Positions 1 to 64,000 of a stretch of DNA of 64,000 nucleotides are shown here, piece by piece. A program made the translations under genes and the position numbers. The stretch comes from Agromyces albus (GTDB taxonomy: Bacteria > Actinomycetota > Actinomycetes > Actinomycetales > Microbacteriaceae). The notes under the pieces are model-generated. The model did no database searches, was not told the origin of the DNA, and saw only the letters and a list, made by a program, of their open reading frames with translations. Numbering within the stretch: position 1 is the first letter of the stretch; every line of letters starts with the position of its first letter. The stretch is taken from assembly GCF_004134825.1 (NCBI RefSeq), contig NZ_SDPN01000005.1, positions 1-64,000 of the forward strand, in the 5' to 3' direction.

Positions 1-41
1 TGGTGCGGGGGTGGGCTGGGGTGGGGTGTTGGCTGGTGCGA

Positions 42-1010
42 CTAGCCCTTCGTCGCACCCAGGGTGAGGCCCTTCACGAAGTAGCGCTGGGCGAAGGGGT
101 ACGCGAGCAGGATCGGCCCGATCGTGATGACGGTCATCGCGAGCCGCATCTGGTACACCGGCGCTGAGACGGTCGAGCCGAGGTCGGCGGCGTTCGCGAC
201 GCTCGAGATCAGGTTCTGCAGCACCAACTGGAGCGGGTAGAGATCGGTGTCGCTGATGAACAGGAGCGCGTGGAACCACTCGTTCCAGAACGTGACCGCA
301 TAGAACAGGGCGATCACCGCGATGACGGGCTTCGAGATCGGCAGGACGATCTGGAAGAAGATGCGCAGCTCGCCAGCCCCGTCGATGCGTGCCGCGTCGA
401 GCAGCTCCTGCGGCGTCGCCCTGAAGAAGCTCACCTGCACGAAGACGAGGAACGGGGCGATCACGAGCGGAAGGATCACCGCGAACAGCGAGTTGCGCAG
501 CTGCAGCACCTGGGTGACCAGGATGTACATCGGCACGAGGCCGCCGGTGAAGAGCATGGGGATGTACGCGAAGATCGCGAGGGGGCGGCTCACGAACGCC
601 AGCCCTCGCGCGATCACCCAGGCGATTCCGGATGTCGCGGCGACGGCGATCGCCGTTCCGACGATCGTGATGAACAGCGTCGCACCGTACGACAGCCACA
701 CCCGGTTGCCGCTGAAGATGGTGGCGTAGGCGTCGAACGACAGCGGATCGGGCCAGAAGGAGTAGCCGCGCTGCGACAGCGTCGACTCGGCGGTGAGCGA
801 ACCCGCGACCACCATCCAGAAGGGGATCAGGCAGGTCAGGCCGAATGCGATCACGCCGAAGTAGCTGACGACGGTGAACGCCTCGGGTCGCTGACGGCTG
901 CGGCGCCGGGCCGGACCGCCGGTGGTGGGAGTGCCGATCGATGCGGGAGATGCCGGAGTGGCGGCATCCGTCGGCAGGGTCGTGGTCGTGAGCACGGTCG
1001 TCGTGGTCAT
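42..1010 (-). CDS. carbohydrate ABC transporter permease (MalG/LplC type)
   Basis: Inner-membrane permease of a CUT1-type sugar importer, 322 aa. A disordered Thr/Ala/Pro-rich N-terminus of about 45 residues is followed by six hydrophobic segments. The cytoplasmic EAA loop, which contacts the ATPase, reads ELLDAARIDGAGELRIFFQI near residues 203-222. The start is the ATG at 1010, whose ATGA overlaps the stop of the upstream permease by 4 bp, so the two are translated together. The closest named relatives are LplC/YtcP permeases, which usually act with a lipoprotein binding protein and a shared MsmX-like ATPase. No binding protein or ATPase lies in the window; they may be downstream, to the left. 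The substrate cannot be read from sequence; oligosaccharide or uronide is typical. Confidence 0.9.
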   Translation of the reverse strand: MTTTTVLTTTTLPTDAATPASPASIGTPTTGGPARRRSRQRPEAFTVVSYFGVIAFGLTCLIPFWMVVAGSLTAESTLSQRGYSFWPDPLSFDAYATIFSGNRVWLSYGATLFITIVGTAIAVAATSGIAWVIARGLAFVSRPLAIFAYIPMLFTGGLVPMYILVTQVLQLRNSLFAVILPLVIAPFLVFVQVSFFRATPQELLDAARIDGAGELRIFFQIVLPISKPVIAVIALFYAVTFWNEWFHALLFISDTDLYPLQLVLQNLISSVANAADLGSTVSAPVYQMRLAMTVITIGPILLAYPFAQRYFVKGLTLGATKG

Positions 1011-1945
1011 AGGAGTGTCGTTTCCTTCGCGTAGCGCCGCTGCACCATGGTGGCGACGACGACGAGAACGAAGCCGACCATGGACTGGAAGAGCCCGATG
1101 GCGGCGGTGGTGCCGAAGTCACCGAACGTTCGGAGGGCTCGGAAGACGTAGGTGTCGATGACGTCGGTCGTCGAGAACAGGGTGCCGTTGTCGCCGACGA
1201 TCGCGTAGATGGTGCCGAAGTCGCCGTAGAAGATGCGGCCGACACCGAGCACGAGCAGGATCGCGGCGGTGGGCTTGAGGAGCGGCGTCGTGATGCGCAG
1301 GGCCATCTGCGCCCGGCTCGCACCGTCGATCATGCCGGCCTCGTAGACCTCTTCAGGGATCGAGGTGATCGCCGCGAGGAAGATCACGCTCATGTACCCG
1401 CCGAGCTGCCAGACCTTCACGATCGTGAGGATCCAAGGCCACGGGCCCGGCTCGGTGTACCAGGAGACAGAGGGGAACCCGAAGACGTTGAAGAAGTCGT
1501 TCACGAGTCCCCCGCGCCCGCCGGGGCCGGCGAGGAACGCCTGCAGGAAGATGCTCACGACGATGGGCGAGACGAAGTACGGGATGAAGATGACCGACTG
1601 GAAGAACCGCTTCGTCACGCGTCCGCGGATCTCGTTGAGCATGAGGGCGAGCAGGATGCCGACGCCGAGCGTCGCGGCGAGGAACAAAATGTTGAGGAAC
1701 AGCGTGTTCCAGAGGATGCGCCCAGCGTTGCCCGAGGTGAAGAAGAACTCGAAGTTCTGGAAGCCGGCCCACGGCGAGCCGAAGATGCCGTCGGCGATGT
1801 TGAAGTCCTGGAAGGCCACCACGAGGCCGGCCATCGGGCCGTAGGAGAACACGAGCAGGAGGATGACGGCGGGAGCGGCGAGGATGACGAGCCCGTAGTC
1901 GCGCCCCTGCCGAGTTCGGCGCCGTGCGGGTGTTCGGAGATTCAC
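1007..1945 (-). CDS. carbohydrate ABC transporter permease (MalF/LplB type)
   Basis: Partner permease of the gene at 42-1010, 312 aa. It starts in a basic stretch, has six membrane spans, and carries the EAA-loop signature EEVYEAGMIDGASRAQMALR near residue 205. I placed the start at the GTG at 1945 (an adjacent GTG at 1948 is possible) because GAAGAGG lies just upstream. The open frame continues to 2071, but that part looks like promoter DNA rather than protein. The LplB-like family usually imports oligosaccharides or polyuronides. It is first in the visible operon and stops with a 4-bp overlap into the next permease. The GNAT gene is divergent. Confidence 0.88.
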   Translation of the reverse strand: MNLRTPARRRTRQGRDYGLVILAAPAVILLLVFSYGPMAGLVVAFQDFNIADGIFGSPWAGFQNFEFFFTSGNAGRILWNTLFLNILFLAATLGVGILLALMLNEIRGRVTKRFFQSVIFIPYFVSPIVVSIFLQAFLAGPGGRGGLVNDFFNVFGFPSVSWYTEPGPWPWILTIVKVWQLGGYMSVIFLAAITSIPEEVYEAGMIDGASRAQMALRITTPLLKPTAAILLVLGVGRIFYGDFGTIYAIVGDNGTLFSTTDVIDTYVFRALRTFGDFGTTAAIGLFQSMVGFVLVVVATMVQRRYAKETTLL

Positions 1946-2256
1946 CACAGCCTCTTCCCCGTTGAAGTTTCGATTGGTACGTGAAGCACCGTATGTGCCC
2001 TGGATCTGAGATGTCAAGCCGGAACGGAAAGCGCGTTCCATTCGTCCCGAAATCCGTTCGCTCGGCAACACCGGCTCAATTGCCGCGAACTCTGGGACAT
2101 GGAACCGGAGAACCGGTCGACCTGAGTTTCAGGAACGAAACGTCTGGAAACAGTTGTTGCAACGCTGCATGCGCATTCCAAATACGCACGGCCTCGGCGT
2201 CATCCGAGTGTCAGATCTCGGAGCCGGATGTCGGCCGCCGGTGGCAGGCTGAGCAC
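1946..2256. promoter_or_regulatory. divergent intergenic region with candidate operator for the sugar ABC operon
   Basis: This 311-bp gene-free stretch between the ABC permease operon (left) and the GNAT gene (right) is more AT-rich than its surroundings. It holds a 6-bp-arm inverted repeat GGAACG-N7-CGTTCC at 2021-2039, and GTTGCAAC plus GCATGC palindromes near 2156-2171. Such symmetric elements suit a LacI- or DeoR-type sugar regulator, but no regulator gene is adjacent, so the assignment is inferred. Confidence 0.35.
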
Positions 2257-2829
2257 ATGGCGATCGAGGTGCGCCCCGCGACGGTGTTCGTCGACGTGAA
2301 GGCGATGGTCGGGCCCAAGCGGCCCGATGCCAACGTGTGCTGGTGCCTGAGCTACCGCATCCCCTCGAAGGAGAACCTCGAGCTCAGGGGCCAGGCGCGC
2401 GGAGAACTCGTGCAGCAGTTCGTGGGGCAAGACCCGCCACCCGGCGTGCTCGCCTACGACGGCGACGAGGTGGTGGGCTGGGCCGCCGTGCACCCGCGTG
2501 CCGACACGAGCTTCGCGCGCAACCGCAAGATCCCGCACGTCGACGACCTCGATGTGTGGTCGGTGTGGTGCATCCGCGTGCGACCGGGTCATCGCGGCGA
2601 GGGCATCTCGCACCACCTGCTCGAAGGCGCCGTCGAGTTCGCCCGCGATCACGGCGCACCCGCGATCGAGGGCTACCCGCTCGACAACGGCGGCAAGAAG
2701 ATCGACCTCACGATGGCCTACGCCGGCACCCGCAAGCTCTTCGAGAAGGCCGGGTTCACGAAGGCGGCCGACACCGACTCGGTGCTCAACGGCTTCCCAC
2801 GCGTGCTCATGCGGCTCGACTTGCGCTGA
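2257..2829 (+). CDS. GNAT family N-acetyltransferase
   Basis: Probable cytosolic acetyl-CoA-dependent N-acetyltransferase, 190 aa. The acetyl-CoA pyrophosphate-binding motif is VRPGHRGEGISHHLL near residues 109-123. The C-terminal GNAT strand and helix end in a segment TRKLFEKAGFTKA typical of the family. The start is ATG 2257; the frame is open upstream but that stretch is intergenic in character. The N-terminal CWCLSYRIPS pattern occurs in a group of actinobacterial GNATs of unknown substrate. It is a single gene, divergent from the ABC operon and convergent with the DUF151 gene. Confidence 0.85.
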   Translation: MAIEVRPATVFVDVKAMVGPKRPDANVCWCLSYRIPSKENLELRGQARGELVQQFVGQDPPPGVLAYDGDEVVGWAAVHPRADTSFARNRKIPHVDDLDVWSVWCIRVRPGHRGEGISHHLLEGAVEFARDHGAPAIEGYPLDNGGKKIDLTMAYAGTRKLFEKAGFTKAADTDSVLNGFPRVLMRLDLR

Positions 2830-2862
2830 CCTGCGCGACGCAGACCAACGCGGACCGGCGCG

Positions 2863-3354
2863 TCAGCCCTGGAAGTCCTCGGGATCCACCTCGTCGAGGA
2901 ATTGCTTGAACTTGTCGACCTCTTCCTCTTCGGCCGGCTCGGTGAACTCGGCGGGGATCCCAGCCTCGTCGAACACCTGCTCGGCGACGAAGAGCGGCGC
3001 CTCGGCACGCACCGCGAGCGCGACGGCGTCAGACGGGCGCGCGTCGATGATGCGTATGCCCGAGGTCGTGGTGAGCGTGATCTCGGCGTAGAACGTGCCC
3101 TCCTCGATGCGGGTCACCTCGATGCGGTCGACCGTGGCATCGAGGGTGTCGAGCAGCGTCTTCATGAGGTCGTGCGACAGGGGCCGGGGCGCCTGCTCAC
3201 CCTCGACGGCAATGAGGATGGAGGTCGCCTCCTGGGCGCCGATCCAGATCGGCAGTACGCGCCCGCCGACCCCATCGTCGAGCAGCGGCTTGAGAAGGAC
3301 GATGTGCTGTTGCGCGGCATCGAGCGCAATGCCGAGTACTCGGACCTGGATCAT
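2863..3354 (-). CDS. bifunctional nuclease family protein (DUF151)
   Basis: Small 163-aa protein of the DUF151/BFN family, homologues of which have DNase/RNase activity in plants and are common, uncharacterised actinobacterial proteins. The family core IWIGAQEATSI and the IIDARPSDAVALAVR segment (near residues 100-115) are intact. An acidic tail follows (EEEEVDKFKQFLDEVDPEDF). The start is ATG 3354, with GGGAG about 8 nt upstream; the longer open frame to 3423 lacks coding character. In many actinobacteria this gene lies next to MerR regulators and ftsR, but that context is absent here. Confidence 0.85.
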   Translation of the reverse strand: MIQVRVLGIALDAAQQHIVLLKPLLDDGVGGRVLPIWIGAQEATSILIAVEGEQAPRPLSHDLMKTLLDTLDATVDRIEVTRIEEGTFYAEITLTTTSGIRIIDARPSDAVALAVRAEAPLFVAEQVFDEAGIPAEFTEPAEEEEVDKFKQFLDEVDPEDFQG

Positions 3355-3466
3355 GGCGACTCCCGTCGAAGGATCGGGCGTGACACCCATCGTAGATCGG
3401 GTCGCTGACGGCCGCCTCCTCATCGTTCACCGACTACCACAACGAGCGGGCGAGGTGCCGCGGAGG

Positions 3467-4708
3467 TCACCCTGCCGGAGCCGCGGGCGCGGTGCCCTCG
3501 AGCCATGACAGCAGGCTGGGCAGGGCTCGGTACGGGATGCGACCGTGGTCGGTGTCGTCGATCACCTCGCTCGTGACATCCGTGCCGAGGCCTCGCTGCA
3601 GGTCGACGAACGCCTGGGTCAGCTCTGGGCGTATGAGCGTGTCGGCAGCTCCTTGCGCGACGAAGAGCGGCGCGTCGAATTCGGCGGTGCCGGGCGTGTT
3701 CTCGGCGATCAGGCTCGCCCACGGCTCGGTCGACCTCGGGTCGGCGGCGAGGAAGCGGCCGACAAGGGTTCGGCTGAGGTCGTCGAGCTCGGTGTCCTGG
3801 TCGAAGGCGCAGAGCTCCGCCAGGCGGGGAACGGCCGCCGCGGCATCCGGAGTCAGGATCGTCTGCAGCTCGGGTGCCGGTGACGCCGCGTACACCGACG
3901 CGTAGGAATCGAGGGTGTAGGCCGCGAGCCTGAGGCCTGAGGGGTCGGCCACAGCCGTATCGAGCAGTGCCGCGAGGTCGATGGCCGGCGCCGCCACCGC
4001 GACCGCCTGCACCTCGAGCTCGGGAGCATACGGCTCGGCCTGCTGGGCGGCGAAGAGCACGGCGTGCCCGCCCTGGGAGTACCCCCACAGCGCGACGCGG
4101 TCGCTCGCTCCGATGTCGAGCTCGCGAGCCGCCCTCGCCGCGTCGAGCACGTTGCGTCCCTCCGTCTCGCCGACGAGGTACGAGTCGGGTCCGGGAGCGC
4201 CCATGCCGGCGTAGTCGGTGGCGACGACGACGTAGCCGGCGCGGACGAGCTCCTCAACCCCTGCGATGGTGCTCAGCGGCTCGGCGCTGAGCGACGGCCC
4301 GCAGCGCTCGGCGGCGCCGGTCGTCGGATGCCCCCACGAGACCACCGTGCGCCCGCCCGGCGGCGACGGCTCATCGGGTGCCGCGACCAAGCCGGAGACG
4401 ACGATGTCGTTGCCGTCGAGATCCGTCGAACGATAGAGCACGCGCCAGGCCGCGATGCCCTCGGCCGCACCCTCGAGCCGCTCGCTGCGTACCAGTTCGC
4501 CGGGAGTCTCCGAGGGAGGCGGCGATGACGGCCCCGCGGTGAGCTCGCCCGCCCCCTGGCCGTCGTCGCCGAAGCTGCAGCCGCCGAGCGATCCCACCGC
4601 GAGTGTCGAGGCGACGGCGGCGGCGGCCATCCAGCACGCCACTTTCGGGCGGCGATCGGCGAGGGCTGGGCGAAGCAGGGACAGGTTCAGGCGATCCGTT
4701 CTCGTCAT
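3467..4708 (-). CDS. secreted lipoprotein alpha/beta hydrolase (secretory lipase-like)
   Basis: Extracytoplasmic, lipid-anchored serine hydrolase of 413 aa. The signal peptide ends in the lipobox LGGC with lipidated Cys44, followed by a Gly/Pro/Ser-rich linker. The hydrolase domain (from about residue 70) has the nucleophile elbow GYSQGG with Ser211, an oxyanion region VSWGHPTTG, an acid-strand context AQGAADTLIRP, and a likely catalytic His in DDTDHGRIPY. This matches the fungal/actinobacterial secretory lipase (LIP) family acting on esters or acylglycerols. The start ATG 4708 has GAGAGGACG upstream. It is monocistronic, divergent from the CHY zinc-finger gene. Confidence 0.85.
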   Translation of the reverse strand: MTRTDRLNLSLLRPALADRRPKVACWMAAAAVASTLAVGSLGGCSFGDDGQGAGELTAGPSSPPPSETPGELVRSERLEGAAEGIAAWRVLYRSTDLDGNDIVVSGLVAAPDEPSPPGGRTVVSWGHPTTGAAERCGPSLSAEPLSTIAGVEELVRAGYVVVATDYAGMGAPGPDSYLVGETEGRNVLDAARAARELDIGASDRVALWGYSQGGHAVLFAAQQAEPYAPELEVQAVAVAAPAIDLAALLDTAVADPSGLRLAAYTLDSYASVYAASPAPELQTILTPDAAAAVPRLAELCAFDQDTELDDLSRTLVGRFLAADPRSTEPWASLIAENTPGTAEFDAPLFVAQGAADTLIRPELTQAFVDLQRGLGTDVTSEVIDDTDHGRIPYRALPSLLSWLEGTAPAAPAG

Positions 4709-4780
4709 CTCGTCCTCTCCGTATACGACACCATCTCCAACGGTAGACGCGTGTCAGGATTCGTTCGAACGAACTGGTGG

Positions 4781-5146
4781 ATGATGGTCATCATGCTCGA
4801 GTCCAGCCAACGCGAGTCCCGAGCGTCGCCGCGCGTGCTCGGGCCGGTCGTCGACGAGATGACGCGGTGCGTGCACTACCGCACCGAGGTCGACATCGTC
4901 GCGATCAGGTTCGCGTGCTGCAACGAGTACTACCCGTGCCACCTCTGCCATGCCGAGACGGCCGGCCACCCCGCCGAGCAGTGGCCGCTCGACCAACGCG
5001 ACCAGGAGGCCGTGCTCTGCGGAGCCTGCGGCACCGAGCTCACGATCGCGTCGTACGTCACGACGAACGAATGCCCGACCTGCGGGTCTCCGTTCAACGA
5101 GCGCTGCCGCCTGCACACCCACCTCTACTTCGAGACCGCGGACTGA
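4781..5146 (+). CDS. CHY zinc-finger protein
   Basis: Small metal-binding protein with the CHY zinc-finger pattern: a TRCVHY start, FACCNEYYPCHLCH, then CGACG and CPTCG pairs, giving the Cys/His ligands for three zinc ions. In eukaryotes the CHY domain is joined to RING ligases; the short bacterial forms have no known function. The N-terminal start is uncertain: in-frame ATGs at 4781, 4784 and 4793 are all possible, and a frame extends to 4751. The domain itself begins at about VLGPVVDEM. The gene is followed at once by a GGCGCC hexamer repeat. Confidence 0.8.
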   Translation: MMVIMLESSQRESRASPRVLGPVVDEMTRCVHYRTEVDIVAIRFACCNEYYPCHLCHAETAGHPAEQWPLDQRDQEAVLCGACGTELTIASYVTTNECPTCGSPFNERCRLHTHLYFETAD

Positions 5147-5147
5147 C

Positions 5148-5180
5148 GGCCGGCGCCGGCGCCGGCGCCGGCGCCGGCGC
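5148..5180. repeat. GGCGCC hexamer tandem repeat
   Basis: About five and a half units of the self-complementary hexamer GGCGCC fill the gap between two convergent genes, ending against the TAG of the SnoaL gene. It can fold on either strand and may act as a bidirectional terminator. It could also slip and vary in copy number. Confidence 0.9.
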
Positions 5181-5512
5181 TACGCGATCATGAATCGCGA
5201 GATGAGCCCATCGACGTCGAGCTGGAACGTGAACGTGCCGGGTCCGTTGTAGCCGTTGCCCGACACGGTCACCGTCAGCAGGTACTGGCGTTCGACCCTC
5301 CCCGGCCGGATGCCGTGCACCTCGAAGTGCGACTGCTTGCCGATGTTGTCGGTCTCGTTCCAGCTCGCGACGCCCTCGCGGCCGTGGAACTCTCGACCCC
5401 AGTCGTTGAGGTATGCGTCGGCGCTGAAGGCGGCGACGAACCCCTCGGAGTCGCCTCGGTTGGTCGTGTCGACGAACGCCTTTATGGCCGCCGGCATGCT
5501 CTGTTCGGACAT
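5180..5512 (-). CDS. SnoaL-like/NTF2-fold protein
   Basis: Cone-shaped alpha+beta barrel protein of the SnoaL/NTF2 superfamily, 110 aa, slightly short. Visible family features are the N-terminal helix AIKAFVDTTNRGD, the FSADAYLNDWGREFHG strand-turn and the C-terminal sheet. Relatives include small isomerases, hydratases and scaffold proteins; substrate cannot be predicted. The start is ATG 5512 with a purine-rich GGGTGGCGAG upstream; the open frame goes to 5542. Its 3' end abuts the hexamer repeat. Confidence 0.75.
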   Translation of the reverse strand: MSEQSMPAAIKAFVDTTNRGDSEGFVAAFSADAYLNDWGREFHGREGVASWNETDNIGKQSHFEVHGIRPGRVERQYLLTVTVSGNGYNGPGTFTFQLDVDGLISRFMIA

Positions 5513-5572
5513 GCTCGCCACCCTACTCAGCCGCCCAGTCATCCGTCGGTCACGAACCGAATGGTGCGTCGC

Positions 5573-6577
5573 TCAGCCCAGGCGGGCGTCGAGACGTTCG
5601 CGCCGGAACTGGCCGACGAGCACGAGGATCACGGATGCCGCGGCGAACACCCCGCACATGATCAGACCGAGCGGCCCGGCGATCCACGCCGCAGGGATGG
5701 GCGAGCCCGCCGCGACGAGCAGTGCGCCCATGCCCGCCGACGCGTTGAAGGCGCCGTGGCCGAACACGGCCGGCCACACCGAGCCGGTGCGCAAGCGGGT
5801 CCACCCGAGCAGTATGCCGAGCAGCGCGCACGAGGAGATCATGAGCAGCACGCCGGTTACGTCGGTGAGCCCGAAGTTGTATCCGAGCAGGATCAGCGGC
5901 GTGTGCCAGAAGCCCCAGAATGCCCCCGAGACCAGCAGCGCCGGCCAGGTGCCGAGGGGGCGCAGTGCGGGCAGCAGCCAGCCGCGCCATCCGACCTCCT
6001 CACCGAAGGCGAACGGTGCGTTGATGATCGCGGCGATCGGGATCGTGACGAGCTGCAGCGCCACCAGCAACCCGACCGGCGGCGCGAGTGCACCGGCCGG
6101 CACGTCGGCACCGACCTGCGCGGCGAAGCCGGAGAAGCCCACGAGGTCGAACTCGGCGAGTCCGAGGAGGCCGACCACGAGGAGCCCGGCCGCGACGAGG
6201 AGTGGCATCGCGATGATGGCGGCCACGGTGATGCCGACGGGGCGCCGGGCGGGCCGCAGCGGCCACATGCCCAGTTCGCGCAGGATGACGCGGACGCCGC
6301 GCCTTCCGAGCTGCCGCCGTTCAACGAGCAGCGCGGCGATCGTCGCGATCGCGGGAGTGAACATCATGACGACCGCGAAGACGAGCAGCAGCGGGTCGGA
6401 CATCCCCTGGCCGCGGATCCAGAGCGGCGCGGCGACGAGCCACGCGAGGCCGCAGGAGGTGATCGCGAAGACGGCGACCGCCGCCCAGGGCACGTGCTGT
6501 GCACTCGCCCGTGCGACCTGCGCCGGTCCTGTGCCGGCCGTCGTCGACGTGGCCACGTCGGTGCGTTCATCGCTCAT
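5573..6577 (-). CDS. CPBP family intramembrane glutamic endopeptidase
   Basis: Polytopic membrane protein of 334 aa in the CPBP (Abi/CAAX-prenyl-protease-like) family. The conserved motifs are present: EEVGWRG with Glu193/Glu194, the FWGFWH block in the next helix, and a later His/Asn helix (GHGAFNASAG). Bacterial members act as prenyl- or bacteriocin-processing or immunity proteases; the substrate is not evident here. The start is ATG 6577 (MSDERTDV), in agreement with the short cytosolic Thr/Ala-rich N-terminus. The open frame extends to 6727 without support. Confidence 0.87.
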   Translation of the reverse strand: MSDERTDVATSTTAGTGPAQVARASAQHVPWAAVAVFAITSCGLAWLVAAPLWIRGQGMSDPLLLVFAVVMMFTPAIATIAALLVERRQLGRRGVRVILRELGMWPLRPARRPVGITVAAIIAMPLLVAAGLLVVGLLGLAEFDLVGFSGFAAQVGADVPAGALAPPVGLLVALQLVTIPIAAIINAPFAFGEEVGWRGWLLPALRPLGTWPALLVSGAFWGFWHTPLILLGYNFGLTDVTGVLLMISSCALLGILLGWTRLRTGSVWPAVFGHGAFNASAGMGALLVAAGSPIPAAWIAGPLGLIMCGVFAAASVILVLVGQFRRERLDARLG

Positions 6578-6650
6578 GGGAGCCAAGCTACCGGCGCGCG
6601 ACCGGGCGCGGATCAGCCGGGCGACGGAGTCCACTCCCCCGTCCGGCGGA

Positions 6651-7175
6651 TCAGTCCTGCTCGGAATCCTGCCCGGAATCCTGCACGAGACGACGGAGCA
6701 GGAGCGCGAGCGTCGCCTGCTCTTCACGGCTGAGCCCGCGCAGCTCCTCGGCCTCGCGATGGGCGAGTCGCCGCATGGCGTCGTCGACGCGCGTCGCCCC
6801 TTCGGAGGTGAGGCGAATGAGCACGCTGCGCCGGTCTGTCGGGTGAGGGAGTCGCTCGACGAGGCCGCGACGCGAGAGGTTGTCGAGTCGATTCGTCATC
6901 GCCGCGCTGCCGATCATCGTGGCCTCGATCAGTTGGGCGGGGCTGAGCTCGTGCGGCGATTCCGCCCTCCCGAGCGCCGCGAGCACGTCGAACTCCCAGG
7001 CCGCGAGCCCGGCCTCGCTGAAGGCGCTCGCCCGCAGCCGGCCGAGCCGATTCGCCACACGCCGGAGGCGCGACATCACGTCGAGCGGCGTCAGGTCCAC
7101 ATCGGGAAGACGTCGTGACCAGGCGTCGATGATCAGGTCGACCTCGTCATCGCGCTCACTCGCGCTGGGCGGCAT
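6651..7175 (-). CDS. MarR family transcriptional regulator
   Basis: Winged-helix regulator of 174 aa. The recognition region LSPAQLIEATMIGSAAMTNR and wing GLVERLPHPTDRRSVLIRLT near residues 90-130 are typical MarR. The start is ATG 7175: the frame runs on to 7532 but overlaps the next gene. A GGCATACC-N5-GGTATCC inverted repeat covers the start codon and is a candidate autoregulatory site. It lies immediately downstream of the ArsR-SRPBCC gene on the same strand (56 bp gap), so it may be co-transcribed. Confidence 0.88.
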   Translation of the reverse strand: MPPSASERDDEVDLIIDAWSRRLPDVDLTPLDVMSRLRRVANRLGRLRASAFSEAGLAAWEFDVLAALGRAESPHELSPAQLIEATMIGSAAMTNRLDNLSRRGLVERLPHPTDRRSVLIRLTSEGATRVDDAMRRLAHREAEELRGLSREEQATLALLLRRLVQDSGQDSEQD

Positions 7176-7190
7176 ACCTCGACGGTATCC
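7171..7190. promoter_or_regulatory. inverted repeat over the marR start codon
   Basis: GGCATACC-TCGAC-GGTATCC, a near-perfect dyad spanning the start codon of the MarR gene. The location suits autorepression by the encoded dimer. No binding data; the dyad itself is directly visible. Confidence 0.5.
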
Positions 7191-7231
7191 CGATTCGGGT
7201 CGCGGGCGACGGTTCATGAGATCAGCCGCTG

Positions 7232-8020
7232 TCACGAGGAACCAGACCGCTTCCGCCTCGGACTCCGCCGCAAAGCCGACCCGGATGCCGCATATTCCGC
7301 GAGCCGACCGAACACGAGTGCCCAGGCGACCGAGAGGAACTCGGCCTGCGTGCGGTCTTCGGCGGCCTGGTGCACTTCGACGCGGCATCCGTATGCCGTC
7401 GGACGGAACCGCAGGTACCCCTCGAGCTGCCGGCCGGGAACCGGTACCGCCTGGTCTTCGAAGTCCCAGCGCAGTGCGATCAGCTCGGGCGGAACGACCA
7501 CCTCGTAGGCACCACGCACCTTCGTGCCCCACTCGAGTTCGGTCGAGAACCGGCCGTCATCGATCGACACGGGCACGCCGAGGAACGCCGAGAACGTTTC
7601 GGGGTCGACGAACGCTTCGAACGCGGCATCCTGCGACAGCGGCACCTCGACCATGACGTTCACCCACGGCTGTATCGCCGCGTTCGCCAGCGTGCGCTCG
7701 GGGATGTCGTCGGCGATGGTCCACTTCTCGTCGGATGAGCCGAGGAGCGGCAGCACCGCTTCCATCGCCGTGCGGTCGGCACGGTAGCGGCGGAAGTTGC
7801 CGTCGCGACGCTGGATCACCAGCCCTGCGTCGCGCAGGACGGCGAGGTGGCTCGAGATCGTGCCGGCGGTCACGTCGAATGCCGCCGCGATGTCGCCGGC
7901 TGCGAGCTCGGCATCCCAGACCATCCACACGATCTCGCGTCGGATCGGCGACGACAGCGCATCGATGAGCGTCTGCGCGGATCCGTCGCCGGCGCTCCGG
8001 GGTGCCTTGGGCGTGCCCAT
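7232..8020 (-). CDS. ArsR-type HTH regulator fused to an SRPBCC domain
   Basis: Two-domain 262-aa protein. Residues about 10-90 form an ArsR winged helix (SSPIRREIVWMVW, then DVTAGTISSHLAVLRDAGLV as recognition helix) without obvious metal-binding Cys residues. Residues about 120-245 form an AHSA1/SRPBCC hydrophobic-cavity domain (SQDAAFEAFVDPETFSAFLG). The fusion suggests a repressor that senses a small hydrophobic ligand. The start is ATG 8020. It is divergent from the YciI-like gene, and a perfect 9-bp-arm inverted repeat lies between them. Confidence 0.85.
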   Translation of the reverse strand: MGTPKAPRSAGDGSAQTLIDALSSPIRREIVWMVWDAELAAGDIAAAFDVTAGTISSHLAVLRDAGLVIQRRDGNFRRYRADRTAMEAVLPLLGSSDEKWTIADDIPERTLANAAIQPWVNVMVEVPLSQDAAFEAFVDPETFSAFLGVPVSIDDGRFSTELEWGTKVRGAYEVVVPPELIALRWDFEDQAVPVPGRQLEGYLRFRPTAYGCRVEVHQAAEDRTQAEFLSVAWALVFGRLAEYAASGSALRRSPRRKRSGSS

Positions 8021-8084
8021 GGAGTCATCCTCGCATCCTGCTCCGTTTTGGATTCCGACCCTTGAGGTGCGTCCACCGTCGGAG

Positions 8085-8106
8085 TATTTTGATCACCATC
8101 AAAATA
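8085..8106. promoter_or_regulatory. candidate operator, perfect inverted repeat TATTTTGAT-CACC-ATCAAAATA
   Basis: Perfect 9-bp arms with a 4-bp spacer in the 102-bp gap between the divergent ArsR-SRPBCC and YciI-like genes. It is the only AT-rich patch nearby, and its dyad length fits an ArsR dimer. It would control both promoters. Confidence 0.7.
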
Positions 8107-8122
8107 GTGGATGGAGACACCG

Positions 8123-8476
8123 ATGTCGAAATATCTGTTGCTCTACCGGTCGGCAACCTCTGCTGAAGACCAGATGGCGAACTCCTCACCCGACGAGGCT
8201 CAGGCCGGCATGGATGCGTGGACGGAGTGGGCGAACCGGGCCGGCTCTGCGCTGGTTGACTTCGGTTCTCCAACGACCGCGGTCGGTACGGTCGGTGAAG
8301 CGGGTTCAGCGGGCGGATCGTCGGGGTCGGCGGGCGGATTCGTCGGTGGCTACTCGATCATGCAGGCCGACTCGACCGACGAGCTCAAGAACATGCTCGA
8401 AAGCCACCCGCATCTCATGCTCGACGACTCGTCGATCGAGATCTACGAGCTGCTCGACCTGCCCGGTCAGGGGTGA
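8123..8476 (+). CDS. YciI-related (DGPF-like) protein
   Basis: Small cytosolic protein of 117 aa with the YCII/DGPF ferredoxin-like fold pattern: N-terminal KYLLLYRS strand, a central helix PDEAQAGMDAWTEWANRAG, and a C-terminal strand MQADSTDELKNMLESHPHL. A flexible Gly/Ser/Ala-rich loop (residues about 58-75) replaces the usual short turn. The function of the family is largely unknown. The start is ATG 8123 (GGAG upstream) rather than 8111. It is divergent from an ArsR-SRPBCC regulator, a pairing repeatedly seen with YciI/DGPF proteins, so it is probably that regulator's target. Confidence 0.78.
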   Translation: MSKYLLLYRSATSAEDQMANSSPDEAQAGMDAWTEWANRAGSALVDFGSPTTAVGTVGEAGSAGGSSGSAGGFVGGYSIMQADSTDELKNMLESHPHLMLDDSSIEIYELLDLPGQG

Positions 8477-8583
8477 GCGACTCCCGGGGATGCCGCATAC
8501 GGCGATTGCTCGGCTGATCTGCGTCAGACTGGAAGCAGTCGCCCCGGAGATCCGCCTCCGCGTGCGGCATCCTGGGAGGAACC

Positions 8584-9879
8584 GTGACCCTCGACCGAAC
8601 GACCGCCATCGACGAACTGCTGCCGACGACGCTTCGCGAGGACTTCCCGTACCTCGACCAAGAGCTCAACGGGCATCCGCTCGCCTACCTCGACTCGGGG
8701 GCGACCGCGCAACGCCCGATCGCCGTGCTCGATGCCGAACGCGCCTACCTCGAGCACTCGAACGCCGCCGTGCACCGCGGAGCGAGCACGCTCGTTGGCA
8801 CCTCGACGAGCGCGTTCGAAGAGGCCCGTGAGACGGTGGCCGGCTTCGTCGGCGCCGGGCCGCGCGAGATCGTGTGGACCGAGAACGCCACCGATGCGAT
8901 CAACATGGTCGCGCTCGGAATGGCGGATGCCGCGGCCGGCCTCGGCGGCCCCGAAGCCGACGTGTTCCGGCTCGGCGCCGATGACGAGATCGTGGTGACC
9001 GAGGCCGAGCACCACGCCGACCTCATCCCGTGGCAGCGGCTCGCGGCGAAGACCGGCGCGACGCTCCGCTGGATCCCCGTGCACGACGACGGCACGTGGA
9101 GCATCGACGACGCGGCATCCGTCATCGGGCCGCGAACGCGCCTCGTCGCATTCGGGCACGTCTCGAACGTCACGGGATTCGTGGCGCCCGCCGCCGAGGT
9201 CGTCGAGCTCGCTCACCGCCACGGCGCGCTCGTGCTGCTCGACGCGTGCCAGTCGGTGCCGCACCGGCCCACCGACTTCGCGGCGCTCGGGGTCGACTTC
9301 GCCGCGTTCTCGGCGCACAAGATGCTCGGGCCGACGGGCATCGGCGTGCTGTACGGGCGAGAGCACCTGCTCGACGCGCTGCCGCCGGCGCGCACCGGCG
9401 GATCCACGATCACGACCGTGACGATGGAGTCGGCGTCGTTCCTCCCCTCGCCGCAGCGGTTCGAGGCCGGCACGCAGCCGGTGTCGCAAGCCGTCGCGCT
9501 CGCCGAGGCCGTGCGTTATCTCGACACGCTCGGCATGGAGCAGGTGCACGCGCACGAGTCGGCGCTCGCCGAGCTGCTCGTCGACGAGACGGCGCGGATT
9601 CCCGGCATCCGCCTCATCGGGCCGGCTGCCGGCGTCGAGCGCGCGGCCCTCGCGAGCGTCGACGTGCCGGGAGTGCACGCCCACGACGTCGGCCAGTTCC
9701 TCGACTCGCAGGGCATCGCCGTGCGCGTCGGCCACCACTGCGCGCAGCCGCTGCACCGACGCCTCGGGCTTCGGGCGACCACGCGTGCGAGCGCCTACGT
9801 GTACACGACCACCGACGAGATCCACCGGTTCGCCGCGGCACTCGCCGAGGTGCGCAGGTTCTTCGGAGTCGACGCATGA
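8584..9879 (+). CDS. SufS-like cysteine desulfurase
   Basis: PLP-dependent class V aminotransferase-fold desulfurase, 431 aa, converting cysteine to alanine with transfer of persulfide sulfur for Fe-S assembly. The PLP lysine is Lys246 in SAHKMLGPTGIG; the catalytic Cys is Cys386 in VRVGHHCAQP, the short-loop group II (SufS) pattern. It begins at GTG 8584 after GGGAGGA. Its stop overlaps the SufU start (ATGA), so sulfur donor and acceptor are made together. No sufBCD genes are in the window. A longer insertion after the first third (GGPEADVFRLGADDE) is present compared with standard SufS. Confidence 0.9.
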   Translation: MTLDRTTAIDELLPTTLREDFPYLDQELNGHPLAYLDSGATAQRPIAVLDAERAYLEHSNAAVHRGASTLVGTSTSAFEEARETVAGFVGAGPREIVWTENATDAINMVALGMADAAAGLGGPEADVFRLGADDEIVVTEAEHHADLIPWQRLAAKTGATLRWIPVHDDGTWSIDDAASVIGPRTRLVAFGHVSNVTGFVAPAAEVVELAHRHGALVLLDACQSVPHRPTDFAALGVDFAAFSAHKMLGPTGIGVLYGREHLLDALPPARTGGSTITTVTMESASFLPSPQRFEAGTQPVSQAVALAEAVRYLDTLGMEQVHAHESALAELLVDETARIPGIRLIGPAAGVERAALASVDVPGVHAHDVGQFLDSQGIAVRVGHHCAQPLHRRLGLRATTRASAYVYTTTDEIHRFAAALAEVRRFFGVDA

Positions 9880-10346
9880 GCGACCTGTCGGGCCTCTATC
9901 AAGAGCTGATCCTCGACCACTCTCGCCGCCGGCTCGGCGACGGCGAGCTCGCCGAACCGCACGCCACCCACCACGAGCTCAATCCCACGTGCGGCGATGA
10001 GATCACGATGGGCATCCGCCTCGACGCATCCGGAACCGTACTCGAAGCCATCGGCTGGACGGGCGACGGATGCAGCATCTCAATGGCCTCGGCGTCGGCC
10101 CTCACCGAACTCGCGACGGGCGCCGACCTCGAACGCGTGCGAACGCTCGTCGACGAGTTCCGCTCGATGATGCGCTCGAAGGGAGCGGGCGAGGCGAACG
10201 AAGAGCTCCTCGGCGACGCGATCGCCTTCCATGGCGTCTCGAAGTACGTCATGCGGGTGAAGTGCGCGATGCTCGCGTGGGTCGCGCTCGAGGCCTGCGT
10301 GGCGTCGGCGTCGGCGAGCGCCTCGGAGGCCGCGGAGCCGGCATGA
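9876..10346 (+). CDS. sufU: SufU-type Fe-S assembly sulfurtransferase
   Basis: Zinc-dependent SufU-like protein of 156 aa that accepts persulfide from SufS. The zinc ligands Cys39, Asp41 (NPTCGDE), Cys66 (GDGCSIS) and Cys130 (VKCAML) match the arrangement in Bacillus subtilis SufU. The C-terminus is extended by an Ala/Ser-rich tail. It starts at ATG 9876, overlapping the desulfurase stop by 4 bp, and its own stop overlaps the next start in the same way. Confidence 0.9.
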   Translation: MSDLSGLYQELILDHSRRRLGDGELAEPHATHHELNPTCGDEITMGIRLDASGTVLEAIGWTGDGCSISMASASALTELATGADLERVRTLVDEFRSMMRSKGAGEANEELLGDAIAFHGVSKYVMRVKCAMLAWVALEACVASASASASEAAEPA

Positions 10347-11227
10347 CGTCACTCGATCAGACGACTCGGCACGCGTTCGTCGAGGTCGGCGGCATCCGCA
10401 CCTTCTTCCGCGAGGCCGGCCCGGTCGACGCGCCGGTGCTGCTCCTCCCCCATGGCTACCCCTGCTCCTCGTACGAGTTCCGCAATCTCCTGCCCGCCCT
10501 CGGCGATCGCTGGCGCCTCATCGCCCCCGACGCGCCGGGGTTCGGCTACTCGGGCACTCCGTCGGTCGAGCAGTTCCCGTACACCTTCGCGGCGTACTCG
10601 CGGTGGCTCGAGAGCTTCGCAGAGACGCTGGGCCTGTCGCGATTCGCCCTGTACCTCCACGACTACGGCTCGCAGTTCGGGCTGGAGCTGGCCGTGCGTC
10701 ACCCCGAACGCGTGACGGCGCTCGTGATCCAGAACGGCGACATCTACGCCGACGAGCACGGACCGAAGTACGCGGCGCTCAAGGAGCACTGGGCGAATCC
10801 CACACCCGATGGGCGAGAGAAGCTCGCGGCGAACGTCACCGAGGAGGGCTTCCGCGACGAGTTCGTGGGAGAAGTCCACGCCGATCTGGTGGAACGGATC
10901 ACTCCCGACCTCTGGACGCTGCACTGGTCGTTGATGAACACTCCGGATCGCCGCGAGAACGTGGTGCGCCTCTTCGAGGACCAGTCCACCACGCTCAACC
11001 GGTTCGGAGCCCAGCAGGAGTACTTGCGAACGCACCGCCCGCCGACGCTGATCCTCTGGGGCGTCGAAGACGGCTACATGCCCGAGGGCGCCGCTCGCGC
11101 ATACCTACGCGACCTTCCGGATGCCGAGCTGCACCTCTTCGACGGCGGCCACTGGTTGCTCGAGACGCACTTTCCTGATGCGGCGGCGAGGATGCGGGAC
11201 TTCCTCTCACGGGTACTGCCCAGCTGA
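10343..11227 (+). CDS. alpha/beta hydrolase, haloalkane dehalogenase/epoxide hydrolase-like
   Basis: Cytosolic hydrolase of 294 aa with the oxyanion HGYP motif and the nucleophile elbow LHDYGSQFG, where Asp takes the place of Ser, as in haloalkane dehalogenases and epoxide hydrolases. The catalytic His is likely in FDGGHWLLETH. The cap helices between are intact and length is normal. It overlaps the SufU stop by 4 bp, which makes it the third gene of the desulfurase unit although no functional link is known. The halide-stabilising Trp next to Asp (DW) is Tyr here, so dehalogenation is uncertain. Confidence 0.82.
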   Translation: MTSLDQTTRHAFVEVGGIRTFFREAGPVDAPVLLLPHGYPCSSYEFRNLLPALGDRWRLIAPDAPGFGYSGTPSVEQFPYTFAAYSRWLESFAETLGLSRFALYLHDYGSQFGLELAVRHPERVTALVIQNGDIYADEHGPKYAALKEHWANPTPDGREKLAANVTEEGFRDEFVGEVHADLVERITPDLWTLHWSLMNTPDRRENVVRLFEDQSTTLNRFGAQQEYLRTHRPPTLILWGVEDGYMPEGAARAYLRDLPDAELHLFDGGHWLLETHFPDAAARMRDFLSRVLPS

Positions 11228-11288
11228 ACCCATCAGCGGCGCATAAGCTCGATCCACCGCATCCCACCCGAAGAGGAGCCCGCCTGCA

Positions 11289-12563
11289 ATGAGCGACGCC
11301 GCCGCCCTGGACGTATTCGACCGCCGTGAGTCCGAAGTGCGCGGATACATCCGTGCGTTCCCCACCGTGTTCGATCGCGCGGTCGGCTCGACCCTGATCG
11401 ACGCCGACGGCCGTGAGTACCTCGACTTCTTCGCGGGCGCCGGCGTGCTGAACTACGGGCACAACAATCCCGCGTTCACCCGCGCGCTCATCGAGTACCT
11501 CGAGCGCGATGGCATCATCCACGGGCTCGACATGGCGACGTCGGCCAAGAAGGCGTTCATCGAGACGTTCGAGCGCCTCGTGCTCGAGCCGCGCGGTTTC
11601 GACCACAAGCTGCAGTTCACCGGCCCCACGGGCACGAACGCGGTCGAGGCGGCGCTCAAGGTCGCCCGGCAGGCCACCGGCCGCTCGACCGTCGTCGCCT
11701 TCACGAACGCGTTCCACGGGCTCAGCCTGGGCGCGCTTGCGGCGACCGGCAACAGCCACTACCGCGGCGCGGCCGGCGTCGGCCTCGACGACATCGTGCG
11801 ACTCCCCTACGACGGTTACCTCGGCCCCGACGTCGACACCCTCGACCTGCTCGAGAAGATGCTCGACGACCCGGGCAGCGGGCTCGACCTGCCCGCGGCC
11901 GTCATCGTCGAGGCGGTGCAGGGCGAGGGCGGCATCAACGTCGCGAGCGTGCCGTGGCTGCAGCGGCTCCGCGAGCTCACGGCCGCCCGCGGCATCCTGC
12001 TGATCCTCGATGAGATCCAGTCGGGCATCGGCCGAACCGGCGCCTTCTTCGCCTTCGAGGCGTCGGGCATCGTGCCCGACATCGTGACGGTGTCGAAGTC
12101 GATCTCGGGCTCGGGCCTGCCGATGTCGCTCGTGCTGCTGCGCCCCGACGTCGATGTCTGGAAGCCGGGCGCGCACACCGGCACGTTCCGCGGCAACAAC
12201 CTCGCGTTCGTCTCGGCGCGCGTCGCGCTTGAGACCTACTGGGCCGACTCCGCGCTCGTCGACGGCGTCGCCGCGAAGTCGGCGCTGCTCGCCGCCGAAC
12301 TCGAGCAGATCGCCGCCGCGCACCCCGAGCTCGGCTTCGTCGTGCGCGGGCGCGGGCTCATGTACGGCCTCGCGTGCGACGGCGACCGCGGCCTCGCCGG
12401 CCGCATCTCGGCCGAGGCATTCCGCCGAGGCCTCGTCATCGAGACCTCCGGCGCCTTCGACGAGGTGCTGAAGTTCCTGCCCGCGCTCACCATCACCGAA
12501 GACGAGCTCGCCCGCGGCCTCGCGATCGTGCGCGAGAGCCTCGACTCGGTACTCGCCGGCTGA
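11289..12563 (+). CDS. ectB: diaminobutyrate--2-oxoglutarate aminotransferase (EctB-like)
   Basis: Class III PLP aminotransferase of 424 aa, very close to EctB: it would convert aspartate semialdehyde and glutamate to L-2,4-diaminobutyrate. Characteristic EctB segments are the FFAGAGVLNYGHNN start, QFTGPTGTNAVEAALK, the Asp of ILDEIQSGIGRTG and the PLP lysine in TVSKSISGSGLP. It starts at ATG 11289 with GAAGAGGAG upstream. ectA, ectC and ectD are not adjacent, so the gene may serve dispersed ectoine synthesis, siderophore or cell-wall diaminobutyrate supply. Diaminobutyrate occurs in the peptidoglycan of several Microbacteriaceae, Agromyces included, which is an attractive alternative role. 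Confidence 0.85.
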   Translation: MSDAAALDVFDRRESEVRGYIRAFPTVFDRAVGSTLIDADGREYLDFFAGAGVLNYGHNNPAFTRALIEYLERDGIIHGLDMATSAKKAFIETFERLVLEPRGFDHKLQFTGPTGTNAVEAALKVARQATGRSTVVAFTNAFHGLSLGALAATGNSHYRGAAGVGLDDIVRLPYDGYLGPDVDTLDLLEKMLDDPGSGLDLPAAVIVEAVQGEGGINVASVPWLQRLRELTAARGILLILDEIQSGIGRTGAFFAFEASGIVPDIVTVSKSISGSGLPMSLVLLRPDVDVWKPGAHTGTFRGNNLAFVSARVALETYWADSALVDGVAAKSALLAAELEQIAAAHPELGFVVRGRGLMYGLACDGDRGLAGRISAEAFRRGLVIETSGAFDEVLKFLPALTITEDELARGLAIVRESLDSVLAG

Positions 12564-12694
12564 GCTCCGCGGGGTGAGGAGAGGCAGATGCCGCAGCTGC
12601 AGCATCCGCAAATCCGACCTGCTCGCGCTTGCCATTGTCGCCTCTGGAAGCGGACCTCGTTCGTAACATTCCTGTCCCCCAAATGGGTACCCGG

Positions 12695-12706
12695 ATCGTA
12701 TACGAT
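12695..12706. promoter_or_regulatory. perfect palindrome ATCGTATACGAT upstream of pectate lyase
   Basis: A 12-bp perfect palindrome 69 bp before the pectate lyase start. The GTATAC core resembles FadR/FCD-subfamily GntR operators (for example uronate regulators), and it includes a possible -10 box TATACGAT. No GntR gene is in the window. Confidence 0.45.
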
Positions 12707-12774
12707 GCGCTGTGTCGCGTCACCGGACTCACTGTGAATGCGGGCGCGGCGTTGACGAGAGAGGACCCAAGCGA

Positions 12775-14253
12775 ATGACTCTGCTCCCCCGCAGATCTCG
12801 ATCGACCCCGGAGCGACATGTGAGGAAACGGCACTTCTCGCTGGCAGTGGCACTGGCACTCGCCGTCGCCATCAGTGCTCCGTCCACGGCAATGGCCGCT
12901 CCGGACAATGTGACGGTTCCTTCGGTCGTCGGTCAGCAGAAGTCCGCCGCCCGGGTGGCCCTGCAAGCCGACGGTCTGAAGTCCGCGAACAAGATGGTGA
13001 CGTCGTCGCTGCCAGCGGAAAGCGTGGTCGCCACCGACCCCGCTGCCGGCACGATCGTGCCGGCAGGGACGCAGGTCCTCGTCTACTGGTCGGATGGAAA
13101 GGGGACGTCGGCGACCTCGAGCCCGACTCCCACGAGCAGCCCGACACCCGCGAGTAGCCCTACTCCCACGAGTAGCCCGGCTCCCGCGCCGACGGCATCT
13201 GCGGGCAGTGCAGCGACCAAGTCGGGCGGCTATGCCGATACGCGAGAGGGTGGGGTGACCGGCGGGGGGAACGCGGGTCCGATCACCGTTCGCACCGCAT
13301 CCGAGATGCAGGCCGCGATCGACCGTTACGACGGCGCGTCCGGGCTGGTGATCCGCTACACCGGCACGTTCGACTTCGGAAGCATCTCGGATGTCTGCGC
13401 TCAATGGCAGAAGCCGGCCGGCACGATCGTGTCGATCAAGGGCAAGAGCAACGTGACGATCGAGGGGGCAAGCGGTTCCGCCGCCAACTTCGGGCTGAAC
13501 GTTGCGGGGAACTCGCAGAACATCATCATTCGCAACATGACGATCGGTCTGCTTCCGGGATCCATCGACGCCATCGGCATCGAGGGGACCAGTTCCGGGA
13601 AGCCTGCTGACATCTGGGTGGACCACAACACCCTGTTCAGCGCACTCGTCAAGTGCAGCGGAGCCGGCGACCTCTCGTTCGACGGCCTCCTCGACGTCAA
13701 GAGAGGAGCACACGACGTCACCGTGTCGTACAACCACATCCACGACCACACCAAGGTGGGGCTCGTCGGGGCATCCGACTCCGACCTCTCCACCACGCAC
13801 CTCACGTTCCACCACAACTACTACGAGAACGTGGGCGCCCGAACCCCGTTGCAACGGAGTGGCCGCGCGCACGTGTACAACAACCTCTACAGCGGTGTGA
13901 GCACGTCCGGCATCAACGTGCGAATGGGGGGCTACGCCCTCATCGAAGGGAACCACTTCGAGAACGCCACGAACCCGGTGACCTCACGCGACAGCCCGAA
14001 GGTCGGCTACTGGGAGCTGAACGGGAACAACATCACCTCCCCGTCCGATTTCGCGACCTACGGAATCAAATGGGGATCGTGCAGCGGGACATGCCTGAAG
14101 AACGCCACTGACTGGAAGACGACGGCGCAGTTCCCTGAGGCGATCCCATATGCCTACGTTCTCGCGAAGCCCGGCTGCGTCGAGCAGAGCCTGCCCGCGG
14201 TCGCGGGAGCCGGCAAGGGACTCGCCACGCTCAGCTGCGCGCCAGCACAGTAA
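12775..14253 (+). CDS. secreted pectate lyase (PL1) with N-terminal PASTA domain
   Basis: Extracellular 492-aa enzyme cleaving polygalacturonate by beta-elimination. Signal peptide residues 1-41 (AMA cleavage), PASTA domain at about 45-106 (NVTVPSVVGQQKSAARVAL), a Ser/Pro/Thr linker of TPTSSP units to about 150, then a right-handed parallel beta-helix. PL1 landmarks are IWVDHNTLF (the vWiDH motif), the Ca-binding DGLLDVKRGAHDVTVSYN region, and RTPLQR with the catalytic Arg. The start is ATG 12775 after GAGAGGA. PASTA domains normally bind peptidoglycan in PASTA kinases and PBPs, so a PASTA-lyase fusion suggests retention at the cell wall. Confidence 0.9.
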   Translation: MTLLPRRSRSTPERHVRKRHFSLAVALALAVAISAPSTAMAAPDNVTVPSVVGQQKSAARVALQADGLKSANKMVTSSLPAESVVATDPAAGTIVPAGTQVLVYWSDGKGTSATSSPTPTSSPTPASSPTPTSSPAPAPTASAGSAATKSGGYADTREGGVTGGGNAGPITVRTASEMQAAIDRYDGASGLVIRYTGTFDFGSISDVCAQWQKPAGTIVSIKGKSNVTIEGASGSAANFGLNVAGNSQNIIIRNMTIGLLPGSIDAIGIEGTSSGKPADIWVDHNTLFSALVKCSGAGDLSFDGLLDVKRGAHDVTVSYNHIHDHTKVGLVGASDSDLSTTHLTFHHNYYENVGARTPLQRSGRAHVYNNLYSGVSTSGINVRMGGYALIEGNHFENATNPVTSRDSPKVGYWELNGNNITSPSDFATYGIKWGSCSGTCLKNATDWKTTAQFPEAIPYAYVLAKPGCVEQSLPAVAGAGKGLATLSCAPAQ

Positions 14254-14272
14254 GTCGCTTCGGCGAACCGGG

Positions 14273-14318
14273 ACCCCGGTCGAGCACGCGTTCCGCACGC
14301 GTTGCTCTCGACCGGGGT
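14273..14318 (+). terminator. hairpin after pectate lyase
   Basis: Perfect 12-bp arms ACCCCGGTCGAG and CTCGACCGGGGT around a 22-nt loop that carries a repeated CACGCGTT/GCACGCGTT. It sits 20 bp after the pectate lyase stop. No U-tract follows, as is usual in high-GC actinobacteria. Confidence 0.7.
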
Positions 14319-14512
14319 CGCGGCCTGCGTCGAGGCCGCGTGCGGCGGCGCCGTTTCAATCACAGGACAGCACCGGCCGACAAGTGTTGTGCATGCACGG
14401 CCAAACCGGCGCACCCGGATCAGCACGAGACTTCCCCCGTCAGAGGACCGAGCTCGCACGAGTGAGCCCGGCATCAGCTGGAACGGATGTCCCTGCAGGG
14501 AAAGGCTCGAGA

Positions 14513-15985
14513 ATGAGAAGAATGCACGTCCACGTGTCGGCGATGAGGCCGCGCATCGTGGCTGGAGCACTATTGCCGTTGGCTCTCACGGCAGCACTTG
14601 TTTCTGTCCCAACCGTATCCTTCGCGTCGTCGACCGCAGCTGCGGCGGCAGAGGCAGAGGGCTTGGCGGTGCCCGCCGCGGCACTGACGGAAGTCGATGT
14701 GCCCGGCACGACACCGCTCGGAGCCGCCGCCGTCGATCTGGCGGCACTGGGCTACACCGAGCGGGAGTTCTACGCGGACGGTGTGGCGAATCGCTATTCG
14801 GGTGCGGAGACCGGTGCGTTGCAAGCCGCGCAGATCATCGATGGAGACCGGCCGTACCGCACGCGCGTGCTGGTCAGGACGCCCCAGCCCGAGGACTTCA
14901 ACGGCACCCTCATCGTCGAGTGGGCCAACGTGACGATCGGGCAGGACGGGGAGTTCCTGTTCGCCGAGGTGTACGAGCATCTGCTGCGCGAGGGATACGC
15001 GGTGGCCGCGGTTTCGGCTCAGCGGGTCGGTGTCGAACACCTCAAGCGATGGAGTCCGGAGCGGTACGGGAGTCTCTCAGTGGACGTCAACGCCTGTGGC
15101 ACTGACGGAACATCCCTCTGCACGGGCGATCCCCTGTCGTGGGACATCATGTCGCAGGTGTCCAAGGCGCTCGCAGACAACGTCGGCGACGTCGAGCCGC
15201 TCCCCGGCCTCGAAGTTGAGAACGTCATCGCAGCGGGGCAATCGCAATCAGCGGCGCGCCTGACCGTGTACTACAACACGATCCAGCCGCTCTACGAACT
15301 CTTCGACGGCTTCGTCTACGAAGACGCGGCCGGCCAGTTGCGATCCGACCAGGCCGTTCCGGCGATCAGCGTCAACTCCGACGCATTCGCCTTCGGATTC
15401 CCGCGGACCACGTCGGAGTACACGCGGGTCTGGGAAGTCGCCGGCGGTACCCACGCGTCACTGTACGGGTCGCAATACATGGACGAGGTCATCGTTCGTG
15501 ACCAGTCCCTGCTCGGCCCGAACGGACCGATCTCCTTCACCGACTGGATCGAGCCATCGTGCGTGGCACTTCCGGCGTTCAGCACGGTCGACACCGGCCT
15601 GGTCCTGAACGCCGCCATCGAGTCCGTTCGCGAGTGGATCCTGACCGGGAACCCGGCGGCGCCTTCGAAGCTCTTCGATCGGGATGCCGCCGGCGTACCC
15701 GTGCGCGACGCCGACGGAAATGCGCTGGGGGGAGTCCGGCTCGCACAGCTCACGGCTCCCACCGCCTTCCTCACGCCACGCAACGGGACGGCGTTCCCCT
15801 GCTCCGTGTCGGGCCAGCATCGCTACTACACCGACGAGGAGCTGAAGTCGCTCTACGGAACGCACGACAACTACGTCAAGCAAGTCCGCAGCACGATGCA
15901 CGAGGCTCAGAATGACGGGTACATCCTGAAGTTCGATGAGAAGGCTGCTGTCGAGGCCGCGAAGGCCTCGAACGTCGCTCGCTGA
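14513..15985 (+). CDS. secreted alpha/beta hydrolase domain protein (PF20091-like)
   Basis: Exported 490-aa protein. The signal peptide covers about residues 1-38 (VSFASS). The rest matches the large actinobacterial alpha/beta hydrolase-domain family whose members begin with a beta-rich part (TRVLVRTPQPEDFNGTLIVE) and hold the nucleophile in AAGQSQSAARL. The presumed catalytic His lies in EVAGGTHASLYG. Two Cys pairs (NACGTDGTSLC) suggest a disulfide in the exported protein. The substrate is unknown; the neighbouring pectate lyase is compatible with a role on plant polymer esters, but this is only context. The start ATG 14513 follows AGGGAAAGG. Confidence 0.78.
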   Translation: MRRMHVHVSAMRPRIVAGALLPLALTAALVSVPTVSFASSTAAAAAEAEGLAVPAAALTEVDVPGTTPLGAAAVDLAALGYTEREFYADGVANRYSGAETGALQAAQIIDGDRPYRTRVLVRTPQPEDFNGTLIVEWANVTIGQDGEFLFAEVYEHLLREGYAVAAVSAQRVGVEHLKRWSPERYGSLSVDVNACGTDGTSLCTGDPLSWDIMSQVSKALADNVGDVEPLPGLEVENVIAAGQSQSAARLTVYYNTIQPLYELFDGFVYEDAAGQLRSDQAVPAISVNSDAFAFGFPRTTSEYTRVWEVAGGTHASLYGSQYMDEVIVRDQSLLGPNGPISFTDWIEPSCVALPAFSTVDTGLVLNAAIESVREWILTGNPAAPSKLFDRDAAGVPVRDADGNALGGVRLAQLTAPTAFLTPRNGTAFPCSVSGQHRYYTDEELKSLYGTHDNYVKQVRSTMHEAQNDGYILKFDEKAAVEAAKASNVAR

Positions 15986-16018
15986 GAACGTCGGGGCCCG
16001 ATCCCGTCAGGCCAAGCG

Positions 16019-16061
16019 GGACTGCGCATCACCTCTCCAGTGGGAAGGTGGTGCGCAGTCC
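16019..16061. terminator. strong bidirectional hairpin
   Basis: 16-bp stem (one G-U pair) between GGACTGCGCATCACCT and AGGTGGTGCGCAGTCC with an 11-nt loop, placed between the convergent alpha/beta hydrolase and SDR genes. It can terminate both. Confidence 0.8.
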
Positions 16062-16082
16062 TCGACGCGTGTGGACGGTCGC

Positions 16083-16835
16083 TCAGATTCCGGTGACGAG
16101 GTAGCCGCCGTCGACCGGCAGTACGGCGCCCGTGATGAAGGACGCCGCATCCGAGGCCAGGAAGGCCACCGCGGTGCCGACTTCTTCAGGGTTGCCGTAC
16201 CGCCCGAGCGGCGTCCGTGAGAGCAGCCGATCGCCGATCACCGGATCCTCCTTGAGTGGAGTGAGGAGCGGGGTGTCGATCCAGCCCGGAGCGATGGCGT
16301 TCACTCTCACGCCGTCGGCGGCGTAGACCTCGGCCAAGGACTTCGTCAGCTGCACGACGCCGCCCTTCGCCGCCGAATACGCGGCGATCGTGCCGCCACC
16401 GAAGTACGCGTACATCGAGGCGATGGTGATCACGCTTCCGCCGGCGCGAGTGAGCAGGGGATGAGCGAGCTGGATGGTGCGATACACGGCGAGCAGCTGG
16501 ATCGAGACCACGCGCTGGAAGGCCTCCCATTCGAGCTCTCGCTCGCCCATGCTGATGCCGGCCGCTGGCACGAGGATGTCGAGGCGATCGAGGTGCGCGA
16601 ACAGGTCGTTGAGCGCGTCGTCGTCGGTGACGTCGAGCTCCCGGACCCGGATGAGCGGATCCTCGAATATTCGAGGATCCGCTCCGAGGCCGACCGCGTG
16701 AACCTCGGCGCCCAACTGAGCGAGAACGCGTGCGGTCGCCGCACCGAGTCCCGATGTTCCTCCGGTCACCACGGCGACTCGGCCGGCGAACAGCCCCGGT
16801 CGGAAGGTCATGTCACTCACGTGAGCGGAGGCCAT
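16083..16835 (-). CDS. SDR family NAD(P)-dependent oxidoreductase
   Basis: Classical short-chain dehydrogenase of 250 aa. Nucleotide-binding TGGTSGLG is near residues 24-31, the PAAGIS (NAG-equivalent) motif is near 92, catalytic Ser is in TIASMYAYFGG, and Tyr/Lys are in YSAAK. The C-terminus PVDGGYLVTGI is typical. Preferred start is ATG 16835; ATG 16811 is an alternative. It is downstream of the aldehyde dehydrogenase by 13 bp, so both are in one operon and probably act in series on the same carbon skeleton. The codons for residues about 51-61 include a 32-bp perfect DNA palindrome. Confidence 0.9.
   Translation of the reverse strand: MASAHVSDMTFRPGLFAGRVAVVTGGTSGLGAATARVLAQLGAEVHAVGLGADPRIFEDPLIRVRELDVTDDDALNDLFAHLDRLDILVPAAGISMGERELEWEAFQRVVSIQLLAVYRTIQLAHPLLTRAGGSVITIASMYAYFGGGTIAAYSAAKGGVVQLTKSLAEVYAADGVRVNAIAPGWIDTPLLTPLKEDPVIGDRLLSRTPLGRYGNPEEVGTAVAFLASDAASFITGAVLPVDGGYLVTGI
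16653..16684. repeat. 32-bp perfect palindrome within the SDR gene
   Basis: The sequence reads identically on both strands from 16653 to 16684, with centre GAATATTC flanked by GGATCCTC/GAGGATCC. No spacer separates the arms. It encodes ADPRIFEDPLI in the SDR protein. See the findings for interpretation. Confidence 0.95.
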
Positions 16836-16848
16836 ATCGCGATCATGG

Positions 16849-18258
16849 CTAGCCGTTGATGATCTGGGGCACCGCGACCGACTTGAGCCCCTCGACGCCG
16901 AACTCGAGCCCGTACCCGGATGCCTTCACGCCACCGAACGGCGCCATCGGATGCAGTGTGCCGTGCTGGTTGATCCACACCGTTCCGGCCTCGAGTCGGG
17001 CGGCGACGTCGCGGGCCTCGGCCGGGTCCGCAGACCAGACGGATGCACCGAGCCCGGTGTCGAGGCGATTCGCGCTCGCGATGGCGTCCTCGACATCCGA
17101 GTACCGGATGACCGGGAGAGCCGGACCGAACTGCTCCTCGTCGACGAGCGGGTCGCCGTCGTCGAGGTCGGCGATGATCGTGACCGGGTAGAACAGGTCG
17201 CCGAGTTCCGTGGCGGCGGTGCCGCCGGTGATCACTCGGCCTCCGCGGGCCTTTGCGTCCTCGACCAGCCCCGACACGATGTCGAACTGCTTCTTGTTCT
17301 GCACCGGGCCGAGCACGTTCGACTCGTCGAGACCGTTGCCCATCGGCATCCGTGCGGTCACGTCCTTCAGTGCAGCGATCACCTCTTCATAGATCGAGTC
17401 GTGGACGTAGAGGCGCTTGAGGGCCGCGCACGTCTGACCGGTGTTGATGAAGGCGCCCCAGAACAGGTTCTCGGCAATCGCCGCCGGGTCGGTTCCGGGC
17501 AGCACGATTCCGGCGTCGTTGCCGCCGAGCTCGAGTGTGAGCCGGGCGAGGTTGCTCGCCGAGCTCTTGATGATCTCCCGTCCGGCAGCGGTGGAGCCGG
17601 TGAACATGACCTTGGCGATGTGCGGATGCGCCGCAAGCCGAGCACCGACGTCACGGTTGCCGGAGATGGCGACGAGCACCCCGGGTGGCAGCACCTCGTT
17701 CATGATCGAGACCATCGCCAGGACGCTGAGCGGCGTGAACGACGACGGCTTGACGACGACGGTGTTCCCCATGCGCAGCGACGGGGCGATCTGCCAGATG
17801 CCGATCATCAGCGGCCAGTTCCACGGGCCGATGGCGCCGACCACTCCGAGCGGCTTGTAGGTCAGTTCGGCTTTGGTCGCCCCGTCGTCGACGACGACCT
17901 CGCTCTCGAGCACGGTCGCCGCGGTGGCGCGAAGCCACGCGGAGCAGGCCCCGACCTCGAACCGCGCGTTGGGGCCGTTCAGCGGCTTTCCCTGCTCGCG
18001 TGAGAGCAAGTGCGCGAGCGACTCGGCCTGCGCATCGATGCGATCGGCGGCGGCGTTGAGCAGTTCGCTGCGTTTCGCATGCCCGAGGGCCGCCCACGCG
18101 GGCTGCGCCGCCTTCGCGGCGGCGATGGCCCCTTCGAGGTCCTCCACCGTCTGCTCTCGGACGAGACCGATGGTCTCGCCGGTCGCGGGGTCGGTGACCT
18201 CGCGGCCCGCGCCGGCGGGCGCCGCGACGCGGGCCAGCAGCTCGACGTATTCCGACAT
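16849..18258 (-). CDS. aldehyde dehydrogenase family protein
   Basis: NAD(P)-dependent aldehyde dehydrogenase of 469 aa, oxidising an aldehyde to its acid. General base Glu243 is in TLELGGNDAG, nucleophile Cys277 in NTGQTCAALKR, and the cofactor motif is FTGSTAAGREI. The start is ATG 18258 with an excellent GAGGAGGAAG 4 nt upstream. The open frame to 18711 is an artefact of the divergent gene. It is transcribed away from the Liv-type importer operon and followed by the SDR gene, so it probably completes oxidation of the imported compound. Confidence 0.92.
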   Translation of the reverse strand: MSEYVELLARVAAPAGAGREVTDPATGETIGLVREQTVEDLEGAIAAAKAAQPAWAALGHAKRSELLNAAADRIDAQAESLAHLLSREQGKPLNGPNARFEVGACSAWLRATAATVLESEVVVDDGATKAELTYKPLGVVGAIGPWNWPLMIGIWQIAPSLRMGNTVVVKPSSFTPLSVLAMVSIMNEVLPPGVLVAISGNRDVGARLAAHPHIAKVMFTGSTAAGREIIKSSASNLARLTLELGGNDAGIVLPGTDPAAIAENLFWGAFINTGQTCAALKRLYVHDSIYEEVIAALKDVTARMPMGNGLDESNVLGPVQNKKQFDIVSGLVEDAKARGGRVITGGTAATELGDLFYPVTIIADLDDGDPLVDEEQFGPALPVIRYSDVEDAIASANRLDTGLGASVWSADPAEARDVAARLEAGTVWINQHGTLHPMAPFGGVKASGYGLEFGVEGLKSVAVPQIING

Positions 18259-18520
18259 GACTTCCTCCTCGATGAGTGCGCGTGATGCAGCCATCCCAGC
18301 TTCACGAGGAGGGAGGGAAATGCGGTTGACCGTGGGCGCACGCCGTGTGTCCCTCAGCGCAGGCCGGGAGGGCTGTGCGCCCTCGGGCAAGCCCTCTTCG
18401 CCTCGGAACAACAGCCTTTCGATGTCACGGATCGATCCTGAGAACTGCACCGCACATCGGCGGACCTCGCCCTGAGCAGTTGCCCGTCTCCGTGACGCCC
18501 GTACGAAGGAGTACCACGAC

Positions 18521-19828
18521 ATGAGTGCAATCACAGCCAAGAGCGCCCTCGCGCTCGCCACCGGAATACTGCTCGCCGCAACGCTGAGCGCATGCGTCGC
18601 CGACGAGGGCGGCGGCGCCAATGCCGGTGGCAATACGAGCAAGGACGAACTGCAGTGCGGGCTCGCGACCGGCGAGCCCGCGACCGGCGACCCGATCAAG
18701 GTGGGGGCCATCGCGACCGCCAGCGGCGGCGTCGACTTCTCGTCTGCACCGAAGGCGGCCGCGGCCTACTTCGACTGCGTCAACGAGAACGGCGGCATCA
18801 ACGGCCGTCCGATCGACTACTCCTACCAGGACGATGCGCTCGACCCGACGAAGACGGCCCAGCTCGCGGCAGGCTATGCGGCAGACGACAGCGTCGTGGG
18901 GCTCGTGGGCGATGCGACCTTCATCGGCTGCGACGTCGCAAACGCCGAGTACGCCAAGGCCGACCTCTACTCGATCACGGGCGTCGGCGTGCCCCAGGCC
19001 TGCTTCACCTCCAGCAACATCGCGCCGGTCAACGCCGGACCGCGACAGAGCGCGATCCAGCTGTTGCAGTGGCTCGAGCAGGAGGGCAAGGCCGACGCCG
19101 TCTTCCAGGTCGGTCTCAACACGCAGGGCAACGGCGACTGGGTTGCCGCGGGCATCCTCGAGTACGCGGAGGCCAACGGCATCAACATCGTCGGCACCGA
19201 GCTCACCGATCCCACCGAGACCAACTGGCTCCCGCTCATCCAGAAGATCAAGGACTCCGGCGCCACATCGGTGATCATCGTGGACCCGGGCCCCATCACC
19301 GCGGCGATCCTCGCAGCGGTCGAGCAGCAGGATGCCCGCGGCGACATCATCTGGACGTGCACGGCCTCGTGCTACGACGCCCAGTTCGGATCGCAGATCG
19401 GTGCGTACTGGGAGGGCTTCGTCGCGAACTCGGAGCTGCAGCTCGTCGACGCCGACGGCGAGGACAACGAGCTCTGGAAGTCTGTCATGGACGCGTACGC
19501 TGCTGGCGACGCGCCCCGCGACACGTTCAGCCAGGCCGGATTCCTCGCAGCCAAGATGTTCACCACCGCAGTGCTGGAGCTCGACCCTGAGAACATCACG
19601 CGGGAGTCGGTGTCGCAGGCGATGCTCGGCATCAAGAACGCCGAGTCCGACCTGCTCTGCCGCCCCTGGTACTACGGCGAGGCCGACGAGCACAACGCCA
19701 ACCACTCGACCCGCACGGCCGAGATCACGGACGGCGTGTTCACAAAGCTCACCGACTGCATCGATTCCGGTGATCCGGCGCTCGCGTCGATCCTCGAGAA
19801 CGAGCAGTCCCTGGGCCTGGTCGGCTGA
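18521..19828 (+). CDS. branched-chain amino acid-type ABC transporter substrate-binding lipoprotein
   Basis: Lipid-anchored type I periplasmic-binding-fold protein of 435 aa. The signal peptide ends in lipobox LSAC (Cys27). The Peripla_BP_6 fold begins near residue 65 (IKVGAIATASGGVDFSSAPK). Members bind amino acids but also aromatic acids, amides and other small molecules, so the substrate should not be taken as leucine. The start ATG 18521 follows GAAGGAG. It is the first gene of a five-gene importer operon and is divergent from the ALDH-SDR pair. Confidence 0.9.
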   Translation: MSAITAKSALALATGILLAATLSACVADEGGGANAGGNTSKDELQCGLATGEPATGDPIKVGAIATASGGVDFSSAPKAAAAYFDCVNENGGINGRPIDYSYQDDALDPTKTAQLAAGYAADDSVVGLVGDATFIGCDVANAEYAKADLYSITGVGVPQACFTSSNIAPVNAGPRQSAIQLLQWLEQEGKADAVFQVGLNTQGNGDWVAAGILEYAEANGINIVGTELTDPTETNWLPLIQKIKDSGATSVIIVDPGPITAAILAAVEQQDARGDIIWTCTASCYDAQFGSQIGAYWEGFVANSELQLVDADGEDNELWKSVMDAYAAGDAPRDTFSQAGFLAAKMFTTAVLELDPENITRESVSQAMLGIKNAESDLLCRPWYYGEADEHNANHSTRTAEITDGVFTKLTDCIDSGDPALASILENEQSLGLVG

Positions 19829-19856
19829 CCATCCGAGTGAGAGAGTCGTTGCTCCC

Positions 19857-20720
19857 GTGATCCTCCCCTTCATCGTCGCCGGGCTCGTCCTCGGTTCGCT
19901 GTTCGCACTGAGCGGCGTCGGGATGCTCGTGCTGTACCGCACGACCGGCGTGCTCAACTTCGGCTACGGCGCACTGGGCGCGGCATCCGCGATGCTCGCC
20001 TGGCAACTCGTCGAGCTCAGGTTGCAGCCGGTGCTCGCGTACGCGATCGGAATCCTGGCCGCGACGGCTCTCTCACTCCTGTTCGGTTTCCTTGCCGGGC
20101 CCTTCCTCGCCACGGTGAACACCCTCACCAAGGCGACGGCGACCCTGGGCCTTGCGCTCTTCATCCTCGGGATCATGCTCTTCATGTGGGACGACAAGGC
20201 CCGCACCCTGCGCCTGCCTACCGACACGATCGGCTTCAGCATCGGAACGCGCATCACGGTGACGCAGCTCATCTGCCTGGCTCTCGCGACGGCGATCGTG
20301 ATCGCCACGTCGATCTACCTCCAACGCAGCCCAACCGGCACGGCGATGCGTGCCCTGGCGTCAGATCGGGAGCTGGCTTCGATGCTCGGCATCCGAGTGC
20401 GGCGCGTCGAGCTGCTCGCGTGGGCGGTCTCGGGAGCCCTCGGCGGCATCTCGGGCTTGCTGCTCTCGAGCCAGACCCGGCTCGAGCCCGTGTTCCTGAC
20501 GTTCATCGTCATCCCGGTGCTCGCGGCAGTGGTCGTCGGGCGTTTCCGATCCCTCGTGGGCACCCTCGTCGGGGGCTTGGTCATCGGCGTCGTCCAGGCG
20601 GTCTCGTCGGCCTTCCCCTCGACCTCGCCCTTCAGCAACGCCACACCGTTCGTCGTGGCCACTCTCGTGATCCTCTACCTTCAGCGCCGCAAGGTCGTCA
20701 CCATCGAGGTCGCCCGATGA
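19857..20720 (+). CDS. branched-chain amino acid-type ABC permease (LivH-like)
   Basis: Membrane permease, 287 aa, eight or so hydrophobic segments, with the LivH cytoplasmic-loop motif RALASDRELASMLGIRVRRV near residue 165. The start is probably GTG 19857 (VILPFIVAG), since the first membrane span begins there; GTG 19839 in the same frame is possible. It stops in an ATGA overlap with the second permease. Confidence 0.88.
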   Translation: MILPFIVAGLVLGSLFALSGVGMLVLYRTTGVLNFGYGALGAASAMLAWQLVELRLQPVLAYAIGILAATALSLLFGFLAGPFLATVNTLTKATATLGLALFILGIMLFMWDDKARTLRLPTDTIGFSIGTRITVTQLICLALATAIVIATSIYLQRSPTGTAMRALASDRELASMLGIRVRRVELLAWAVSGALGGISGLLLSSQTRLEPVFLTFIVIPVLAAVVVGRFRSLVGTLVGGLVIGVVQAVSSAFPSTSPFSNATPFVVATLVILYLQRRKVVTIEVAR

Positions 20721-21757
20721 CCGCCGTGCCGCAGCGGTCCAGCCGGATCGCCGTGTGGAGAGCCGAGAAGCTCTTCACGGTGCGGAACGTCGCACTCGCG
20801 GTCGCGCTCATTGCGCTGTTCACCGCCGGGCCGCTGGTGCTCGGTGCCTACTGGACCCGCATCGTGACGGTCTCGATGATCTTCGCGATCGCCGCGGCCG
20901 GCATCGCCCTGCTCTATGGCCGGCTGGGTCTCGTCTCGCTCGGACAGGTTTCGCTGATCGGGGTGGGCGGGTGGATCACCCTCCGCGTCGGCCATGCGAC
21001 CGAGCTGCCGTTCGAGCTGGTCCTCGTGGTCGCCGCGATCGGCACGGGTCTGATCGGAGTACTCGTCGGCCTGCCGGCACTGCGCCTGTCGGGTCTCAAC
21101 CTCGCGATCGTGACGCTCATGCTCGCGGGCGCCTTCGAGGTCGTCTTCAACGTCACCGGCTTCCCGAACGGCGGCGACGGATTCCTCGGTCGCGCACAGG
21201 GCGGGGTGCTGCAGCAACCGCTGCCCCGTCCGGTGCTCGGCACGACGGATCCCGACTACTTCCGCTACGTGCTGGTCGTCTCGATACTCATGTTCCTCGT
21301 CATCGCGCTGCACCTGTCGAATCGTCCAGGGAGAGCGTGGGCGGCGATCCGGCAGAGCGAGGCCGGTGCCCTCGCGGCCGGCATCGGCACGGTGCGGTAT
21401 CGCCTGTGGGCCCTCGCGGTCGTCTCCGCCACCACGGGCGTCGCGGGCGGGCTGCTCGCCGCCAATGCGGGGCTCCTCGATCCGATCTCGTTCAAGGCGT
21501 CGCAGTCCATCCTGCTCTTCGCGACGGTGCTCATCGGCGGCGCGTTCTCGCTCCTGGGCGCGGCGATCGCCGGGTTCCTCTCCCAGGGGCTTCCACCCCT
21601 GCTGGATGCCTGGGGCGTCAACGGCAACCTCATCTTCGTGATTCTCGGGCTCGGCATGATCCAGGCGATCACGACCGCCCCGCAGGGGATCGCGGGTCAG
21701 TTGAAGGGGCTCGCCACTCGCCTCCGGAATCGGTTCACTCAAGGGAGGTCGCGATGA
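20717..21757 (+). CDS. branched-chain amino acid-type ABC permease (LivM-like)
   Basis: Second permease, 346 aa. It has an N-terminal cytosolic stretch, about nine membrane spans, the family motif YGRLGLVSLGQVSLIGVGG near residue 68, and the ATPase-coupling loop AAIRQSEAGALAAGIGTVRY near 214. It starts at ATG 20717, overlapping the LivH-like stop by 4 bp, and its own stop overlaps the ATPase start. Confidence 0.9.
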   Translation: MTAVPQRSSRIAVWRAEKLFTVRNVALAVALIALFTAGPLVLGAYWTRIVTVSMIFAIAAAGIALLYGRLGLVSLGQVSLIGVGGWITLRVGHATELPFELVLVVAAIGTGLIGVLVGLPALRLSGLNLAIVTLMLAGAFEVVFNVTGFPNGGDGFLGRAQGGVLQQPLPRPVLGTTDPDYFRYVLVVSILMFLVIALHLSNRPGRAWAAIRQSEAGALAAGIGTVRYRLWALAVVSATTGVAGGLLAANAGLLDPISFKASQSILLFATVLIGGAFSLLGAAIAGFLSQGLPPLLDAWGVNGNLIFVILGLGMIQAITTAPQGIAGQLKGLATRLRNRFTQGRSR

Positions 21758-22473
21758 GCGGCGCGCTGCTGGTGGAAGGGCTCACCGTGCAATACGGCGG
21801 AGTGAAGCCACTCGACGAGGTATCCCTGACCTTCGAAAGCGACGTGTGCGGCCTCATCGGCCCGAACGGCGCAGGAAAGACCACCTTCTTCAACGCGCTG
21901 TCGGGGTTCGCAGCTCCGGCATCGGGGTCGCTCACCATGGCGGGAACCGACCTGCTGGCGATGAATCCGGCGAAGCGCGCGCGCTGGGGGCTGCGGCGAA
22001 CGTTCCAGCAGGAGCAGGTCATCCACACGCTGAGTGCGTGGGACAACATCCGCCTGTCCTCCGAGCACACCGGAGGGGGCCGCACTGCCGTCGAGCGCGC
22101 GGTGGACTTCGTCGGACTCGAGGGTCTGGATCGAGCCGGTTCAGCGCTCTCCATGCTCGAGCGGCGGCTCGTCGAGATCGCCAAGACGGTGTGCGGTGAA
22201 CCGCGACTCATCCTGCTCGATGAGCCCGGTGCCGGGCTCGATGCCGGCGAAACGGAGCGATTGATCGGATTGATCCGTCGGATCCCCGAGGAGTTCGGTG
22301 CGCTCGTGATCCTCGTCGACCACGACATGGACCTCGTCTCCACCGTGTGCGGCACGACGGCCGTGCTCGACTTCGGCCGCGTCATCGCGGTGGGTGTGAC
22401 GGCGGAGGTACTCGCTTCCGCCGAGGTTCGCCGAGCCTATCTCGGCACCGTCGAACTCGAGGAGACCGCGTGA
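21754..22473 (+). CDS. ABC transporter ATP-binding protein (LivG-like)
   Basis: Cytosolic ATPase, 239 aa. Walker A is GPNGAGKTT, the Q-loop lies in RRTFQQEQV, Walker B is LILLDEPGAGLD and the H-loop is VDHDMD. The C-loop is unusual: the standard LSxGxxRxxEIA reads LSMLERRLVEIAKT, so the conserved Gly is missing. LivG proteins already vary here, but loss of Gly could affect ATP sandwiching at one of the two sites. It starts at ATG 21754 after GGGAGGT and overlaps both neighbours. Confidence 0.9.
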   Translation: MSGALLVEGLTVQYGGVKPLDEVSLTFESDVCGLIGPNGAGKTTFFNALSGFAAPASGSLTMAGTDLLAMNPAKRARWGLRRTFQQEQVIHTLSAWDNIRLSSEHTGGGRTAVERAVDFVGLEGLDRAGSALSMLERRLVEIAKTVCGEPRLILLDEPGAGLDAGETERLIGLIRRIPEEFGALVILVDHDMDLVSTVCGTTAVLDFGRVIAVGVTAEVLASAEVRRAYLGTVELEETA

Positions 22474-23189
22474 GCAACAACGGACGACTGGTCATCGAGG
22501 GGATCGCGATCGAACGCGGCGGCCGCGAGGTCGTGCACGGGGTCGACCTCGTGGCGGAACCTGGCGCCATCACGGCGCTCCTGGGGCCCAACGGTGCAGG
22601 CAAGTCCTCACTCGTCCTGGCGCTCGCCGGCACCATCAAGGCCTCGCGCGGATCGGTCCGACTCGACGGCGCCGACCTCGTCGGCAAGAGCCCGACCGCC
22701 ATCCGAACTGCTGGGATCGCGACCGTGCCCGAAGGCCATCGCGTGCTCAAGGACATGACCGTTGCCGACAACCTGCGGGTTGCGTCCCTTCTCGTGCCAC
22801 GCATTGAACGCCCAGCCGCCGTGGATCGCGTCGAGTCGCTGTTCGAGGAGCTCACCCCGCTGCGCGGTCGCCTCGCCGGATCGCTGTCGGGCGGACAGCA
22901 GCAGATGCTGGCGATCGGCCAGGCGCTCGTCTCGCAGCCCCGATACCTGGTGGTCGACGAGATGTCGCTCGGACTCGCCCCGATCATCGTGCGCCGGCTC
23001 GTGCCGGCGCTGCGCCGCATCGCGGCGGCCGGTGTCGGCGTGATCCTGATCGAGCAGTTCACCCAGGTGGCGCTCGATCTCGCGAGCGACGCGTACGCGA
23101 TGGCACAGGGCCGCGTGGTCGTGCACGCTCCGGCCGCCGAGCTGAGGGAGGCGCCGGAGCGGCTCGAACAGGCATACCGCCTTGCTTGA
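22470..23189 (+). CDS. ABC transporter ATP-binding protein (LivF-like)
   Basis: Second ATPase of the importer, 239 aa. Walker A is GPNGAGKSS, the LivF-specific VPEGHRVLKDMTV follows, the C-loop LSGGQQQMLAIGQAL is canonical, and Walker B is LVVDEMSLGLAP. The start is GTG 22470 in a GTGA overlap with the LivG-like stop. It is the last gene of the importer operon; the next gene is convergent. Confidence 0.9.
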   Translation: MSNNGRLVIEGIAIERGGREVVHGVDLVAEPGAITALLGPNGAGKSSLVLALAGTIKASRGSVRLDGADLVGKSPTAIRTAGIATVPEGHRVLKDMTVADNLRVASLLVPRIERPAAVDRVESLFEELTPLRGRLAGSLSGGQQQMLAIGQALVSQPRYLVVDEMSLGLAPIIVRRLVPALRRIAAAGVGVILIEQFTQVALDLASDAYAMAQGRVVVHAPAAELREAPERLEQAYRLA

Positions 23190-23209
23190 GCCGCATCCGT
23201 CGAGGGTGG

Positions 23210-23599
23210 TCAGCGCATCGCCACGAGAACTTCAGCGGTGTCCGTGATCTGCTCGAACTTTACGGCCCTGCCGTCTTGCACCCGCCAGACGTGCGCGACG
23301 CGAGTGCTGACCGACTTGCCCGTCGCCTTGTTGGTGCCGGTATAGGTGCCGAGTCCGACCACGGTCTCCCCGTCGACCACGAGCTCGTCGATAGCGACCG
23401 ACCAGCCGTCCCATTCCCTGGCGAGGGCGATGAACACGTTGTCGCGCACGGAGTCCACGCCGACGTAGGTGCCGGCGACCGGGAAACCGGCGGCTTCGGT
23501 CCAGACGATGTCCGCTGCGAAATCCGCCATCATGCCGGGCAGGTCTCCTCGCTCTCCGGCGGCGTAGTGCGATTCGATGACCTCGCGGGGGCTCTTCAT
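23210..23599 (-). CDS. SnoaL-like/NTF2-fold protein
   Basis: Polyketide-cyclase-like NTF2 fold protein, 129 aa. N-terminal VIESHYAAGERGDLPGMM helix, IVWTEAAGFPVAGTYVG strand-turn, and a C-terminal sheet ending KFEQITDTAEV are typical of SnoaL_2. The active role in this cluster may be isomerisation or hydration of a pathway intermediate, but the sequence does not show it. AAGGAG precedes ATG 23599. It follows the Zn-dehydrogenase gene by 33 bp on the same strand. Confidence 0.8.
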   Translation of the reverse strand: MKSPREVIESHYAAGERGDLPGMMADFAADIVWTEAAGFPVAGTYVGVDSVRDNVFIALAREWDGWSVAIDELVVDGETVVGLGTYTGTNKATGKSVSTRVAHVWRVQDGRAVKFEQITDTAEVLVAMR

Positions 23600-23632
23600 G
23601 GCGACTCCTTGGGATTGATGGGATGCGGCGCG

Positions 23633-24751
23633 TCAGTCGGCGAGGACCAGCACGGCCTTGATGACGTCGTCGCGCTTCTCACGCACGACGTCGTACGCGT
23701 CACGCACCTGCTCCAACGGGAACCGGTGCGTGACGAGAGCTGCATACGGATAGGCCGCGTCGGCGAGCGCGGCGATCGCGGGCTCGTAGCCGCCCGCCGA
23801 GAGGAACGAGGGCAGCACATCGATCTCGCGGGTGAGCAGGTCGCGGTCGGCACCGAACGTCACGTCGGCCCCCCACCCGCACGCGCCGGCCAGCACCACT
23901 CGGCCACCACGGCGCACGAGCGTCACCGCGAGCGATTGCGCGGCGGTGACTCCGGCGATCTCGATGACGACATCGGCCAGTCCGCCGAGTTCCTCGGCGA
24001 CGGCGTCTCGCACATCGTCGACCGACCGGGAATCGATGGTCGCGTCCGTGCCGAAGCGGCGAGCGAGGTCCAGCCGGTTCGGTCGGGTGCCGACCATGAC
24101 GACGCGCGCCGCACCGGCGATCTTCGCGGCGGCGGAGATCAGCAGGCCGACCGGCCCGGGCCCGATGACGACCACCGTGTCGCCTTCGGCCACGCGACCG
24201 CGTTGCACCGCCCGGAACGACACGGCGAGCGGCTCGACGAGCGCGGCGGTGTCCCACGGAATGGAATCCGGGAGCCGATGGACGATCGCTTCCGACGGCA
24301 CGTGCAGATAGTCCGCGTAGCCACCCCAGAGGCCAGGTGCTGCCGTGCGCGGGATGTTGACGCCGTACTCCCGGCCGACCGGCGCTCCGCCCGCCGGATC
24401 ATCGCGATCGCACAGGTTGTACCGGCCCTCCGCGCAGCGCGAGCACGCTCCACACGGCAGCAGCATCTCCACGGCGATGCGATCGCCGACCGCAAGCCCA
24501 CGCCGACGCGCGGCTTCGCCACCGATCGCGGCGACCTCGCCCACGAACTCGTGGCCGGGCACCAGGGGGAACGGATCTCCGATGTGCCCCTCGAGGAGGT
24601 GCAGGTCGGTGGCGCAGATGCCCACCCGCCGTACTCGCATGAGCAACTGGTCGGCTGCCGGCGACGGCACTTCGATCGTGGTCACCTCGATCACACCCCG
24701 TTCGGGGAAGACGGCTTGCCGGGAGATCGTCGGGGCGGCGGCAGTGACCAT
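23633..24751 (-). CDS. zinc-dependent alcohol dehydrogenase (MDR family)
   Basis: Medium-chain dehydrogenase of 372 aa oxidising a secondary or primary alcohol with NAD(P). Catalytic zinc ligands lie in GICATDLHLLEGH and VPGHEFVGEV. The structural zinc Cys cluster is CGACSRCAEGRYNLC, and the Rossmann motif is VIGPGPVGLLISAAAKIAGA. I start at ATG 24751, which has AAGGAG 8 nt upstream; ATG 24766 is five codons longer. It is divergent from the GMC oxidoreductase gene and likely co-transcribed with the SnoaL gene. Confidence 0.9.
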   Translation of the reverse strand: MVTAAAPTISRQAVFPERGVIEVTTIEVPSPAADQLLMRVRRVGICATDLHLLEGHIGDPFPLVPGHEFVGEVAAIGGEAARRRGLAVGDRIAVEMLLPCGACSRCAEGRYNLCDRDDPAGGAPVGREYGVNIPRTAAPGLWGGYADYLHVPSEAIVHRLPDSIPWDTAALVEPLAVSFRAVQRGRVAEGDTVVVIGPGPVGLLISAAAKIAGAARVVMVGTRPNRLDLARRFGTDATIDSRSVDDVRDAVAEELGGLADVVIEIAGVTAAQSLAVTLVRRGGRVVLAGACGWGADVTFGADRDLLTREIDVLPSFLSAGGYEPAIAALADAAYPYAALVTHRFPLEQVRDAYDVVREKRDDVIKAVLVLAD

Positions 24752-24919
24752 GGAGTGCTCCTTCACAGCGTGCAGCGCGGGCTCGCGTCGGACGCTGCTC
24801 CCAGCATTCCCAGTCGCGGTCCCGGCGCGGTTGTCGCGGGCCGAACGCCCGTTGACTCAGAGTGAACGGAGGCCCGTTCCGCATGGTGGTCACCTCGAGC
24901 GCCGTGGCACTGTCGTGCC

Positions 24920-26437
24920 ATGGAAGAAAGACCCGATGTCATCGTGGTGGGTGGCGGCTCCAGTGGAGCCGTCATCTGCCGTCGTCTCGTGGATGCCGGG
25001 CGGCGCGTGTTGCTCCTCGAAGCGGGCGGCCCCGATGAGAACCCCGCCATCCACGATCCCGCTCGCCTCGGAGAGCTCTGGCACAGTCCCGATGATTGGG
25101 ACTACTTCACCGTGCCGCAGGTCCACGCGGCCGATCGACGACTTCACCTGCCGCGCGGCAAGGTGCTCGGGGGATCGCACTCCCTCAACGCGATGATCTT
25201 CGTGCGCTGCGCGCCACAGGACTACGACCACTGGGAGTCCCTAGGCAACCCGGGCTGGGGTTGGAAGGACGTGCTCCCGGTCTTCACGGCGATCGAGAAC
25301 TACGACGGTGCCCCGTCGGAACTTCGCGGCACCGACGGTCTGCTCGACGTCACGGTCGACTACGAGCTGCACCCCATCCAGCAGTCGATCATCGACGCAT
25401 CGGCGGAAATCGGGATCGAGCAGAATCCCGACTACAACGGCGACCAGCTGGATGGCATCTCGAAGATGCAGTTGAACATCCGGGATGGCAAGCGGCTGAG
25501 CACCTGGCGGGCCTATGCGGAGCCGGTGCGCGAGTCGCCGCTCTTCACGGTGCTGACCGGCGCCTGGGTGCACCAGTTGTTGCTCGACGGCACGCGCGTC
25601 ACTGGCGTCGAGGTCGAGGTCGAGGGCCGGATCGAGCGGTTCGAGGCCGACCAGGTCGTGCTCGCGGCCGGCGCGCTCGACTCGCCTCGCATCCTGATGC
25701 GCAGCGGCATCGGACCGGGCGCCGCGCTCCGCGACCTCGGGTTCGAGGTCGTCGTCGACCTGCCGGGCGTCGGGCAGAACCTGCACGACCACTTCCTCTC
25801 GCCCGTGATCTTCGCCACCGATGCGCGCCCCATCGACCCGCCGGCGCCCGGTACGGGCATCACCCAGACCCACTCGTTCTGGCGGAGCCGGCCGGGACTC
25901 GAGGTCCCCGACACCCAGCCGATCAACTTCAGCGTTCCGATGTACGAGCCGTGGATGACCGGGCCGGCATCGGGCTTCTCGCTCATGGCAGGCATCGTAT
26001 CGCCGAAGAGTCGTGGCAGTCTCACGCTGGCGGGCGATGACCCGCACGCTGCGCTGCTCATCGATGTCGCCGCCCTCGCCGAAGAAGAAGATCTTCAGGC
26101 GCTGGCGGCGAGTGTTCGGCAGTGTCGTGAGATCGGCGGTGCATCGGCACTCGCCGACGGCTGGGGTGCGCGCGAGCTGTACCCCGGTCCCGATGTCGAC
26201 GACGACGCTGCGCTGCTCGACTATGTGCGTCGCACCGTCATCACGTACCACCACCAGGTGGGCACCTGCAAGATGGGCGTCGATGACCTCGCCGTGGTCG
26301 ATCCCACCTTGCGCGTGCATGGCGTCGAGGGACTCATGGTCGCGGATGCCTCGATCATGCCGCGCATCACGACCGGCAACACCAACGCGCCCACGATCAT
26401 GATCGGCGAGAAGGCCGCCGGATTCCTCCTGCACTGA
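24920..26437 (+). CDS. GMC family FAD oxidoreductase (choline/alcohol dehydrogenase-like)
   Basis: FAD-dependent alcohol oxidoreductase of 505 aa. FAD-binding VVGGGSSGAVICRRL opens the protein, GMC signature 1 is GKVLGGSHSLNAMIFVR near residue 80, signature 2 is GALDSPRILMRSGIGP near 250, and the catalytic His is in YHHQVGTCKMG with the later Asn in TTGNTNAPTIM. In relatives such as PEG dehydrogenase or choline dehydrogenase a primary alcohol becomes an aldehyde, which would supply the ALDH upstream. The start is ATG 24920; the next gene follows after 27 bp. Confidence 0.9.
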   Translation: MEERPDVIVVGGGSSGAVICRRLVDAGRRVLLLEAGGPDENPAIHDPARLGELWHSPDDWDYFTVPQVHAADRRLHLPRGKVLGGSHSLNAMIFVRCAPQDYDHWESLGNPGWGWKDVLPVFTAIENYDGAPSELRGTDGLLDVTVDYELHPIQQSIIDASAEIGIEQNPDYNGDQLDGISKMQLNIRDGKRLSTWRAYAEPVRESPLFTVLTGAWVHQLLLDGTRVTGVEVEVEGRIERFEADQVVLAAGALDSPRILMRSGIGPGAALRDLGFEVVVDLPGVGQNLHDHFLSPVIFATDARPIDPPAPGTGITQTHSFWRSRPGLEVPDTQPINFSVPMYEPWMTGPASGFSLMAGIVSPKSRGSLTLAGDDPHAALLIDVAALAEEEDLQALAASVRQCREIGGASALADGWGARELYPGPDVDDDAALLDYVRRTVITYHHQVGTCKMGVDDLAVVDPTLRVHGVEGLMVADASIMPRITTGNTNAPTIMIGEKAAGFLLH

Positions 26438-26464
26438 CCGATTCGAGAGAAGAGAAGGAAGACG

Positions 26465-27283
26465 ATGATGTCTGAACAGAACCCCGGAACCATACTCCGT
26501 GAGGAGTCACCCCAGTGGCTGAACATGGACGACTTCTCAGCCGGCATCGATGCCAACCGGGTCGCACCGAGTCATGACCTGGCGGGACGCTCGCTCGTCA
26601 TCCGCGGCGCCGATGGCGCACTGAGCCTCGCGTTCGGCGATGACGGAACCGTGACGTGGAGCGCCGAGGACTTCACCTGGGCGGGCTCGGGCACGGACCC
26701 CTATGAGGAGGTTCCGGTCGGCGAGGGCGCCTACTGGATCGACTTCTCGCTCGGAGAGCGACGCGTCGAGACCCTCACCGTGGCGCTCCACCCTGAGCGT
26801 GGGTGGGCGCTCATCGTGCACTCGCGCATCCACGACGAGGGTGCGGATGTCGAGACGCGCGTCATGCAGTCGTTCCATGCCGCACAGGTGGAAGGTATCC
26901 CCCGCTCGACCGCGACACCGGCCCCGACTCGCGATCTGATCGGGAAGCGCACGCTGTTCCGCTACAGCCCGAATCACCTCTACGAGCACATCTACCTCAG
27001 CTCGCGGCGATTCGTGTGGCAGAACCTCGTCGGCGAACAGCGCGGCCACGCCGCCGCTGAGCTCGCCACGACGTACAAGCTCGACGACGGTCTCTACCTC
27101 TTCACTTGGCGCGAGGAGAAGATCCCGGTCGGCACGGTGTTCGTGTTCGACTACGCGGGCGGCCGCTCCACCGGCAAGTTCATCGGGCTCGAGGGCGACG
27201 GCACCGTGGCGAACTCGCCCGGCGGCGCGCTGATCATCCCGTTCGGCGCGTCCGACTACTCACAGCACCAGGAGCCGGTCTGA
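26465..27283 (+). CDS. MoaF-like lipocalin-fold protein
   Basis: 272-aa cytosolic protein resembling the MoaF family: an N-terminal beta-barrel half (SLVIRGADGALSLAFGDDG) and a C-terminal half with the telltale YKLDDGLYLFTWREEKIPVG near residue 205. MoaF is named after a Klebsiella monoamine operon gene and is not a molybdenum-cofactor enzyme; its calycin-like fold suggests binding of an amphipathic ligand. The gene follows the GMC oxidoreductase by 27 bp and precedes a convergent AraC regulator. Starts ATG 26465 and 26468 are adjacent; GAAGGAAG precedes both. Confidence 0.75.
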   Translation: MMSEQNPGTILREESPQWLNMDDFSAGIDANRVAPSHDLAGRSLVIRGADGALSLAFGDDGTVTWSAEDFTWAGSGTDPYEEVPVGEGAYWIDFSLGERRVETLTVALHPERGWALIVHSRIHDEGADVETRVMQSFHAAQVEGIPRSTATPAPTRDLIGKRTLFRYSPNHLYEHIYLSSRRFVWQNLVGEQRGHAAAELATTYKLDDGLYLFTWREEKIPVGTVFVFDYAGGRSTGKFIGLEGDGTVANSPGGALIIPFGASDYSQHQEPV

Positions 27284-27300
27284 TCCGATAGAGCCACACG

Positions 27301-27337
27301 CTGCGAGCGCTCAGTTGCCCACGCTGCGCGCTCGCAG
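27301..27337. terminator. bidirectional hairpin between moaF-like and araC-like genes
   Basis: CTGCGAGCGC and GCGCTCGCAG form a perfect 10-bp stem with a 17-nt loop. It covers the last codons of the AraC-type gene and the 3' side of the MoaF-like gene, which are convergent. Confidence 0.6.
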
Positions 27338-28279
27338 TTCGCTCGGCGACATCTCGTAGGCGGCCTTGAACACGCGCGAGAAATGCGCCGCCTCGACGAA
27401 TCCCCAGCGTGCCGCGATCGCACCGACGGAGAGGTGGGCGTTGAGCGGGTCGATGAGCTCGCGTCGGCAGTTCTCGAGCCGTCGTTCGCGGATCCACGTC
27501 GACACGGTGGTGCCCTTCTGCCGGAAGAGTCCGTGCAGGTGTCGCGTCGAGATGTAGTGTGCGGCGGCGATCTCCGTCGGGCTGAGCTCGGCCGAGCCGA
27601 GATTCGCCTCGATGTAGTGGCGGATCTGCTGCATGAGCAACTGGTGGCTGTCTCGCGGGTCCGCCTCGAGGTCGAGTTCGTTCGCGAACATCGTGGTGAT
27701 GAGATCGATCGCGGTGCGCACCAGCCGCGGTCCGGTGAGGCCGCCGACCTTGTCCAGGTTCTGCGAGACGTTCTGCAGGAACGGGATGATCATCGCGCCG
27801 AGTCCGGTGGCGCTGGAGAACCGGTGCGCGGTCAGCTGTCGCATCATGTCTGACGGCAGGCCGAGCTGCTCGCGAGGGAACATGAGCACGAGCATCCGCA
27901 TGTCCTGCTCGAAGACCACGGAGTAGGGGCGGGCGGTGTCATAGATCGCGAGATCGCCCGGCTGCAACAGAGCCTCGCGGCCGTCTTGGATGAGCAAACC
28001 CGTGCCCGACAGCTGAAGGCTCGCCTTGTAGAAGCGCTGGTCGCTGGCGGCGACGAGCTCCTCGGTGCGCTCGACCATGTGTTGCGAGGCGGTCACCTCG
28101 TGCACGTGTGCGTCATCGAAGTCGACACTGCGCAAGCGCCCCCAGAAGGGGTCGGCGCTCACGCGAGAGACGTCGAGCGGGACGAACGAGTTGACGACGG
28201 CCTGTCGGTAGTCGCGGAAGCTGTGCGACACGGAGGTGTGCACCCGGCCGGCGGGCTCGGGGGGAAGGCGAACGTCCAC
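27311..28279 (-). CDS. AraC family regulator with AraC-binding-like N-domain
   Basis: 322-aa activator. Residues about 20-200 match the cupin-like AraC_binding_2 sensor (LQLSGTGLLIQDGREALLQPGDLAIYD), found in NphR/FeaR-type regulators of aromatic and alcohol catabolism. The C-terminal 100 residues are a double HTH (TEIAAAHYISTRHLHGLFR, then AIAARWGFVEAAHFSRVFKA). The start is GTG 28279, with AAGGTGG 6 nt upstream. A TATTA/TAATA dyad overlaps this ribosome-binding site. It borders the catabolic island and is its probable local regulator. Confidence 0.87.
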   Translation of the reverse strand: MDVRLPPEPAGRVHTSVSHSFRDYRQAVVNSFVPLDVSRVSADPFWGRLRSVDFDDAHVHEVTASQHMVERTEELVAASDQRFYKASLQLSGTGLLIQDGREALLQPGDLAIYDTARPYSVVFEQDMRMLVLMFPREQLGLPSDMMRQLTAHRFSSATGLGAMIIPFLQNVSQNLDKVGGLTGPRLVRTAIDLITTMFANELDLEADPRDSHQLLMQQIRHYIEANLGSAELSPTEIAAAHYISTRHLHGLFRQKGTTVSTWIRERRLENCRRELIDPLNAHLSVGAIAARWGFVEAAHFSRVFKAAYEMSPSELRARSVGN

Positions 28280-28393
28280 GTATTACCACCTTGTAATAGC
28301 GAGAAACTCTCGGGTCGCGGGGATCGACTCGGTGAATGGAAGCATACCTACCGCTTGCCATTCCCCTAGATTGTATATGATTTCAGATACCGG

Positions 28394-28423
28394 GCTCAAC
28401 GAAGGAATCTCCCTTCGGTGAGC
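28394..28423 (-). terminator. hairpin after the 10-methyl fatty acid operon
   Basis: GCTCAACGAAGG pairs with CCTTCGGTGAGC (one mismatch, 6-nt loop). It lies 44 bp beyond the stop of the methyltransferase gene and upstream of the AraC-type promoter region. Confidence 0.6.
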
Positions 28424-28466
28424 TCGGCAGACCGGGCAGAGCGGATGCCGCAGCATCCGTCAGCCT

Positions 28467-29834
28467 CTAAGGCGTCCACCACGGTCGCAGCGGCAGGTCG
28501 CCGGCACCGGCACCGGCGCCGGCCTCGCCGCCGTCACCAGGCTTGACCGCGAGCACCTGGTGCAACTGGATCCCGCCGGTCTCGAAGGCGAGCCGCGACC
28601 CGGCCATGTAGAGACCCCACACCTTCGCGGTGGGCAGCCCGACCTCGGCCACCGCTTCATCCCAGTGCTCGACGAGGTTGGCGCACCAGTCGCGCAGGGT
28701 CATCGCGTAGTGGGGGCGCAGGTTCTCCTCGTGCAGCACCTCCAAGCCGGCATCCTGGGCCTCGCTGATGATGCGGCCCGAGCCGGTGAGCTCGCCGTCG
28801 GGGAAGACGTAGCGGTCGATGAAACCGCGCGTCGACGGTTCCGACCGGTTGTCGGGTCGGGTGATGCAGTGGTTGAGCAACAGCCCGCCAGGGCGCATCC
28901 GAGACTGCAGGAACGTGAAGTACGACGGATAGTTGCGCACGCCGATGTGCTCGAGCAGCCCGATCGACGACACCGCGTCGAAGCCGGACTCCGCGATGTC
29001 GCGGTAGTCGCCGAAGCGAACCTCGGCCAGATCGCTGAGACCCTCCTCGGCGATGGCCTCCTGCGCCCACGAGGTCTGCTCCTCCGAGAGCGTCACGCCC
29101 GTGGCCCTGACGCCGCGTCGGGCGGCGTAGCGCACCATGCCGCCCCAGCCGCAGCCCACGTCGAGCAGTCGGTCGCCCGGCTTCAGCCGCAGTTTCTCGA
29201 ACACGAGGCGGTACTTGTTCTCCTGCGCTTCGTCGAGGGATGCGTCGGGGCGCGGGTAGCACGCGCACGTGTACGTCATCGACGGCCCGAGCACCCACTC
29301 GTAGAAGGTGTTCGAGACGTCGTAGTGGTGGTGGATCGCCTCGGCGTCGCGGGACTTGCTGTGCCGCAGACCCGTGGCGATGCGGCGCCAGCGGGGCGGC
29401 ACCTCCTCGGGCGGCGGCGCGATCGGCCGCAAGTGCTCGACGCCGATCGACCGGAAGATGTGTGCCATCACCCGCGGCGACGGCAGCTTGAAGACCAGGT
29501 CGCCCGAGAGCGCCTTGAGCAGCTCGTAGGGGTCGCCGGGGTGCACGCCCTCGGCCTCGAGGTCGCCGGCGATGTACGCCCGGGCAAAGCCGAGGTCGCC
29601 ACGAGCGGTCGCGAGGTAGGTCGTTCCGCGCGGCGTCTTCAGGTCGAGCCCGAACGGGGCGTCGGGCGGTCCGGCCGAGCTCCCGTCGTAGGCCGTGAAC
29701 CTGAGCGGGAGTCGCCCGGCGGTGAGGATCTCGAGGATCTCGGCGAGGGTGAGCTTGCCCGCGGCATCCGCTCGCTCGGAAGCATCCGCCTCCGCCGTCT
29801 CCGCTTGTTCCGCGCGTTCCTTGAACGAGGTCAT
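28467..29834 (-). CDS. cyclopropane synthase-family SAM methyltransferase, likely 10-methylene fatty acid-forming
   Basis: 455-aa cytosolic or membrane-associated enzyme of the CFA synthase family. An N-terminal lipid-binding region is followed by the HHHYDVSNTFYEWVLGPSMTY motif region near residue 170 and SAM-binding LLDVGCGWGGMVRYAA near 220. It pairs, with an ATGA overlap, with an FAD-binding oxidoreductase. This is the UfaA1/TmsB plus TmsA gene arrangement known to convert oleoyl phospholipid into 10-methylstearate (tuberculostearic acid) in actinobacteria. The methyltransferase adds the 10-methylene group from SAM. The C-terminus has an Ala/Gly repeat. True cyclopropane synthase activity is the alternative. 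Confidence 0.85.
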   Translation of the reverse strand: MTSFKERAEQAETAEADASERADAAGKLTLAEILEILTAGRLPLRFTAYDGSSAGPPDAPFGLDLKTPRGTTYLATARGDLGFARAYIAGDLEAEGVHPGDPYELLKALSGDLVFKLPSPRVMAHIFRSIGVEHLRPIAPPPEEVPPRWRRIATGLRHSKSRDAEAIHHHYDVSNTFYEWVLGPSMTYTCACYPRPDASLDEAQENKYRLVFEKLRLKPGDRLLDVGCGWGGMVRYAARRGVRATGVTLSEEQTSWAQEAIAEEGLSDLAEVRFGDYRDIAESGFDAVSSIGLLEHIGVRNYPSYFTFLQSRMRPGGLLLNHCITRPDNRSEPSTRGFIDRYVFPDGELTGSGRIISEAQDAGLEVLHEENLRPHYAMTLRDWCANLVEHWDEAVAEVGLPTAKVWGLYMAGSRLAFETGGIQLHQVLAVKPGDGGEAGAGAGAGDLPLRPWWTP

Positions 29835-31210
29835 CGTCGTTGCACCGCCTTCGCATAGAGGTCGAGGAGTCGTGAATCGGGGTCGTACCGCTGCTTCACG
29901 GCCCGATAGGTCTGCCCGCCGTAGAGCTCGTCGAATTCCTCGGGCGAGTAGTAGGAGTCGGAGTAGAGCGACTTGTGCCCGTCGACCTCGCCGACCTTGC
30001 GTTCGATCAGCCGGTTCGTCTCCCCCGGTGTCGATCCGACCGGCACCGTCGACCAGAAGCCGACGTTGACGTACGCCTGCTGCGGACGCATCGGGTAGAG
30101 CGGCCAGCCCTCGTCGTCGCGCAGGCGCAGCGGGCACAGCCAGATCGGCTCGATCGGCACGTTGGCGAGGAACCAGTCGAGGAACTCGGCGCACCGCTCG
30201 ATCGGCACCTCGACGTCTTGGATCACGCGTTCCCGTGGCGGGCGGCCCTTGAGCTTCTCGAGGCGATCGCCGAGGTCGAATCGCCGTTCGAAACGCATGA
30301 GCTTCGAGTACGAGCTGCTGCGCCGGTACCGCCGCGGCCAGAGCCTTCGGATCAGCGGATGCTGGGCACCGAACGCTTCCGAGCACCAGAACCAGTCGGT
30401 GTCCCACCGCCACAGGTAGTCGTGAATCGTGAGCCGGTCGTGCGTGGCACCATCGTCGTGCTGGATCGATCGGTAGTAGATCTGCTGGCCGGTGTAGTCG
30501 CTGACGGGACCGGATGTCGCGGTCTGCACGCCCACGCACAGGTAGCTCTCGTCGGCGCTGAACACCACGCCGTCGAGGTAGTCGACGGGAACGTCGTGCA
30601 GGGTGCCGCTCTCGATGATGCGGTCCATCGTGGCCATCAGGTCGGTGAGCGAGTGGAACCGCAGATGCGTGAGCGCGACGAATGGCTTCACGGCCTCGAG
30701 TTCGATGCGCAGGCGCACCGCGTAGCCGAGCGAGCCGTAGGAATTCGGGAACGCGCGATAGAGGTCGGGGTGCTCGACGCGCGATGCGGTGAGCACCTCT
30801 CCGGCGCCGGTGAGGATGTCGAGCTCGAGCACCGACTCGTGCGGCAGGCCGTTGCGGAACGAGGTCGACTCGATGCCGAGGCCCGTGACCGCGCCACCGA
30901 GGGTGATGGTCTTCAGTTGCGGCACGACCAGCGGCGCGAGCCCGTAGGGCAGCGTCGCGGCGACGAGATCCTCGTAGGTGCACATGCCGGCCACGTCGGC
31001 GGTTCGCGCTTCGGCGTCGATCGCGATGACGCCCGTCAGGCCCGAGGTATCCAGACCCGGCGCGTCGGTCTTCGCGCGCGAACGGAACAGGTTCGACGTG
31101 GGCTTGGCGAGCCGGACCGAGGCCGTGGCGGGCACGGCCCGATAGCTCTCGAGAAGGCGCTGCACGCCATCGGCGTGAGCGGCCCGTGCGTCAGTCACAG
31201 GAACGGACAC
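29831..31210 (-). CDS. FAD-binding oxidoreductase, likely 10-methylene-stearoyl reductase
   Basis: 459-aa PCMH-type flavoprotein: the FAD-binding part holds MCTYEDLVAATLPYGLAPLV and TLGGAVTGLGIESTSFRNG (near residues 96-143). A long substrate domain follows, rich in Tyr/Trp. In the Tms pathway this protein reduces the 10-methylene intermediate to a 10-methyl branch. The start is GTG 31210; no strong ribosome-binding site is visible, and an in-frame GTG four codons later is possible. Its TGA overlaps the methyltransferase ATG. The operon is divergent from the cytochrome b gene. Confidence 0.85.
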   Translation of the reverse strand: MSVPVTDARAAHADGVQRLLESYRAVPATASVRLAKPTSNLFRSRAKTDAPGLDTSGLTGVIAIDAEARTADVAGMCTYEDLVAATLPYGLAPLVVPQLKTITLGGAVTGLGIESTSFRNGLPHESVLELDILTGAGEVLTASRVEHPDLYRAFPNSYGSLGYAVRLRIELEAVKPFVALTHLRFHSLTDLMATMDRIIESGTLHDVPVDYLDGVVFSADESYLCVGVQTATSGPVSDYTGQQIYYRSIQHDDGATHDRLTIHDYLWRWDTDWFWCSEAFGAQHPLIRRLWPRRYRRSSSYSKLMRFERRFDLGDRLEKLKGRPPRERVIQDVEVPIERCAEFLDWFLANVPIEPIWLCPLRLRDDEGWPLYPMRPQQAYVNVGFWSTVPVGSTPGETNRLIERKVGEVDGHKSLYSDSYYSPEEFDELYGGQTYRAVKQRYDPDSRLLDLYAKAVQRR

Positions 31211-31305
31211 GTCTCAACGGTAGTCCGCAGAGATCCGTCCCGGAATGGATGTCACATTTCCGGTGTCTGCGGTGTCTTAACGAGTGAAGGCCCAAGGAGG
31301 TTTCC

Positions 31306-32919
31306 ATGCCCGTCGAGCAGAACCAGCGACGCACCGTGAGCGATCGGCTCGCGACGCACCTGGCAGCGACCGAGTTCGGACGACGATCATCGCGCGTGTG
31401 GGAGGAGTTGCGCCGCCGGCCCGTGCCGAACCACTGGACCAACCTGTTCGGCGTCGTCACCGCCGCGTGCGTCTTCGTGCTGTTCATCACCGGCCTCGTG
31501 CTCATGTTCTTCTACACGCCATCGAACGACGTCGTGACGTATGACGGCTCGTATGCCCCGCTCCGCGGCGCCGAGGTGTCGAAGGCGTTCGACTCGACGA
31601 TGCTCGTGACCTTCGACGTGCCGGGCGGGCTCCTCGTGCGACAGGCGCACCACTGGGCGGCACTCCTGCTCCCGGCATCCGTGATCCTCCAGATGCTGAG
31701 CATCTACTTCACCGGCGGATACCGCAGACCGCGCCGCCTTGCCTGGGTGCTGCTCTTCCTCGTGTTCGTGTCGGCGCTCGCCGCCGGCTGGAGCGGTTAC
31801 GCGCTTCCCGACGACATGCTGTCGGGCACGGGGCTTCGCATCGTGGAGGGAATCGTGCTCGCCATCCCGTTCATCGGCACCGACGTGTCGCGGCTGCTCT
31901 TCGGTGGGGCGTTCCCGGGCAACGTGCTCGCGAACATCTACCCGCTGCACCTCGCGGCCTCGGTCGCTCTTCTGGCGCTCCTCGTCGTGCGGGCGGTCGT
32001 GTGGTTCCGGCAGCGGTCGCCGCAGTTCCGGGGCTCGGGCCGCACCGAGACCCGCGTCGTCGGCGTGCCGCTCGTGCCGAACGCCGCGCGCAGGGGCATG
32101 GGCCTCGGGCTCCTCGTGAGCGGCATCCTCGTGCTCATCTCGGCGACCGTGACGATCAGCCCGATCTGGCTTTATGGGCCTTCGTCGCCGGCGGATGCCT
32201 CGGCGGGCAGCCAGCCCGACTGGTACACGGGATTCCTCGACGGGGCCCTCCGGCTCGTTCCGCCCGGATGGGAGTTCGTCTGGCTCGACCGCACGTGGAC
32301 GCTCGCCCTGCTCGTTCCCCTCGCCGTCATCACGCTGGCGTTGGCGATCGTGGCGGTGTATCCCTTCCTCGAGGAGTGGATCGCCGACGACCACCGCGAC
32401 CACCACGTGCTCGACCGCCCTCGTGACACCCCGACGCGCACCGGGATCGGCGTGGCCGGGCTCATGTTCTTCGGCGTGCTGTGGCTCGCCGGCAGCGCCG
32501 ACCTCGTCGCCGTCGCCTTCTCGCTCACCATCGAGGGCGTGATCGCGACGCTGCAGCTCCTCGTGCTCGTCGGACCGATCATCGCGTTCGAGCTCACCCG
32601 TCGCGTCTGCCTCGGGCTGCAGCGGAAGGACCGCGAGGTCGTGCTCCACGGGTTCGAGACCGGCCGCATCGTCCGCCTGCCTGGCGGCGAATACATCGAG
32701 GTGCACCGGCCGATCAGCGACGACGAGCGGGAGCGGCTCGTGGGCGTCGTCGACCAGGTGCCGGCGGTGCTCCGTCCCGACGCTCGGGGCAGGCTGGCGC
32801 CGGCGCGACGATTGCAAGCTCGTCTCTCGCGGTTCTTCTTCGAAGACCGGATCGCCCGCCCGGCCGCAGCGCCGCTCGAGGCGCCGGCTCAGCCGCCCGC
32901 CGTCAGTCGCGCCCGGTGA
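31306..32919 (+). CDS. QcrB-like cytochrome b paralogue lacking one set of heme ligands
   Basis: 537-aa membrane protein with the layout of actinobacterial QcrB: eight or more spans, ALPDDMLSGTGLR, PDWY (residues 304-307, the Qo motif), GSGRTETRVVG, and the C-terminal CLGLQRKDREVVLHGFETG. The proximal heme His of helix B (His115 of HHW) and of helix D (His215 of YPLH) are present. The second ligand of each pair is not: position 129, 14 residues after His115, is Gln, and no His occurs in the 26 residues after His215. Thus only one heme site, by analogy bL, seems possible. qcrA and qcrC are not adjacent, so this is a second, isolated copy. AAGGAGG precedes ATG 31306. Confidence 0.85.
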   Translation: MPVEQNQRRTVSDRLATHLAATEFGRRSSRVWEELRRRPVPNHWTNLFGVVTAACVFVLFITGLVLMFFYTPSNDVVTYDGSYAPLRGAEVSKAFDSTMLVTFDVPGGLLVRQAHHWAALLLPASVILQMLSIYFTGGYRRPRRLAWVLLFLVFVSALAAGWSGYALPDDMLSGTGLRIVEGIVLAIPFIGTDVSRLLFGGAFPGNVLANIYPLHLAASVALLALLVVRAVVWFRQRSPQFRGSGRTETRVVGVPLVPNAARRGMGLGLLVSGILVLISATVTISPIWLYGPSSPADASAGSQPDWYTGFLDGALRLVPPGWEFVWLDRTWTLALLVPLAVITLALAIVAVYPFLEEWIADDHRDHHVLDRPRDTPTRTGIGVAGLMFFGVLWLAGSADLVAVAFSLTIEGVIATLQLLVLVGPIIAFELTRRVCLGLQRKDREVVLHGFETGRIVRLPGGEYIEVHRPISDDERERLVGVVDQVPAVLRPDARGRLAPARRLQARLSRFFFEDRIARPAAAPLEAPAQPPAVSRAR

Positions 32920-33703
32920 AGAACTCCACCGCGGCCTGCCGGAAGACCCGCGAGCCCGGCGCGTTGAAGTGGTGCCGATCGGGAAGTTCGACGAACACGC
33001 CGTTCGGCGTGGCATCCGCAAGCCCCTTCGATCGCTCGAGGATCGCGTCTTCACTGCCGGTGGCGAACAGGATGCGCTGCATCGGCGGATGCTCGGGATC
33101 CGGGTCGGCGTCGCCGATGCGCATGCCCCCGGCGAGCGCGACGAGCGCACGGATGTCGTTGCCCGCGACTCGCTCGGCGAGGGTGACGTAGTTGCGGGTG
33201 ACGGGGTCTTCGACCGGCGTGCCGTGCTCCGCATAGGCGCGGGCCTGCTCGATCTGCAGGCGCGCGAGCGGACGCCCATCGGGGATGCCGCCGAGCACCG
33301 CGCGCTCGATGCGGTCGGGCACCTGCACCGCGACCTGCCAACCGACCCGCGCGCCGAGCGAGTACCCGGCGTACTGCACGGTGTCGAGCAGGTAGGTGTC
33401 GAGCACCGTGACGAGGTCGTCGACGAGCGCGTCCATGCTGAACGCGGATGCCTCGTGCGGCTTGTCGCTGGCACCGTGGCCGCGCTGGTCGACGCCGAGC
33501 ACCCGGAAGCCCGCGCGAGTGAGGTCGCGAACCCACCCCGTGCTCACCCAGTTGTCGCGGCAGCTCGACGCGAACCCGTGCACGCACAGCACCGTCGGCG
33601 CATCCTCGTCGCCCCACAGGTACGTGGCGATACGGCGCCCGTCGGCTGACATCACGTACTGCGGCGCGGGCATGTCCGTCAGGGCTGAAACGGCGGCAGT
33701 CAT
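32903..33703 (-). CDS. alpha/beta fold hydrolase
   Basis: 266-aa cytosolic serine hydrolase. The oxyanion HG is in VLCVHGFASSC, the nucleophile elbow is AGYSLGARVG, and the catalytic His is in LPDRHHFNAPGSR. VDQRGHGASDKP is typical of esterase or C-C hydrolase-like members. Substrate unknown. Its 3' end overlaps the convergent cytochrome b gene by 17 bp. The start ATG 33703 has GGAAG 9 nt upstream. Confidence 0.83.
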   Translation of the reverse strand: MTAAVSALTDMPAPQYVMSADGRRIATYLWGDEDAPTVLCVHGFASSCRDNWVSTGWVRDLTRAGFRVLGVDQRGHGASDKPHEASAFSMDALVDDLVTVLDTYLLDTVQYAGYSLGARVGWQVAVQVPDRIERAVLGGIPDGRPLARLQIEQARAYAEHGTPVEDPVTRNYVTLAERVAGNDIRALVALAGGMRIGDADPDPEHPPMQRILFATGSEDAILERSKGLADATPNGVFVELPDRHHFNAPGSRVFRQAAVEFFTGRD

Positions 33704-33755
33704 GCGGCCATTCTTCCGGGCACATGGGTTCGCGCGCTGCTAACGGTGATATTGG

Positions 33756-34748
33756 TCAACGGATGCTCCGAATGGTTCGATCGAGAGCGTGAGCTCGTGG
33801 CGCCGACTCCAACGGCCGCGGAGCCCCCGTTGGATCCAGGTACGTCAATCCGAACCCCACCGTCTCGGATGCGACAGCACGAACGGCCGCGGCGAGTGGA
33901 GCCCTCAACGGATTCGCGTTGCGCGGGTTCCACGCGAGGTAGGTGCGGCGGAAGTCCTGCGCGGTCGCCGACCTGCGTACGCCCGGCGAGGGGTCGGAGA
34001 CGCCGAGCGCGGGCAGCAGCGCGATCACGAGTCCCGCGGCGATGAGACTGCGCATCACGGCATGATCGGGTGGGCGGTGGGTGACCGTCGGTGCCGGCAG
34101 CCCCTGCGCGAGGAAGAGCTGGTCGACGAGCGGCGGGGATCCCTTGTGCCCTAGCGCCGAGGAGAAGTCCTCGCGCACGAGACGCGACAGGTTCGTCGGG
34201 TCGGAGTGGAGGTCATCGCGATCGGGCGCGGTGACGAGCACCAGGGCTTCACTGAACAGCGGCGACGTCTCCATGCCGGCAGCTTCGGGGTGCGGAAAGC
34301 CCCAGACGATGCCGAGGTCGATCTCGCCGGAAGCCAGCTGGTCCACGACGTCCTCGCTCAGGGCGAACTCGGTCGTCACCACGCGCGCGTCCGGTCGCTC
34401 ACGCGCGAACTCGACGATCGACGGCGGCACGATGGTCGTGGCCGCAGCCCGGAAGAAGCCGAAGCGAACGACGCCATCCCGGCCGAGGGCGACCGCAGCC
34501 GCGTCGCGATCGAACTGTGCCGCCTCCTCGAGCAGGAGGGTCGCCCGGTCCGCGAGCACGCGCGCGGCCATCGTCGGCTGGATCGCCCGCCCGGTTCGCT
34601 CGAACAATGAGATGCCGAGTTCGCGTTCGAGCGCCCCCAGGTGCCGCGAGACGACCGATGCACTGTAGCCGAGCTGCCTGGCTGCGGCAGACACCGAGCC
34701 GGTGCGGACTGCCGAAACGAAACTCGCCAGCACGTTCAGATCACGCAT
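33756..34748 (-). CDS. LysR family transcriptional regulator
   Basis: 330-aa regulator, full length. The HTH is at residues about 5-62 (SVSAAARQLGYSASVVSRHLGALERELG), followed by the linker helix and a type-2 periplasmic-binding sensor (VVRFGFFRAAATTIVPPSI to about residue 300). The start ATG 34748 overlaps the stop of the MHS transporter gene by 8 bp on the same strand, so it is translated from that transcript. It may regulate the transporter's uptake pathway, now broken. Confidence 0.87.
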   Translation of the reverse strand: MRDLNVLASFVSAVRTGSVSAAARQLGYSASVVSRHLGALERELGISLFERTGRAIQPTMAARVLADRATLLLEEAAQFDRDAAAVALGRDGVVRFGFFRAAATTIVPPSIVEFARERPDARVVTTEFALSEDVVDQLASGEIDLGIVWGFPHPEAAGMETSPLFSEALVLVTAPDRDDLHSDPTNLSRLVREDFSSALGHKGSPPLVDQLFLAQGLPAPTVTHRPPDHAVMRSLIAAGLVIALLPALGVSDPSPGVRRSATAQDFRRTYLAWNPRNANPLRAPLAAAVRAVASETVGFGLTYLDPTGAPRPLESAPRAHALDRTIRSIR

Positions 34749-36036
34749 GCGAGAAACTCCTCGCCCAGTCGGTTGTGGAGGCGACGACCACGACCGAGAT
34801 CACCGCCGCAATGCCGACCATCGCGGCGAAGCCCCATTCCGAGGCTGTCTCGGCACGGATCCAAAGTGCCGACGCAGGACACAGCGCCGCGATGGCGGTC
34901 GTGAGGTTGAAGGCGAGCGATCCCGAGCTGACCCGAATGCGGCGCGGGAAGAGCGAGGCCACCGCGACATACGCCGGGACGGCATAGACCCCGAGTGGAA
35001 TCGCGAAGACGGCACCGCCCAACAGGGCCAGGTGAGCGGAACCCGACACGGCGAGGGGTGTCGCAAGCGGAGCGGCCACGAGCATTCCGATGGCGCCGAC
35101 GAGCAGCGCGGCGTGGCCCGGGATCCGGTCACCGAACCATCCTGTGACGAGGATCGAGCAGACGAGCGTACCGACGATCACCGCGTTGACTCAGACCGCT
35201 TCCGCGGGCGCGATCCCGTTCAGCACCATGAGGTTCGTGTATCCCGCCAGTGCGAAGGAGACGCCGACGTTGAACGCCACTCCGATTGCGAGATACCTGC
35301 CGACTGCTCGCTTCTGCGATCGGATGACCTCGACGATCGGGAGTCGGGGGACCGCATCCGCCTCCGCCCCAAGTGCCGCACTGGGTTCCACGATCGAGCG
35401 GCGCACCCAGACCGCGACGAGCCCGAGCGGAAGAGCAAACAGGAAGAGGACGCGCCAGCCCCACTCGACCATCGCCTCCTCGGAGAGCGAAGCCGCAATC
35501 GCGGAGGCCAGGAGCGAGCCGCACAGCAACGCCGTGAACGTGCCGGCGGCGAGCCAACTCGACGCCCGAACACGATTTCCCGGACGTGTGTTCTCGTACA
35601 CGAGGGTGACGGCCGATCCCATCTCGCCGCCCACGGCGAACCCCTGCACCAGCCGCAGTCCGACGAGGAGCACCACTGCGAGCACGCCGACGCTGTCGGA
35701 GCCCGGCAATACTCCCATGAGGAAGGTCGCGCCGCTCATCAGCGTCACGCTGGCGAAGAGCGCCGCTCGACGGCCATAGCGATCGCCGAGGTGCGACAGC
35801 ACCACTCCTCCGAGTGGACGGATGAGGAACGCGGCGGCGAAGGCGCTCCACGTGCCGAGGAGCGCGATGCCGAGGTCGTCGGACGGAAAGAGCGCTCGGG
35901 CGAGATACACGGCGACGACTCCGTAGACGCCGAACTCGTACCATTCGATGGCATGCCCCGCCAGGGCCGCCAGCACGGCCCGCCCCGCGCGCCCGCCGGT
36001 CGCGGGCTCTCTCGTGAGTGGGCGGTCGATCACCAT
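34741..36036 (-). pseudogene. MHS family (MFS) transporter interrupted by one in-frame TGA
   Basis: Read through the TGA at 35191-35193, the frame encodes a 431-residue metabolite:H+ symporter of the MHS subfamily (citrate, proline/betaine, shikimate transporters). Landmarks are GHAIEWYEFGVYG in span 1, the A-loop RPLGGVVLSHLGDRYGRR, and RLVQGFAVGGEMGSA in span 4. The stop falls after EAV and before VNAVIVGTLV, in the 7th-8th span region; both sides are in the same frame and otherwise undamaged. It is either a recent nonsense mutation (TGG to TGA is simplest) or a sequencing error. The 3' part could be translated only by re-initiation. Confidence 0.85.
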
Positions 36037-36384
36037 GCCCTGAGGGTATGGCGACCCTGTTTCAGGCGCGTGTCCGCATGCACCCGCATGACTTCAGATG
36101 ACCTCGGATGACCAGCACCGCGTGTCGATGTCATGGCCGATCGGTTACGTCGCCGTTGCCGCAATTGAAGCCGAACCCCCTCGAGCATGCGGATGTCGCA
36201 TGCTCAGCATCGGCGTCGTCGCACGTCGACCCCGATCCAACCAACAGAAACCCATCCTGACCAGCGGTTCGTGATGTCCAACCGGATGACCGCTGTGCCG
36301 TGCGATCCGTGTCGCCGATGGGCGAGCTGCCTAGGTTGACGACTGCCAAGAGAAGGCCCATCCACCCCGCAGAGAGGTAGACGA
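36037..36384. promoter_or_regulatory. intergenic region upstream of asparaginase-like gene with a 9-bp dyad
   Basis: This 348-bp stretch has no credible gene. It contains the perfect inverted repeat GAGCATGCG-GATGT-CGCATGCTC (36183-36205), two tandem GATGACC copies near 36097-36112 (CAGATGACCTCGGATGACC), and a possible -35 TTGACG near 36337. The dyad is a candidate operator or an RNA hairpin in the leader of the asparaginase-like gene. Confidence 0.5.
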
Positions 36385-37686
36385 ATGCAACAGTCCACGA
36401 GTCTCATCCGGCCAGGCCGGCGGCGGCGCATCAGCTTCGCCGCCGCAGCGGCAATCGTCGGCGGAGCGATCGTCAGCGTTCCAACCCTCGCTGCCGCCGC
36501 GACGCCCGCGACCGCCATCCGGCCCGCCGCGTACAGCGTGCCGGAGTATCCGATCACCCCGATCGGCCCCGAGCGCGACAAGGACAAGCCCGACATCGTG
36601 GTCATCGACGCCGGTGGCACGCTGACGTCGCGGGCGCGCGACCGGATCAGCTACCTGCACTACTCCGGGAGCGTCGACGGGGGTGTGCAGACGATTCTCC
36701 AGGACATGTACCCCGAGCTCGCGCAGGTGGCGAACCTCGAGGTCGTCGCGGTCGGCGGCCTCGGGTCGTCATCGCGGGTCACCAATGAGACGCTCTACAA
36801 CGTGTCCCGCACGGTCGACGCACAACTCGCCCGGAACGAGGTCGATGGTGTCGTGGTGACGGCGGGCACCAACGTGCTCGAGGAGGACGCGTACTTCTTC
36901 GACCTCACGGTGCAGTCCGACAAGCCGGTGGTGGTGACCGGGTCGATGCACCAGTACGGAACCTTCACGTATGACGCGTACACCAACCTGTTCAGCTCCA
37001 TCCGCCTCGCGGCGAGCGGCAAGACCACGTGCTTCGGCACGGTCGTCCTGCTGAACGACCAGTTCTTCTCGGCGCGAGACGTCACGAAGACCGATGGCTA
37101 CCGGATGGACACGTTCGAGACCCGGGCGTACGGCGCCCTCGGCGTCGTGAACGAGGACAACATCCGTCCCATGAAGGCACCGGCGCGAGTCATGAACTGC
37201 GGTACCGATGCGTGGAAGCCCCCGTTCGACCTGAGCAAGACCGAACCCGCTGCGCTCGCACGTGTCGACATCGTGAACGGGTACGTCGAGGCGTCGGCCG
37301 AGACGATCTCGGGGCCGGTCGCGGGTGGGGCCCAGGGAATCGTCACCGCCGGACACGGCCCTGGAGGACTCTCCTACCTGCAGTCGCCCGCACGCGATGA
37401 GGCGATCAAAAACGGCGTGCTCTTCGTCTCGGCGACGCGCACCGGCGGTGAGGGCACCTACGACACCGGCGAGGGCGTGATCGGCGCCGGCGACCTGCTG
37501 CCGCAGAAGGCGCGCATCCTGCTCCAGCTCGGACTCACCTTCAGCGACGACTCTGAGCAGATCCGCGGATGGTTCTCGTCGCTCGGCAACGCCGAGTTCG
37601 ACATGAGCGACGTCGGTGGCGTCAATCGCGGCAACGGCGACGGCGGGAGCAGCGAGCAGGCGCCGCGCGGACCGCGTAACGGCTAG
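36385..37686 (+). CDS. secreted type II asparaginase-like protein, catalytic residues altered
   Basis: 433-aa exported protein. An Arg-rich n-region and signal peptide run to about residue 39 (LAAAA), followed by an asparaginase/glutaminase fold. Family segments include EEDAYFFDLTVQSDKPVVVTGSM and ARDVTKTDGYRMDTFETRAYGALG. In E. coli AnsB the nucleophile is Thr12 (ATGGTIAG); the aligned motif here is DAGGTLTS with Ala76 in its place. The second catalytic pair Thr89-Asp90 aligns with Thr162-Asn163, and Lys162 aligns with Lys235. So the acylating Thr and the Asp are missing, and ordinary asparaginase activity is doubtful. An acidic/Gly-rich tail follows. ATG 36385 is preceded by AGAGAGG. Confidence 0.85.
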   Translation: MQQSTSLIRPGRRRRISFAAAAAIVGGAIVSVPTLAAAATPATAIRPAAYSVPEYPITPIGPERDKDKPDIVVIDAGGTLTSRARDRISYLHYSGSVDGGVQTILQDMYPELAQVANLEVVAVGGLGSSSRVTNETLYNVSRTVDAQLARNEVDGVVVTAGTNVLEEDAYFFDLTVQSDKPVVVTGSMHQYGTFTYDAYTNLFSSIRLAASGKTTCFGTVVLLNDQFFSARDVTKTDGYRMDTFETRAYGALGVVNEDNIRPMKAPARVMNCGTDAWKPPFDLSKTEPAALARVDIVNGYVEASAETISGPVAGGAQGIVTAGHGPGGLSYLQSPARDEAIKNGVLFVSATRTGGEGTYDTGEGVIGAGDLLPQKARILLQLGLTFSDDSEQIRGWFSSLGNAEFDMSDVGGVNRGNGDGGSSEQAPRGPRNG

Positions 37687-37688
37687 GA

Positions 37689-37729
37689 CACGGCGGAGGT
37701 GGGCGGTCACGCCGCCCACCTCCGCCGTG
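37689..37729 (+). terminator. very strong hairpin after asparaginase-like gene
   Basis: Perfect 18-bp stem (CACGGCGGAGGTGGGCGG and its complement) with a 5-nt loop, starting 3 bp after the stop. No U-tract. Confidence 0.9.
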
Positions 37730-37771
37730 AGGCACAGCAGATGCCTCAGCGCGACGGCGTCGTCGTCAGCC

Positions 37772-37960
37772 CTACCCTTCGACGTCTGGGCCGCTCACCT
37801 CGACGTCGACGTAGTAGGAGATTCCGATGAATCCACCCTGCTCGGCCCAGGAACGCTTCAGCTCGTAGGTCCGCGGCACATTGCCAGCAGGCGGGGCTTG
37901 GCGGATCACGTCCTCGAACGCGTCGGCGAAGTCGGACTGTGATGATCCTCGTACCAGCAT
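37772..37960 (-). CDS. small hypothetical protein
   Basis: 62-aa acidic protein beginning MLVRGSSQSDFADAFEDVI with a C-terminal beta-like segment (GFIGISYYVDVEVSGPD). Third-position GC bias and an amphipathic N-terminal helix suggest real coding, but the ribosome-binding site is weak (TGGGAA). Its size and helix-then-strand pattern recall dodecin-like small proteins, without any diagnostic residue. It is isolated between the asparaginase terminator and the 38-40 kb operon. Confidence 0.45.
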   Translation of the reverse strand: MLVRGSSQSDFADAFEDVIRQAPPAGNVPRTYELKRSWAEQGGFIGISYYVDVEVSGPDVEG

Positions 37961-38063
37961 TGCGACTACGTTCCCAGTACGACCCGACGAGCGGCGATCC
38001 CTAGGGCGAACCTACGCCGCCCCACTCTCAGCAGGGACCCCCAGAACGTGGGTAGAGGGTCGC

Positions 38064-38957
38064 CTACGAACGCTCGACGCTGATCGAGCGCAGCTCGTAC
38101 TGCCGCACTCGCACGAACCGGGTCGCCGCGCACGTCGACAGCAGCGGTTCGGACGGGGCCTCGTCGAGCTCCACGACGACGACACCGTCGGCGCCCTCGA
38201 GTCGCACGCGCCATCCGGTGCCGGCCGCCTCCTCGGCGAGCGGCGGGAACGACTCGATCCGATCGTCGCCGAACGCCTCACGCGCATAGTGCTGCGCAGC
38301 CTGCAACGGATGCGTCAGCGAGCTGCGCCCGCGGTATCGCTCCGGCACGATGCGACCGTCGTCGAACGCGTCGGCGATCCGCACGGGGTCGCCGTCGTCG
38401 GCATACCCGTAGTAGAGCCCGTGCGGGAAGACCACCATCGTTCCGGCGAAGCGGTCGCCGCCGAGGTGGGAGCACTCCCACGTCTCCTCGGGGTGCGCCT
38501 CGGCGAGCGCGGTGACGACGCGGCGTCCGCGCACGGCGCAGCACTGGTCGTGACGGGCGTGCGTGCAGACGCAGTAGAGCGGCCGCGACGACGGGATGCC
38601 GGTGGACCCGTCGAGCGGCACCTCGAGCAGTGCCGCGGCATCCGTCACCTCTCCCCACACCACGCTCTCGTGACCCGGCCGCGAATCGACGATCGCCCAC
38701 CGCTGCGTCGACGGAGCTTCCCGGCGGCCCGTGCGACGGATGGCGAGCGGTCGCATGCCGGCGCCCTCGATGCGCCGCACGAGGGTGCGTCCGAGCGTGC
38801 GGTCGAACGGCTCGTTGAGCAGGGCATTGTGCCCCCAGCTCGCCGCGACCTCGATGAGGAACCAGCGGAGCCCGCGCGAGCCCGTGCCGACCAGCGGATC
38901 GCCTCGCTCGCGGGCGCGATCGCTGCACGGTGCCCAGTGCTCGACGGCGAGAGTCAC
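38064..38957 (-). CDS. sucrase/ferredoxin-like (thioredoxin-fold [2Fe-2S]) protein
   Basis: 297-aa protein of the Suc_Fer-like family. Conserved Cys occur in the N-terminal WAPCSDRA, in YCVCTHARHDQCCAVRG (near residues 128-144) and in WECSHLGGDRFAG (near 160). These Cys/His positions fit a thioredoxin-like ferredoxin with an Fe-S cluster, so electron transfer is the likely role. It starts at GTG 38957, which overlaps the cupin oxygenase stop (GTGA), so the two are co-translated. It is last in the three-gene unit and could re-reduce the oxygenase or a product. Confidence 0.83.
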   Translation of the reverse strand: MTLAVEHWAPCSDRARERGDPLVGTGSRGLRWFLIEVAASWGHNALLNEPFDRTLGRTLVRRIEGAGMRPLAIRRTGRREAPSTQRWAIVDSRPGHESVVWGEVTDAAALLEVPLDGSTGIPSSRPLYCVCTHARHDQCCAVRGRRVVTALAEAHPEETWECSHLGGDRFAGTMVVFPHGLYYGYADDGDPVRIADAFDDGRIVPERYRGRSSLTHPLQAAQHYAREAFGDDRIESFPPLAEEAAGTGWRVRLEGADGVVVVELDEAPSEPLLSTCAATRFVRVRQYELRSISVERS

Positions 38958-40189
38958 GCGGGCGCCACCACGAATCCCTCGCGCACGAGCCGGCGCACCA
39001 CCACCGCGGCGCTCTCGGCGTCGAGGCCGGGCAGCTCCCGCGCCGTGACGACGTCGCCCGCGGCGAGTCGGCGCACTGCCTGTTCGGCCTCGATCGGCAG
39101 CGACAACGTCTTCGTGCGCGCCACGATGCGCACCCGATCTTCGACCGTCGTGATGTGCACCGAAAGCGACTCACGCCACCGCACCGGGGTCGACGCATCC
39201 AGCGTCGCGAGCGCTTCGAGCGTCGCGAGCGGAGCGACCGGCTCGGCGCGTGTGGCGGCGTCGAAACGGCTGCTGAGCGTCGCGGTCGGCTGCGAGGCAT
39301 CCGTCTGCTGCAGTGTCTCGATGAGTGCCTGCACGGTCTGCTCGACGATCGGCGCAAGTGCCTCGGGGTCGCGCAGGTCGAGGCCGAGCGGCAGCGACGC
39401 GCGCAAGGCGGCGTTGTCGCCGACCTGGCTCAGCAGCGCATCGACGAGGTCGGCTCGGGTGTAGGCCGACATGCCCACGGTCAGGTGCACGGATGTCGAG
39501 CCGAGCGCGGTCGCCGAGTGGATCCACCCGCGCGGAAGGTACAGGGCATCGCCCGGTCGCAGCACGACGTCGATCACCGGATCGTGCGTCGCCGCGCGGG
39601 CGACGGCAGCGCGGTGCTGGTCCCACGGCTGCGAGCGCAGCGGGTCGACGAGCACCGGGGCGTGGATGCGCCAGTGCTTCTCGCCCGAGATCTGCAGCAC
39701 GAAGACGTCGTGGGTGTCGTAGTGCGGGTCGAATCCCTGCGACGACGGCGGGGTCACGTAGGCGTTCACTTGCGCCGGGTGGCCGAGGTCGTCGACGAGT
39801 TCGCGCGTGAAGTCGATGATCGGCGGCCATAACCGGTGCAGTCCCTGCAGCACGATGGTCGCGCCGGCGGCGAACTCGGCGAGCACCTTGTCGCTCGAGA
39901 CCTGGTCGGCGATCTCAGCACCGAAACCACCTGGAGCGGTGTAGGCGGATGCCGCGAGCACCGAGCCCTCGTGAGCCATACGGATGAACGGGGTGCGCAC
40001 GCCGCGCCGGGTGATGAGCTCGTCGACCGCCGCGGCTGAGAAGAGGTCGTCGAAGCCGTAGGCGAGTTCGTCGGCCGTCGAGAGGAGCGGCTCCTGGCCC
40101 CAGTACCGTTCGGCGAACTCGTCAGCCGACACCCGGATGCAGCGCGAGAGCGCGGGCCGACCTTCCGGCCCGCGCTCCGAACGGGTCAT
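38954..40189 (-). CDS. JmjC/cupin_4 Fe(II)/2-oxoglutarate oxygenase (ribosomal oxygenase-like)
   Basis: 411-aa oxygenase of the ROX group (YcfD, MINA53, NO66 relatives), which hydroxylate Arg or His side chains in proteins. The iron triad is His156, Asp158 (FDPHYDTHDVF) and His224 (RGWIHSATAL). PPSSQGFDPHYD and SGEKHWRIH are family motifs, and a dimerisation region and C-terminal winged helix (ELPGLDAESAAVVVRRLVREG) complete the ROX layout. The start ATG 40189 shares one base with the stop of the upstream repeat-peptide gene (TAATG). The order peptide-oxygenase-ferredoxin suggests the peptide is its substrate. Confidence 0.87.
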   Translation of the reverse strand: MTRSERGPEGRPALSRCIRVSADEFAERYWGQEPLLSTADELAYGFDDLFSAAAVDELITRRGVRTPFIRMAHEGSVLAASAYTAPGGFGAEIADQVSSDKVLAEFAAGATIVLQGLHRLWPPIIDFTRELVDDLGHPAQVNAYVTPPSSQGFDPHYDTHDVFVLQISGEKHWRIHAPVLVDPLRSQPWDQHRAAVARAATHDPVIDVVLRPGDALYLPRGWIHSATALGSTSVHLTVGMSAYTRADLVDALLSQVGDNAALRASLPLGLDLRDPEALAPIVEQTVQALIETLQQTDASQPTATLSSRFDAATRAEPVAPLATLEALATLDASTPVRWRESLSVHITTVEDRVRIVARTKTLSLPIEAEQAVRRLAAGDVVTARELPGLDAESAAVVVRRLVREGFVVAPA

Positions 40190-40446
40190 TACGCCGAACC
40201 GTCGGCGCCGCCGTCGTGGCCCTCGGGGTTGGCGCCGCCGTCGGCTACGCCCTCTCCCTCAGCGGCGGATCCATCGGCGCCGCCATCGTGGCCGCCCGGG
40301 TTGGCGCCGCCGTCGGCGACACCTTCGCCTTCAGCGGCGGATCCGTCAGCGGCACCATCGTGGCCACTGGGGTTTGCGCCGCCATCGGCGACGCCCTCCC
40401 CCTCAGCGCCCGGCTCGAGGGTGATGTCATCATCGTTGATCGTCAT
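40189..40446 (-). CDS. 85-aa repeat peptide, candidate substrate of the adjacent oxygenase
   Basis: A short leader MTINDDDITLEPG (residues 1-13) is followed by three nearly identical 24-residue repeats of the form AEGEGVADGGANPxGHDGxA plus DGSA, spanning 14-37, 38-61 and 62-85. The repeats differ only at the residue after NP (S, G, E) and at GAA/GGA. Each has one His in GHDG; the peptide has no Cys, Lys, Arg, aromatic residue or Met beyond the start. The composition is highly acidic and Gly/Ala-rich. ATG 40446 has GAGAGGA 6 nt upstream, better than the open frame's start at 40491. Actinobacterial genomes label similar peptides BatC. It looks like a precursor or scaffold, not an enzyme. Confidence 0.8.
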   Translation of the reverse strand: MTINDDDITLEPGAEGEGVADGGANPSGHDGAADGSAAEGEGVADGGANPGGHDGGADGSAAEGEGVADGGANPEGHDGGADGSA

Positions 40447-40555
40447 TGCATGTCCTCTCGTTGCGTCCTTGCCCAGCGTATCGAGGGGCACCGCCCGAGG
40501 AAATGGCTTGACGCCGGTCGAGCTGCACTGCGATCGACGATTTCGGGCCCGTCGC

Positions 40556-41887
40556 CTATTGGGCCATCAACCAGTCGAGGATGACCCCGTTCGTGTAGGT
40601 GGGGATCCACGAGCCGTGGTCGAAGAGCGGCGTGGTCCCCATGGGGAACGTCGTGAAGATGTGCTTGCTGTCCGTCGCGGCGGCACGATCTCGAGCTTCT
40701 GCTGCGAACGCCTCCTGATCCTCGTCGGGAGCTGTTCCGGCCCACTCGCTCCACGTCACCGGGTTGCCGACTGCTTCGAGCGCCGTGAAGATGCGGTAGT
40801 CCGACCCGGCGGCGTCGTAGGCCACGACCGAATCATCGATGGAGTGCAACGCCCAGATCGGGAAGTCGCCGAGTGCGGCCGCAGCTGCAGCCTCGTCGCC
40901 CGCGCCGCAGACGAGCAGCGCGCCCGCGAACAGATCCGAGTCGGCGGGAAGGAGTCCCCACGAGCCGTACGAGCCCATCGAGAGCCCGGTCAGATAGACA
41001 CGGTCGGGATCGATCGCCGGATTCTCCGCGATCGTCTTCTTCACCAACTCGACCACGCCCGCCTGCATCTCCGCCATCCACCACCCACCGTTGCCTGGGT
41101 CGCCAGGACCCGCCTGGGGCGAGAGCACGAAGGCAGGGTTCCGCTCTTGTCGCGCTGGATCCGCGAAGGCGACGGAGATCTGGTTTCCGGCGATCTGGCT
41201 GAAGTTGTTCGTGCCGCTCTCGCCGTAGCCGTGCAGCGTGACGACGAGCGGGTACTTCTCCCCCTCGTTCATCTCCGGGGTGAAGAAGCGGAACGGGAGG
41301 GTGGCCCCCGACGCGGCGGAGTAGGTGCCGGCGTCGTACTCGTCGACGATCAGGTTGCGGATGCCGCTGTTGGAGATCTTGCGTTCGGGATGAGCCCGCA
41401 CCGTCTGGCTCTCGCCCACGATCGTATTCACTTGCGCGACCTGGTAGGCATTCGTCAGATCGTAGAAGCGGGTGTACTCGTCGTTGTAGGTTCCGGGTGC
41501 CATCGGGTCGTTCTGATCCAGCTCGAGAATGAGGTAAGTGCCGGGTTCCGATTGCCCGTCGATGGCGATGTCAGCCGACGTATAAGCGTCGACGACGGTC
41601 CTCGTGCCGGTGAGGGGCTCCACGCCCGGACGGCTCAGGGTCACACCGACAGCAAACGAGCTCGTGTCGATCTCGGTCGAGCCGAAGTCGAGCGGGCCGC
41701 TGTACTCGATCGCGAGGCCGGTCACCTTGTAGCCGATCGGCGTGACCTCGGCGATGACGGTCGAGTCGATCGCCTTGATCTGCGGGTCTTTATCCGGTGC
41801 GGCATACGCGGTGCCTACACCGAGCGTCGTGGAGGTGAGGGCTGTGGTCGCAGCGACGGCGACCCGGAGTGTCGTGTTATTGGCCAT
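40556..41887 (-). CDS. secreted esterase with N-terminal Ig-like domain
   Basis: 443-aa exported serine esterase. Signal peptide to about residue 28 (AYAAP). Residues about 35-165 form a beta-sandwich like the esterase Ig-like N-domain (STEIDTSSFAVGVTLSRPGV). Residues about 185-443 form a PHB-depolymerase/feruloyl-esterase-like alpha/beta hydrolase with oxyanion LHGYGESGTNN, nucleophile GLSMGSYGSWG, and acid/base in HSIDDSVV and FDHGSWIPTY. Substrates are likely extracellular carboxyl esters. ATG 41887 is preferred; the frame runs open to 42394 across the neighbouring gene. Confidence 0.86.
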   Translation of the reverse strand: MANNTTLRVAVAATTALTSTTLGVGTAYAAPDKDPQIKAIDSTVIAEVTPIGYKVTGLAIEYSGPLDFGSTEIDTSSFAVGVTLSRPGVEPLTGTRTVVDAYTSADIAIDGQSEPGTYLILELDQNDPMAPGTYNDEYTRFYDLTNAYQVAQVNTIVGESQTVRAHPERKISNSGIRNLIVDEYDAGTYSAASGATLPFRFFTPEMNEGEKYPLVVTLHGYGESGTNNFSQIAGNQISVAFADPARQERNPAFVLSPQAGPGDPGNGGWWMAEMQAGVVELVKKTIAENPAIDPDRVYLTGLSMGSYGSWGLLPADSDLFAGALLVCGAGDEAAAAAALGDFPIWALHSIDDSVVAYDAAGSDYRIFTALEAVGNPVTWSEWAGTAPDEDQEAFAAEARDRAAATDSKHIFTTFPMGTTPLFDHGSWIPTYTNGVILDWLMAQ

Positions 41888-42006
41888 CAGTTCGCTTTCT
41901 CTTCGTTGAGCGGGTGGCGAGCCTGACCGTTGCCGGCCAGGCAACGTGCACCCCCGCCACAACTTAGTCCTCGCGGCGGTTCGGCCTCGCTCGACACCGC
42001 GCACGC

Positions 42007-42288
42007 TCAGGTGCCGTCTTCGGTCCGATCCTCGTCGTAGAGTTCGTCGAGCAGCTCGGCTGCATCCTGATTGCCGCCCGCCGCGAGGCGCCGAAGCTCG
42101 GCGACATCGCCCTTCTCGGCCGCGAGCTGCACGAGCTCGTCCATCGCGTCGGTGTTGCCGCTCTCGGCGAGCAACCGCAGTTCGTACGCGTCCTCGCGCT
42201 CGCCGGCCAACTCCACGAGCTGCGCAGCTGCGTCCTCGTCCCCACTCGCGGCTCGTTCCCTCAAGTACGCGAGCTCGGCATCCGACAT
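42007..42288 (-). CDS. small helical-repeat protein
   Basis: 93 aa, all alpha-helical and acidic, built of short degenerate repeats such as LRERAASGDEDAAAQLVELA, LRLLAESGNTDAMDELVQLA and LRRLAAGGNQDAAELLDELY. These look like Sel1/TPR half-repeats, a protein-binding solenoid. ATG 42288 has AAGGGGA upstream; the frame opens at 42333. No neighbour suggests a partner. Confidence 0.7.
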   Translation of the reverse strand: MSDAELAYLRERAASGDEDAAAQLVELAGEREDAYELRLLAESGNTDAMDELVQLAAEKGDVAELRRLAAGGNQDAAELLDELYDEDRTEDGT

Positions 42289-42422
42289 GACGTCCCCTTC
42301 CTTGCCTCGATTTCCTTGCCTCGATGGGGTCAATGTAGCGCTCGGATGCCCCGGGCCGCATCGGTCTCTTCGGGCCTCTTTCGCGCAGTCGCATTGACGG
42401 GGGCTGCTGGCAGACTCAGGTC

Positions 42423-43103
42423 ATGACCACGAGCATCGGCACGCCGGGCGGCACACCCGAGCGGCCCTCCGTCTTCTTCTCCGGGCCCGAGGAGTTCCGC
42501 GCCTGGCTCGAGGCAAACCACGAGACCGAGACCGAACTGTGGATGGGCCTGTACAAGAAGCACGTGCCCGATCGCGGGCTGACCTGGGAACAGGCGGTGC
42601 CCGAGGCACTGTGCTTCGGATGGATCGACTCGGTCTCACAACGCATCGACGACGATTCGCGTCGCCAGCGCTGGACACCGCGCAAGCCCTCGAGCAACTG
42701 GTCGAGCGTGAACATCGCCCTCGTCGAGCGGCTCACCGCCGAAGGACGCATGCGCCCCGCCGGCATCGCCGCGTTCGAGCGGCGGCGCGAAGATCGCTCT
42801 GGCGTGTACTCCTTCGAGAACCCCGTTCTCGAGCTGCCGCCCGAGGCCGCTGCACAGTTGGCAGCGGATGCCGCGGCATCCGCGTTCTGGCAAGCCGCGA
42901 CCCCCACCTACCGCCGCCAGGTCACGCACTGGGTGCTCTCGGCCAAGCAGGAGGCCACGCGCGAACGACGGCTCGCGCAGGTCATCGAAGACAGCGCGGC
43001 GGGTCGGATGGTGTCCTTCCAGCGTTACGGCGAGACGCCGAAGTGGGTGGAGAAAGCCGCGGCTGCCGCGGCTGCCGCGGCATCCGGTGCCCTACCCGGC
43101 TGA
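42423..43103 (+). CDS. YdeI/OmpD-associated family protein
   Basis: 226 aa. The N-terminal half has the YdeI pattern (FSGPEEFRAWLEANHETETELWMGLYKKH, then ALCFGWIDSVSQRIDD and RRQRWTPRKPSSNWS), and the C-terminal part is the helical bacteriocin-protection-like region with a TRERRLAQVIEDSAAG segment. YdeI proteins are linked to stress and antimicrobial peptide tolerance, but the mechanism is unknown. An Ala-rich tail is encoded by a GCGGCTGCC repeat. It overlaps the convergent transglycosylase gene by 12 bp. Confidence 0.85.
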   Translation: MTTSIGTPGGTPERPSVFFSGPEEFRAWLEANHETETELWMGLYKKHVPDRGLTWEQAVPEALCFGWIDSVSQRIDDDSRRQRWTPRKPSSNWSSVNIALVERLTAEGRMRPAGIAAFERRREDRSGVYSFENPVLELPPEAAAQLAADAAASAFWQAATPTYRRQVTHWVLSAKQEATRERRLAQVIEDSAAGRMVSFQRYGETPKWVEKAAAAAAAAASGALPG

Positions 43104-44024
43104 TGTCGCGAACTGGAGTGCGAACCGCGCAACCTTGTCGACGTAGTCGTTGTCGTGGTTGTAGGAGAACACCGCTGCCCGCCACCCTTCGGGGCTCGTC
43201 ATCGACCCCGACGCGCAGAGGTACCGTGCCGCAGCCTGAGCGGCGTCGTCGATCTGGTGAGGGTCGGCTACTCCGTCGCCGTTCCCATCGCTCGCCCACC
43301 TGGCCCAGGTCGACGGGATGAACTGCATCGGTCCGACGGCCCGGTCCCATGTGACGTCGCCGTCGAGGACGCCGCCGTCGGTGTCCTCGATCGTGGCAAC
43401 ACCGTCGCCGTCGAGGGCCCGTCCGATGATCGACGGCCAGGCATTGCCGTTCTCGTCGAGCACCGAATCGCCGTAGCTCCCATGACCCGACTCGATCGCA
43501 CCGATGGCGGCGATCGTGGCCCAGTCGAGACCGCACGCCGGATCCTCCGTGGCGATCGCGAAGTGCGACCGCGCGTACGCCGTCAGGGCTCGCTCGGGGA
43601 TGCCTGTGGCCGACGCGATCCGCACGATCCAGGCGGAATCGACCACCAGCATCGGCGACGCCGGGCCGGATTCTGCCGTCGGCTCCTCGATCGCCTTGGT
43701 CTGACCGTCGACCTGCGCGTCCTGCGCGCTCTGCCCAGCCTGCTCGGTCCCGCTCTGCTCGCTCTGCTCGGCTTGCGTGGTGACCGGTGGCAGGGCCACA
43801 TTCAGCCCGTTCGCGGCCGGTGCCTCGAATCCGCCGGGGTTGGCGGCGAGCCCCACGACGTTCACCGCGAAGATGACGCCGACCACCAACGCGACGGCCA
43901 AGGCGACGGCCCCGGCCACGAGGCCGGCATATCCGGCAACTCGGCTGGCGAACTGCCTTCCCGTGGCTCGGGCTGGGCGACGCTCGCCGTACTCGTCGGC
44001 GTCGGAATCGTCATCCCAAGACAT
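43092..44024 (-). CDS. membrane-anchored lytic transglycosylase
   Basis: 310-aa peptidoglycan lytic transglycosylase. A charged cytosolic N-terminus, one membrane span at about residues 30-60, a Gln/Glu/Ser/Ala-rich periplasmic linker (EQSEQSGTEQAGQSAQDAQ), then an SLT_2/MltB-like domain. The catalytic Glu is in AIGAIESGHGSYG near residue 180, and the family motif AVGPMQFIPSTWARW follows. EF-like acidic loops (DGNGDGVADPHQIDD) resemble Ca-binding repeats in actinobacterial RipA/transglycosylase relatives. It cleaves glycan strands outside the membrane. Single gene. Confidence 0.87.
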   Translation of the reverse strand: MSWDDDSDADEYGERRPARATGRQFASRVAGYAGLVAGAVALAVALVVGVIFAVNVVGLAANPGGFEAPAANGLNVALPPVTTQAEQSEQSGTEQAGQSAQDAQVDGQTKAIEEPTAESGPASPMLVVDSAWIVRIASATGIPERALTAYARSHFAIATEDPACGLDWATIAAIGAIESGHGSYGDSVLDENGNAWPSIIGRALDGDGVATIEDTDGGVLDGDVTWDRAVGPMQFIPSTWARWASDGNGDGVADPHQIDDAAQAAARYLCASGSMTSPEGWRAAVFSYNHDNDYVDKVARFALQFATSAG

Positions 44025-44217
44025 CGGTGGTCGCTCCGTTCGGGCGTTGGTTCATGGGTTGCCCGCCGGGTCGACCGTCGCCCGCTCGTTGGTTCTGCGT
44101 CGATGACCCGTCCCCTCAGATTACCCGCACGCCCCGGCACCTGTACACGAGCACTTCTCATGTTTGTGGTTCGGAAATGGTTCATTGCCGCGCGTACACC
44201 ACCGCGGCAATCGACCC

Positions 44218-44610
44218 TCACCGTGGTGCGACGACCAGGATCCCGTAGGCGCGCACGGCATCTGCCTGCCGGTCGTCGTAGGTGACGAACCCATCGAGTT
44301 CGTCGCCGAGTTCGAGGGCTGCGGCGACGTGCAGCGCGTCGAAGGAACGCAGTTCGACGGGTTCCATCCGTGCCGCCGCGTCGAAGGTCGACGTCGCGAG
44401 GGTGAGTACCGTCAGCACCTCGAGCACCTGTGTCGCCGCGACGGCCTGCTCGGGCGCCCAGCGGCGAACCGAGCGCAATAGTTCGGTCCTTGCCACATCG
44501 GATGTCACGGGCTCGCGTTCGGCAGAGGTAAGCCAGGCGGCCAGAGCTGCCGACTCGGCCTCCTCGATGACGAGCTTCACGAGGGCTGACGTGTCGAGGT
44601 AGTGCGCCAC
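44218..44610 (-). CDS. PIN-domain ribonuclease toxin (VapC-like)
   Basis: 130-aa PIN domain protein. The acidic metal-binding residues are visible: Asp in HYLDTSALVKL, Glu in ARTELLRSV, Asp in SFDALHVAAAL and Asp in FVTYDDRQA. VapC toxins cut tRNA or rRNA when the antitoxin is lost. The GTG start at 44610 lies 5 bp after the antitoxin stop; the longer open frame to 45393 covers the antitoxin and VOC genes antisense and is not real. Confidence 0.88.
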   Translation of the reverse strand: MAHYLDTSALVKLVIEEAESAALAAWLTSAEREPVTSDVARTELLRSVRRWAPEQAVAATQVLEVLTVLTLATSTFDAAARMEPVELRSFDALHVAAALELGDELDGFVTYDDRQADAVRAYGILVVAPR

Positions 44611-44615
44611 CGGTG

Positions 44616-44882
44616 TCAGTACCGCTCGTCGGCTCGGGCTCGGCGCAGCTCTGCACCGACATCCACCTTGACGGGTCGCCGGGGCGGCAGATCGCTCAAC
44701 CCTCGCCGCGGTGCGCGAGCGCGTCCTGATTCGACGAGCGCTGCCAATCGCCCACCGCCAAGCGGAACGAGCCGGGCAACGGGCCGCCCCCGGTCGGTGA
44801 TCGTCACCGACTCGCCAGCGGCAGCCACCGCCACTACCTGTGACGCATTCTGCTTCAGCGCCCGGATCCCCACCTCGCCCAT
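44616..44882 (-). CDS. Phd/YefM-family antitoxin of the VapC-like toxin
   Basis: 88-aa antitoxin. The N-terminal DNA-binding half matches Phd/YefM (GIRALKQNASQVVAVAAAGESVTITDRGRPVARLVP), and the C-terminal basic part (RAPRRGLSDLPPRRPVKVD) is the expected toxin-wrapping tail. It is first in the operon, as is normal for autoregulation. A CTAC-ATG-GTAG dyad at 44886-44896, just upstream of the start, may be the operator. Confidence 0.87.
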   Translation of the reverse strand: MGEVGIRALKQNASQVVAVAAAGESVTITDRGRPVARLVPLGGGRLAALVESGRARAPRRGLSDLPPRRPVKVDVGAELRRARADERY

Positions 44883-45015
44883 GTTCTACATGGTAGCACT
44901 TTGCGGCGATGATCCACCGGTTGATCGCGGACGCCAAAGAGGTGGGCGTCTGTAGCCACCACGAACACGCTGCGAGCCATAACGCGGCGGAACAGCTCCC
45001 CCATAGGATGTCTCG

Positions 45016-45423
45016 GTGCCTCTTTTCGACCATCTCGGCATCTCCGTCGACGACCTGCCTCGCTCGATTGCACAGTTCGATCCGGTGATGCAGGCGCTCG
45101 GCTGCACGCGGCAAGATGCCGACGACTCGGTGTCGTGGTACCTGGGCGAGGAGGAGCTGATCCTCTTCCCCGCCCGCGATGCAGGCAACGGACCGCACCG
45201 GCACGGCCGGGTCGGCTGGCAGCACCTCGCGTTCGCCGTCGATTCGCGCACGGAGGTCGATCGTCTCCATGCCATCGCGCTCGACGCTGGTTGGACGGCA
45301 GTGCGCGAGCCGAAGCTGTACCCGCGGTTCAACGACCGCTACTACGCCTCCTTCGTCGAGGACGACAACGGCATCCGCTTCGAGTTCATGCACAACCCGC
45401 CCCGAGAATCATCCGCCGACTGA
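45016..45423 (+). CDS. VOC superfamily (glyoxalase-like) protein
   Basis: 135-aa vicinal-oxygen-chelate fold protein. First beta-alpha-beta unit FDHLGISVDDLPRSIAQFDPV; metal or substrate residues HLAFAVDSRTEVDRLH and a terminal EDDNGIRFEFMHNPP with the Glu metal ligand pattern. Function (isomerase, dioxygenase or resistance) is not evident. GTG 45016 start, TAGGA upstream. Part of this gene (from about codon 19 to codon 61) recurs as a decayed copy at 52236-52366. Confidence 0.83.
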   Translation: MPLFDHLGISVDDLPRSIAQFDPVMQALGCTRQDADDSVSWYLGEEELILFPARDAGNGPHRHGRVGWQHLAFAVDSRTEVDRLHAIALDAGWTAVREPKLYPRFNDRYYASFVEDDNGIRFEFMHNPPRESSAD

Positions 45424-45428
45424 ACCTC

Positions 45429-45815
45429 ATGCTGACCGACCTCGCACGAGAATTCCTCTCGGAGCACCACCTCGCCACGCTCTCGACCCTCGACAGCCGT
45501 GGGCGCATCCACTCGGTGCCGGTCGGCATCACCTACCTCGACGGAATCGTCCGAGTGATCGGCAGCCGCGGCTCGCAGAAGTTCGTCAACGCCGAGCGCA
45601 GCGGCCGCGCCAGCGTCAACACCGTCGACGGACGGCGCTGGATCAGCTTCGATGGCCCGGCCCGCGTCCGCACCGATCACGAGTCGGTCGCCTTCGCCGT
45701 TGAGCTCTACGCCGCCCGCTACCGGCAGCCGCGCCCTAATCCGAACCGGGTCGTGCTCGAGATCACGGTCGAGCGAGTGCTGGGCTCGGCCGGGATGCGC
45801 GCGAGCGACGGCTGA
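45429..45815 (+). CDS. PPOX-class flavin/F420-dependent oxidoreductase
   Basis: 128-aa split-barrel protein: MLTDLAREFLSEHHLATLSTL start, HSVPVGITYLDGIVRVIGSR, and KFVNAERSGRASVNTVDG. This is the pattern of short F420-dependent PPOX proteins such as those of mycobacteria and Agromyces relatives. It starts at ATG 45429, 5 bp after the VOC stop, so the two are co-transcribed. Confidence 0.82.
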   Translation: MLTDLAREFLSEHHLATLSTLDSRGRIHSVPVGITYLDGIVRVIGSRGSQKFVNAERSGRASVNTVDGRRWISFDGPARVRTDHESVAFAVELYAARYRQPRPNPNRVVLEITVERVLGSAGMRASDG

Positions 45816-45878
45816 CGCCCTTGCGTCCGGCGAAGCTGCGCCATGGGAACGAAGCCTGACTGACGATCGCTCTGACCA

Positions 45879-46526
45879 CTATGCGGGCGACGCGGGCGCT
45901 GGGGCATCCAGTGCCAGCTTCACGCCCACCGCGCCAAGAAGCGTTCCGGTGACCCAGCGCTGGCAGCGAATCCATGTGGGCTTGCGCTGGAGGAACACCG
46001 CGATCGACCCCGCCGCGAGGATGATCGCCCCATTCACCACCATGGCCACCGCGATCTGGATGGCTCCCAGCTGGAACCCCTGGGCGACCACATTGCCGGC
46101 GGCCTGATCTACGAACTGAGGGATCAGCGCCAGGTACATGAGGGCCGCCTTCGGATTCAGCAGGTTCGTCACGAGCCCCATGCGGAAGAGCTTGCCCGCG
46201 GAATCTCGGGGAAGGTCTCGGGTCTCGAACAGCGCCATGCCACCCGGGCGGAGCGTCTTGTACGCCAGCCAGAGCAAATACATCGCACCGGCTACCTTCA
46301 GCGCGGTGTAGAGCCAGGGAACCACGATGAACACGGCAGCGAGTCCGAGGTTCGCCATCGTCATGTAGACAACGAACCCGACTGCGGTGCCGGCCATCGA
46401 CACCATGCCGGCGCGCCACCCCTGGCTGACACTGCGGGAGACGAGGTAGACCATGTTGGGCCCGGGAGTGAGTGCCATCCCCAACTCGACAAGGGCGATG
46501 CCCAAGGCAGCGGCAAGCGTGATCAA
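45879..46526 (-). CDS. LysE/RhtB family exporter
   Basis: 215-aa inner-membrane exporter of amino acids or derivatives. Six spans; the family motif GMALTPGPNMVYLVSRSVSQGWRAG is at residues about 16-40 and the NLLNPKAALMYLALIPQF motif near 120. The start appears to be TTG 46526, whose TTGA overlaps the stop of the upstream SnoaL gene; AAGGGG lies at good spacing. Confidence 0.87.
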   Translation of the reverse strand: MITLAAALGIALVELGMALTPGPNMVYLVSRSVSQGWRAGMVSMAGTAVGFVVYMTMANLGLAAVFIVVPWLYTALKVAGAMYLLWLAYKTLRPGGMALFETRDLPRDSAGKLFRMGLVTNLLNPKAALMYLALIPQFVDQAAGNVVAQGFQLGAIQIAVAMVVNGAIILAAGSIAVFLQRKPTWIRCQRWVTGTLLGAVGVKLALDAPAPASPA

Positions 46527-46924
46527 GACGGCCCCTTCGGTTCGTACTTGTTCCCGTGCGTCTCGCGGATCGGGTGAGTGTCATAGATGAGGTCGAGGTA
46601 GATGACCTTGTCGCTCTCTGGTGCGAATGAGAACAAGTCCATCACCTTGAAGGTGATCAGAGATCCGTCTCTGACCGTCCAGTCGTACTGGAAGTACGCG
46701 ACGGCGCGCGTCGTGTCGCCTTCGCTGAGAAAGACGTCGATGGGTGTGATGACGTTCGTCTCCGACGCCTGGCCGAGCCGGTCGAAGAAGGGCTCGGCGG
46801 GCATTTCACCCAAGAAGGGGGACCGCACGATCCCCTCGGGCGCGAACAAGCCCACGATGGTCGCGTAGTCGCTTCGACCGAGCGCTTCCATGTAGGTGTG
46901 CAACACGTTCGCGTATGTCTGCAT
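46523..46924 (-). CDS. SnoaL-like/NTF2-fold protein
   Basis: 133-aa NTF2-like protein: N-terminal ANVLHTYMEALGRSDYATIVGLF helix, EGIVRSPFLGEMPAEPFFDRL and a barrel ending YLDLIYDTHPIRETHGN. It likely acts on or binds a small ligand; no catalytic dyad can be named. ATG 46924 has AAAGGAGCG upstream. The open frame to 47284 is antisense to nothing convincing. It is co-translated with the LysE exporter. Confidence 0.8.
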   Translation of the reverse strand: MQTYANVLHTYMEALGRSDYATIVGLFAPEGIVRSPFLGEMPAEPFFDRLGQASETNVITPIDVFLSEGDTTRAVAYFQYDWTVRDGSLITFKVMDLFSFAPESDKVIYLDLIYDTHPIRETHGNKYEPKGPS

Positions 46925-46985
46925 GACCACGCTCCTTTGAAGTTCGGATCTGCCACTGTACTCATGGTGCCGTGCCCTCACCGAG

Positions 46986-47732
46986 TCAGCCTCGAGGCGT
47001 CCACCCGAACGGCAGCGGTCCGTCGATCGCCGCCCGCTCCAGGTCCGCCTGCGCGGACCATCCCTGTGCAGCATCCGTCGCATCGAAGCCACCACGCGCG
47101 ACGCGGAACCCGACGTCTTCGTGATGCATCCGCGGTGCACCGCCTCGCCGGGTCGACGCCCTGACACTCCAGGCGTCATCGGCGAACCCGCCGCCGCGGA
47201 ACACGCGGTAGGCGTCGTAGCGGGCGGGATCGAGCAGGTCCCAGCACCACTCCCACACGTTGCCGAGGGTGTCGAAGAGCCCATTGAGATTCGGATGCTT
47301 CCCGCCGACGTCTTGCGGTGCGGTCACGCCGTCGGCGCTCGTCCAGGCGACCTCGTCGAGCGGGCCGTAGTGCGGACGCGTCGACCCCGCCCGGCACGCG
47401 AACTCCCACTCCGCCTCGGTCGGCAGGCGGTATCCGTCGGCGTCGACGTGCCACGTGACATCCTCGCCATCGAAGGTGTAGACGGGGTCGAGCCCCTCCC
47501 ACTCGGATGCCGCATTGCAGAACCGGATCGCACGCAGCCAACTCACATCGGTCGCCGGCCGGCGCGGGTGCGACGCCGTCTCGCCGATCATCTCGGCGAG
47601 CTGCTCTTGCGTCACCGGGTACACCCCGATCTCGAACGGCTCGAGTTCGACGCTCCACCGCACCTTGCGGCGGGCGTCGTGGAGGGTGACGGCGCCGGCC
47701 GCGATCCGCGCGAGCTCGATGTCGGTCGTCAT
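46986..47732 (-). CDS. FGE-sulfatase (SUMF1) domain protein lacking the copper-site cysteines
   Basis: 248 aa. The formylglycine-generating-enzyme fold is clear: FEIGVYPVTQEQLAEMIGE, YRLPTEAEWEFACRAG, GNVWEWCWD, VFRGGGF and DVGFRVAR. True FGE has two copper-binding Cys a few residues after RGGS; here RGGGFADDAWSVRASTRRG has none, so it is not a sulfatase-maturing enzyme. Lectin-like, hydroxylase or scaffold roles are known for other fold members. ATG 47732 overlaps the ATP-grasp stop (ATGA), making it the third gene of a coupled operon. Confidence 0.85.
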   Translation of the reverse strand: MTTDIELARIAAGAVTLHDARRKVRWSVELEPFEIGVYPVTQEQLAEMIGETASHPRRPATDVSWLRAIRFCNAASEWEGLDPVYTFDGEDVTWHVDADGYRLPTEAEWEFACRAGSTRPHYGPLDEVAWTSADGVTAPQDVGGKHPNLNGLFDTLGNVWEWCWDLLDPARYDAYRVFRGGGFADDAWSVRASTRRGGAPRMHHEDVGFRVARGGFDATDAAQGWSAQADLERAAIDGPLPFGWTPRG

Positions 47733-48727
47733 CGGTGCAGTCTCGCACGGCGCTCCAGGGCTTCGATGACGGTCGCGGCGATGTCGATGTCGTAGAGCCT
47801 CTCGACGCTCTGGAACCCGCCGGGACTCTCCGCGTTGATCTCCACCACCTGGTTGCCGATCACGTCGATGCCCACGAGGAACATGCCATCGGCGACGAGC
47901 TTGTCGCCCATCGCTTCGACGATGCCGAGCTCGGTCTCACCGACCTCGAGGGGCACCGACCGACCGCCGGTGCTGATGTTGGCGCGCGGGTCGTTGCCGG
48001 TGGGGACGCGTCGGAAGGCGGCCGGCCTGCCGTCGCGCACGAGGATGCGGCCCTCGAGCAGGAAGATTCGGGCGTCGCCGTCCTCGCCTCCGTCGATGAA
48101 CTCCTGGATGATGGCGTAGCCGTCCTGCAGGACCGCCTCTGTCATCTGCGAGAGGTTCGTCTCTCCCGGGCCCTCGATCATGAAGACGTTGCGTCCCTTG
48201 GCTCCGTACAACGGTTTGACGACGCAGTGGCCGACTTCGTCGACGAACCGCTCGATCGCCTCCGGATTTCGTGTCACCAGCGACCGTGGTCGGATCTTCT
48301 CGGGGAACTCCTCCAGGTAGAGCTTGCTGGTCGCTCGACGGAGGATGTTCGGGTCGTTGACCACCGTCACACCTCGGTCCGCGAGCATCTGTCCGAACAC
48401 CACGCCCATCGGGCTGGCCCACGGGCGCTCCTGCAGGTCGTCGATCGACTCGTTACGAAGGAAGAGCGCATCCAGGTCGTCCATGATGATCCGCTCGGCT
48501 TCCCGCGCCTTGATCCTCTCCATGAAGCTCGCGAGGGTGTCGTCGCTCTTCCACCTCGCGGCGCGAGCCATGGCCGCGAACCGACCTTCGCTGCTGCCGA
48601 GCTCGAGGTCCCCGACGCCGACATACCAGGTCTCGTGCCCGCCTCTGGCTGCCGCTCTGGCGAGTCGGGTGGTCGCGTACTCGTCCAGCTCGGTGTCGAC
48701 GTCGTTGACGAGAAATGCGAGTCTCAT
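47729..48727 (-). CDS. RimK/glutathione-synthetase-like ATP-grasp ligase
   Basis: 332-aa carboxylate-amine ligase. The pre-ATP-grasp domain starts MRLAFLVNDVDTELDEYA; ATP-grasp residues include VVKPLYGAKGRNVF, EFIDGGEDGDARIFLL, and the Mg-binding VVEINAESPGGF near the end. Such enzymes form peptide bonds between a carboxylate and an amino acid or peptide via acyl phosphate. It overlaps both neighbours by ATGA: the DUF1704 peptidase upstream and the FGE-like protein downstream. The substrate is unknown; a peptide or protein tail is possible from context. Confidence 0.87.
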   Translation of the reverse strand: MRLAFLVNDVDTELDEYATTRLARAAARGGHETWYVGVGDLELGSSEGRFAAMARAARWKSDDTLASFMERIKAREAERIIMDDLDALFLRNESIDDLQERPWASPMGVVFGQMLADRGVTVVNDPNILRRATSKLYLEEFPEKIRPRSLVTRNPEAIERFVDEVGHCVVKPLYGAKGRNVFMIEGPGETNLSQMTEAVLQDGYAIIQEFIDGGEDGDARIFLLEGRILVRDGRPAAFRRVPTGNDPRANISTGGRSVPLEVGETELGIVEAMGDKLVADGMFLVGIDVIGNQVVEINAESPGGFQSVERLYDIDIAATVIEALERRARLHR

Positions 48728-49905
48728 GCCGCCATGTCTCCTTCGTAGAGGTCGGTGACCGTCGCGCCCGCGCGCAGCCTCTCCAGGCGCTCTTGTGCAC
48801 CGGGCACGTCCAGCCAGCGTGGCCGAACCCACGGCGCGTGGAGCACGTCGCGGTCGAGCAGGTCTTGCACAAGGGGGATGTGGTCCAACGCGAGCTTGCC
48901 GACGAGCAAGACGTCGAGGCCGCTGCCCTCGGCGAGGGCGTCGAGGATGCGGGTGATCCCGCGCAGGTAGATCGCGTCCTTTACCGAACCGCCCCCGACG
49001 ACGACCCGGATGGCGATGGACCACGCGGTCCGTGCTGGTATGCGGTGGTCAGCCCGCAACGACTCGAAGATGTCCAGGAAGCCGGCGCCGTCGAGCATCT
49101 TGCCGACCGCGACCACTCGCGCCGCGAGCACGCGCAGCCGCCGCGGGTCCAATCCGCCGGTCAGGTACTCGGCGAGCACGGCGAGGCCCTCCTGGGTCTC
49201 GTCGTAGCCGGGCAGGCCGATGGTCAGCAGCGTCAGTGGCTGCCGGGCACCGTTCTGGTAGGTGACCACGTGGGTGCCGACCTCGTGGTGCAGCAACGCC
49301 TCGATCCGGTCGGCCCGGAACGCGGCGGACTCCGGGATGAGTAGGCGGCCGAACGACACCATCAGCTCGGAGATGTCGTCCCGCACCTCGACGCTGACCG
49401 GGAAGTCCGGGTACACGGCGCGGTAGCGCTCGAACTCCGCACGGGCCGCGTCGGCGAACGCCCCGGCCGTGACGGTCTGGGTGCTGGGCGCCTGCGGGGG
49501 GATGATCTCGAGCAGCTTCTCCGCCGCCGCGGCCAGCGGAGGGGCCACCGTTCCGTAGAGCTGGAGTGACCCGTAGAGGAACCGTGACGTGTCGCGGTCC
49601 TCCAACGCGGTGATCTGCCGGGCGATCTCGTCCCTCTTCGCCCGGAAGAGTGTGTGCAGCGCCGGGTCGTCCACGTTCTCGATCTCGAGGTCGTACAGGT
49701 CACGCTGCGCCAGGTCGGGGTCGAAGTCCAACGGCCGCAGCCGCAGCGTGGGGGCGGTGCCGAAGTCACTGCGTTCGAAGTCCGCCCACGCCTCCGCCGC
49801 GTTGAGTGGCGTGACGTTGACGAGCAGGTTCACGCGGCGCTCGATCTCGGTGAGCCGGGCGTCGATGTCGAGTGCGGGCGCCAGCTGCTCGGTCGGTGAT
49901 GCCAT
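48724..49905 (-). CDS. DUF1704/MATCAP-like metallocarboxypeptidase (QEGLA motif protein)
   Basis: 393-aa protein of the family annotated as flavohemoglobin expression-modulating QEGLA motif protein, the bacterial relatives of eukaryotic MATCAP tubulin tyrosine carboxypeptidases. The zinc motif is HExxxH: His207, Glu208 and His212 in HHEVGTH, followed by the name-giving QEGLAVLAEYLTGG. FYxSLQLYGTV and the C-terminal all-helical part are also typical. I start at ATG 49905 (MASPTEQL); ATG 49989 is an alternative that adds a basic 28-residue extension. It overlaps the ATP-grasp ligase gene by 4 bp. Confidence 0.83.
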   Translation of the reverse strand: MASPTEQLAPALDIDARLTEIERRVNLLVNVTPLNAAEAWADFERSDFGTAPTLRLRPLDFDPDLAQRDLYDLEIENVDDPALHTLFRAKRDEIARQITALEDRDTSRFLYGSLQLYGTVAPPLAAAAEKLLEIIPPQAPSTQTVTAGAFADAARAEFERYRAVYPDFPVSVEVRDDISELMVSFGRLLIPESAAFRADRIEALLHHEVGTHVVTYQNGARQPLTLLTIGLPGYDETQEGLAVLAEYLTGGLDPRRLRVLAARVVAVGKMLDGAGFLDIFESLRADHRIPARTAWSIAIRVVVGGGSVKDAIYLRGITRILDALAEGSGLDVLLVGKLALDHIPLVQDLLDRDVLHAPWVRPRWLDVPGAQERLERLRAGATVTDLYEGDMAA

Positions 49906-49995
49906 TTCACGAACATACATACCAGCACGATGTGGGCCCAACCCCTTGCGCGGTCCGAGCTTCTTCGTCCCGCGGGGGGCGACCGTCATTCACTC

Positions 49996-50487
49996 TCAGA
50001 GCAAACCGGCGGCACGGCGCAGGTTCCCGTCTTCGGACTCCGACCACCGATCGATGATCCGTCGTGCGCGCGTCGCGTCGGGTTCCTCCAGCCGATCGAG
50101 CAGCGGACCGACCACGTCGATGGCGAGTGGGTCGACGAGCTCAAGCACACGCGCGTCACGAAGGAACTGCTCGACCCGGGTGAGGTCGCTCCCTTGCAGC
50201 ACCGCCACAAAGCGCTGCAGGAGCACTATCGCCGCGAGCCGGCGCTCGTACACCGGCTCCGACCACAACTCCGAGGCGAGCGCCGTGACCTCGTCGTGCG
50301 ACATCCCCGGATACCGCCGATCTGCGTCACGAATCGCGCCGCGCACCGCTCCGACCGAGGCGCCGTAGAACTTCAGGCCGACCCCGATCCGGTCGGCGTC
50401 CGCCTCCGCCCGCTCCTCGGTGCCCTCGGCCTGGAGGGTGCGGTCGATGAACTCGGCCGGTTCCGTCATCCTTCGATTCTCGGTCAC
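49996..50487 (-). CDS. truncated DNA alkylation repair (AlkD-like) protein
   Basis: 163 aa from GTG 50487 (or 157 from ATG 50469). The pattern GVGLKFYGASVGAVRGAIRDADRRYP, ELWSEPVYERRLAAIVLLQRF and RWSESEDGNLRRAA follows the HEAT repeats of AlkC/AlkD DNA glycosylases. Typical members have about 220-240 aa; this one ends just after the LRRAA helix, so the last two or three repeats, which hold catalytic Asp/Trp residues, are missing. It may be a decaying gene. The stop is 90 bp upstream of the DUF1704 start. Confidence 0.65.
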   Translation of the reverse strand: MTENRRMTEPAEFIDRTLQAEGTEERAEADADRIGVGLKFYGASVGAVRGAIRDADRRYPGMSHDEVTALASELWSEPVYERRLAAIVLLQRFVAVLQGSDLTRVEQFLRDARVLELVDPLAIDVVGPLLDRLEEPDATRARRIIDRWSESEDGNLRRAAGLL

Positions 50488-50596
50488 TCCACTGGGCGAA
50501 TACGCGCATGCTGTTCATGCGACGAACCCGCGCATATCGCCCGCATATCGAAACCTGCATACGTGCTGGCAACACCGCGCGGCCTTGACTGGCAGC

Positions 50597-51244
50597 ATGA
50601 ATCGAAATCGACGTCCACAACGAACAGCGGCTCGCGGGGTTCGTGGGCTCCTCGTCGTCGGCGCCCTGGTCATCGTCATCGCGGCGACCACCGCCGCGAT
50701 CTCCTCCACGCTGCCCAGCTCCTCGTCGGCGGCGCCGTCCTTGACCTTTTCGGATGCGCCAGCGCCTCCTCGCAGTGAGGACCGCGGGGTGCTCGACGAG
50801 ACCGGCCGGGTGGGTGACGGCGTCACGGTCTTCGATGACGGGATTCCGGCTCTCACCAACCTCGACCCGGTTCTCCTCGAGGCCCTCCGTCAGGCTGCAA
50901 CGGATGCCGCGAGCGACGGAGTCGTATTCGTCCTCAACAGCGGTTGGCGCTCCCCCGAATACCAGGATCAGCTCCTTCGCGAGGCCATCTCCGAATACGG
51001 CTCGCTCGACGAAGCTGCCCGATGGGTCGCCACCGCGGCGACATCTCCTCACGTGTCGGGAGATGCGGTCGACATCGGGCACGTCGATGCGACGGCGTGG
51101 CTGTCCGAGCATGGTGCCGAGTACGGACTGTGCCAGATCTACGACAACGAGCCCTGGCACTACGAACTGCGCCCCGAAGCCATCGAGCACGGCTGCCCTG
51201 CCACGTATGCCGACCCCACCCAGGATCCGAGGATGCAGCAGTGA
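50597..51244 (+). CDS. M15 family D-alanyl-D-alanine carboxypeptidase (VanY-like)
   Basis: 215-aa membrane-anchored zinc peptidase trimming the D-Ala from peptidoglycan stems. One N-terminal span (GLLVVGALVIVIAATTAAIS), a Ser/Pro linker, then the M15 domain: NSGWRSPEYQDQLL, zinc ligands in SPHVSGDAVDIG and EPWHYELRP. Start ATG 50597. Its stop overlaps the VanZ-like start (GTGA). vanHAX is absent, so it is more likely a housekeeping or low-level glycopeptide-tolerance gene. Confidence 0.87.
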   Translation: MNRNRRPQRTAARGVRGLLVVGALVIVIAATTAAISSTLPSSSSAAPSLTFSDAPAPPRSEDRGVLDETGRVGDGVTVFDDGIPALTNLDPVLLEALRQAATDAASDGVVFVLNSGWRSPEYQDQLLREAISEYGSLDEAARWVATAATSPHVSGDAVDIGHVDATAWLSEHGAEYGLCQIYDNEPWHYELRPEAIEHGCPATYADPTQDPRMQQ

Positions 51245-51855
51245 CCGCCGGCGCAGGACTCCGCATCCCGCCGTCAACGCACGAGCAGCCCGCGGCTCTC
51301 CACTCCTCCCGGGTGCGCGGGCGTGGCGTGCTGGTCGCGCTGTTCGTGGCCTACCTCGCGCTCCTCACCTGGATCGTGCTGTGGAAGCTCCAAGTGCCGT
51401 ATGTCGGCGAGGGCGCGCTGCGCCACATCAAGCTCGTCCCGTTCGTACCAACCGCTGAGGATGGCGCCAGTGACCCCCTCGAGGTCGTCGCGAACGTCGT
51501 GCTCTTCCTCCCCTTCGGCGTCTACCTCGGCCTCCTCGCGCCGTTCTGGCCCTGGTGGAAGCTTGCGGGCGTGGTCGCCGGGTCTAGCCTCGCGCTCGAG
51601 GTCACCCAATGGCTCCTGTCGGTCGGAAGTTGCGACATCACCGACCTCGTCGTCAACACCGCCGGGGGCCTGGCCGGTCTCGGCCTACTCGTCCTGACGC
51701 GCCACCGGCTCCGGCACAGGACCGGCACCGTCATGACGCGCGTGTGCTCCATCGGAACCGTGATCTTCCTCCTCGCGGCTGGGATCTTCATCGCCTCTCC
51801 CGTGCACTACGCGCCCATGCGGGACGTCGACGTCCGGCTCGGCTCGACGCCCTAA
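51241..51855 (+). CDS. VanZ family membrane protein
   Basis: 204-aa membrane protein with four or five spans. The VanZ core includes HIKLVPF, EVVANVVLFLPFGVYLG and the LEVTQWLLSVGSCDITDLVVNTAGGLAG signature. VanZ confers low-level teicoplanin resistance by an unknown mechanism. It starts at GTG 51241 overlapping the VanY-like stop. It is the last intact gene before the scarred accessory region. Confidence 0.87.
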   Translation: MTAGAGLRIPPSTHEQPAALHSSRVRGRGVLVALFVAYLALLTWIVLWKLQVPYVGEGALRHIKLVPFVPTAEDGASDPLEVVANVVLFLPFGVYLGLLAPFWPWWKLAGVVAGSSLALEVTQWLLSVGSCDITDLVVNTAGGLAGLGLLVLTRHRLRHRTGTVMTRVCSIGTVIFLLAAGIFIASPVHYAPMRDVDVRLGSTP

Positions 51856-51894
51856 TGCCTCCTTCGGACGTGGGCGGCTCACGGCCCTCGCGCG

Positions 51895-52235
51895 ACGAGA
51901 CCGCCGACTTGCTGGCATCGGATAGCGCCGAGACCGTGGGCGCCGCTCCCTGCAGCGCGCCATCCGCGACACCATGACCGAGCACCCCGGAGTGGTGCGC
52001 GACGAAGCCGGCCTCCTCGCCGGACAGCAAAGCTCGACGCAATCGAGGGCCCGCGTGGGCGACATCAGGCGCCCACCCCGACGTCGCCGGCTACAAGGAC
52101 CTGACGCACGCGTTCGACCTCAAGTCGGCCGCCCTCGCCGCACGCGCCACCCGGAGGTAGTTCTTGAATTGCGCGAGACCCGCGGATTCCACCACCGCGG
52201 CGACTACCCCCGAACTCGACGAGTCACTGCAGTGA
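51895..52235 (+). pseudogene. decayed 3' remnant of a fumarate reductase/succinate dehydrogenase-like flavoprotein gene
   Basis: Pieces in different frames reconstruct one C-terminal domain of a FrdA/SdhA/NadB-like flavoprotein: RSLQRAIRDTMTEHPGVVRD (51941 onwards), KLDAIEGRVGDI, HPDVAGYKDLTHAFDLKSAA (52074 onwards), LAARAT, then ETRGFHHRGDYP and ELDESLQ. Single extra bases after codons for EG, DI and YP, and a TAG after ARATRR, break the frame. No intact parent copy is in the window. It ends abruptly where a VOC gene fragment begins, which marks a recombination junction. Confidence 0.75.
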
Positions 52236-52366
52236 ATGCTCAATTCGATCCGGTGGTGCAGGCGCTCGGCTGCGCGCCTCGATGCTGGACAACGGAGTGT
52301 CGTGGTACTAGGGCGTGAGGAGTTGATTCTCCATTCCGTCCCGCGAAGCCGGCAGCGTACCCCACG
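52236..52366 (+). pseudogene. decayed fragment of a VOC-family gene, related to 45070-45198
   Basis: Starting at AQFDPVVQALGC the DNA tracks the intact VOC gene at 45016-45423 from about codon 19 to codon 61. It carries a frame shift after CAPR, then NGVSWY followed by TAG where the intact gene has SWYLG, and a further shift at EELILHS. The N- and C-terminal parts are absent. It is fused directly to the flavoprotein remnant. Confidence 0.75.
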
Positions 52367-52445
52367 GAGTGATATGCATGACAGATAATTGTGGCGCACC
52401 GAGGATCTCGGCCTCCGCGGACATCAAATTGGAGTGGGGGCATGG
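52367..52445 (+). promoter_or_regulatory. probable promoter segment of the SIR2-ATPase operon
   Basis: 79 bp, AT-richer than flanks, between the VOC fragment and the SIR2-like gene. A GATAAT hexamer at 52384-52389 could be a -10 element. No clear -35 or operator. Low confidence. Confidence 0.3.
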
Positions 52446-54113
52446 ATGCGGCAAGCCTGGCGGGTGATTCGCGCGAATCACCCGGAGCTCATCGAGGACG
52501 TTGCAGACGGCAAGCGGTTTGTTTGGCTCGGCTCAGGAATCTCTCTCGAGCAGGTGCCCGATGTGGTGGAGCTGATTGCACGCGTTCTCCGCTTCCTGCG
52601 GGACCAAGCCGCGTCGGGCGAGGCCGATGCGGAACACCATCGAACGGCGCTGCTGGAAATCCTGGACGAGCACCTACCGACGGAACGCGCCCGGTACGAA
52701 AATGACCGAGGTAACTGGGAACCAGCGGGGCTGGATCACCTCCGTGACAAATACAGCCGGGTGCTCGGTGTCGGTGTCGAAGGGAAACCAACCGACTATC
52801 TGCTGATCGATGGAGCTGGCCTGCCAGAGCTATACGGAGACCCCGACCTTGGTCCTGGGCCAACCCATAGGCTCCTCGCGATGCTCATCTCCGAGGGCGT
52901 TGTGACCCACCTTGCATCGGGAAACTGGGACACTCTTGTCGAGAAGGCCCTCCTCGAAATCTCAGCGACCGACTCGCTTCTGGATGTGTACGTCGATGTG
53001 GACGATCCGCGCACCGCTCGAGGCCACGCCGAGATAGCCAAGTTTCACGGGTGTGCGGGCCTTGCACGAACAGATCCAGATCGATACCGCGACAAGATAA
53101 TCGCTACCACCGCCCAAATCAGCAAGCTTCATGGGGACAATTCGTATGCCCACATGACAGACCACCTCCGAGATCTCACCACCCGAATGCGCTCGCTGGT
53201 ACTGGGCCTATCGGTGCAGGACAGCGATCTGCTCGCCATCTTCAGGAGCGCGGCAAGTCGGAGTCCTTGGAAATGGGAGTCGAATCACCCCGCGTACTTG
53301 TTCGCGGAGCCATTCGTATCGCCGAGTCAGAGGGACGTCCTCGAGGTCGCGTACGGCGAGGATTTCGGCCGCGAACGTACCAGCATCGTTCGGCGATCAG
53401 CTATCGGTGCATATGCCGGTCCTGTGGTCGCGGCGATTCTGATCGAAGTGCTCGCCGCGAAGCTTGGGGTCGCGATTCAACGCCATCAAGGGCTGCCAGG
53501 TGGCTTCGAATCGCAACTCAAGCTCGGAATTCGTCGCTTTGTCTTGCGGGTAGTTGCGGCATTCGGTGGAGACGAAGGATCCCTGGCCGACTTCCTTTTG
53601 ACCGGATACTCGGACTTCCTACGCACTTACCTTGGGTCAACGGCTGTCGGCGAAGCGAGTTACCTTCCGTTCGCGCGCGGGACGACGAACACGCTTGCGA
53701 CAGACATCTCGGTGATCGGTATGGGTATCGACCGGCTCGCCATCGCGATTGGATTGCTTGGATTCGGCGAGGATCGGGGACGGTGGCGCGCCGCCCTCGT
53801 GGACGAACAGAAGGGTAGCCGCATTATGGTGTCGCGTACGAGAAACGCGACGGGTCCAACGTTGGTTGTGGTGCGCGGCGCTCGGGAGGCTGTTGCCACG
53901 ATGACTAGCGACGACTGGGTCAGCGGTCACGGCAACATGGTTCTGCTGCAAATGGAGCTCGGTGGGGTGTCGTCGACCCGCTCACCCGGGGGCAGAATCG
54001 GGCGAGGAAGGGGTGCAAGATCGCGTCGTCAATTGATGTGGGACGATATCTCCGACTCGGTCCACAGCCTGGAGGAGCTAATGGTTCGATTTGAGACTGG
54101 AGTCGCGCTGTGA
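52446..54113 (+). CDS. SIR2-like effector of a Lamassu-type defence operon
   Basis: 555-aa protein with an N-terminal SIR2-like NAD-binding domain: the GAG-S motif as WLGSGIS (Gly29-Ser33), the T-N-x-D equivalent SGNWD (Asn160, Asp162), the KxHG equivalent AKFHG (His201) and the C-terminal Rossmann strand LVLGLSVQDSDLL. Such domains in phage defence hydrolyse NAD. The rest (about 290-555) is helical with no family I recognise. ATG 52446 is preferred; a TTG frame extends to 52389. More A/T third positions than in neighbours suggest transfer. Its stop overlaps the next gene (GTGA). Position and partners fit LmuA. Confidence 0.78.
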   Translation: MRQAWRVIRANHPELIEDVADGKRFVWLGSGISLEQVPDVVELIARVLRFLRDQAASGEADAEHHRTALLEILDEHLPTERARYENDRGNWEPAGLDHLRDKYSRVLGVGVEGKPTDYLLIDGAGLPELYGDPDLGPGPTHRLLAMLISEGVVTHLASGNWDTLVEKALLEISATDSLLDVYVDVDDPRTARGHAEIAKFHGCAGLARTDPDRYRDKIIATTAQISKLHGDNSYAHMTDHLRDLTTRMRSLVLGLSVQDSDLLAIFRSAASRSPWKWESNHPAYLFAEPFVSPSQRDVLEVAYGEDFGRERTSIVRRSAIGAYAGPVVAAILIEVLAAKLGVAIQRHQGLPGGFESQLKLGIRRFVLRVVAAFGGDEGSLADFLLTGYSDFLRTYLGSTAVGEASYLPFARGTTNTLATDISVIGMGIDRLAIAIGLLGFGEDRGRWRAALVDEQKGSRIMVSRTRNATGPTLVVVRGAREAVATMTSDDWVSGHGNMVLLQMELGGVSSTRSPGGRIGRGRGARSRRQLMWDDISDSVHSLEELMVRFETGVAL

Positions 54114-54691
54114 CACGGCCCTCGACTGCGGACGCACTCAGATCAGAAGCGGCCGACTTGCTCACGGAGAACGGGTATATCGAGGTGTCCTCGCCAATCA
54201 CCATCGGCGACATCCAGCTTGAGGTACCGGGGCTCTGGGAAGGCCCGCCGGACAGTCTGGACCTATCAGTGATAGCGGATCGACCCGCTTCACGGGAAGC
54301 CGCGTTGCGGCTCTTCTGGCTCGTGCAACGGCTGGTCCGCGCGTTGGACGCCGCGGGTTCACGCCGGACGATGACTGTCATCTTGGTCGGGTTCCAATCA
54401 TCTCCTCAGGGCATGGGCGAACTCTTAGAGCTTGCGCGCGTGCTGGTAGTTGACGGCTCGCTGCCAACCGAACGAATGTTAGGCCCCCTCCTGCGTCTGC
54501 GTCTGCCGAGTACCGCCACAGCACAACTGGATGGCATCGCGGAGGTCGCTGAGGCGATCAGCAAGAAGCGCGCTGCCCGCGAACTTCATAGGCTCGTCCA
54601 GGCGGCGAGCGCGGGCGCAACCGTGGTCAGCGACCGGTACAAGGCGTGGATCGATGAGTCGTTCGCAAGTCCTCGGAGCACAGATGCCTGA
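54110..54691 (+). CDS. small middle protein, LmuC-like by position
   Basis: 193-aa mixed alpha/beta protein with no motif I recognise. The N-terminal half is strand-rich (IEVSSPITIGDIQLEVPGLW), followed by helices (ALRLFWLVQRLVRALDAAG, LLELARVLVV, IAEVAEAISKKRAARELHRL). In Lamassu operons a protein of this size lies between effector and SMC-like ATPase and bridges them. Starts at GTG 54110 in a GTGA overlap; its end overlaps the ATPase start by 8 bp. The assignment rests on size, position and coupling, not on sequence similarity I can see. Confidence 0.65.
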   Translation: MTRPSTADALRSEAADLLTENGYIEVSSPITIGDIQLEVPGLWEGPPDSLDLSVIADRPASREAALRLFWLVQRLVRALDAAGSRRTMTVILVGFQSSPQGMGELLELARVLVVDGSLPTERMLGPLLRLRLPSTATAQLDGIAEVAEAISKKRAARELHRLVQAASAGATVVSDRYKAWIDESFASPRSTDA

Positions 54692-57089
54692 GCCCCGCCT
54701 TCAGGAGATAGTCGTCGAGAACTTCCGTAGCATTTCGGGGAAGTGTGTGATTCCGTTAGACGGTTCCATCACTCTTATCCATGGCGCGAACGGGGCAGGA
54801 AAGACCAGCCTTCTCAGCGCGATTGAGCTTGGTGCAACGGGCCGTGTTGGGTTCCTCGACGAACAGATCGGGGATGCACGTGCGCTTCTGCGCAATCATG
54901 ACTACCCGCTCGGTCGAGTTCGATTATCTATCGCTGACGGAGGCACGGGCAGCCGGGTAGGAGCGTTCGAGCTGAATGCCGACCAGGTATCTGGCGAAGC
55001 AGCACTGAACCCAGCGGAGCAGGTGTACTTCTTGGAGCGCAGCTTCCTGCCCCAGACTGCGTTGGGGCGGCTGCTGGAGTCTTATACGGAGACGGGCAAA
55101 CAGGTAGATACCGCGCTCGTGCGGTTTGTGAAGTCACTTGTGGGTCTCGATGATCTGGACGCGCTGATCGATGGACTCCACGCGTCGGGCGATTTGAGGA
55201 GAAGCCGAAAGGCCGTTCCCGCATGGGCTCGCACGTCGGAGGAGGTCGAGTCCATCCAACGAAGGCGACGTGAGATTGCGGCCGAACTGGATGGCGCAAG
55301 GGCTCGCCTAAAGGCTGCATTCGACACGCTCCAGGGCCTCATGGAGACGCCAGGGAGCGTGAAGGTCGAAGAGCTGCTGAGAATCGCGGTCGAGCGTGGG
55401 CGTGACTCCGAGAGTAGCCGGGCTGACCTGGCTGAGCTGGAGGAGCTCCAAGCCAAAGTAGACGCCATTGCTAACTTGAGCCGTCAGCTTGAATCTTCCG
55501 AATCGACCGTGAGCGGCCAGCTTGATGTGACACGGGCTGAGGAGGCTCAGTCAGCGTATCGTGCGTGGGAGGAGGGTCCCGGAGCCGCAGCGTTGGCTGA
55601 ACTCAATCAGATTCGTCAAGATTCGCTGCGCCTTCCACTCGTTCGGATGTCACAAGTGGGTGAGGCTTACAAGGAGAGCATCGAAATTGCTGCCGAGGCC
55701 TCGCGTCAACATTCTGAAGCCGTCGCCGCCGACCAGGCCAGGGCTGAGAAAATCGACACCTTGGACCGTCGGATCGAAGTGCTCGAGCAGGAGATTGCGG
55801 AGACTGAGAAGCGCGCGAGGTCGGTCGACGTGCCTACGGACGTGCGGGTACTGATTGAGATTCTTCAGCTGGCGGTTCCACTGGTGGATTCTGACCGCTG
55901 CCCTTTGTGCGACCAGAAGTTCGCAGGTGCCGGTACTCTCAGCGACCATCTCGCGGCAAAGCTCGGCCGGCTGAGCGCCGGCTCGCAGGAGCTCCTTCTG
56001 ATCGAGCGGGAGTTGAATTCGCTTCGCTCAGACCACCAGACTGCGGTGAAGCAGGTGATCCTCTTCAAGAGTCTGCCTCCGGTTGCCGCTGGTAGTCCGC
56101 TCGACAAGTCGATTCGCAGTCTCAACTCCTTGGGCGATTCCGTCGGCCAAGGTGCTCGCCTGCTGCGGGACGTCCAGTCGACGCAGGCCAGAAGTGCCGA
56201 GCTTGCTGCACGCGAGGCCCAGCGCTTGGTAGTGCGGGAGCGTGTCACGCAGGTATGCGAAGCGTTGGGGCTCTCGACGGACGATGTACCGGGTCAAGCC
56301 CCCGATGAAACGCTCGGGCGTGAGATTTCCGCGCGCATTCAGAAGGTTCGCTACGCGGACATCCAACGAGGCCGTGAACGCGAGGCACGCGAGGCCGTCG
56401 AGGATTCGCACCGTGACGTAGAACGCTTGGAGCGGGCGTCCCGAGAAGCAGAACTCGCGGTCTCCAGAGTCCGATCGCAACTGTCGACAGCGGAGTCACG
56501 AATGGCGAGCGCGCGTGAGCTTCTTCAAGTCTCCGAGCAGACCCGTTCCACGCTCATAAACCAGGTATTTGATCAATCGCTCAACTCCTTGTGGGCTCAA
56601 CTCTTCGGTCGCTTTGCGCCGTCCGAGAAGTTCACTCCGCGTTTTGTGAAACAGACATCTGCCAGCCGTTCAGTCGACGTGCGGCTCGAGACCGCGCTTC
56701 CCGACGGGAGAACGTCGGGAAGTCCCGGCGCAATGCTTAGCTACGGGAACACGAACTCTGCGGCGTTGGCGCTGTTCATGGCATTACACCTCTCCGCGCC
56801 TCCCCAGCTTCCATGGCTCATCTTCGATGACCCCGTTCAGTCGATGGATGAGATCCACGTGGCGAACTTCGCAGCGATCGTGCGACAACTTGCCTTCGTG
56901 CATGAACGCCAGGTCGTGATTGCAATCCATCAGCCGGAACTGTTTGACTACCTCGCTCTTGAGTTGGCGCCGAGCACTAGCGACCATTCGCTGGTGCGGG
57001 CAACGTTGGATCGTGGCGCTGGGACGACGAGCGCGCGAATTGAGCGGATCGACTATGCGCCTGAGTCGGTACTGCATGGCGCTCTTTGA
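54684..57089 (+). CDS. Rad50/SMC-like ATPase with zinc hook (LmuB-like)
   Basis: 801-aa AAA/ABC-type ATPase. Walker A GANGAGKTS (Gly34-Thr41), a long coiled coil (about 180-400), a CPLC zinc-hook at Cys406-Cys409 exactly mid-protein, the returning coiled coil (about 420-650), a signature region SYGNTNSAALALFMAL, Walker B LIFDDP with Asp715-Asp716, and the H-loop AIHQPE. This is Rad50/SbcC architecture at reduced length and fits LmuB, which senses abnormal DNA ends and activates the effector. CGGAG precedes ATG 54684. It closes the three-gene operon. Confidence 0.85.
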   Translation: MPEPRLQEIVVENFRSISGKCVIPLDGSITLIHGANGAGKTSLLSAIELGATGRVGFLDEQIGDARALLRNHDYPLGRVRLSIADGGTGSRVGAFELNADQVSGEAALNPAEQVYFLERSFLPQTALGRLLESYTETGKQVDTALVRFVKSLVGLDDLDALIDGLHASGDLRRSRKAVPAWARTSEEVESIQRRRREIAAELDGARARLKAAFDTLQGLMETPGSVKVEELLRIAVERGRDSESSRADLAELEELQAKVDAIANLSRQLESSESTVSGQLDVTRAEEAQSAYRAWEEGPGAAALAELNQIRQDSLRLPLVRMSQVGEAYKESIEIAAEASRQHSEAVAADQARAEKIDTLDRRIEVLEQEIAETEKRARSVDVPTDVRVLIEILQLAVPLVDSDRCPLCDQKFAGAGTLSDHLAAKLGRLSAGSQELLLIERELNSLRSDHQTAVKQVILFKSLPPVAAGSPLDKSIRSLNSLGDSVGQGARLLRDVQSTQARSAELAAREAQRLVVRERVTQVCEALGLSTDDVPGQAPDETLGREISARIQKVRYADIQRGREREAREAVEDSHRDVERLERASREAELAVSRVRSQLSTAESRMASARELLQVSEQTRSTLINQVFDQSLNSLWAQLFGRFAPSEKFTPRFVKQTSASRSVDVRLETALPDGRTSGSPGAMLSYGNTNSAALALFMALHLSAPPQLPWLIFDDPVQSMDEIHVANFAAIVRQLAFVHERQVVIAIHQPELFDYLALELAPSTSDHSLVRATLDRGAGTTSARIERIDYAPESVLHGAL

Positions 57090-57302
57090 CTGGTCTCGAT
57101 CAAGCGATCGCGCCTCATTGGAACTCCGTCAACTGGTTGGACTTTCCGTGAGCGGTGCGCCCCATCTCGGGCGCATCACAGCGAACGGGCGGCGTGCTTT
57201 CTAGCAATTGAATGGCTCAGGTCCAGCGATGACGGTCAAGATGTTGGGTGGGATAACTTCGATGCGACGCCGGCTCACCTATCGTGACGTTTCACACAAC
57301 GG

Positions 57303-58406
<1,104 letters not shown>

Positions 58407-58420
58407 AACGTGAGCAATGC

Positions 58421-60550
58421 TCATAGCATGCACGAGACGCACATTTCCAACTCAGTTCCTTCAAGCGCCATCTGCCGCAGGCGGATGTAGTAGATGGTCT
58501 TGATGCCCTTCTTCCACGCGTAGATCTGCGCGCGGTTGATGTCGCGGGTCGTCGCGGTGTCTTTGAAGAAGAGGGTGAGCGAGAGGCCCTGGTCGACGTG
58601 CTGCGTCGCCGCGGCGTAGGTGTCGATGACCTTCTCGTAGCCGATCTCGTAGGCGTCTTGGTAGTACTCGAGGTTGTCGTTCGTCATGAACGCCGCCGGG
58701 TAGTAGACGCGGCCGATCTTGCCTTCCTTGCGGATCTCGATCTTCGACGCGATCGGGTGGATCGACGCCGTCGAGTTGTTGATGTACGAGATCGATCCGG
58801 TGGGCGGCACGGCCTGCAGGTTCTGGTTGTAGATGCCGTGCTCCTGCACGGAGGCCTTCAGCTCCACCCAGTCCTGCTGCGTGGGGATGTGCACTCCGGA
58901 TGCCTCGAACAGCCCGGCGACCTTCTCGGTGGCGGGCACCCACGCGGCATCCGTGTACTTGTCGAAGAATTCACCCGACGCGTACTTAGACTCGGCGAAG
59001 CCGTCGAAGGTCTCGCCGCGCTCGATCGAGATGCGGTTCGAGGCGCGCAGCGCGTGGAAGAGCACCGTGTAGAAGTAGATGTTCGTGAAGTCGATGCCCT
59101 CTTCGCTGCCGTAGAAGATGCGCTCGCGGGCGAGGTAGCCGTGCAGGTTCATCTGGCCGAGGCCGATGGCGTGGGACTTGTCGTTGCCGTCTTCGATCGA
59201 GCGCACCGACGTGATGTGGCTCTGGTTCGACACCGAGGTAAGGCCGCGGATCGCGGTCTCGACGGTCTTGCCGAAGTCGGGCGAGTCCATGGTGAGGGCG
59301 ATGTTCAGCGAACCGAGGTTGCAGCTGATGTCTTTGCCGATGACGTTGTACGAGAGGTCTTCGTTGTACGTGGTCGGCGTGTTCACCTGCAGGATCTCGG
59401 AGCACAGGTTCGACATGTTGATGCGGCCCTTGATGGGGTTGGCCTTGTTCACCGTGTCTTCGAACACGATGTAGGGGTATCCGCTCTCGAACTGGATCTC
59501 GGCGAGGGTCTGGAAGAACTCGCGCGCGTTGATCTTCGTCTTCTTGATGCGCGCGTCGTCGACCATGGCGCGGTAGTTCTCGCTGATCGGCACGTCGCCG
59601 AAGGGCTTGCCGTAGACCTTCTCGACGTCGTACGGCGAGAAGAGGTACATGTCTTCGTTGTTCTTCGCGAGCTCGAACGTGATGTCGGGCACGACCACGC
59701 CGAGGCTCAGCGTCTTGATGCGGATCTTCTCGTCGGCGTTCTCACGCTTGGTATCGAGGAAGCGCAGGATGTCGGGGTGGTGCGCGCTGAGGTACACGGC
59801 GCCGGCGCCCTGGCGAGCGCCGAGCTGGTTGGCGTAGCTGAAGCTGTCTTCGAGGAGTTTCATGACGGGGATGATGCCCGACGACTGGTTCTCGATCTGC
59901 TTGATCGGCGCGCCGGCTTCACGGATGTTGCTGAGCGACAGTGCCACACCGCCACCGCGCTTGCTCAGCTGCAGTGCCGAGTTGATGCCGCGGGCGATCG
60001 ACTCCATGTTGTCTTCGATGCGGAGCAGGAAGCACGAGACGAGCTCGCCGCGCTGCGCCTTGCCCGTGTTGAGGAATGTGGGGGTGGCCGGCTGGAAGCG
60101 GCCGCCGATGATCTCTTCGACGAGGTCGACGGCAAGCTGCTCGTCGCCCTGCGCGAGGCCGAGCGCGGTCATGACGACGCGGTCTTCGAAGCGCTCGAGG
60201 TAGCGCTTGCCGTCGAACGTCTTGAGCGTGTAGCTCGTGTAGTACTTGAACGCGCCGAGGAAGGTCTCGAAGCGGAACTTCTTCGAGTAGGCGAGGTCGT
60301 TGAGCTTCTGGATGAACTCGAACGGGTACTGGTCGAGCACGGCCTGCTCGTAGTACTCCTTCTCGACGAGGTAGTCGAGGCGCTCTTTCAGCGAGTGGAA
60401 GAAGACGGTGTTCTGGTTGACGTGCTGCAGGAAGTACTCGCGCGCCGCTTCACGGTCTTTCTCGAACTGGATCTCGCCGTTCGGACCGTAGAGGTTGAGC
60501 ATCGCGTTGAGCGAGTGGTAATCCATCGCCGTACGAGGTGCCTCGATCAC
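58421..60550 (-). CDS. nrdE: ribonucleotide reductase class Ib alpha subunit
   Basis: About 709-aa NrdE catalytic subunit reducing ribonucleoside diphosphates. N-terminal [20 protein letters not shown], the Cys of [20 protein letters not shown], active-site NMSNLCSEI with the thiyl Cys, the GSLNIAL segment and the C-terminal redox pair CVSC near the end. I choose GTG 60550, which overlaps the nrdI stop (GTGA). The frame also allows TTG 60583 (720 aa) or ATG 60526. Electrons come from NrdH. Confidence 0.93.
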
Positions 60551-60969
60551 TGAGACACCGTCTGCAATTGCTGAGTTCGCCAAAATGCGTCCAATCCATC
60601 GTTGACGGCGCGAACGTCGTCAGGGGTTCCGAATACTTCGAAGCGGTAGAGGTGCGGCACATGGCATTTCGCGGCGATGACGTCGCCGGCGAGGCCGAAG
60701 GCCGTACCGAAGTTGGTGTTGCCGGCGCTGATCACGCCGCGGATGAGTGCACGGTTGTGCGGGTCGTTGAGGAAGCGGATGACCTGCTTGGGCACCGCGC
60801 CGTGCCCGTCGCCGCCACCGTAGGTGGGAACGACGAGCACATACGGCTCTTCGACCGTGAGCGCTTCGTCACGCGCGTACAACGGGATGCGGGTCGCTGC
60901 GCGACCGAGCTTCGCGATGAATCGTTGCGTGTTGCCCGAAACGCTCGAGAAGTAGACCAGGTTCGTCAT
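60547..60969 (-). CDS. nrdI: class Ib ribonucleotide reductase flavodoxin-like activator
   Basis: 140-aa FMN protein that supplies superoxide to assemble the NrdF Mn cofactor. FMN loop [28 protein letters not shown] and the glycine-rich [16 protein letters not shown] loop are intact. ATG 60969; it overlaps nrdE by 4 bp and follows nrdH by 58 bp. Confidence 0.95.
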
Positions 60970-61027
60970 GGTTCATCCTTCGCGTTGCGTTCTCTTCCGG
61001 CTGCTCCCCCGAGCGACCGGAGGGCCG

Positions 61028-61261
61028 CTATGCGAGGCGTGAGGCGAGTTCGTCGATCTTGTCGGGGCGGAAACCGGACCAGTGGCCTTCGTCGGTGATG
61101 ACGACCGGCGCCTGCAGGTAACCCAGCTCTTTGACCTGCGCGAGGGCGTTCTCGTCGACAGACAGGTCGAGCACTTCGTACTCGATGCCCTTGCTGTCGA
61201 GGGCACGATACGTGGCGTTGCACTGCACGCACGAAGGCTTCGTGTAAACCGTTACCGTCAT
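61028..61261 (-). CDS. nrdH: glutaredoxin-like protein NrdH
   Basis: 77-aa thioredoxin-reductase-dependent redoxin, electron donor to NrdE. The CVQC redox motif is at residues 11-14 and the typical C-terminal WSGFRPDKIDELA is present. It is first in the operon; regulatory sites lie upstream. Confidence 0.95.
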   Translation of the reverse strand: MTVTVYTKPSCVQCNATYRALDSKGIEYEVLDLSVDENALAQVKELGYLQAPVVITDEGHWSGFRPDKIDELASRLA

Positions 61262-61326
61262 TGTTTTCCCCTCGTTCTCCGGGCTCCCGAGGGAGCTCGC
61301 CCCCAGTACCTCACTGGACTTCTAAT

Positions 61327-61375
61327 ACTACATCTAGTGCCTGCGGAACAGAACTGGCACAACATGCTGTAGTTA
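61327..61375. promoter_or_regulatory. two candidate NrdR boxes upstream of nrdH
   Basis: The dyad ACTACATCTAGT (61327-61338) and the related CACAACATGCTGTAGTTA (about 61358-61375) resemble NrdR boxes (consensus about ACACNATATNTNGTGT). They lie 66 and 97 bp before nrdH with centres about 33 bp apart, near three helical turns as expected for paired NrdR sites. A third similar site, CCTACATATGGTGTT, is at 61571-61585. Confidence 0.5.
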
Positions 61376-61637
61376 CATTCGTGTAGTTATCCACCGGTTT
61401 CTCCACCGGCTGTGCACAACGGATGTCGCGACGATCGGCGGATTCTCGCGGGTGGCCCGGAGGTTATCCACATGCGACGAGCCGGAAAACTCTTCGCCTG
61501 TGGACGGATGCCGGGCGTGTCGCGGCGTGTCGCCCGGCACGATCCCTAGGGCCTGCTCGACCCGCCGACCCCTACATATGGTGTTGTGACTCCAACGATG
61601 CCACCACCCACCGACATTCCTGCGGGCCTCGCACCGG

Positions 61638-61674
61638 CGGTTGAGTAGCCGGCGAAGCAGGCGTATCGAGACCC
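61638..61674. repeat. dispersed palindromic repeat, copy 2 (reverse orientation)
   Basis: CGGTTGAGTAGCCGGCGAAGCAGGCGTATCGAGACC is the reverse form of the element in the nrdE-nrdF gap, with a shorter and less perfect core. Confidence 0.75.
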
Positions 61675-61757
61675 CGACCGCGCCACACGGCCGCCGTCCG
61701 ATGCGGACGTCGGACGGGCTGGGTAGCCTGACCTCGAGCAGGAGGAAGGACTCGACG

Positions 61758-62555
61758 ATGACTCTGTACGCGACATCCGCCGACGGCACCCGCATCGCCT
61801 ATGAAGAGGAGGGCTCCGGGCCGCCCGTGATTATCGTGCACGGGGCGATGCAGTTCCGGGCGTTCGATCCCACGACGGCCGAGATGGTGACGATGCTCGC
61901 GTCGCACGGCTTCACCGTCGTCAACTACGACCGGCGCGGGCGCGGCGAGAGCCCGGCCGATGGGCCGATCACGCTCGCGCAGACGATCGACGACCTGCGC
62001 GCGATCATCGCCGCGGTCACCGAGGGGGCCGACGACGCGGTCGCCCTGTACGGCAGCTCGTCGGGCGGTGCGATCTCGCTCGCGGCGGCGGCATCCGGGC
62101 TCCCGATCTCGAAGCTCGTGCTCTGGGAGGTGCCGCTCGACGAGGAGCTCGGCTCGCAGGGCGCCGAGTTCCTCGCGGGCTTGCGCGAGCGCATCGCCGC
62201 CGGTGACGGCGACGCGACGATCGAGTACTTCATGAAGGACATGCCGCGCGAGTGGCTCGAGGGTGCGAAGGCGAGTGGCGGCTGGCCGATCATGACGGCG
62301 CTGGGCCCGAGCCTCGAGCCCGACTCCGAGGCGCTCGAGTGGACGCAGAGTGCCCCGCGCGCCGAGCTCTGGCGCGACATCACGCAGCCGACCCTCGCGC
62401 TCGTCGGCGATGAGACCCTCGACTTCATGGGGCCGGCGGCCGACTCGATCGTCGCGGCGCTGCCCAACGCCGAGAAGCGCGTCATCCCGGCCGCTGATCA
62501 CACCTGGGAGCCGCGGCTCATGGCGCTCACGATCGCGGAGTTCCTCGTCGACTGA
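61758..62555 (+). CDS. alpha/beta fold hydrolase
   Basis: 265-aa cytosolic hydrolase. The oxyanion motif is VIIVHGAMQ, NYDRRGRGESP follows, the nucleophile elbow is LYGSSSGGAIS (serine in the x-S-x-G position), and the His is in PAADHTWEPR near the C-terminus. Esterase or peroxidase-like members of this subgroup are common and poorly defined. GGAGGAAGG precedes ATG 61758. It is followed 45 bp later by a MarR gene that may control it. Confidence 0.85.
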   Translation: MTLYATSADGTRIAYEEEGSGPPVIIVHGAMQFRAFDPTTAEMVTMLASHGFTVVNYDRRGRGESPADGPITLAQTIDDLRAIIAAVTEGADDAVALYGSSSGGAISLAAAASGLPISKLVLWEVPLDEELGSQGAEFLAGLRERIAAGDGDATIEYFMKDMPREWLEGAKASGGWPIMTALGPSLEPDSEALEWTQSAPRAELWRDITQPTLALVGDETLDFMGPAADSIVAALPNAEKRVIPAADHTWEPRLMALTIAEFLVD

Positions 62556-62600
62556 TCCTGAAAGCTGACGTGTCAACCAAACGTCGAGTAGTCTGAAGTC

Positions 62601-63074
62601 ATGTCTGAGGTGTCCGAGATCGACGAGGCCGAATGGGCTCTCTGGAGCGGCTTCGTGGCCATGCACAACCACTTGGCACGCGAGCTCGACCGTCGGCTGC
62701 AACGCGACGCGGGCATCTCCCAAGGCGACTACGGGGTTCTGCTCACGCTGTTCAAGGCCCCTGAGCATCAGCTTCGACCGAGTGCTCTCGGCGAGAAGAT
62801 CGGCTGGGAGAAGAGCCGGCTGTCGCACCAGCTCACGCGCATGGCGAACCGCGGGCTCGTCGAGCGCATCGAGCACGACACCGACGCCCGCGGCACGCTG
62901 GTGGTGCTCACGAAGGCCGGCCGCCTCGCCCTGCTCAAGGCGATGCGCGATCACGCGATGGCGATTCGCAGCCTCTTCCTCGACCAGCTCGAGCCCCACG
63001 AGAAGCAGGCGCTGGCGGATGCCTCGTCTCGCGTGCTCGCCCGCCTAGCCGCTCCGGCTCCGGTGGTTGAGTAG
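62601..63074 (+). CDS. MarR family transcriptional regulator
   Basis: 157-aa winged-helix regulator: RPSALGEKIGWEKSRLSHQLTRM is the DNA-binding part and GLVERIEHDTDARGTLVVLTKAG the wing. The last residues PVVE and the stop codon TAG are encoded by a palindromic repeat element that begins inside the gene. ATG 62601. GACG-N11-CGTC at about 62569-62587, upstream of the start, is a possible operator. Confidence 0.88.
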   Translation: MSEVSEIDEAEWALWSGFVAMHNHLARELDRRLQRDAGISQGDYGVLLTLFKAPEHQLRPSALGEKIGWEKSRLSHQLTRMANRGLVERIEHDTDARGTLVVLTKAGRLALLKAMRDHAMAIRSLFLDQLEPHEKQALADASSRVLARLAAPAPVVE

Positions 63075-63103
63075 GCAGCGAAGCAGCCGTATCGAAACCA
63101 CCC
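63062..63103. repeat. dispersed palindromic repeat, copy 3, overlapping the marR 3' end
   Basis: GGTGGTTGAGTAGGCAGCG, then AAGCAGCCGTATCGAAACCACC. It supplies the last codons and the stop of the MarR gene. Confidence 0.85.
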
Positions 63104-63137
63104 TCTGCGAGGAGCTCAGCCCGGCCACCGACCATCC

Positions 63138-63713
63138 TCAGCTCTTCGCGTCCTTCGCGGCGGCCTTGGCCGCTTGCTTCGTGGCACGTACCCTGACGAG
63201 CGACTCGGGGTCGACGATGTCGGCGACCGAGCGATACACGCCGTCTTCGCCGTAGTGACCGGCGGCCTCGCGCCATCCGCTCGCCTTCAACCCCAATTGC
63301 TTGCCGAGCAGCGCCAGGAAGATCTTCGCCTTCTGCTCGCCGAAGCCGGGCAGCGCCTTCAGTCGTCGCAGCACCTCGGCGCCGTCGGGGTCGCCTTGCG
63401 TCCAGATGGCGGATGCGTCGTCGCCCCACTCATCGCGAACGGCGACGGCGAGCGCCTGCACCCGCCCGGCCATCGAGCCGGGGAAACGGTGCACCGCCGG
63501 CGTCTGCTTGAACACGTCGACGAACGCCTCGGGATCGTAGTCGGCGATCGCCGCCGGGTCGATCGTGCCGATGCGCTGGCGGATCTTCTCGGGCCCCGCG
63601 AAGGCGGATTCCATGGGCACCTGCTGGTCGAGCAGCATGCCCGTGAGCAGTGCGAACGCGTCGTTGCCGAGCAGCTCGTCGGCCGCCGTATCTCCCGTGA
63701 TGTTCAGCGCCAT
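63138..63713 (-). CDS. HhH-GPD-type base excision repair protein
   Basis: 191-aa DNA glycosylase-like protein of an actinobacterial family (TIGR03252-like). The N-terminal FALLTGMLLDQQVPMESAF is characteristic, and the helix-hairpin-helix is LKALPGFGEQKAKIFLALLG near residues 125-145. The conserved glycosylase Asp is not obvious after the HhH, so base specificity is unknown. A Lys/Ala-rich tail ends the protein. The start is ATG 63713; a frame extends to 63779 through the repeat. Confidence 0.83.
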   Translation of the reverse strand: MALNITGDTAADELLGNDAFALLTGMLLDQQVPMESAFAGPEKIRQRIGTIDPAAIADYDPEAFVDVFKQTPAVHRFPGSMAGRVQALAVAVRDEWGDDASAIWTQGDPDGAEVLRRLKALPGFGEQKAKIFLALLGKQLGLKASGWREAAGHYGEDGVYRSVADIVDPESLVRVRATKQAAKAAAKDAKS

Positions 63714-63737
63714 GGGGTCAATCTTGGCAGGTCGGGT

Positions 63738-63877
63738 GTGGTTTCGATACGCGTCCGGCTTCGCGCGGGCGCTACTCAACCCAAGGGTTTCGATACGCGT
63801 CCGGCTTCGCGCGGGCGCTACTCAACCCAAGGGTTTCGATACGCGTCCGGCTGCGCCGGGCGCTACTCAACCACCGG
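63738..63877. repeat. three tandem copies of the dispersed palindromic repeat
   Basis: Copies at about 63738-63782, 63786-63827 and 63831-63877, joined by AAG. The first two are identical from TTTCGATACGCGTCCGG to the end; the third has CTGCGCCGGGCG instead of CTTCGCGCGGGCG. All have the same orientation as copy 1. Confidence 0.9.
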
Positions 63878-63942
63878 GTGCGAACGTCGGCGGGCAGTGC
63901 CACGATGAAACAGATCGCCACTCGAGAAGGAGAGCACGCCCC

Positions 63943-64000
63943 ATGGACTGGAAGATCGAACTCATCTTCGTGCCCGTCACCGACGTCGACCGCGCGAAGG
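63943..64000 (+). CDS. VOC superfamily protein, 5' end only
   Basis: The first 19 residues, MDWKIELIFVPVTDVDRAK, match the first strand and turn of glyoxalase/bleomycin-resistance-like VOC proteins. GAAGGAG lies 10 nt before the ATG. The gene leaves the window. Confidence 0.7.
   Translation, partial: MDWKIELIFVPVTDVDRAK

Follow-up and report, generated by a model that had tools for sequence, protein, structure and literature searches.

In the 64,000-nt window analysed here (Agromyces albus, contig NZ_SDPN01000005.1, positions 1 to 64,000), three genes follow one another on the minus strand, at the positions given by the initial annotation. The features of this locus, from the 5' end of the unit, are as follows.

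40453..40459, minus strand: likely ribosome-binding site GAGAGGA, 6 nt 5' of the ATG of the peptide gene, as read from the sequence
40189..40446, minus strand: gene for an Asp/Gly/Ala-rich repeat peptide of 85 aa, a putative precursor, under purifying selection and with a counterpart in the same slot at 147 of 156 core loci (defined below)
40408..40446, minus strand: leader-like N-terminus of the peptide, MTINDDDITLEPG, whose INDDDIT part recurs, less strictly, throughout the phylum (loose pattern in 121/147 core and 19/19 other-class peptides)
40336..40407, minus strand: repeat 1, AEGEGVADGGANPSGHDGAADGSA
40264..40335, minus strand: repeat 2, AEGEGVADGGANPGGHDGGADGSA
40192..40263, minus strand: repeat 3, AEGEGVADGGANPEGHDGGADGSA
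38954..40189, minus strand: gene for a ROX-type JmjC (PF08007) 2OG oxygenase of 411 aa, with a C-terminal winged-helix-like region at about residues 336-403
38064..38957, minus strand: gene for a Suc_Fer-like (PF06999) protein of 297 aa, with a thioredoxin-like ferredoxin domain at about residues 125-211 and a cystatin-like C-terminal domain

The peptide and JmjC genes overlap by 1 base (TAATG) and the JmjC and Suc_Fer-like genes by 4 bases (GTGA), as had been described. These overlaps suggest translational coupling of the three genes, and since coupling is all that they imply, the earlier claim that the products are made in a fixed ratio goes too far. A consensus scan of positions 37900-40750 found no promoter- or terminator-like sites. 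The previous assignments of the two larger proteins agree with their Pfam matches (JmjC_2, PF08007, 3.3e-31 for the oxygenase; Suc_Fer-like, PF06999, 9.8e-16 for the third protein). None of the three proteins reached an NCBIfam cut-off, the oxygenase having one weak match below it, and the peptide matched no Pfam or NCBIfam family at all.

The peptide has the proposed architecture of a 13-residue leader followed by three 24-residue repeats (13 + 3 x 24 = 85), and the repeat DNA forms a 72-bp x 2.9 array. Of its residues, 12 are Asp and 8 are Glu. It lacks Cys, Lys, Arg, Tyr, Trp and Phe, in keeping with part of the earlier description, but the statement that each repeat carries no nucleophile other than its His was wrong, because Ser occurs in every repeat and Asp and Glu are present. 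Comparison with six relatives gave dN values of 0.011-0.067 against dS values of 0.08-0.99, and the gene is therefore under purifying selection as a protein.

Conservation of the unit across the phylum

We searched 60 genomes of relatives, 37 of them from the same genus (the genome of the window included), for the oxygenase, the peptide and the third protein. The oxygenase was present in 15 of the 60, and an acidic repeat peptide preceded it at all 15 loci. Within the genus, the same 10 of the 37 genomes carry all three components and the same 27 carry none, an all-or-none pattern for which any p-value would be too optimistic because the genomes are related. Outside the genus, the third protein was found in 8 of the 23 genomes, three of which (G046, G052 and G058) gave no oxygenase match, and the window peptide used as a query reached a single genome, since the repeats differ.

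We then assembled a survey of 207 oxygenase loci (197 unique) from three sources: 80 named loci, ranked best among at least 554 relatives and including Agromyces, Herbiconiux, Cellulomonas, Curtobacterium, Subtercola, Rhodococcus, Gordonia, Mycobacterium and others; 30 loci from a class-wide search together with 80 further places chosen by hand from that search; and the 15 loci of the 60-genome set with two that repeat the locus of the window. Two of the named loci, L024 (Agromyces sp. Root81) and L029 (Agromyces terreus), coincide with L004 and L010, which come from genomes of the same genus as the window. The 156 loci scoring at least 290 bits against the first profile are referred to as core, a line set after the data had been seen. 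Likewise, the rule for calling a peptide (35-250 aa, at least 12% D, at most 4% K+R and at most 6% CFWYL) and the slot in which it was sought (-260 to +60 nt of the oxygenase start) were fixed after peptides had been seen.

An Asp-rich peptide passing this rule occupies the slot at 147 of the 156 core loci, while only 2 such peptides occur outside it in the 2,313,714 strand-bases of all 197 unique loci, which excludes chance placement. At eight of the nine other core loci a peptide is visible on inspection (L009 and L010, both under a relaxed rule, L025, L049, L098, L118, L141 and L161), and none was seen at L100. L025 is cut by a contig end, L049 is partly masked, and the peptide at L161 lies 163 nt away. 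Among the 41 lower-scoring loci, five pass the rule. The co-occurrence and adjacency of peptide and oxygenase are thus borne out, and the unit looks like a precursor with its modifying enzyme. The ROX fold by itself would fit an ordinary ribosomal oxygenase that happens to stand beside an unrelated low-complexity gene, but the adjacency at 147/156 loci against 2 chance matches in 2.31 Mb and the all-or-none pattern in the genus make this explanation exceedingly improbable; the peptide partner also speaks against a ribosomal protein as the substrate, which is unlikely.

The unit extends well beyond the genus. A class-wide profile search at 1e-30 matched an oxygenase in 122 of 394 genomes, distant relatives that lack the third gene included, and a phylum-wide draw at 1e-60 matched one in 37 of 296 genomes, 26 of them from other classes. 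We fetched loci from 20 of these 26 genomes, and 19 of the 20 have an Asp-rich peptide; the remaining locus, L249, starts at a contig end. The cassette is real and conserved, and it is spread through the phylum of the actinobacteria.

At 135 of the 156 core loci (12, 97, 17 and 9 in the four score bands) the third gene follows downstream in the same orientation; it was not found there at the other 21, where some flanks are cut, e.g. at L098. A search of 17 of these 21 genomes (all except L070, L081, L098 and L139) located the gene elsewhere in 8, and none at 1e-20 in 9. At the other-class loci it is clear in 18 of 20, L241 having only a 22-bit match and L238 none nearby. The protein has the predicted thioredoxin-like ferredoxin fold of Apd1/Aim32, for which the motif CX8C-Xn-HX3H has been described (PMC8482512). 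It departs from that motif, however, in having Asp for the second His (HX3D) in 130 of 139 aligned rows and Cys (HX3C) in 2, with gaps in 7. Redox support by this protein, as had been proposed, is plausible.

When crude gene calls from flanks of ~4 kb around 78 named loci were clustered, the oxygenase was recovered at 76 loci and the third gene at 50 (more by profile), and the next largest gene clusters cover at most 7 loci. Because no other gene family recurs in more than 7 of the 78 loci, the unit includes no peptidase or exporter, in accordance with the initial annotation. The absence of such genes is unusual for a ribosomally made modified peptide (RiPP), and these functions could act from elsewhere. 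Nine regulator boxes, defined by consensus sequences, showed no clear excess in 146 upstream regions over one mononucleotide shuffle of each; a Zur-like box with up to 5 mismatches of 15 occurs in 14 of the 146 regions and in 6 of the shuffled ones.

Leader and core of the peptide

The peptides share a leader-like and core organisation, and the core is the part that changes. Among the 147 core peptides, 118 carry HDGG repeats, 15 carry DGGAD repeats without HDGG, 10 carry only D[GAST][TS]D repeats and 4 are of other kinds. A loose leader pattern (L/I/V/M, a free residue, three mostly acidic residues, then I/L/M/V) matches 121 of the 147, at least one of them (L145) by chance, and leaves 26 unmatched; in many of the core peptides that lack the pattern the repeats begin soon after the start. 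In the other classes, a leader of the LTDEDITT kind is present in 19 of 19 peptides, followed by cores such as DADGTDADGTD, DASDADAADAD or DTDTTDTDDDTTD. At least three types of core thus stand under a leader motif that has been kept. In a quick tree of 81 oxygenases, ten that accompany DGTD- or SDPAG-type peptides fall into one supported clade (SH-aLRT 98), and the same tree requires at least 15 changes of repeat type and at least 9 changes in the presence of the third gene. Leader and core therefore appear, from these comparisons, to evolve separately, and since the leader is the stabler part and the core the changeable one, the pattern is that of RiPP precursors. A precursor gene would also be expected beside that of its modifying enzyme, which is the arrangement found here by adjacency and by the all-or-none distribution in the genus; the enzyme would presumably be the one that modifies the peptide. 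Seven peptides of different types gave no Pfam match, and only a pure GADGG array gave weak, low-complexity NCBIfam matches, to Ser-Asp adhesins.

Active site and candidate target residue

The JmjC fold with an HxD...H triad and a 2OG lysine places the oxygenase in the ROX family, as had been proposed. Triad and lysine, which we take to be the iron and 2OG ligands, are present in all 156 core enzymes. To compare the enzymes with NO66, we used an alignment in which a single offset of 181 places Asn326, Tyr328 and Ser421 correctly. The Tyr328 equivalent is kept, whereas the position of Ser421 is Gly in 156/156. Ser421 of NO66 and the corresponding Ser257 of MINA53 are described as forming a hydrogen bond with the target His, and the core enzymes thus lack the His-holding serine of the ROX family. 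They also have Arg65 and Arg119 in 156/156, where the NO66 alignment has a gap and Ala, respectively.

The C-terminal region of the structure model consists of strands at 345-349, 352-356 and 361-365, a helix at 366-376, a 3-residue helix turn at 383-385 and a helix at 391-403. In this model, the order of strands and helices in the winged-helix domain resembles a RiPP recognition element (RRE), and the oxygenase gave no RRE-type Pfam match.

The initial annotation favoured His as the oxidised residue, with Asp or Asn of the repeats as alternatives, and expected the His to be conserved across homologues. In the clade of the window, His is present in 272 of 275 HDGG-type units (96 loci); the fixed pattern that defines these units imposes Asp and most Gly positions, so that only the free positions are informative. 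Outside this clade the expectation fails: 15 of the 147 core peptides, all with enzymes whose active site is complete, have no His, and neither do 15 of the 19 other-class peptides over the stretches compared. His as a universal target was accordingly rejected, and of the residues initially put forward it is Asp that the comparison favours. An enzyme that hydroxylates His in the manner of NO66 and MINA53, oxidising each GHDGG His and being respecified or inactive wherever its peptide has none, would suit the closest solved relatives of the oxygenase, which are His hydroxylases, the constancy of His in the HDGG clade and the retained Tyr328 equivalent. We nevertheless consider it rather unlikely in view of the His-less peptides with intact enzymes, the Gly that replaces the His-bonding serine throughout, and the peptide at L003, which has Asn for His in one repeat beside an oxygenase 92% identical to that of the window.

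Taken whole, all 147 core peptides contain Ala, Asp, Gly and Thr. Asp is singled out among these ubiquitous residues because certain arrays are so limited in composition: that of L147 is made of Gly, Ala and Asp only, that of L237 mainly of Asp and Thr, and that of L240 of Asp, Ala and Ser. Asp is also seldom exchanged for Glu. In an alignment of 96 peptides made without a motif filter, the 11 Asp-consensus columns contain 914 D in 1056 cells, with 5 E and 3 N, the remaining cells being mainly G, A, S and gaps; HDGG peptides do have Glu, mostly at a place of its own. Beyond residue 20 of the stretches compared, the 19 other-class peptides contain 285 D and 11 E. Asp residues most often stand 4 apart in peptides of the HDGG and DGGAD types, and 3 or 2 apart in those of the DGTD type. 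From this sequence comparison, oxidation of Asp is the best-supported chemistry and somewhat probable.

Two further explanations bear on this pattern. First, the oxygenase may act on another residue or on the backbone, for example by alpha-hydroxylation of Gly leading to cleavage, which would supply the missing maturation step. Most repeats are rich in Gly and Ala, and no protease gene recurs in the neighbourhood; however, the L237 and L240 arrays have little Gly, which is therefore not common to all arrays, and we regard this chemistry as very improbable. Second, the peptide may stay unmodified and serve the oxygenase or the ferredoxin-like protein as an acidic partner, chaperone or regulator, or bind metal as it is. 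Asp-rich arrays nearly free of hydrophobic residues could well bind metal ions directly, and here too the lack of a recurring maturation protease is in agreement. Against this stand the rarity of Glu in place of Asp, which plain acidity would permit, the constant leader over a changeable core, which is the pattern of a modified precursor, and the distant PF08007 relatives that also follow short Asp-containing peptides of quite different sequence. We consider an unmodified peptide doubtful. Asp could also be the working residue of the peptide and not the oxidised one.

Proposed cassette and its relatives

The best explanation, which we hold with modest confidence, is a three-gene RiPP-like cassette of precursor, Asp-oxidising oxygenase and ferredoxin-like helper. 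The small gene would encode a precursor with a short acidic leader followed by tandem core repeats. Its leader would be bound by the JmjC enzyme, a 2OG/Fe(II) oxygenase with the ROX fold and of bacterial type, perhaps through the C-terminal winged-helix domain of the enzyme, and several Asp residues in the repeats would be oxidised, with beta-hydroxylation as the likeliest reaction. In most lineages the third protein, a variant of the thioredoxin-like [2Fe-2S] ferredoxins, would assist as an electron carrier, and some lineages could do without it. The outcome would be a short peptide with multiple hydroxyaspartates that possibly binds iron or another hard metal inside the cell, its use being a guess. 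Several observations count against this explanation: at L150 and L151 the DGG repeats are gone while the oxygenase is still there; in the clade of the window His is nearly as constant as Asp; L100 has no visible peptide; 26 core peptides fall outside the leader pattern; the third gene is not always next to the oxygenase and sometimes occurs in genomes that lack it; and the unit has no peptidase or exporter. A bolder version, in which leader-guided multi-core peptides across the phylum are turned by ROX-fold JmjC enzymes into poly-hydroxyaspartate metal binders, with a new Cys2-His-Asp ferredoxin as the redox partner, is offered tentatively, as a possibility that we would not yet expect to hold in full.

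Bufferins, which are MNIO-made metallophore RiPPs, likewise embody the notion of a ribosomal peptide whose oxidation equips it to bind metal; the enzyme class and the residues differ from those of the cassette, and the likeness extends to a function that is a guess here. The known PF08007 enzymes NO66 and MINA53 (His) and YcfD (Arg) differ from the oxygenase of the window in that the latter adjoins a repeat-peptide gene. One precedent is CanE, reported to be a 2OG/Fe enzyme that beta-hydroxylates Asp14 of the linear canucin precursor (PMC9266682). The likeness is one of described activity, and CanE acts on one C-terminal Asp in a lasso cluster, whereas here many Asp residues lie in tandem repeats and no cyclase is present. 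A JmjC/cupin-type hydroxylase also occurs in the clusters of biphenomycin-like RiPPs, where the cupin-like PbsQ, related to the JmjC protein BpmG, is reported to hydroxylate Orn (PMC12257519); unlike the oxygenase here, these enzymes are described as acting on FRF-type cores alongside MNIO and radical SAM enzymes. Bregman et al. (2025) devote two sentences to PF08007 JmjC proteins with a strand-helix, RRE-like domain, whose bacterial homologues they place in RiPP-like contexts (PMC12710340); the section concerned mentions neither a precursor sequence nor a family of repeats, a third gene or Asp.

Each element has thus been published separately: RiPPs as such, the hydroxylation of Asp in a RiPP precursor, and JmjC enzymes in a RiPP context. 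In the open-access literature searched, we found no description of the cassette and no combination of tandem Asp repeats with a ferredoxin-like partner and a JmjC enzyme; subscription literature may still hold prior art. The cassette appears to represent a widespread kind of modified ribosomal peptide that has so far gone undescribed, and it fits a new RiPP-like group. If true, this reading would assign a natural substrate to a substantial group of bacterial PF08007 enzymes, show ROX-fold chemistry at work on dedicated repeat peptides as well as on ribosomal proteins, and suggest a possible partner for the sucrase/ferredoxin-like proteins of bacteria.

At the 41 loci with scores of 100-290 bits, the strand of the oxygenase carries no third gene; L208 and L210 have one on the opposite strand. 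Carriage of the unit on plasmids was considered and rejected, the best plasmid matches being only 33% identical; the distant plasmid-borne homologues with a listed annotation are called 'cupin' or 'cupin domain-containing protein'. Many of the 41 distant loci follow short peptides, for example one ending GGDSDGTDSSSDFI. A 48-aa peptide stands before the homologue on a Streptomyces clavuligerus megaplasmid, annotated as a hypothetical protein, and a homologue on a Pseudanabaena plasmid has a lanthipeptide synthetase and an NHLP secretion gene in its vicinity. By their gene neighbourhoods, these distant relatives hint at a wider set of PF08007 enzymes that may act on peptides.

Short peptides upstream of related oxygenases

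Upstream of distant PF08007 oxygenases in our surveys of actinobacterial genomes, we found peptides of 35-38 aa of the kind ...VTSRDxTAGGDSDGTDSSSDFI (loci L171, L175-L177, L179, L180, L182-L184, L187, L188 and L202), which form a candidate second precursor family. The third gene of the cassette, encoding the Suc_Fer-like protein, was not found near the oxygenases of these 12 loci. At L194-L200, a different type of short peptide, e.g. ...RSRGEQPSDGGGTGRSDLNDN or ...RAEQESDVSGGRSDGND, is located upstream of the PF08007 enzymes.

The core peptide of L238, a locus of another class, has the repeats ADGTDQGVxGGTYGPRD, placing Tyr and Arg inside the repeat, and the third gene is absent from the stretch fetched around this locus. 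At the core loci L150 and L151, the DGG repeats are gone from the peptide and the oxygenase is retained; the C-terminal region of the peptide, near GADL.EDQ and EPGA, is common to both loci. In neither case does the third gene adjoin the oxygenase; both genomes carry it elsewhere.

A block upstream of the Agromyces peptide genes

Comparison of same-genus loci (L001, L002, L004-L006, L022 and L023) revealed a block common to the regions upstream of the peptide genes, roughly GTCAACCCGTTCCG ... CCCTCGATACGCTGAG, which is weaker in L001 and L002. This block is possibly a promoter of a non-sigma70 type.

A putative defence gene pair and a tandem array

52389-57089, + strand: SIR2-like protein, then SMC/RecF-like ATPase (PF13289 and PADLOC matches)

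The SIR2-like protein matches PF13289 at 1.7e-8, and the ATPase, which contains a zinc-hook-like CPLC, has LmuB as its top PADLOC match (4.5e-33). GC content is lower across this stretch (0.60-0.63 vs ~0.68). The two genes probably act as a pair in defence and may represent a Lamassu-like variant.

Near the window end, a tandem array occupies 63740-63872 (46-bp unit, 2.9 copies, 97% match).
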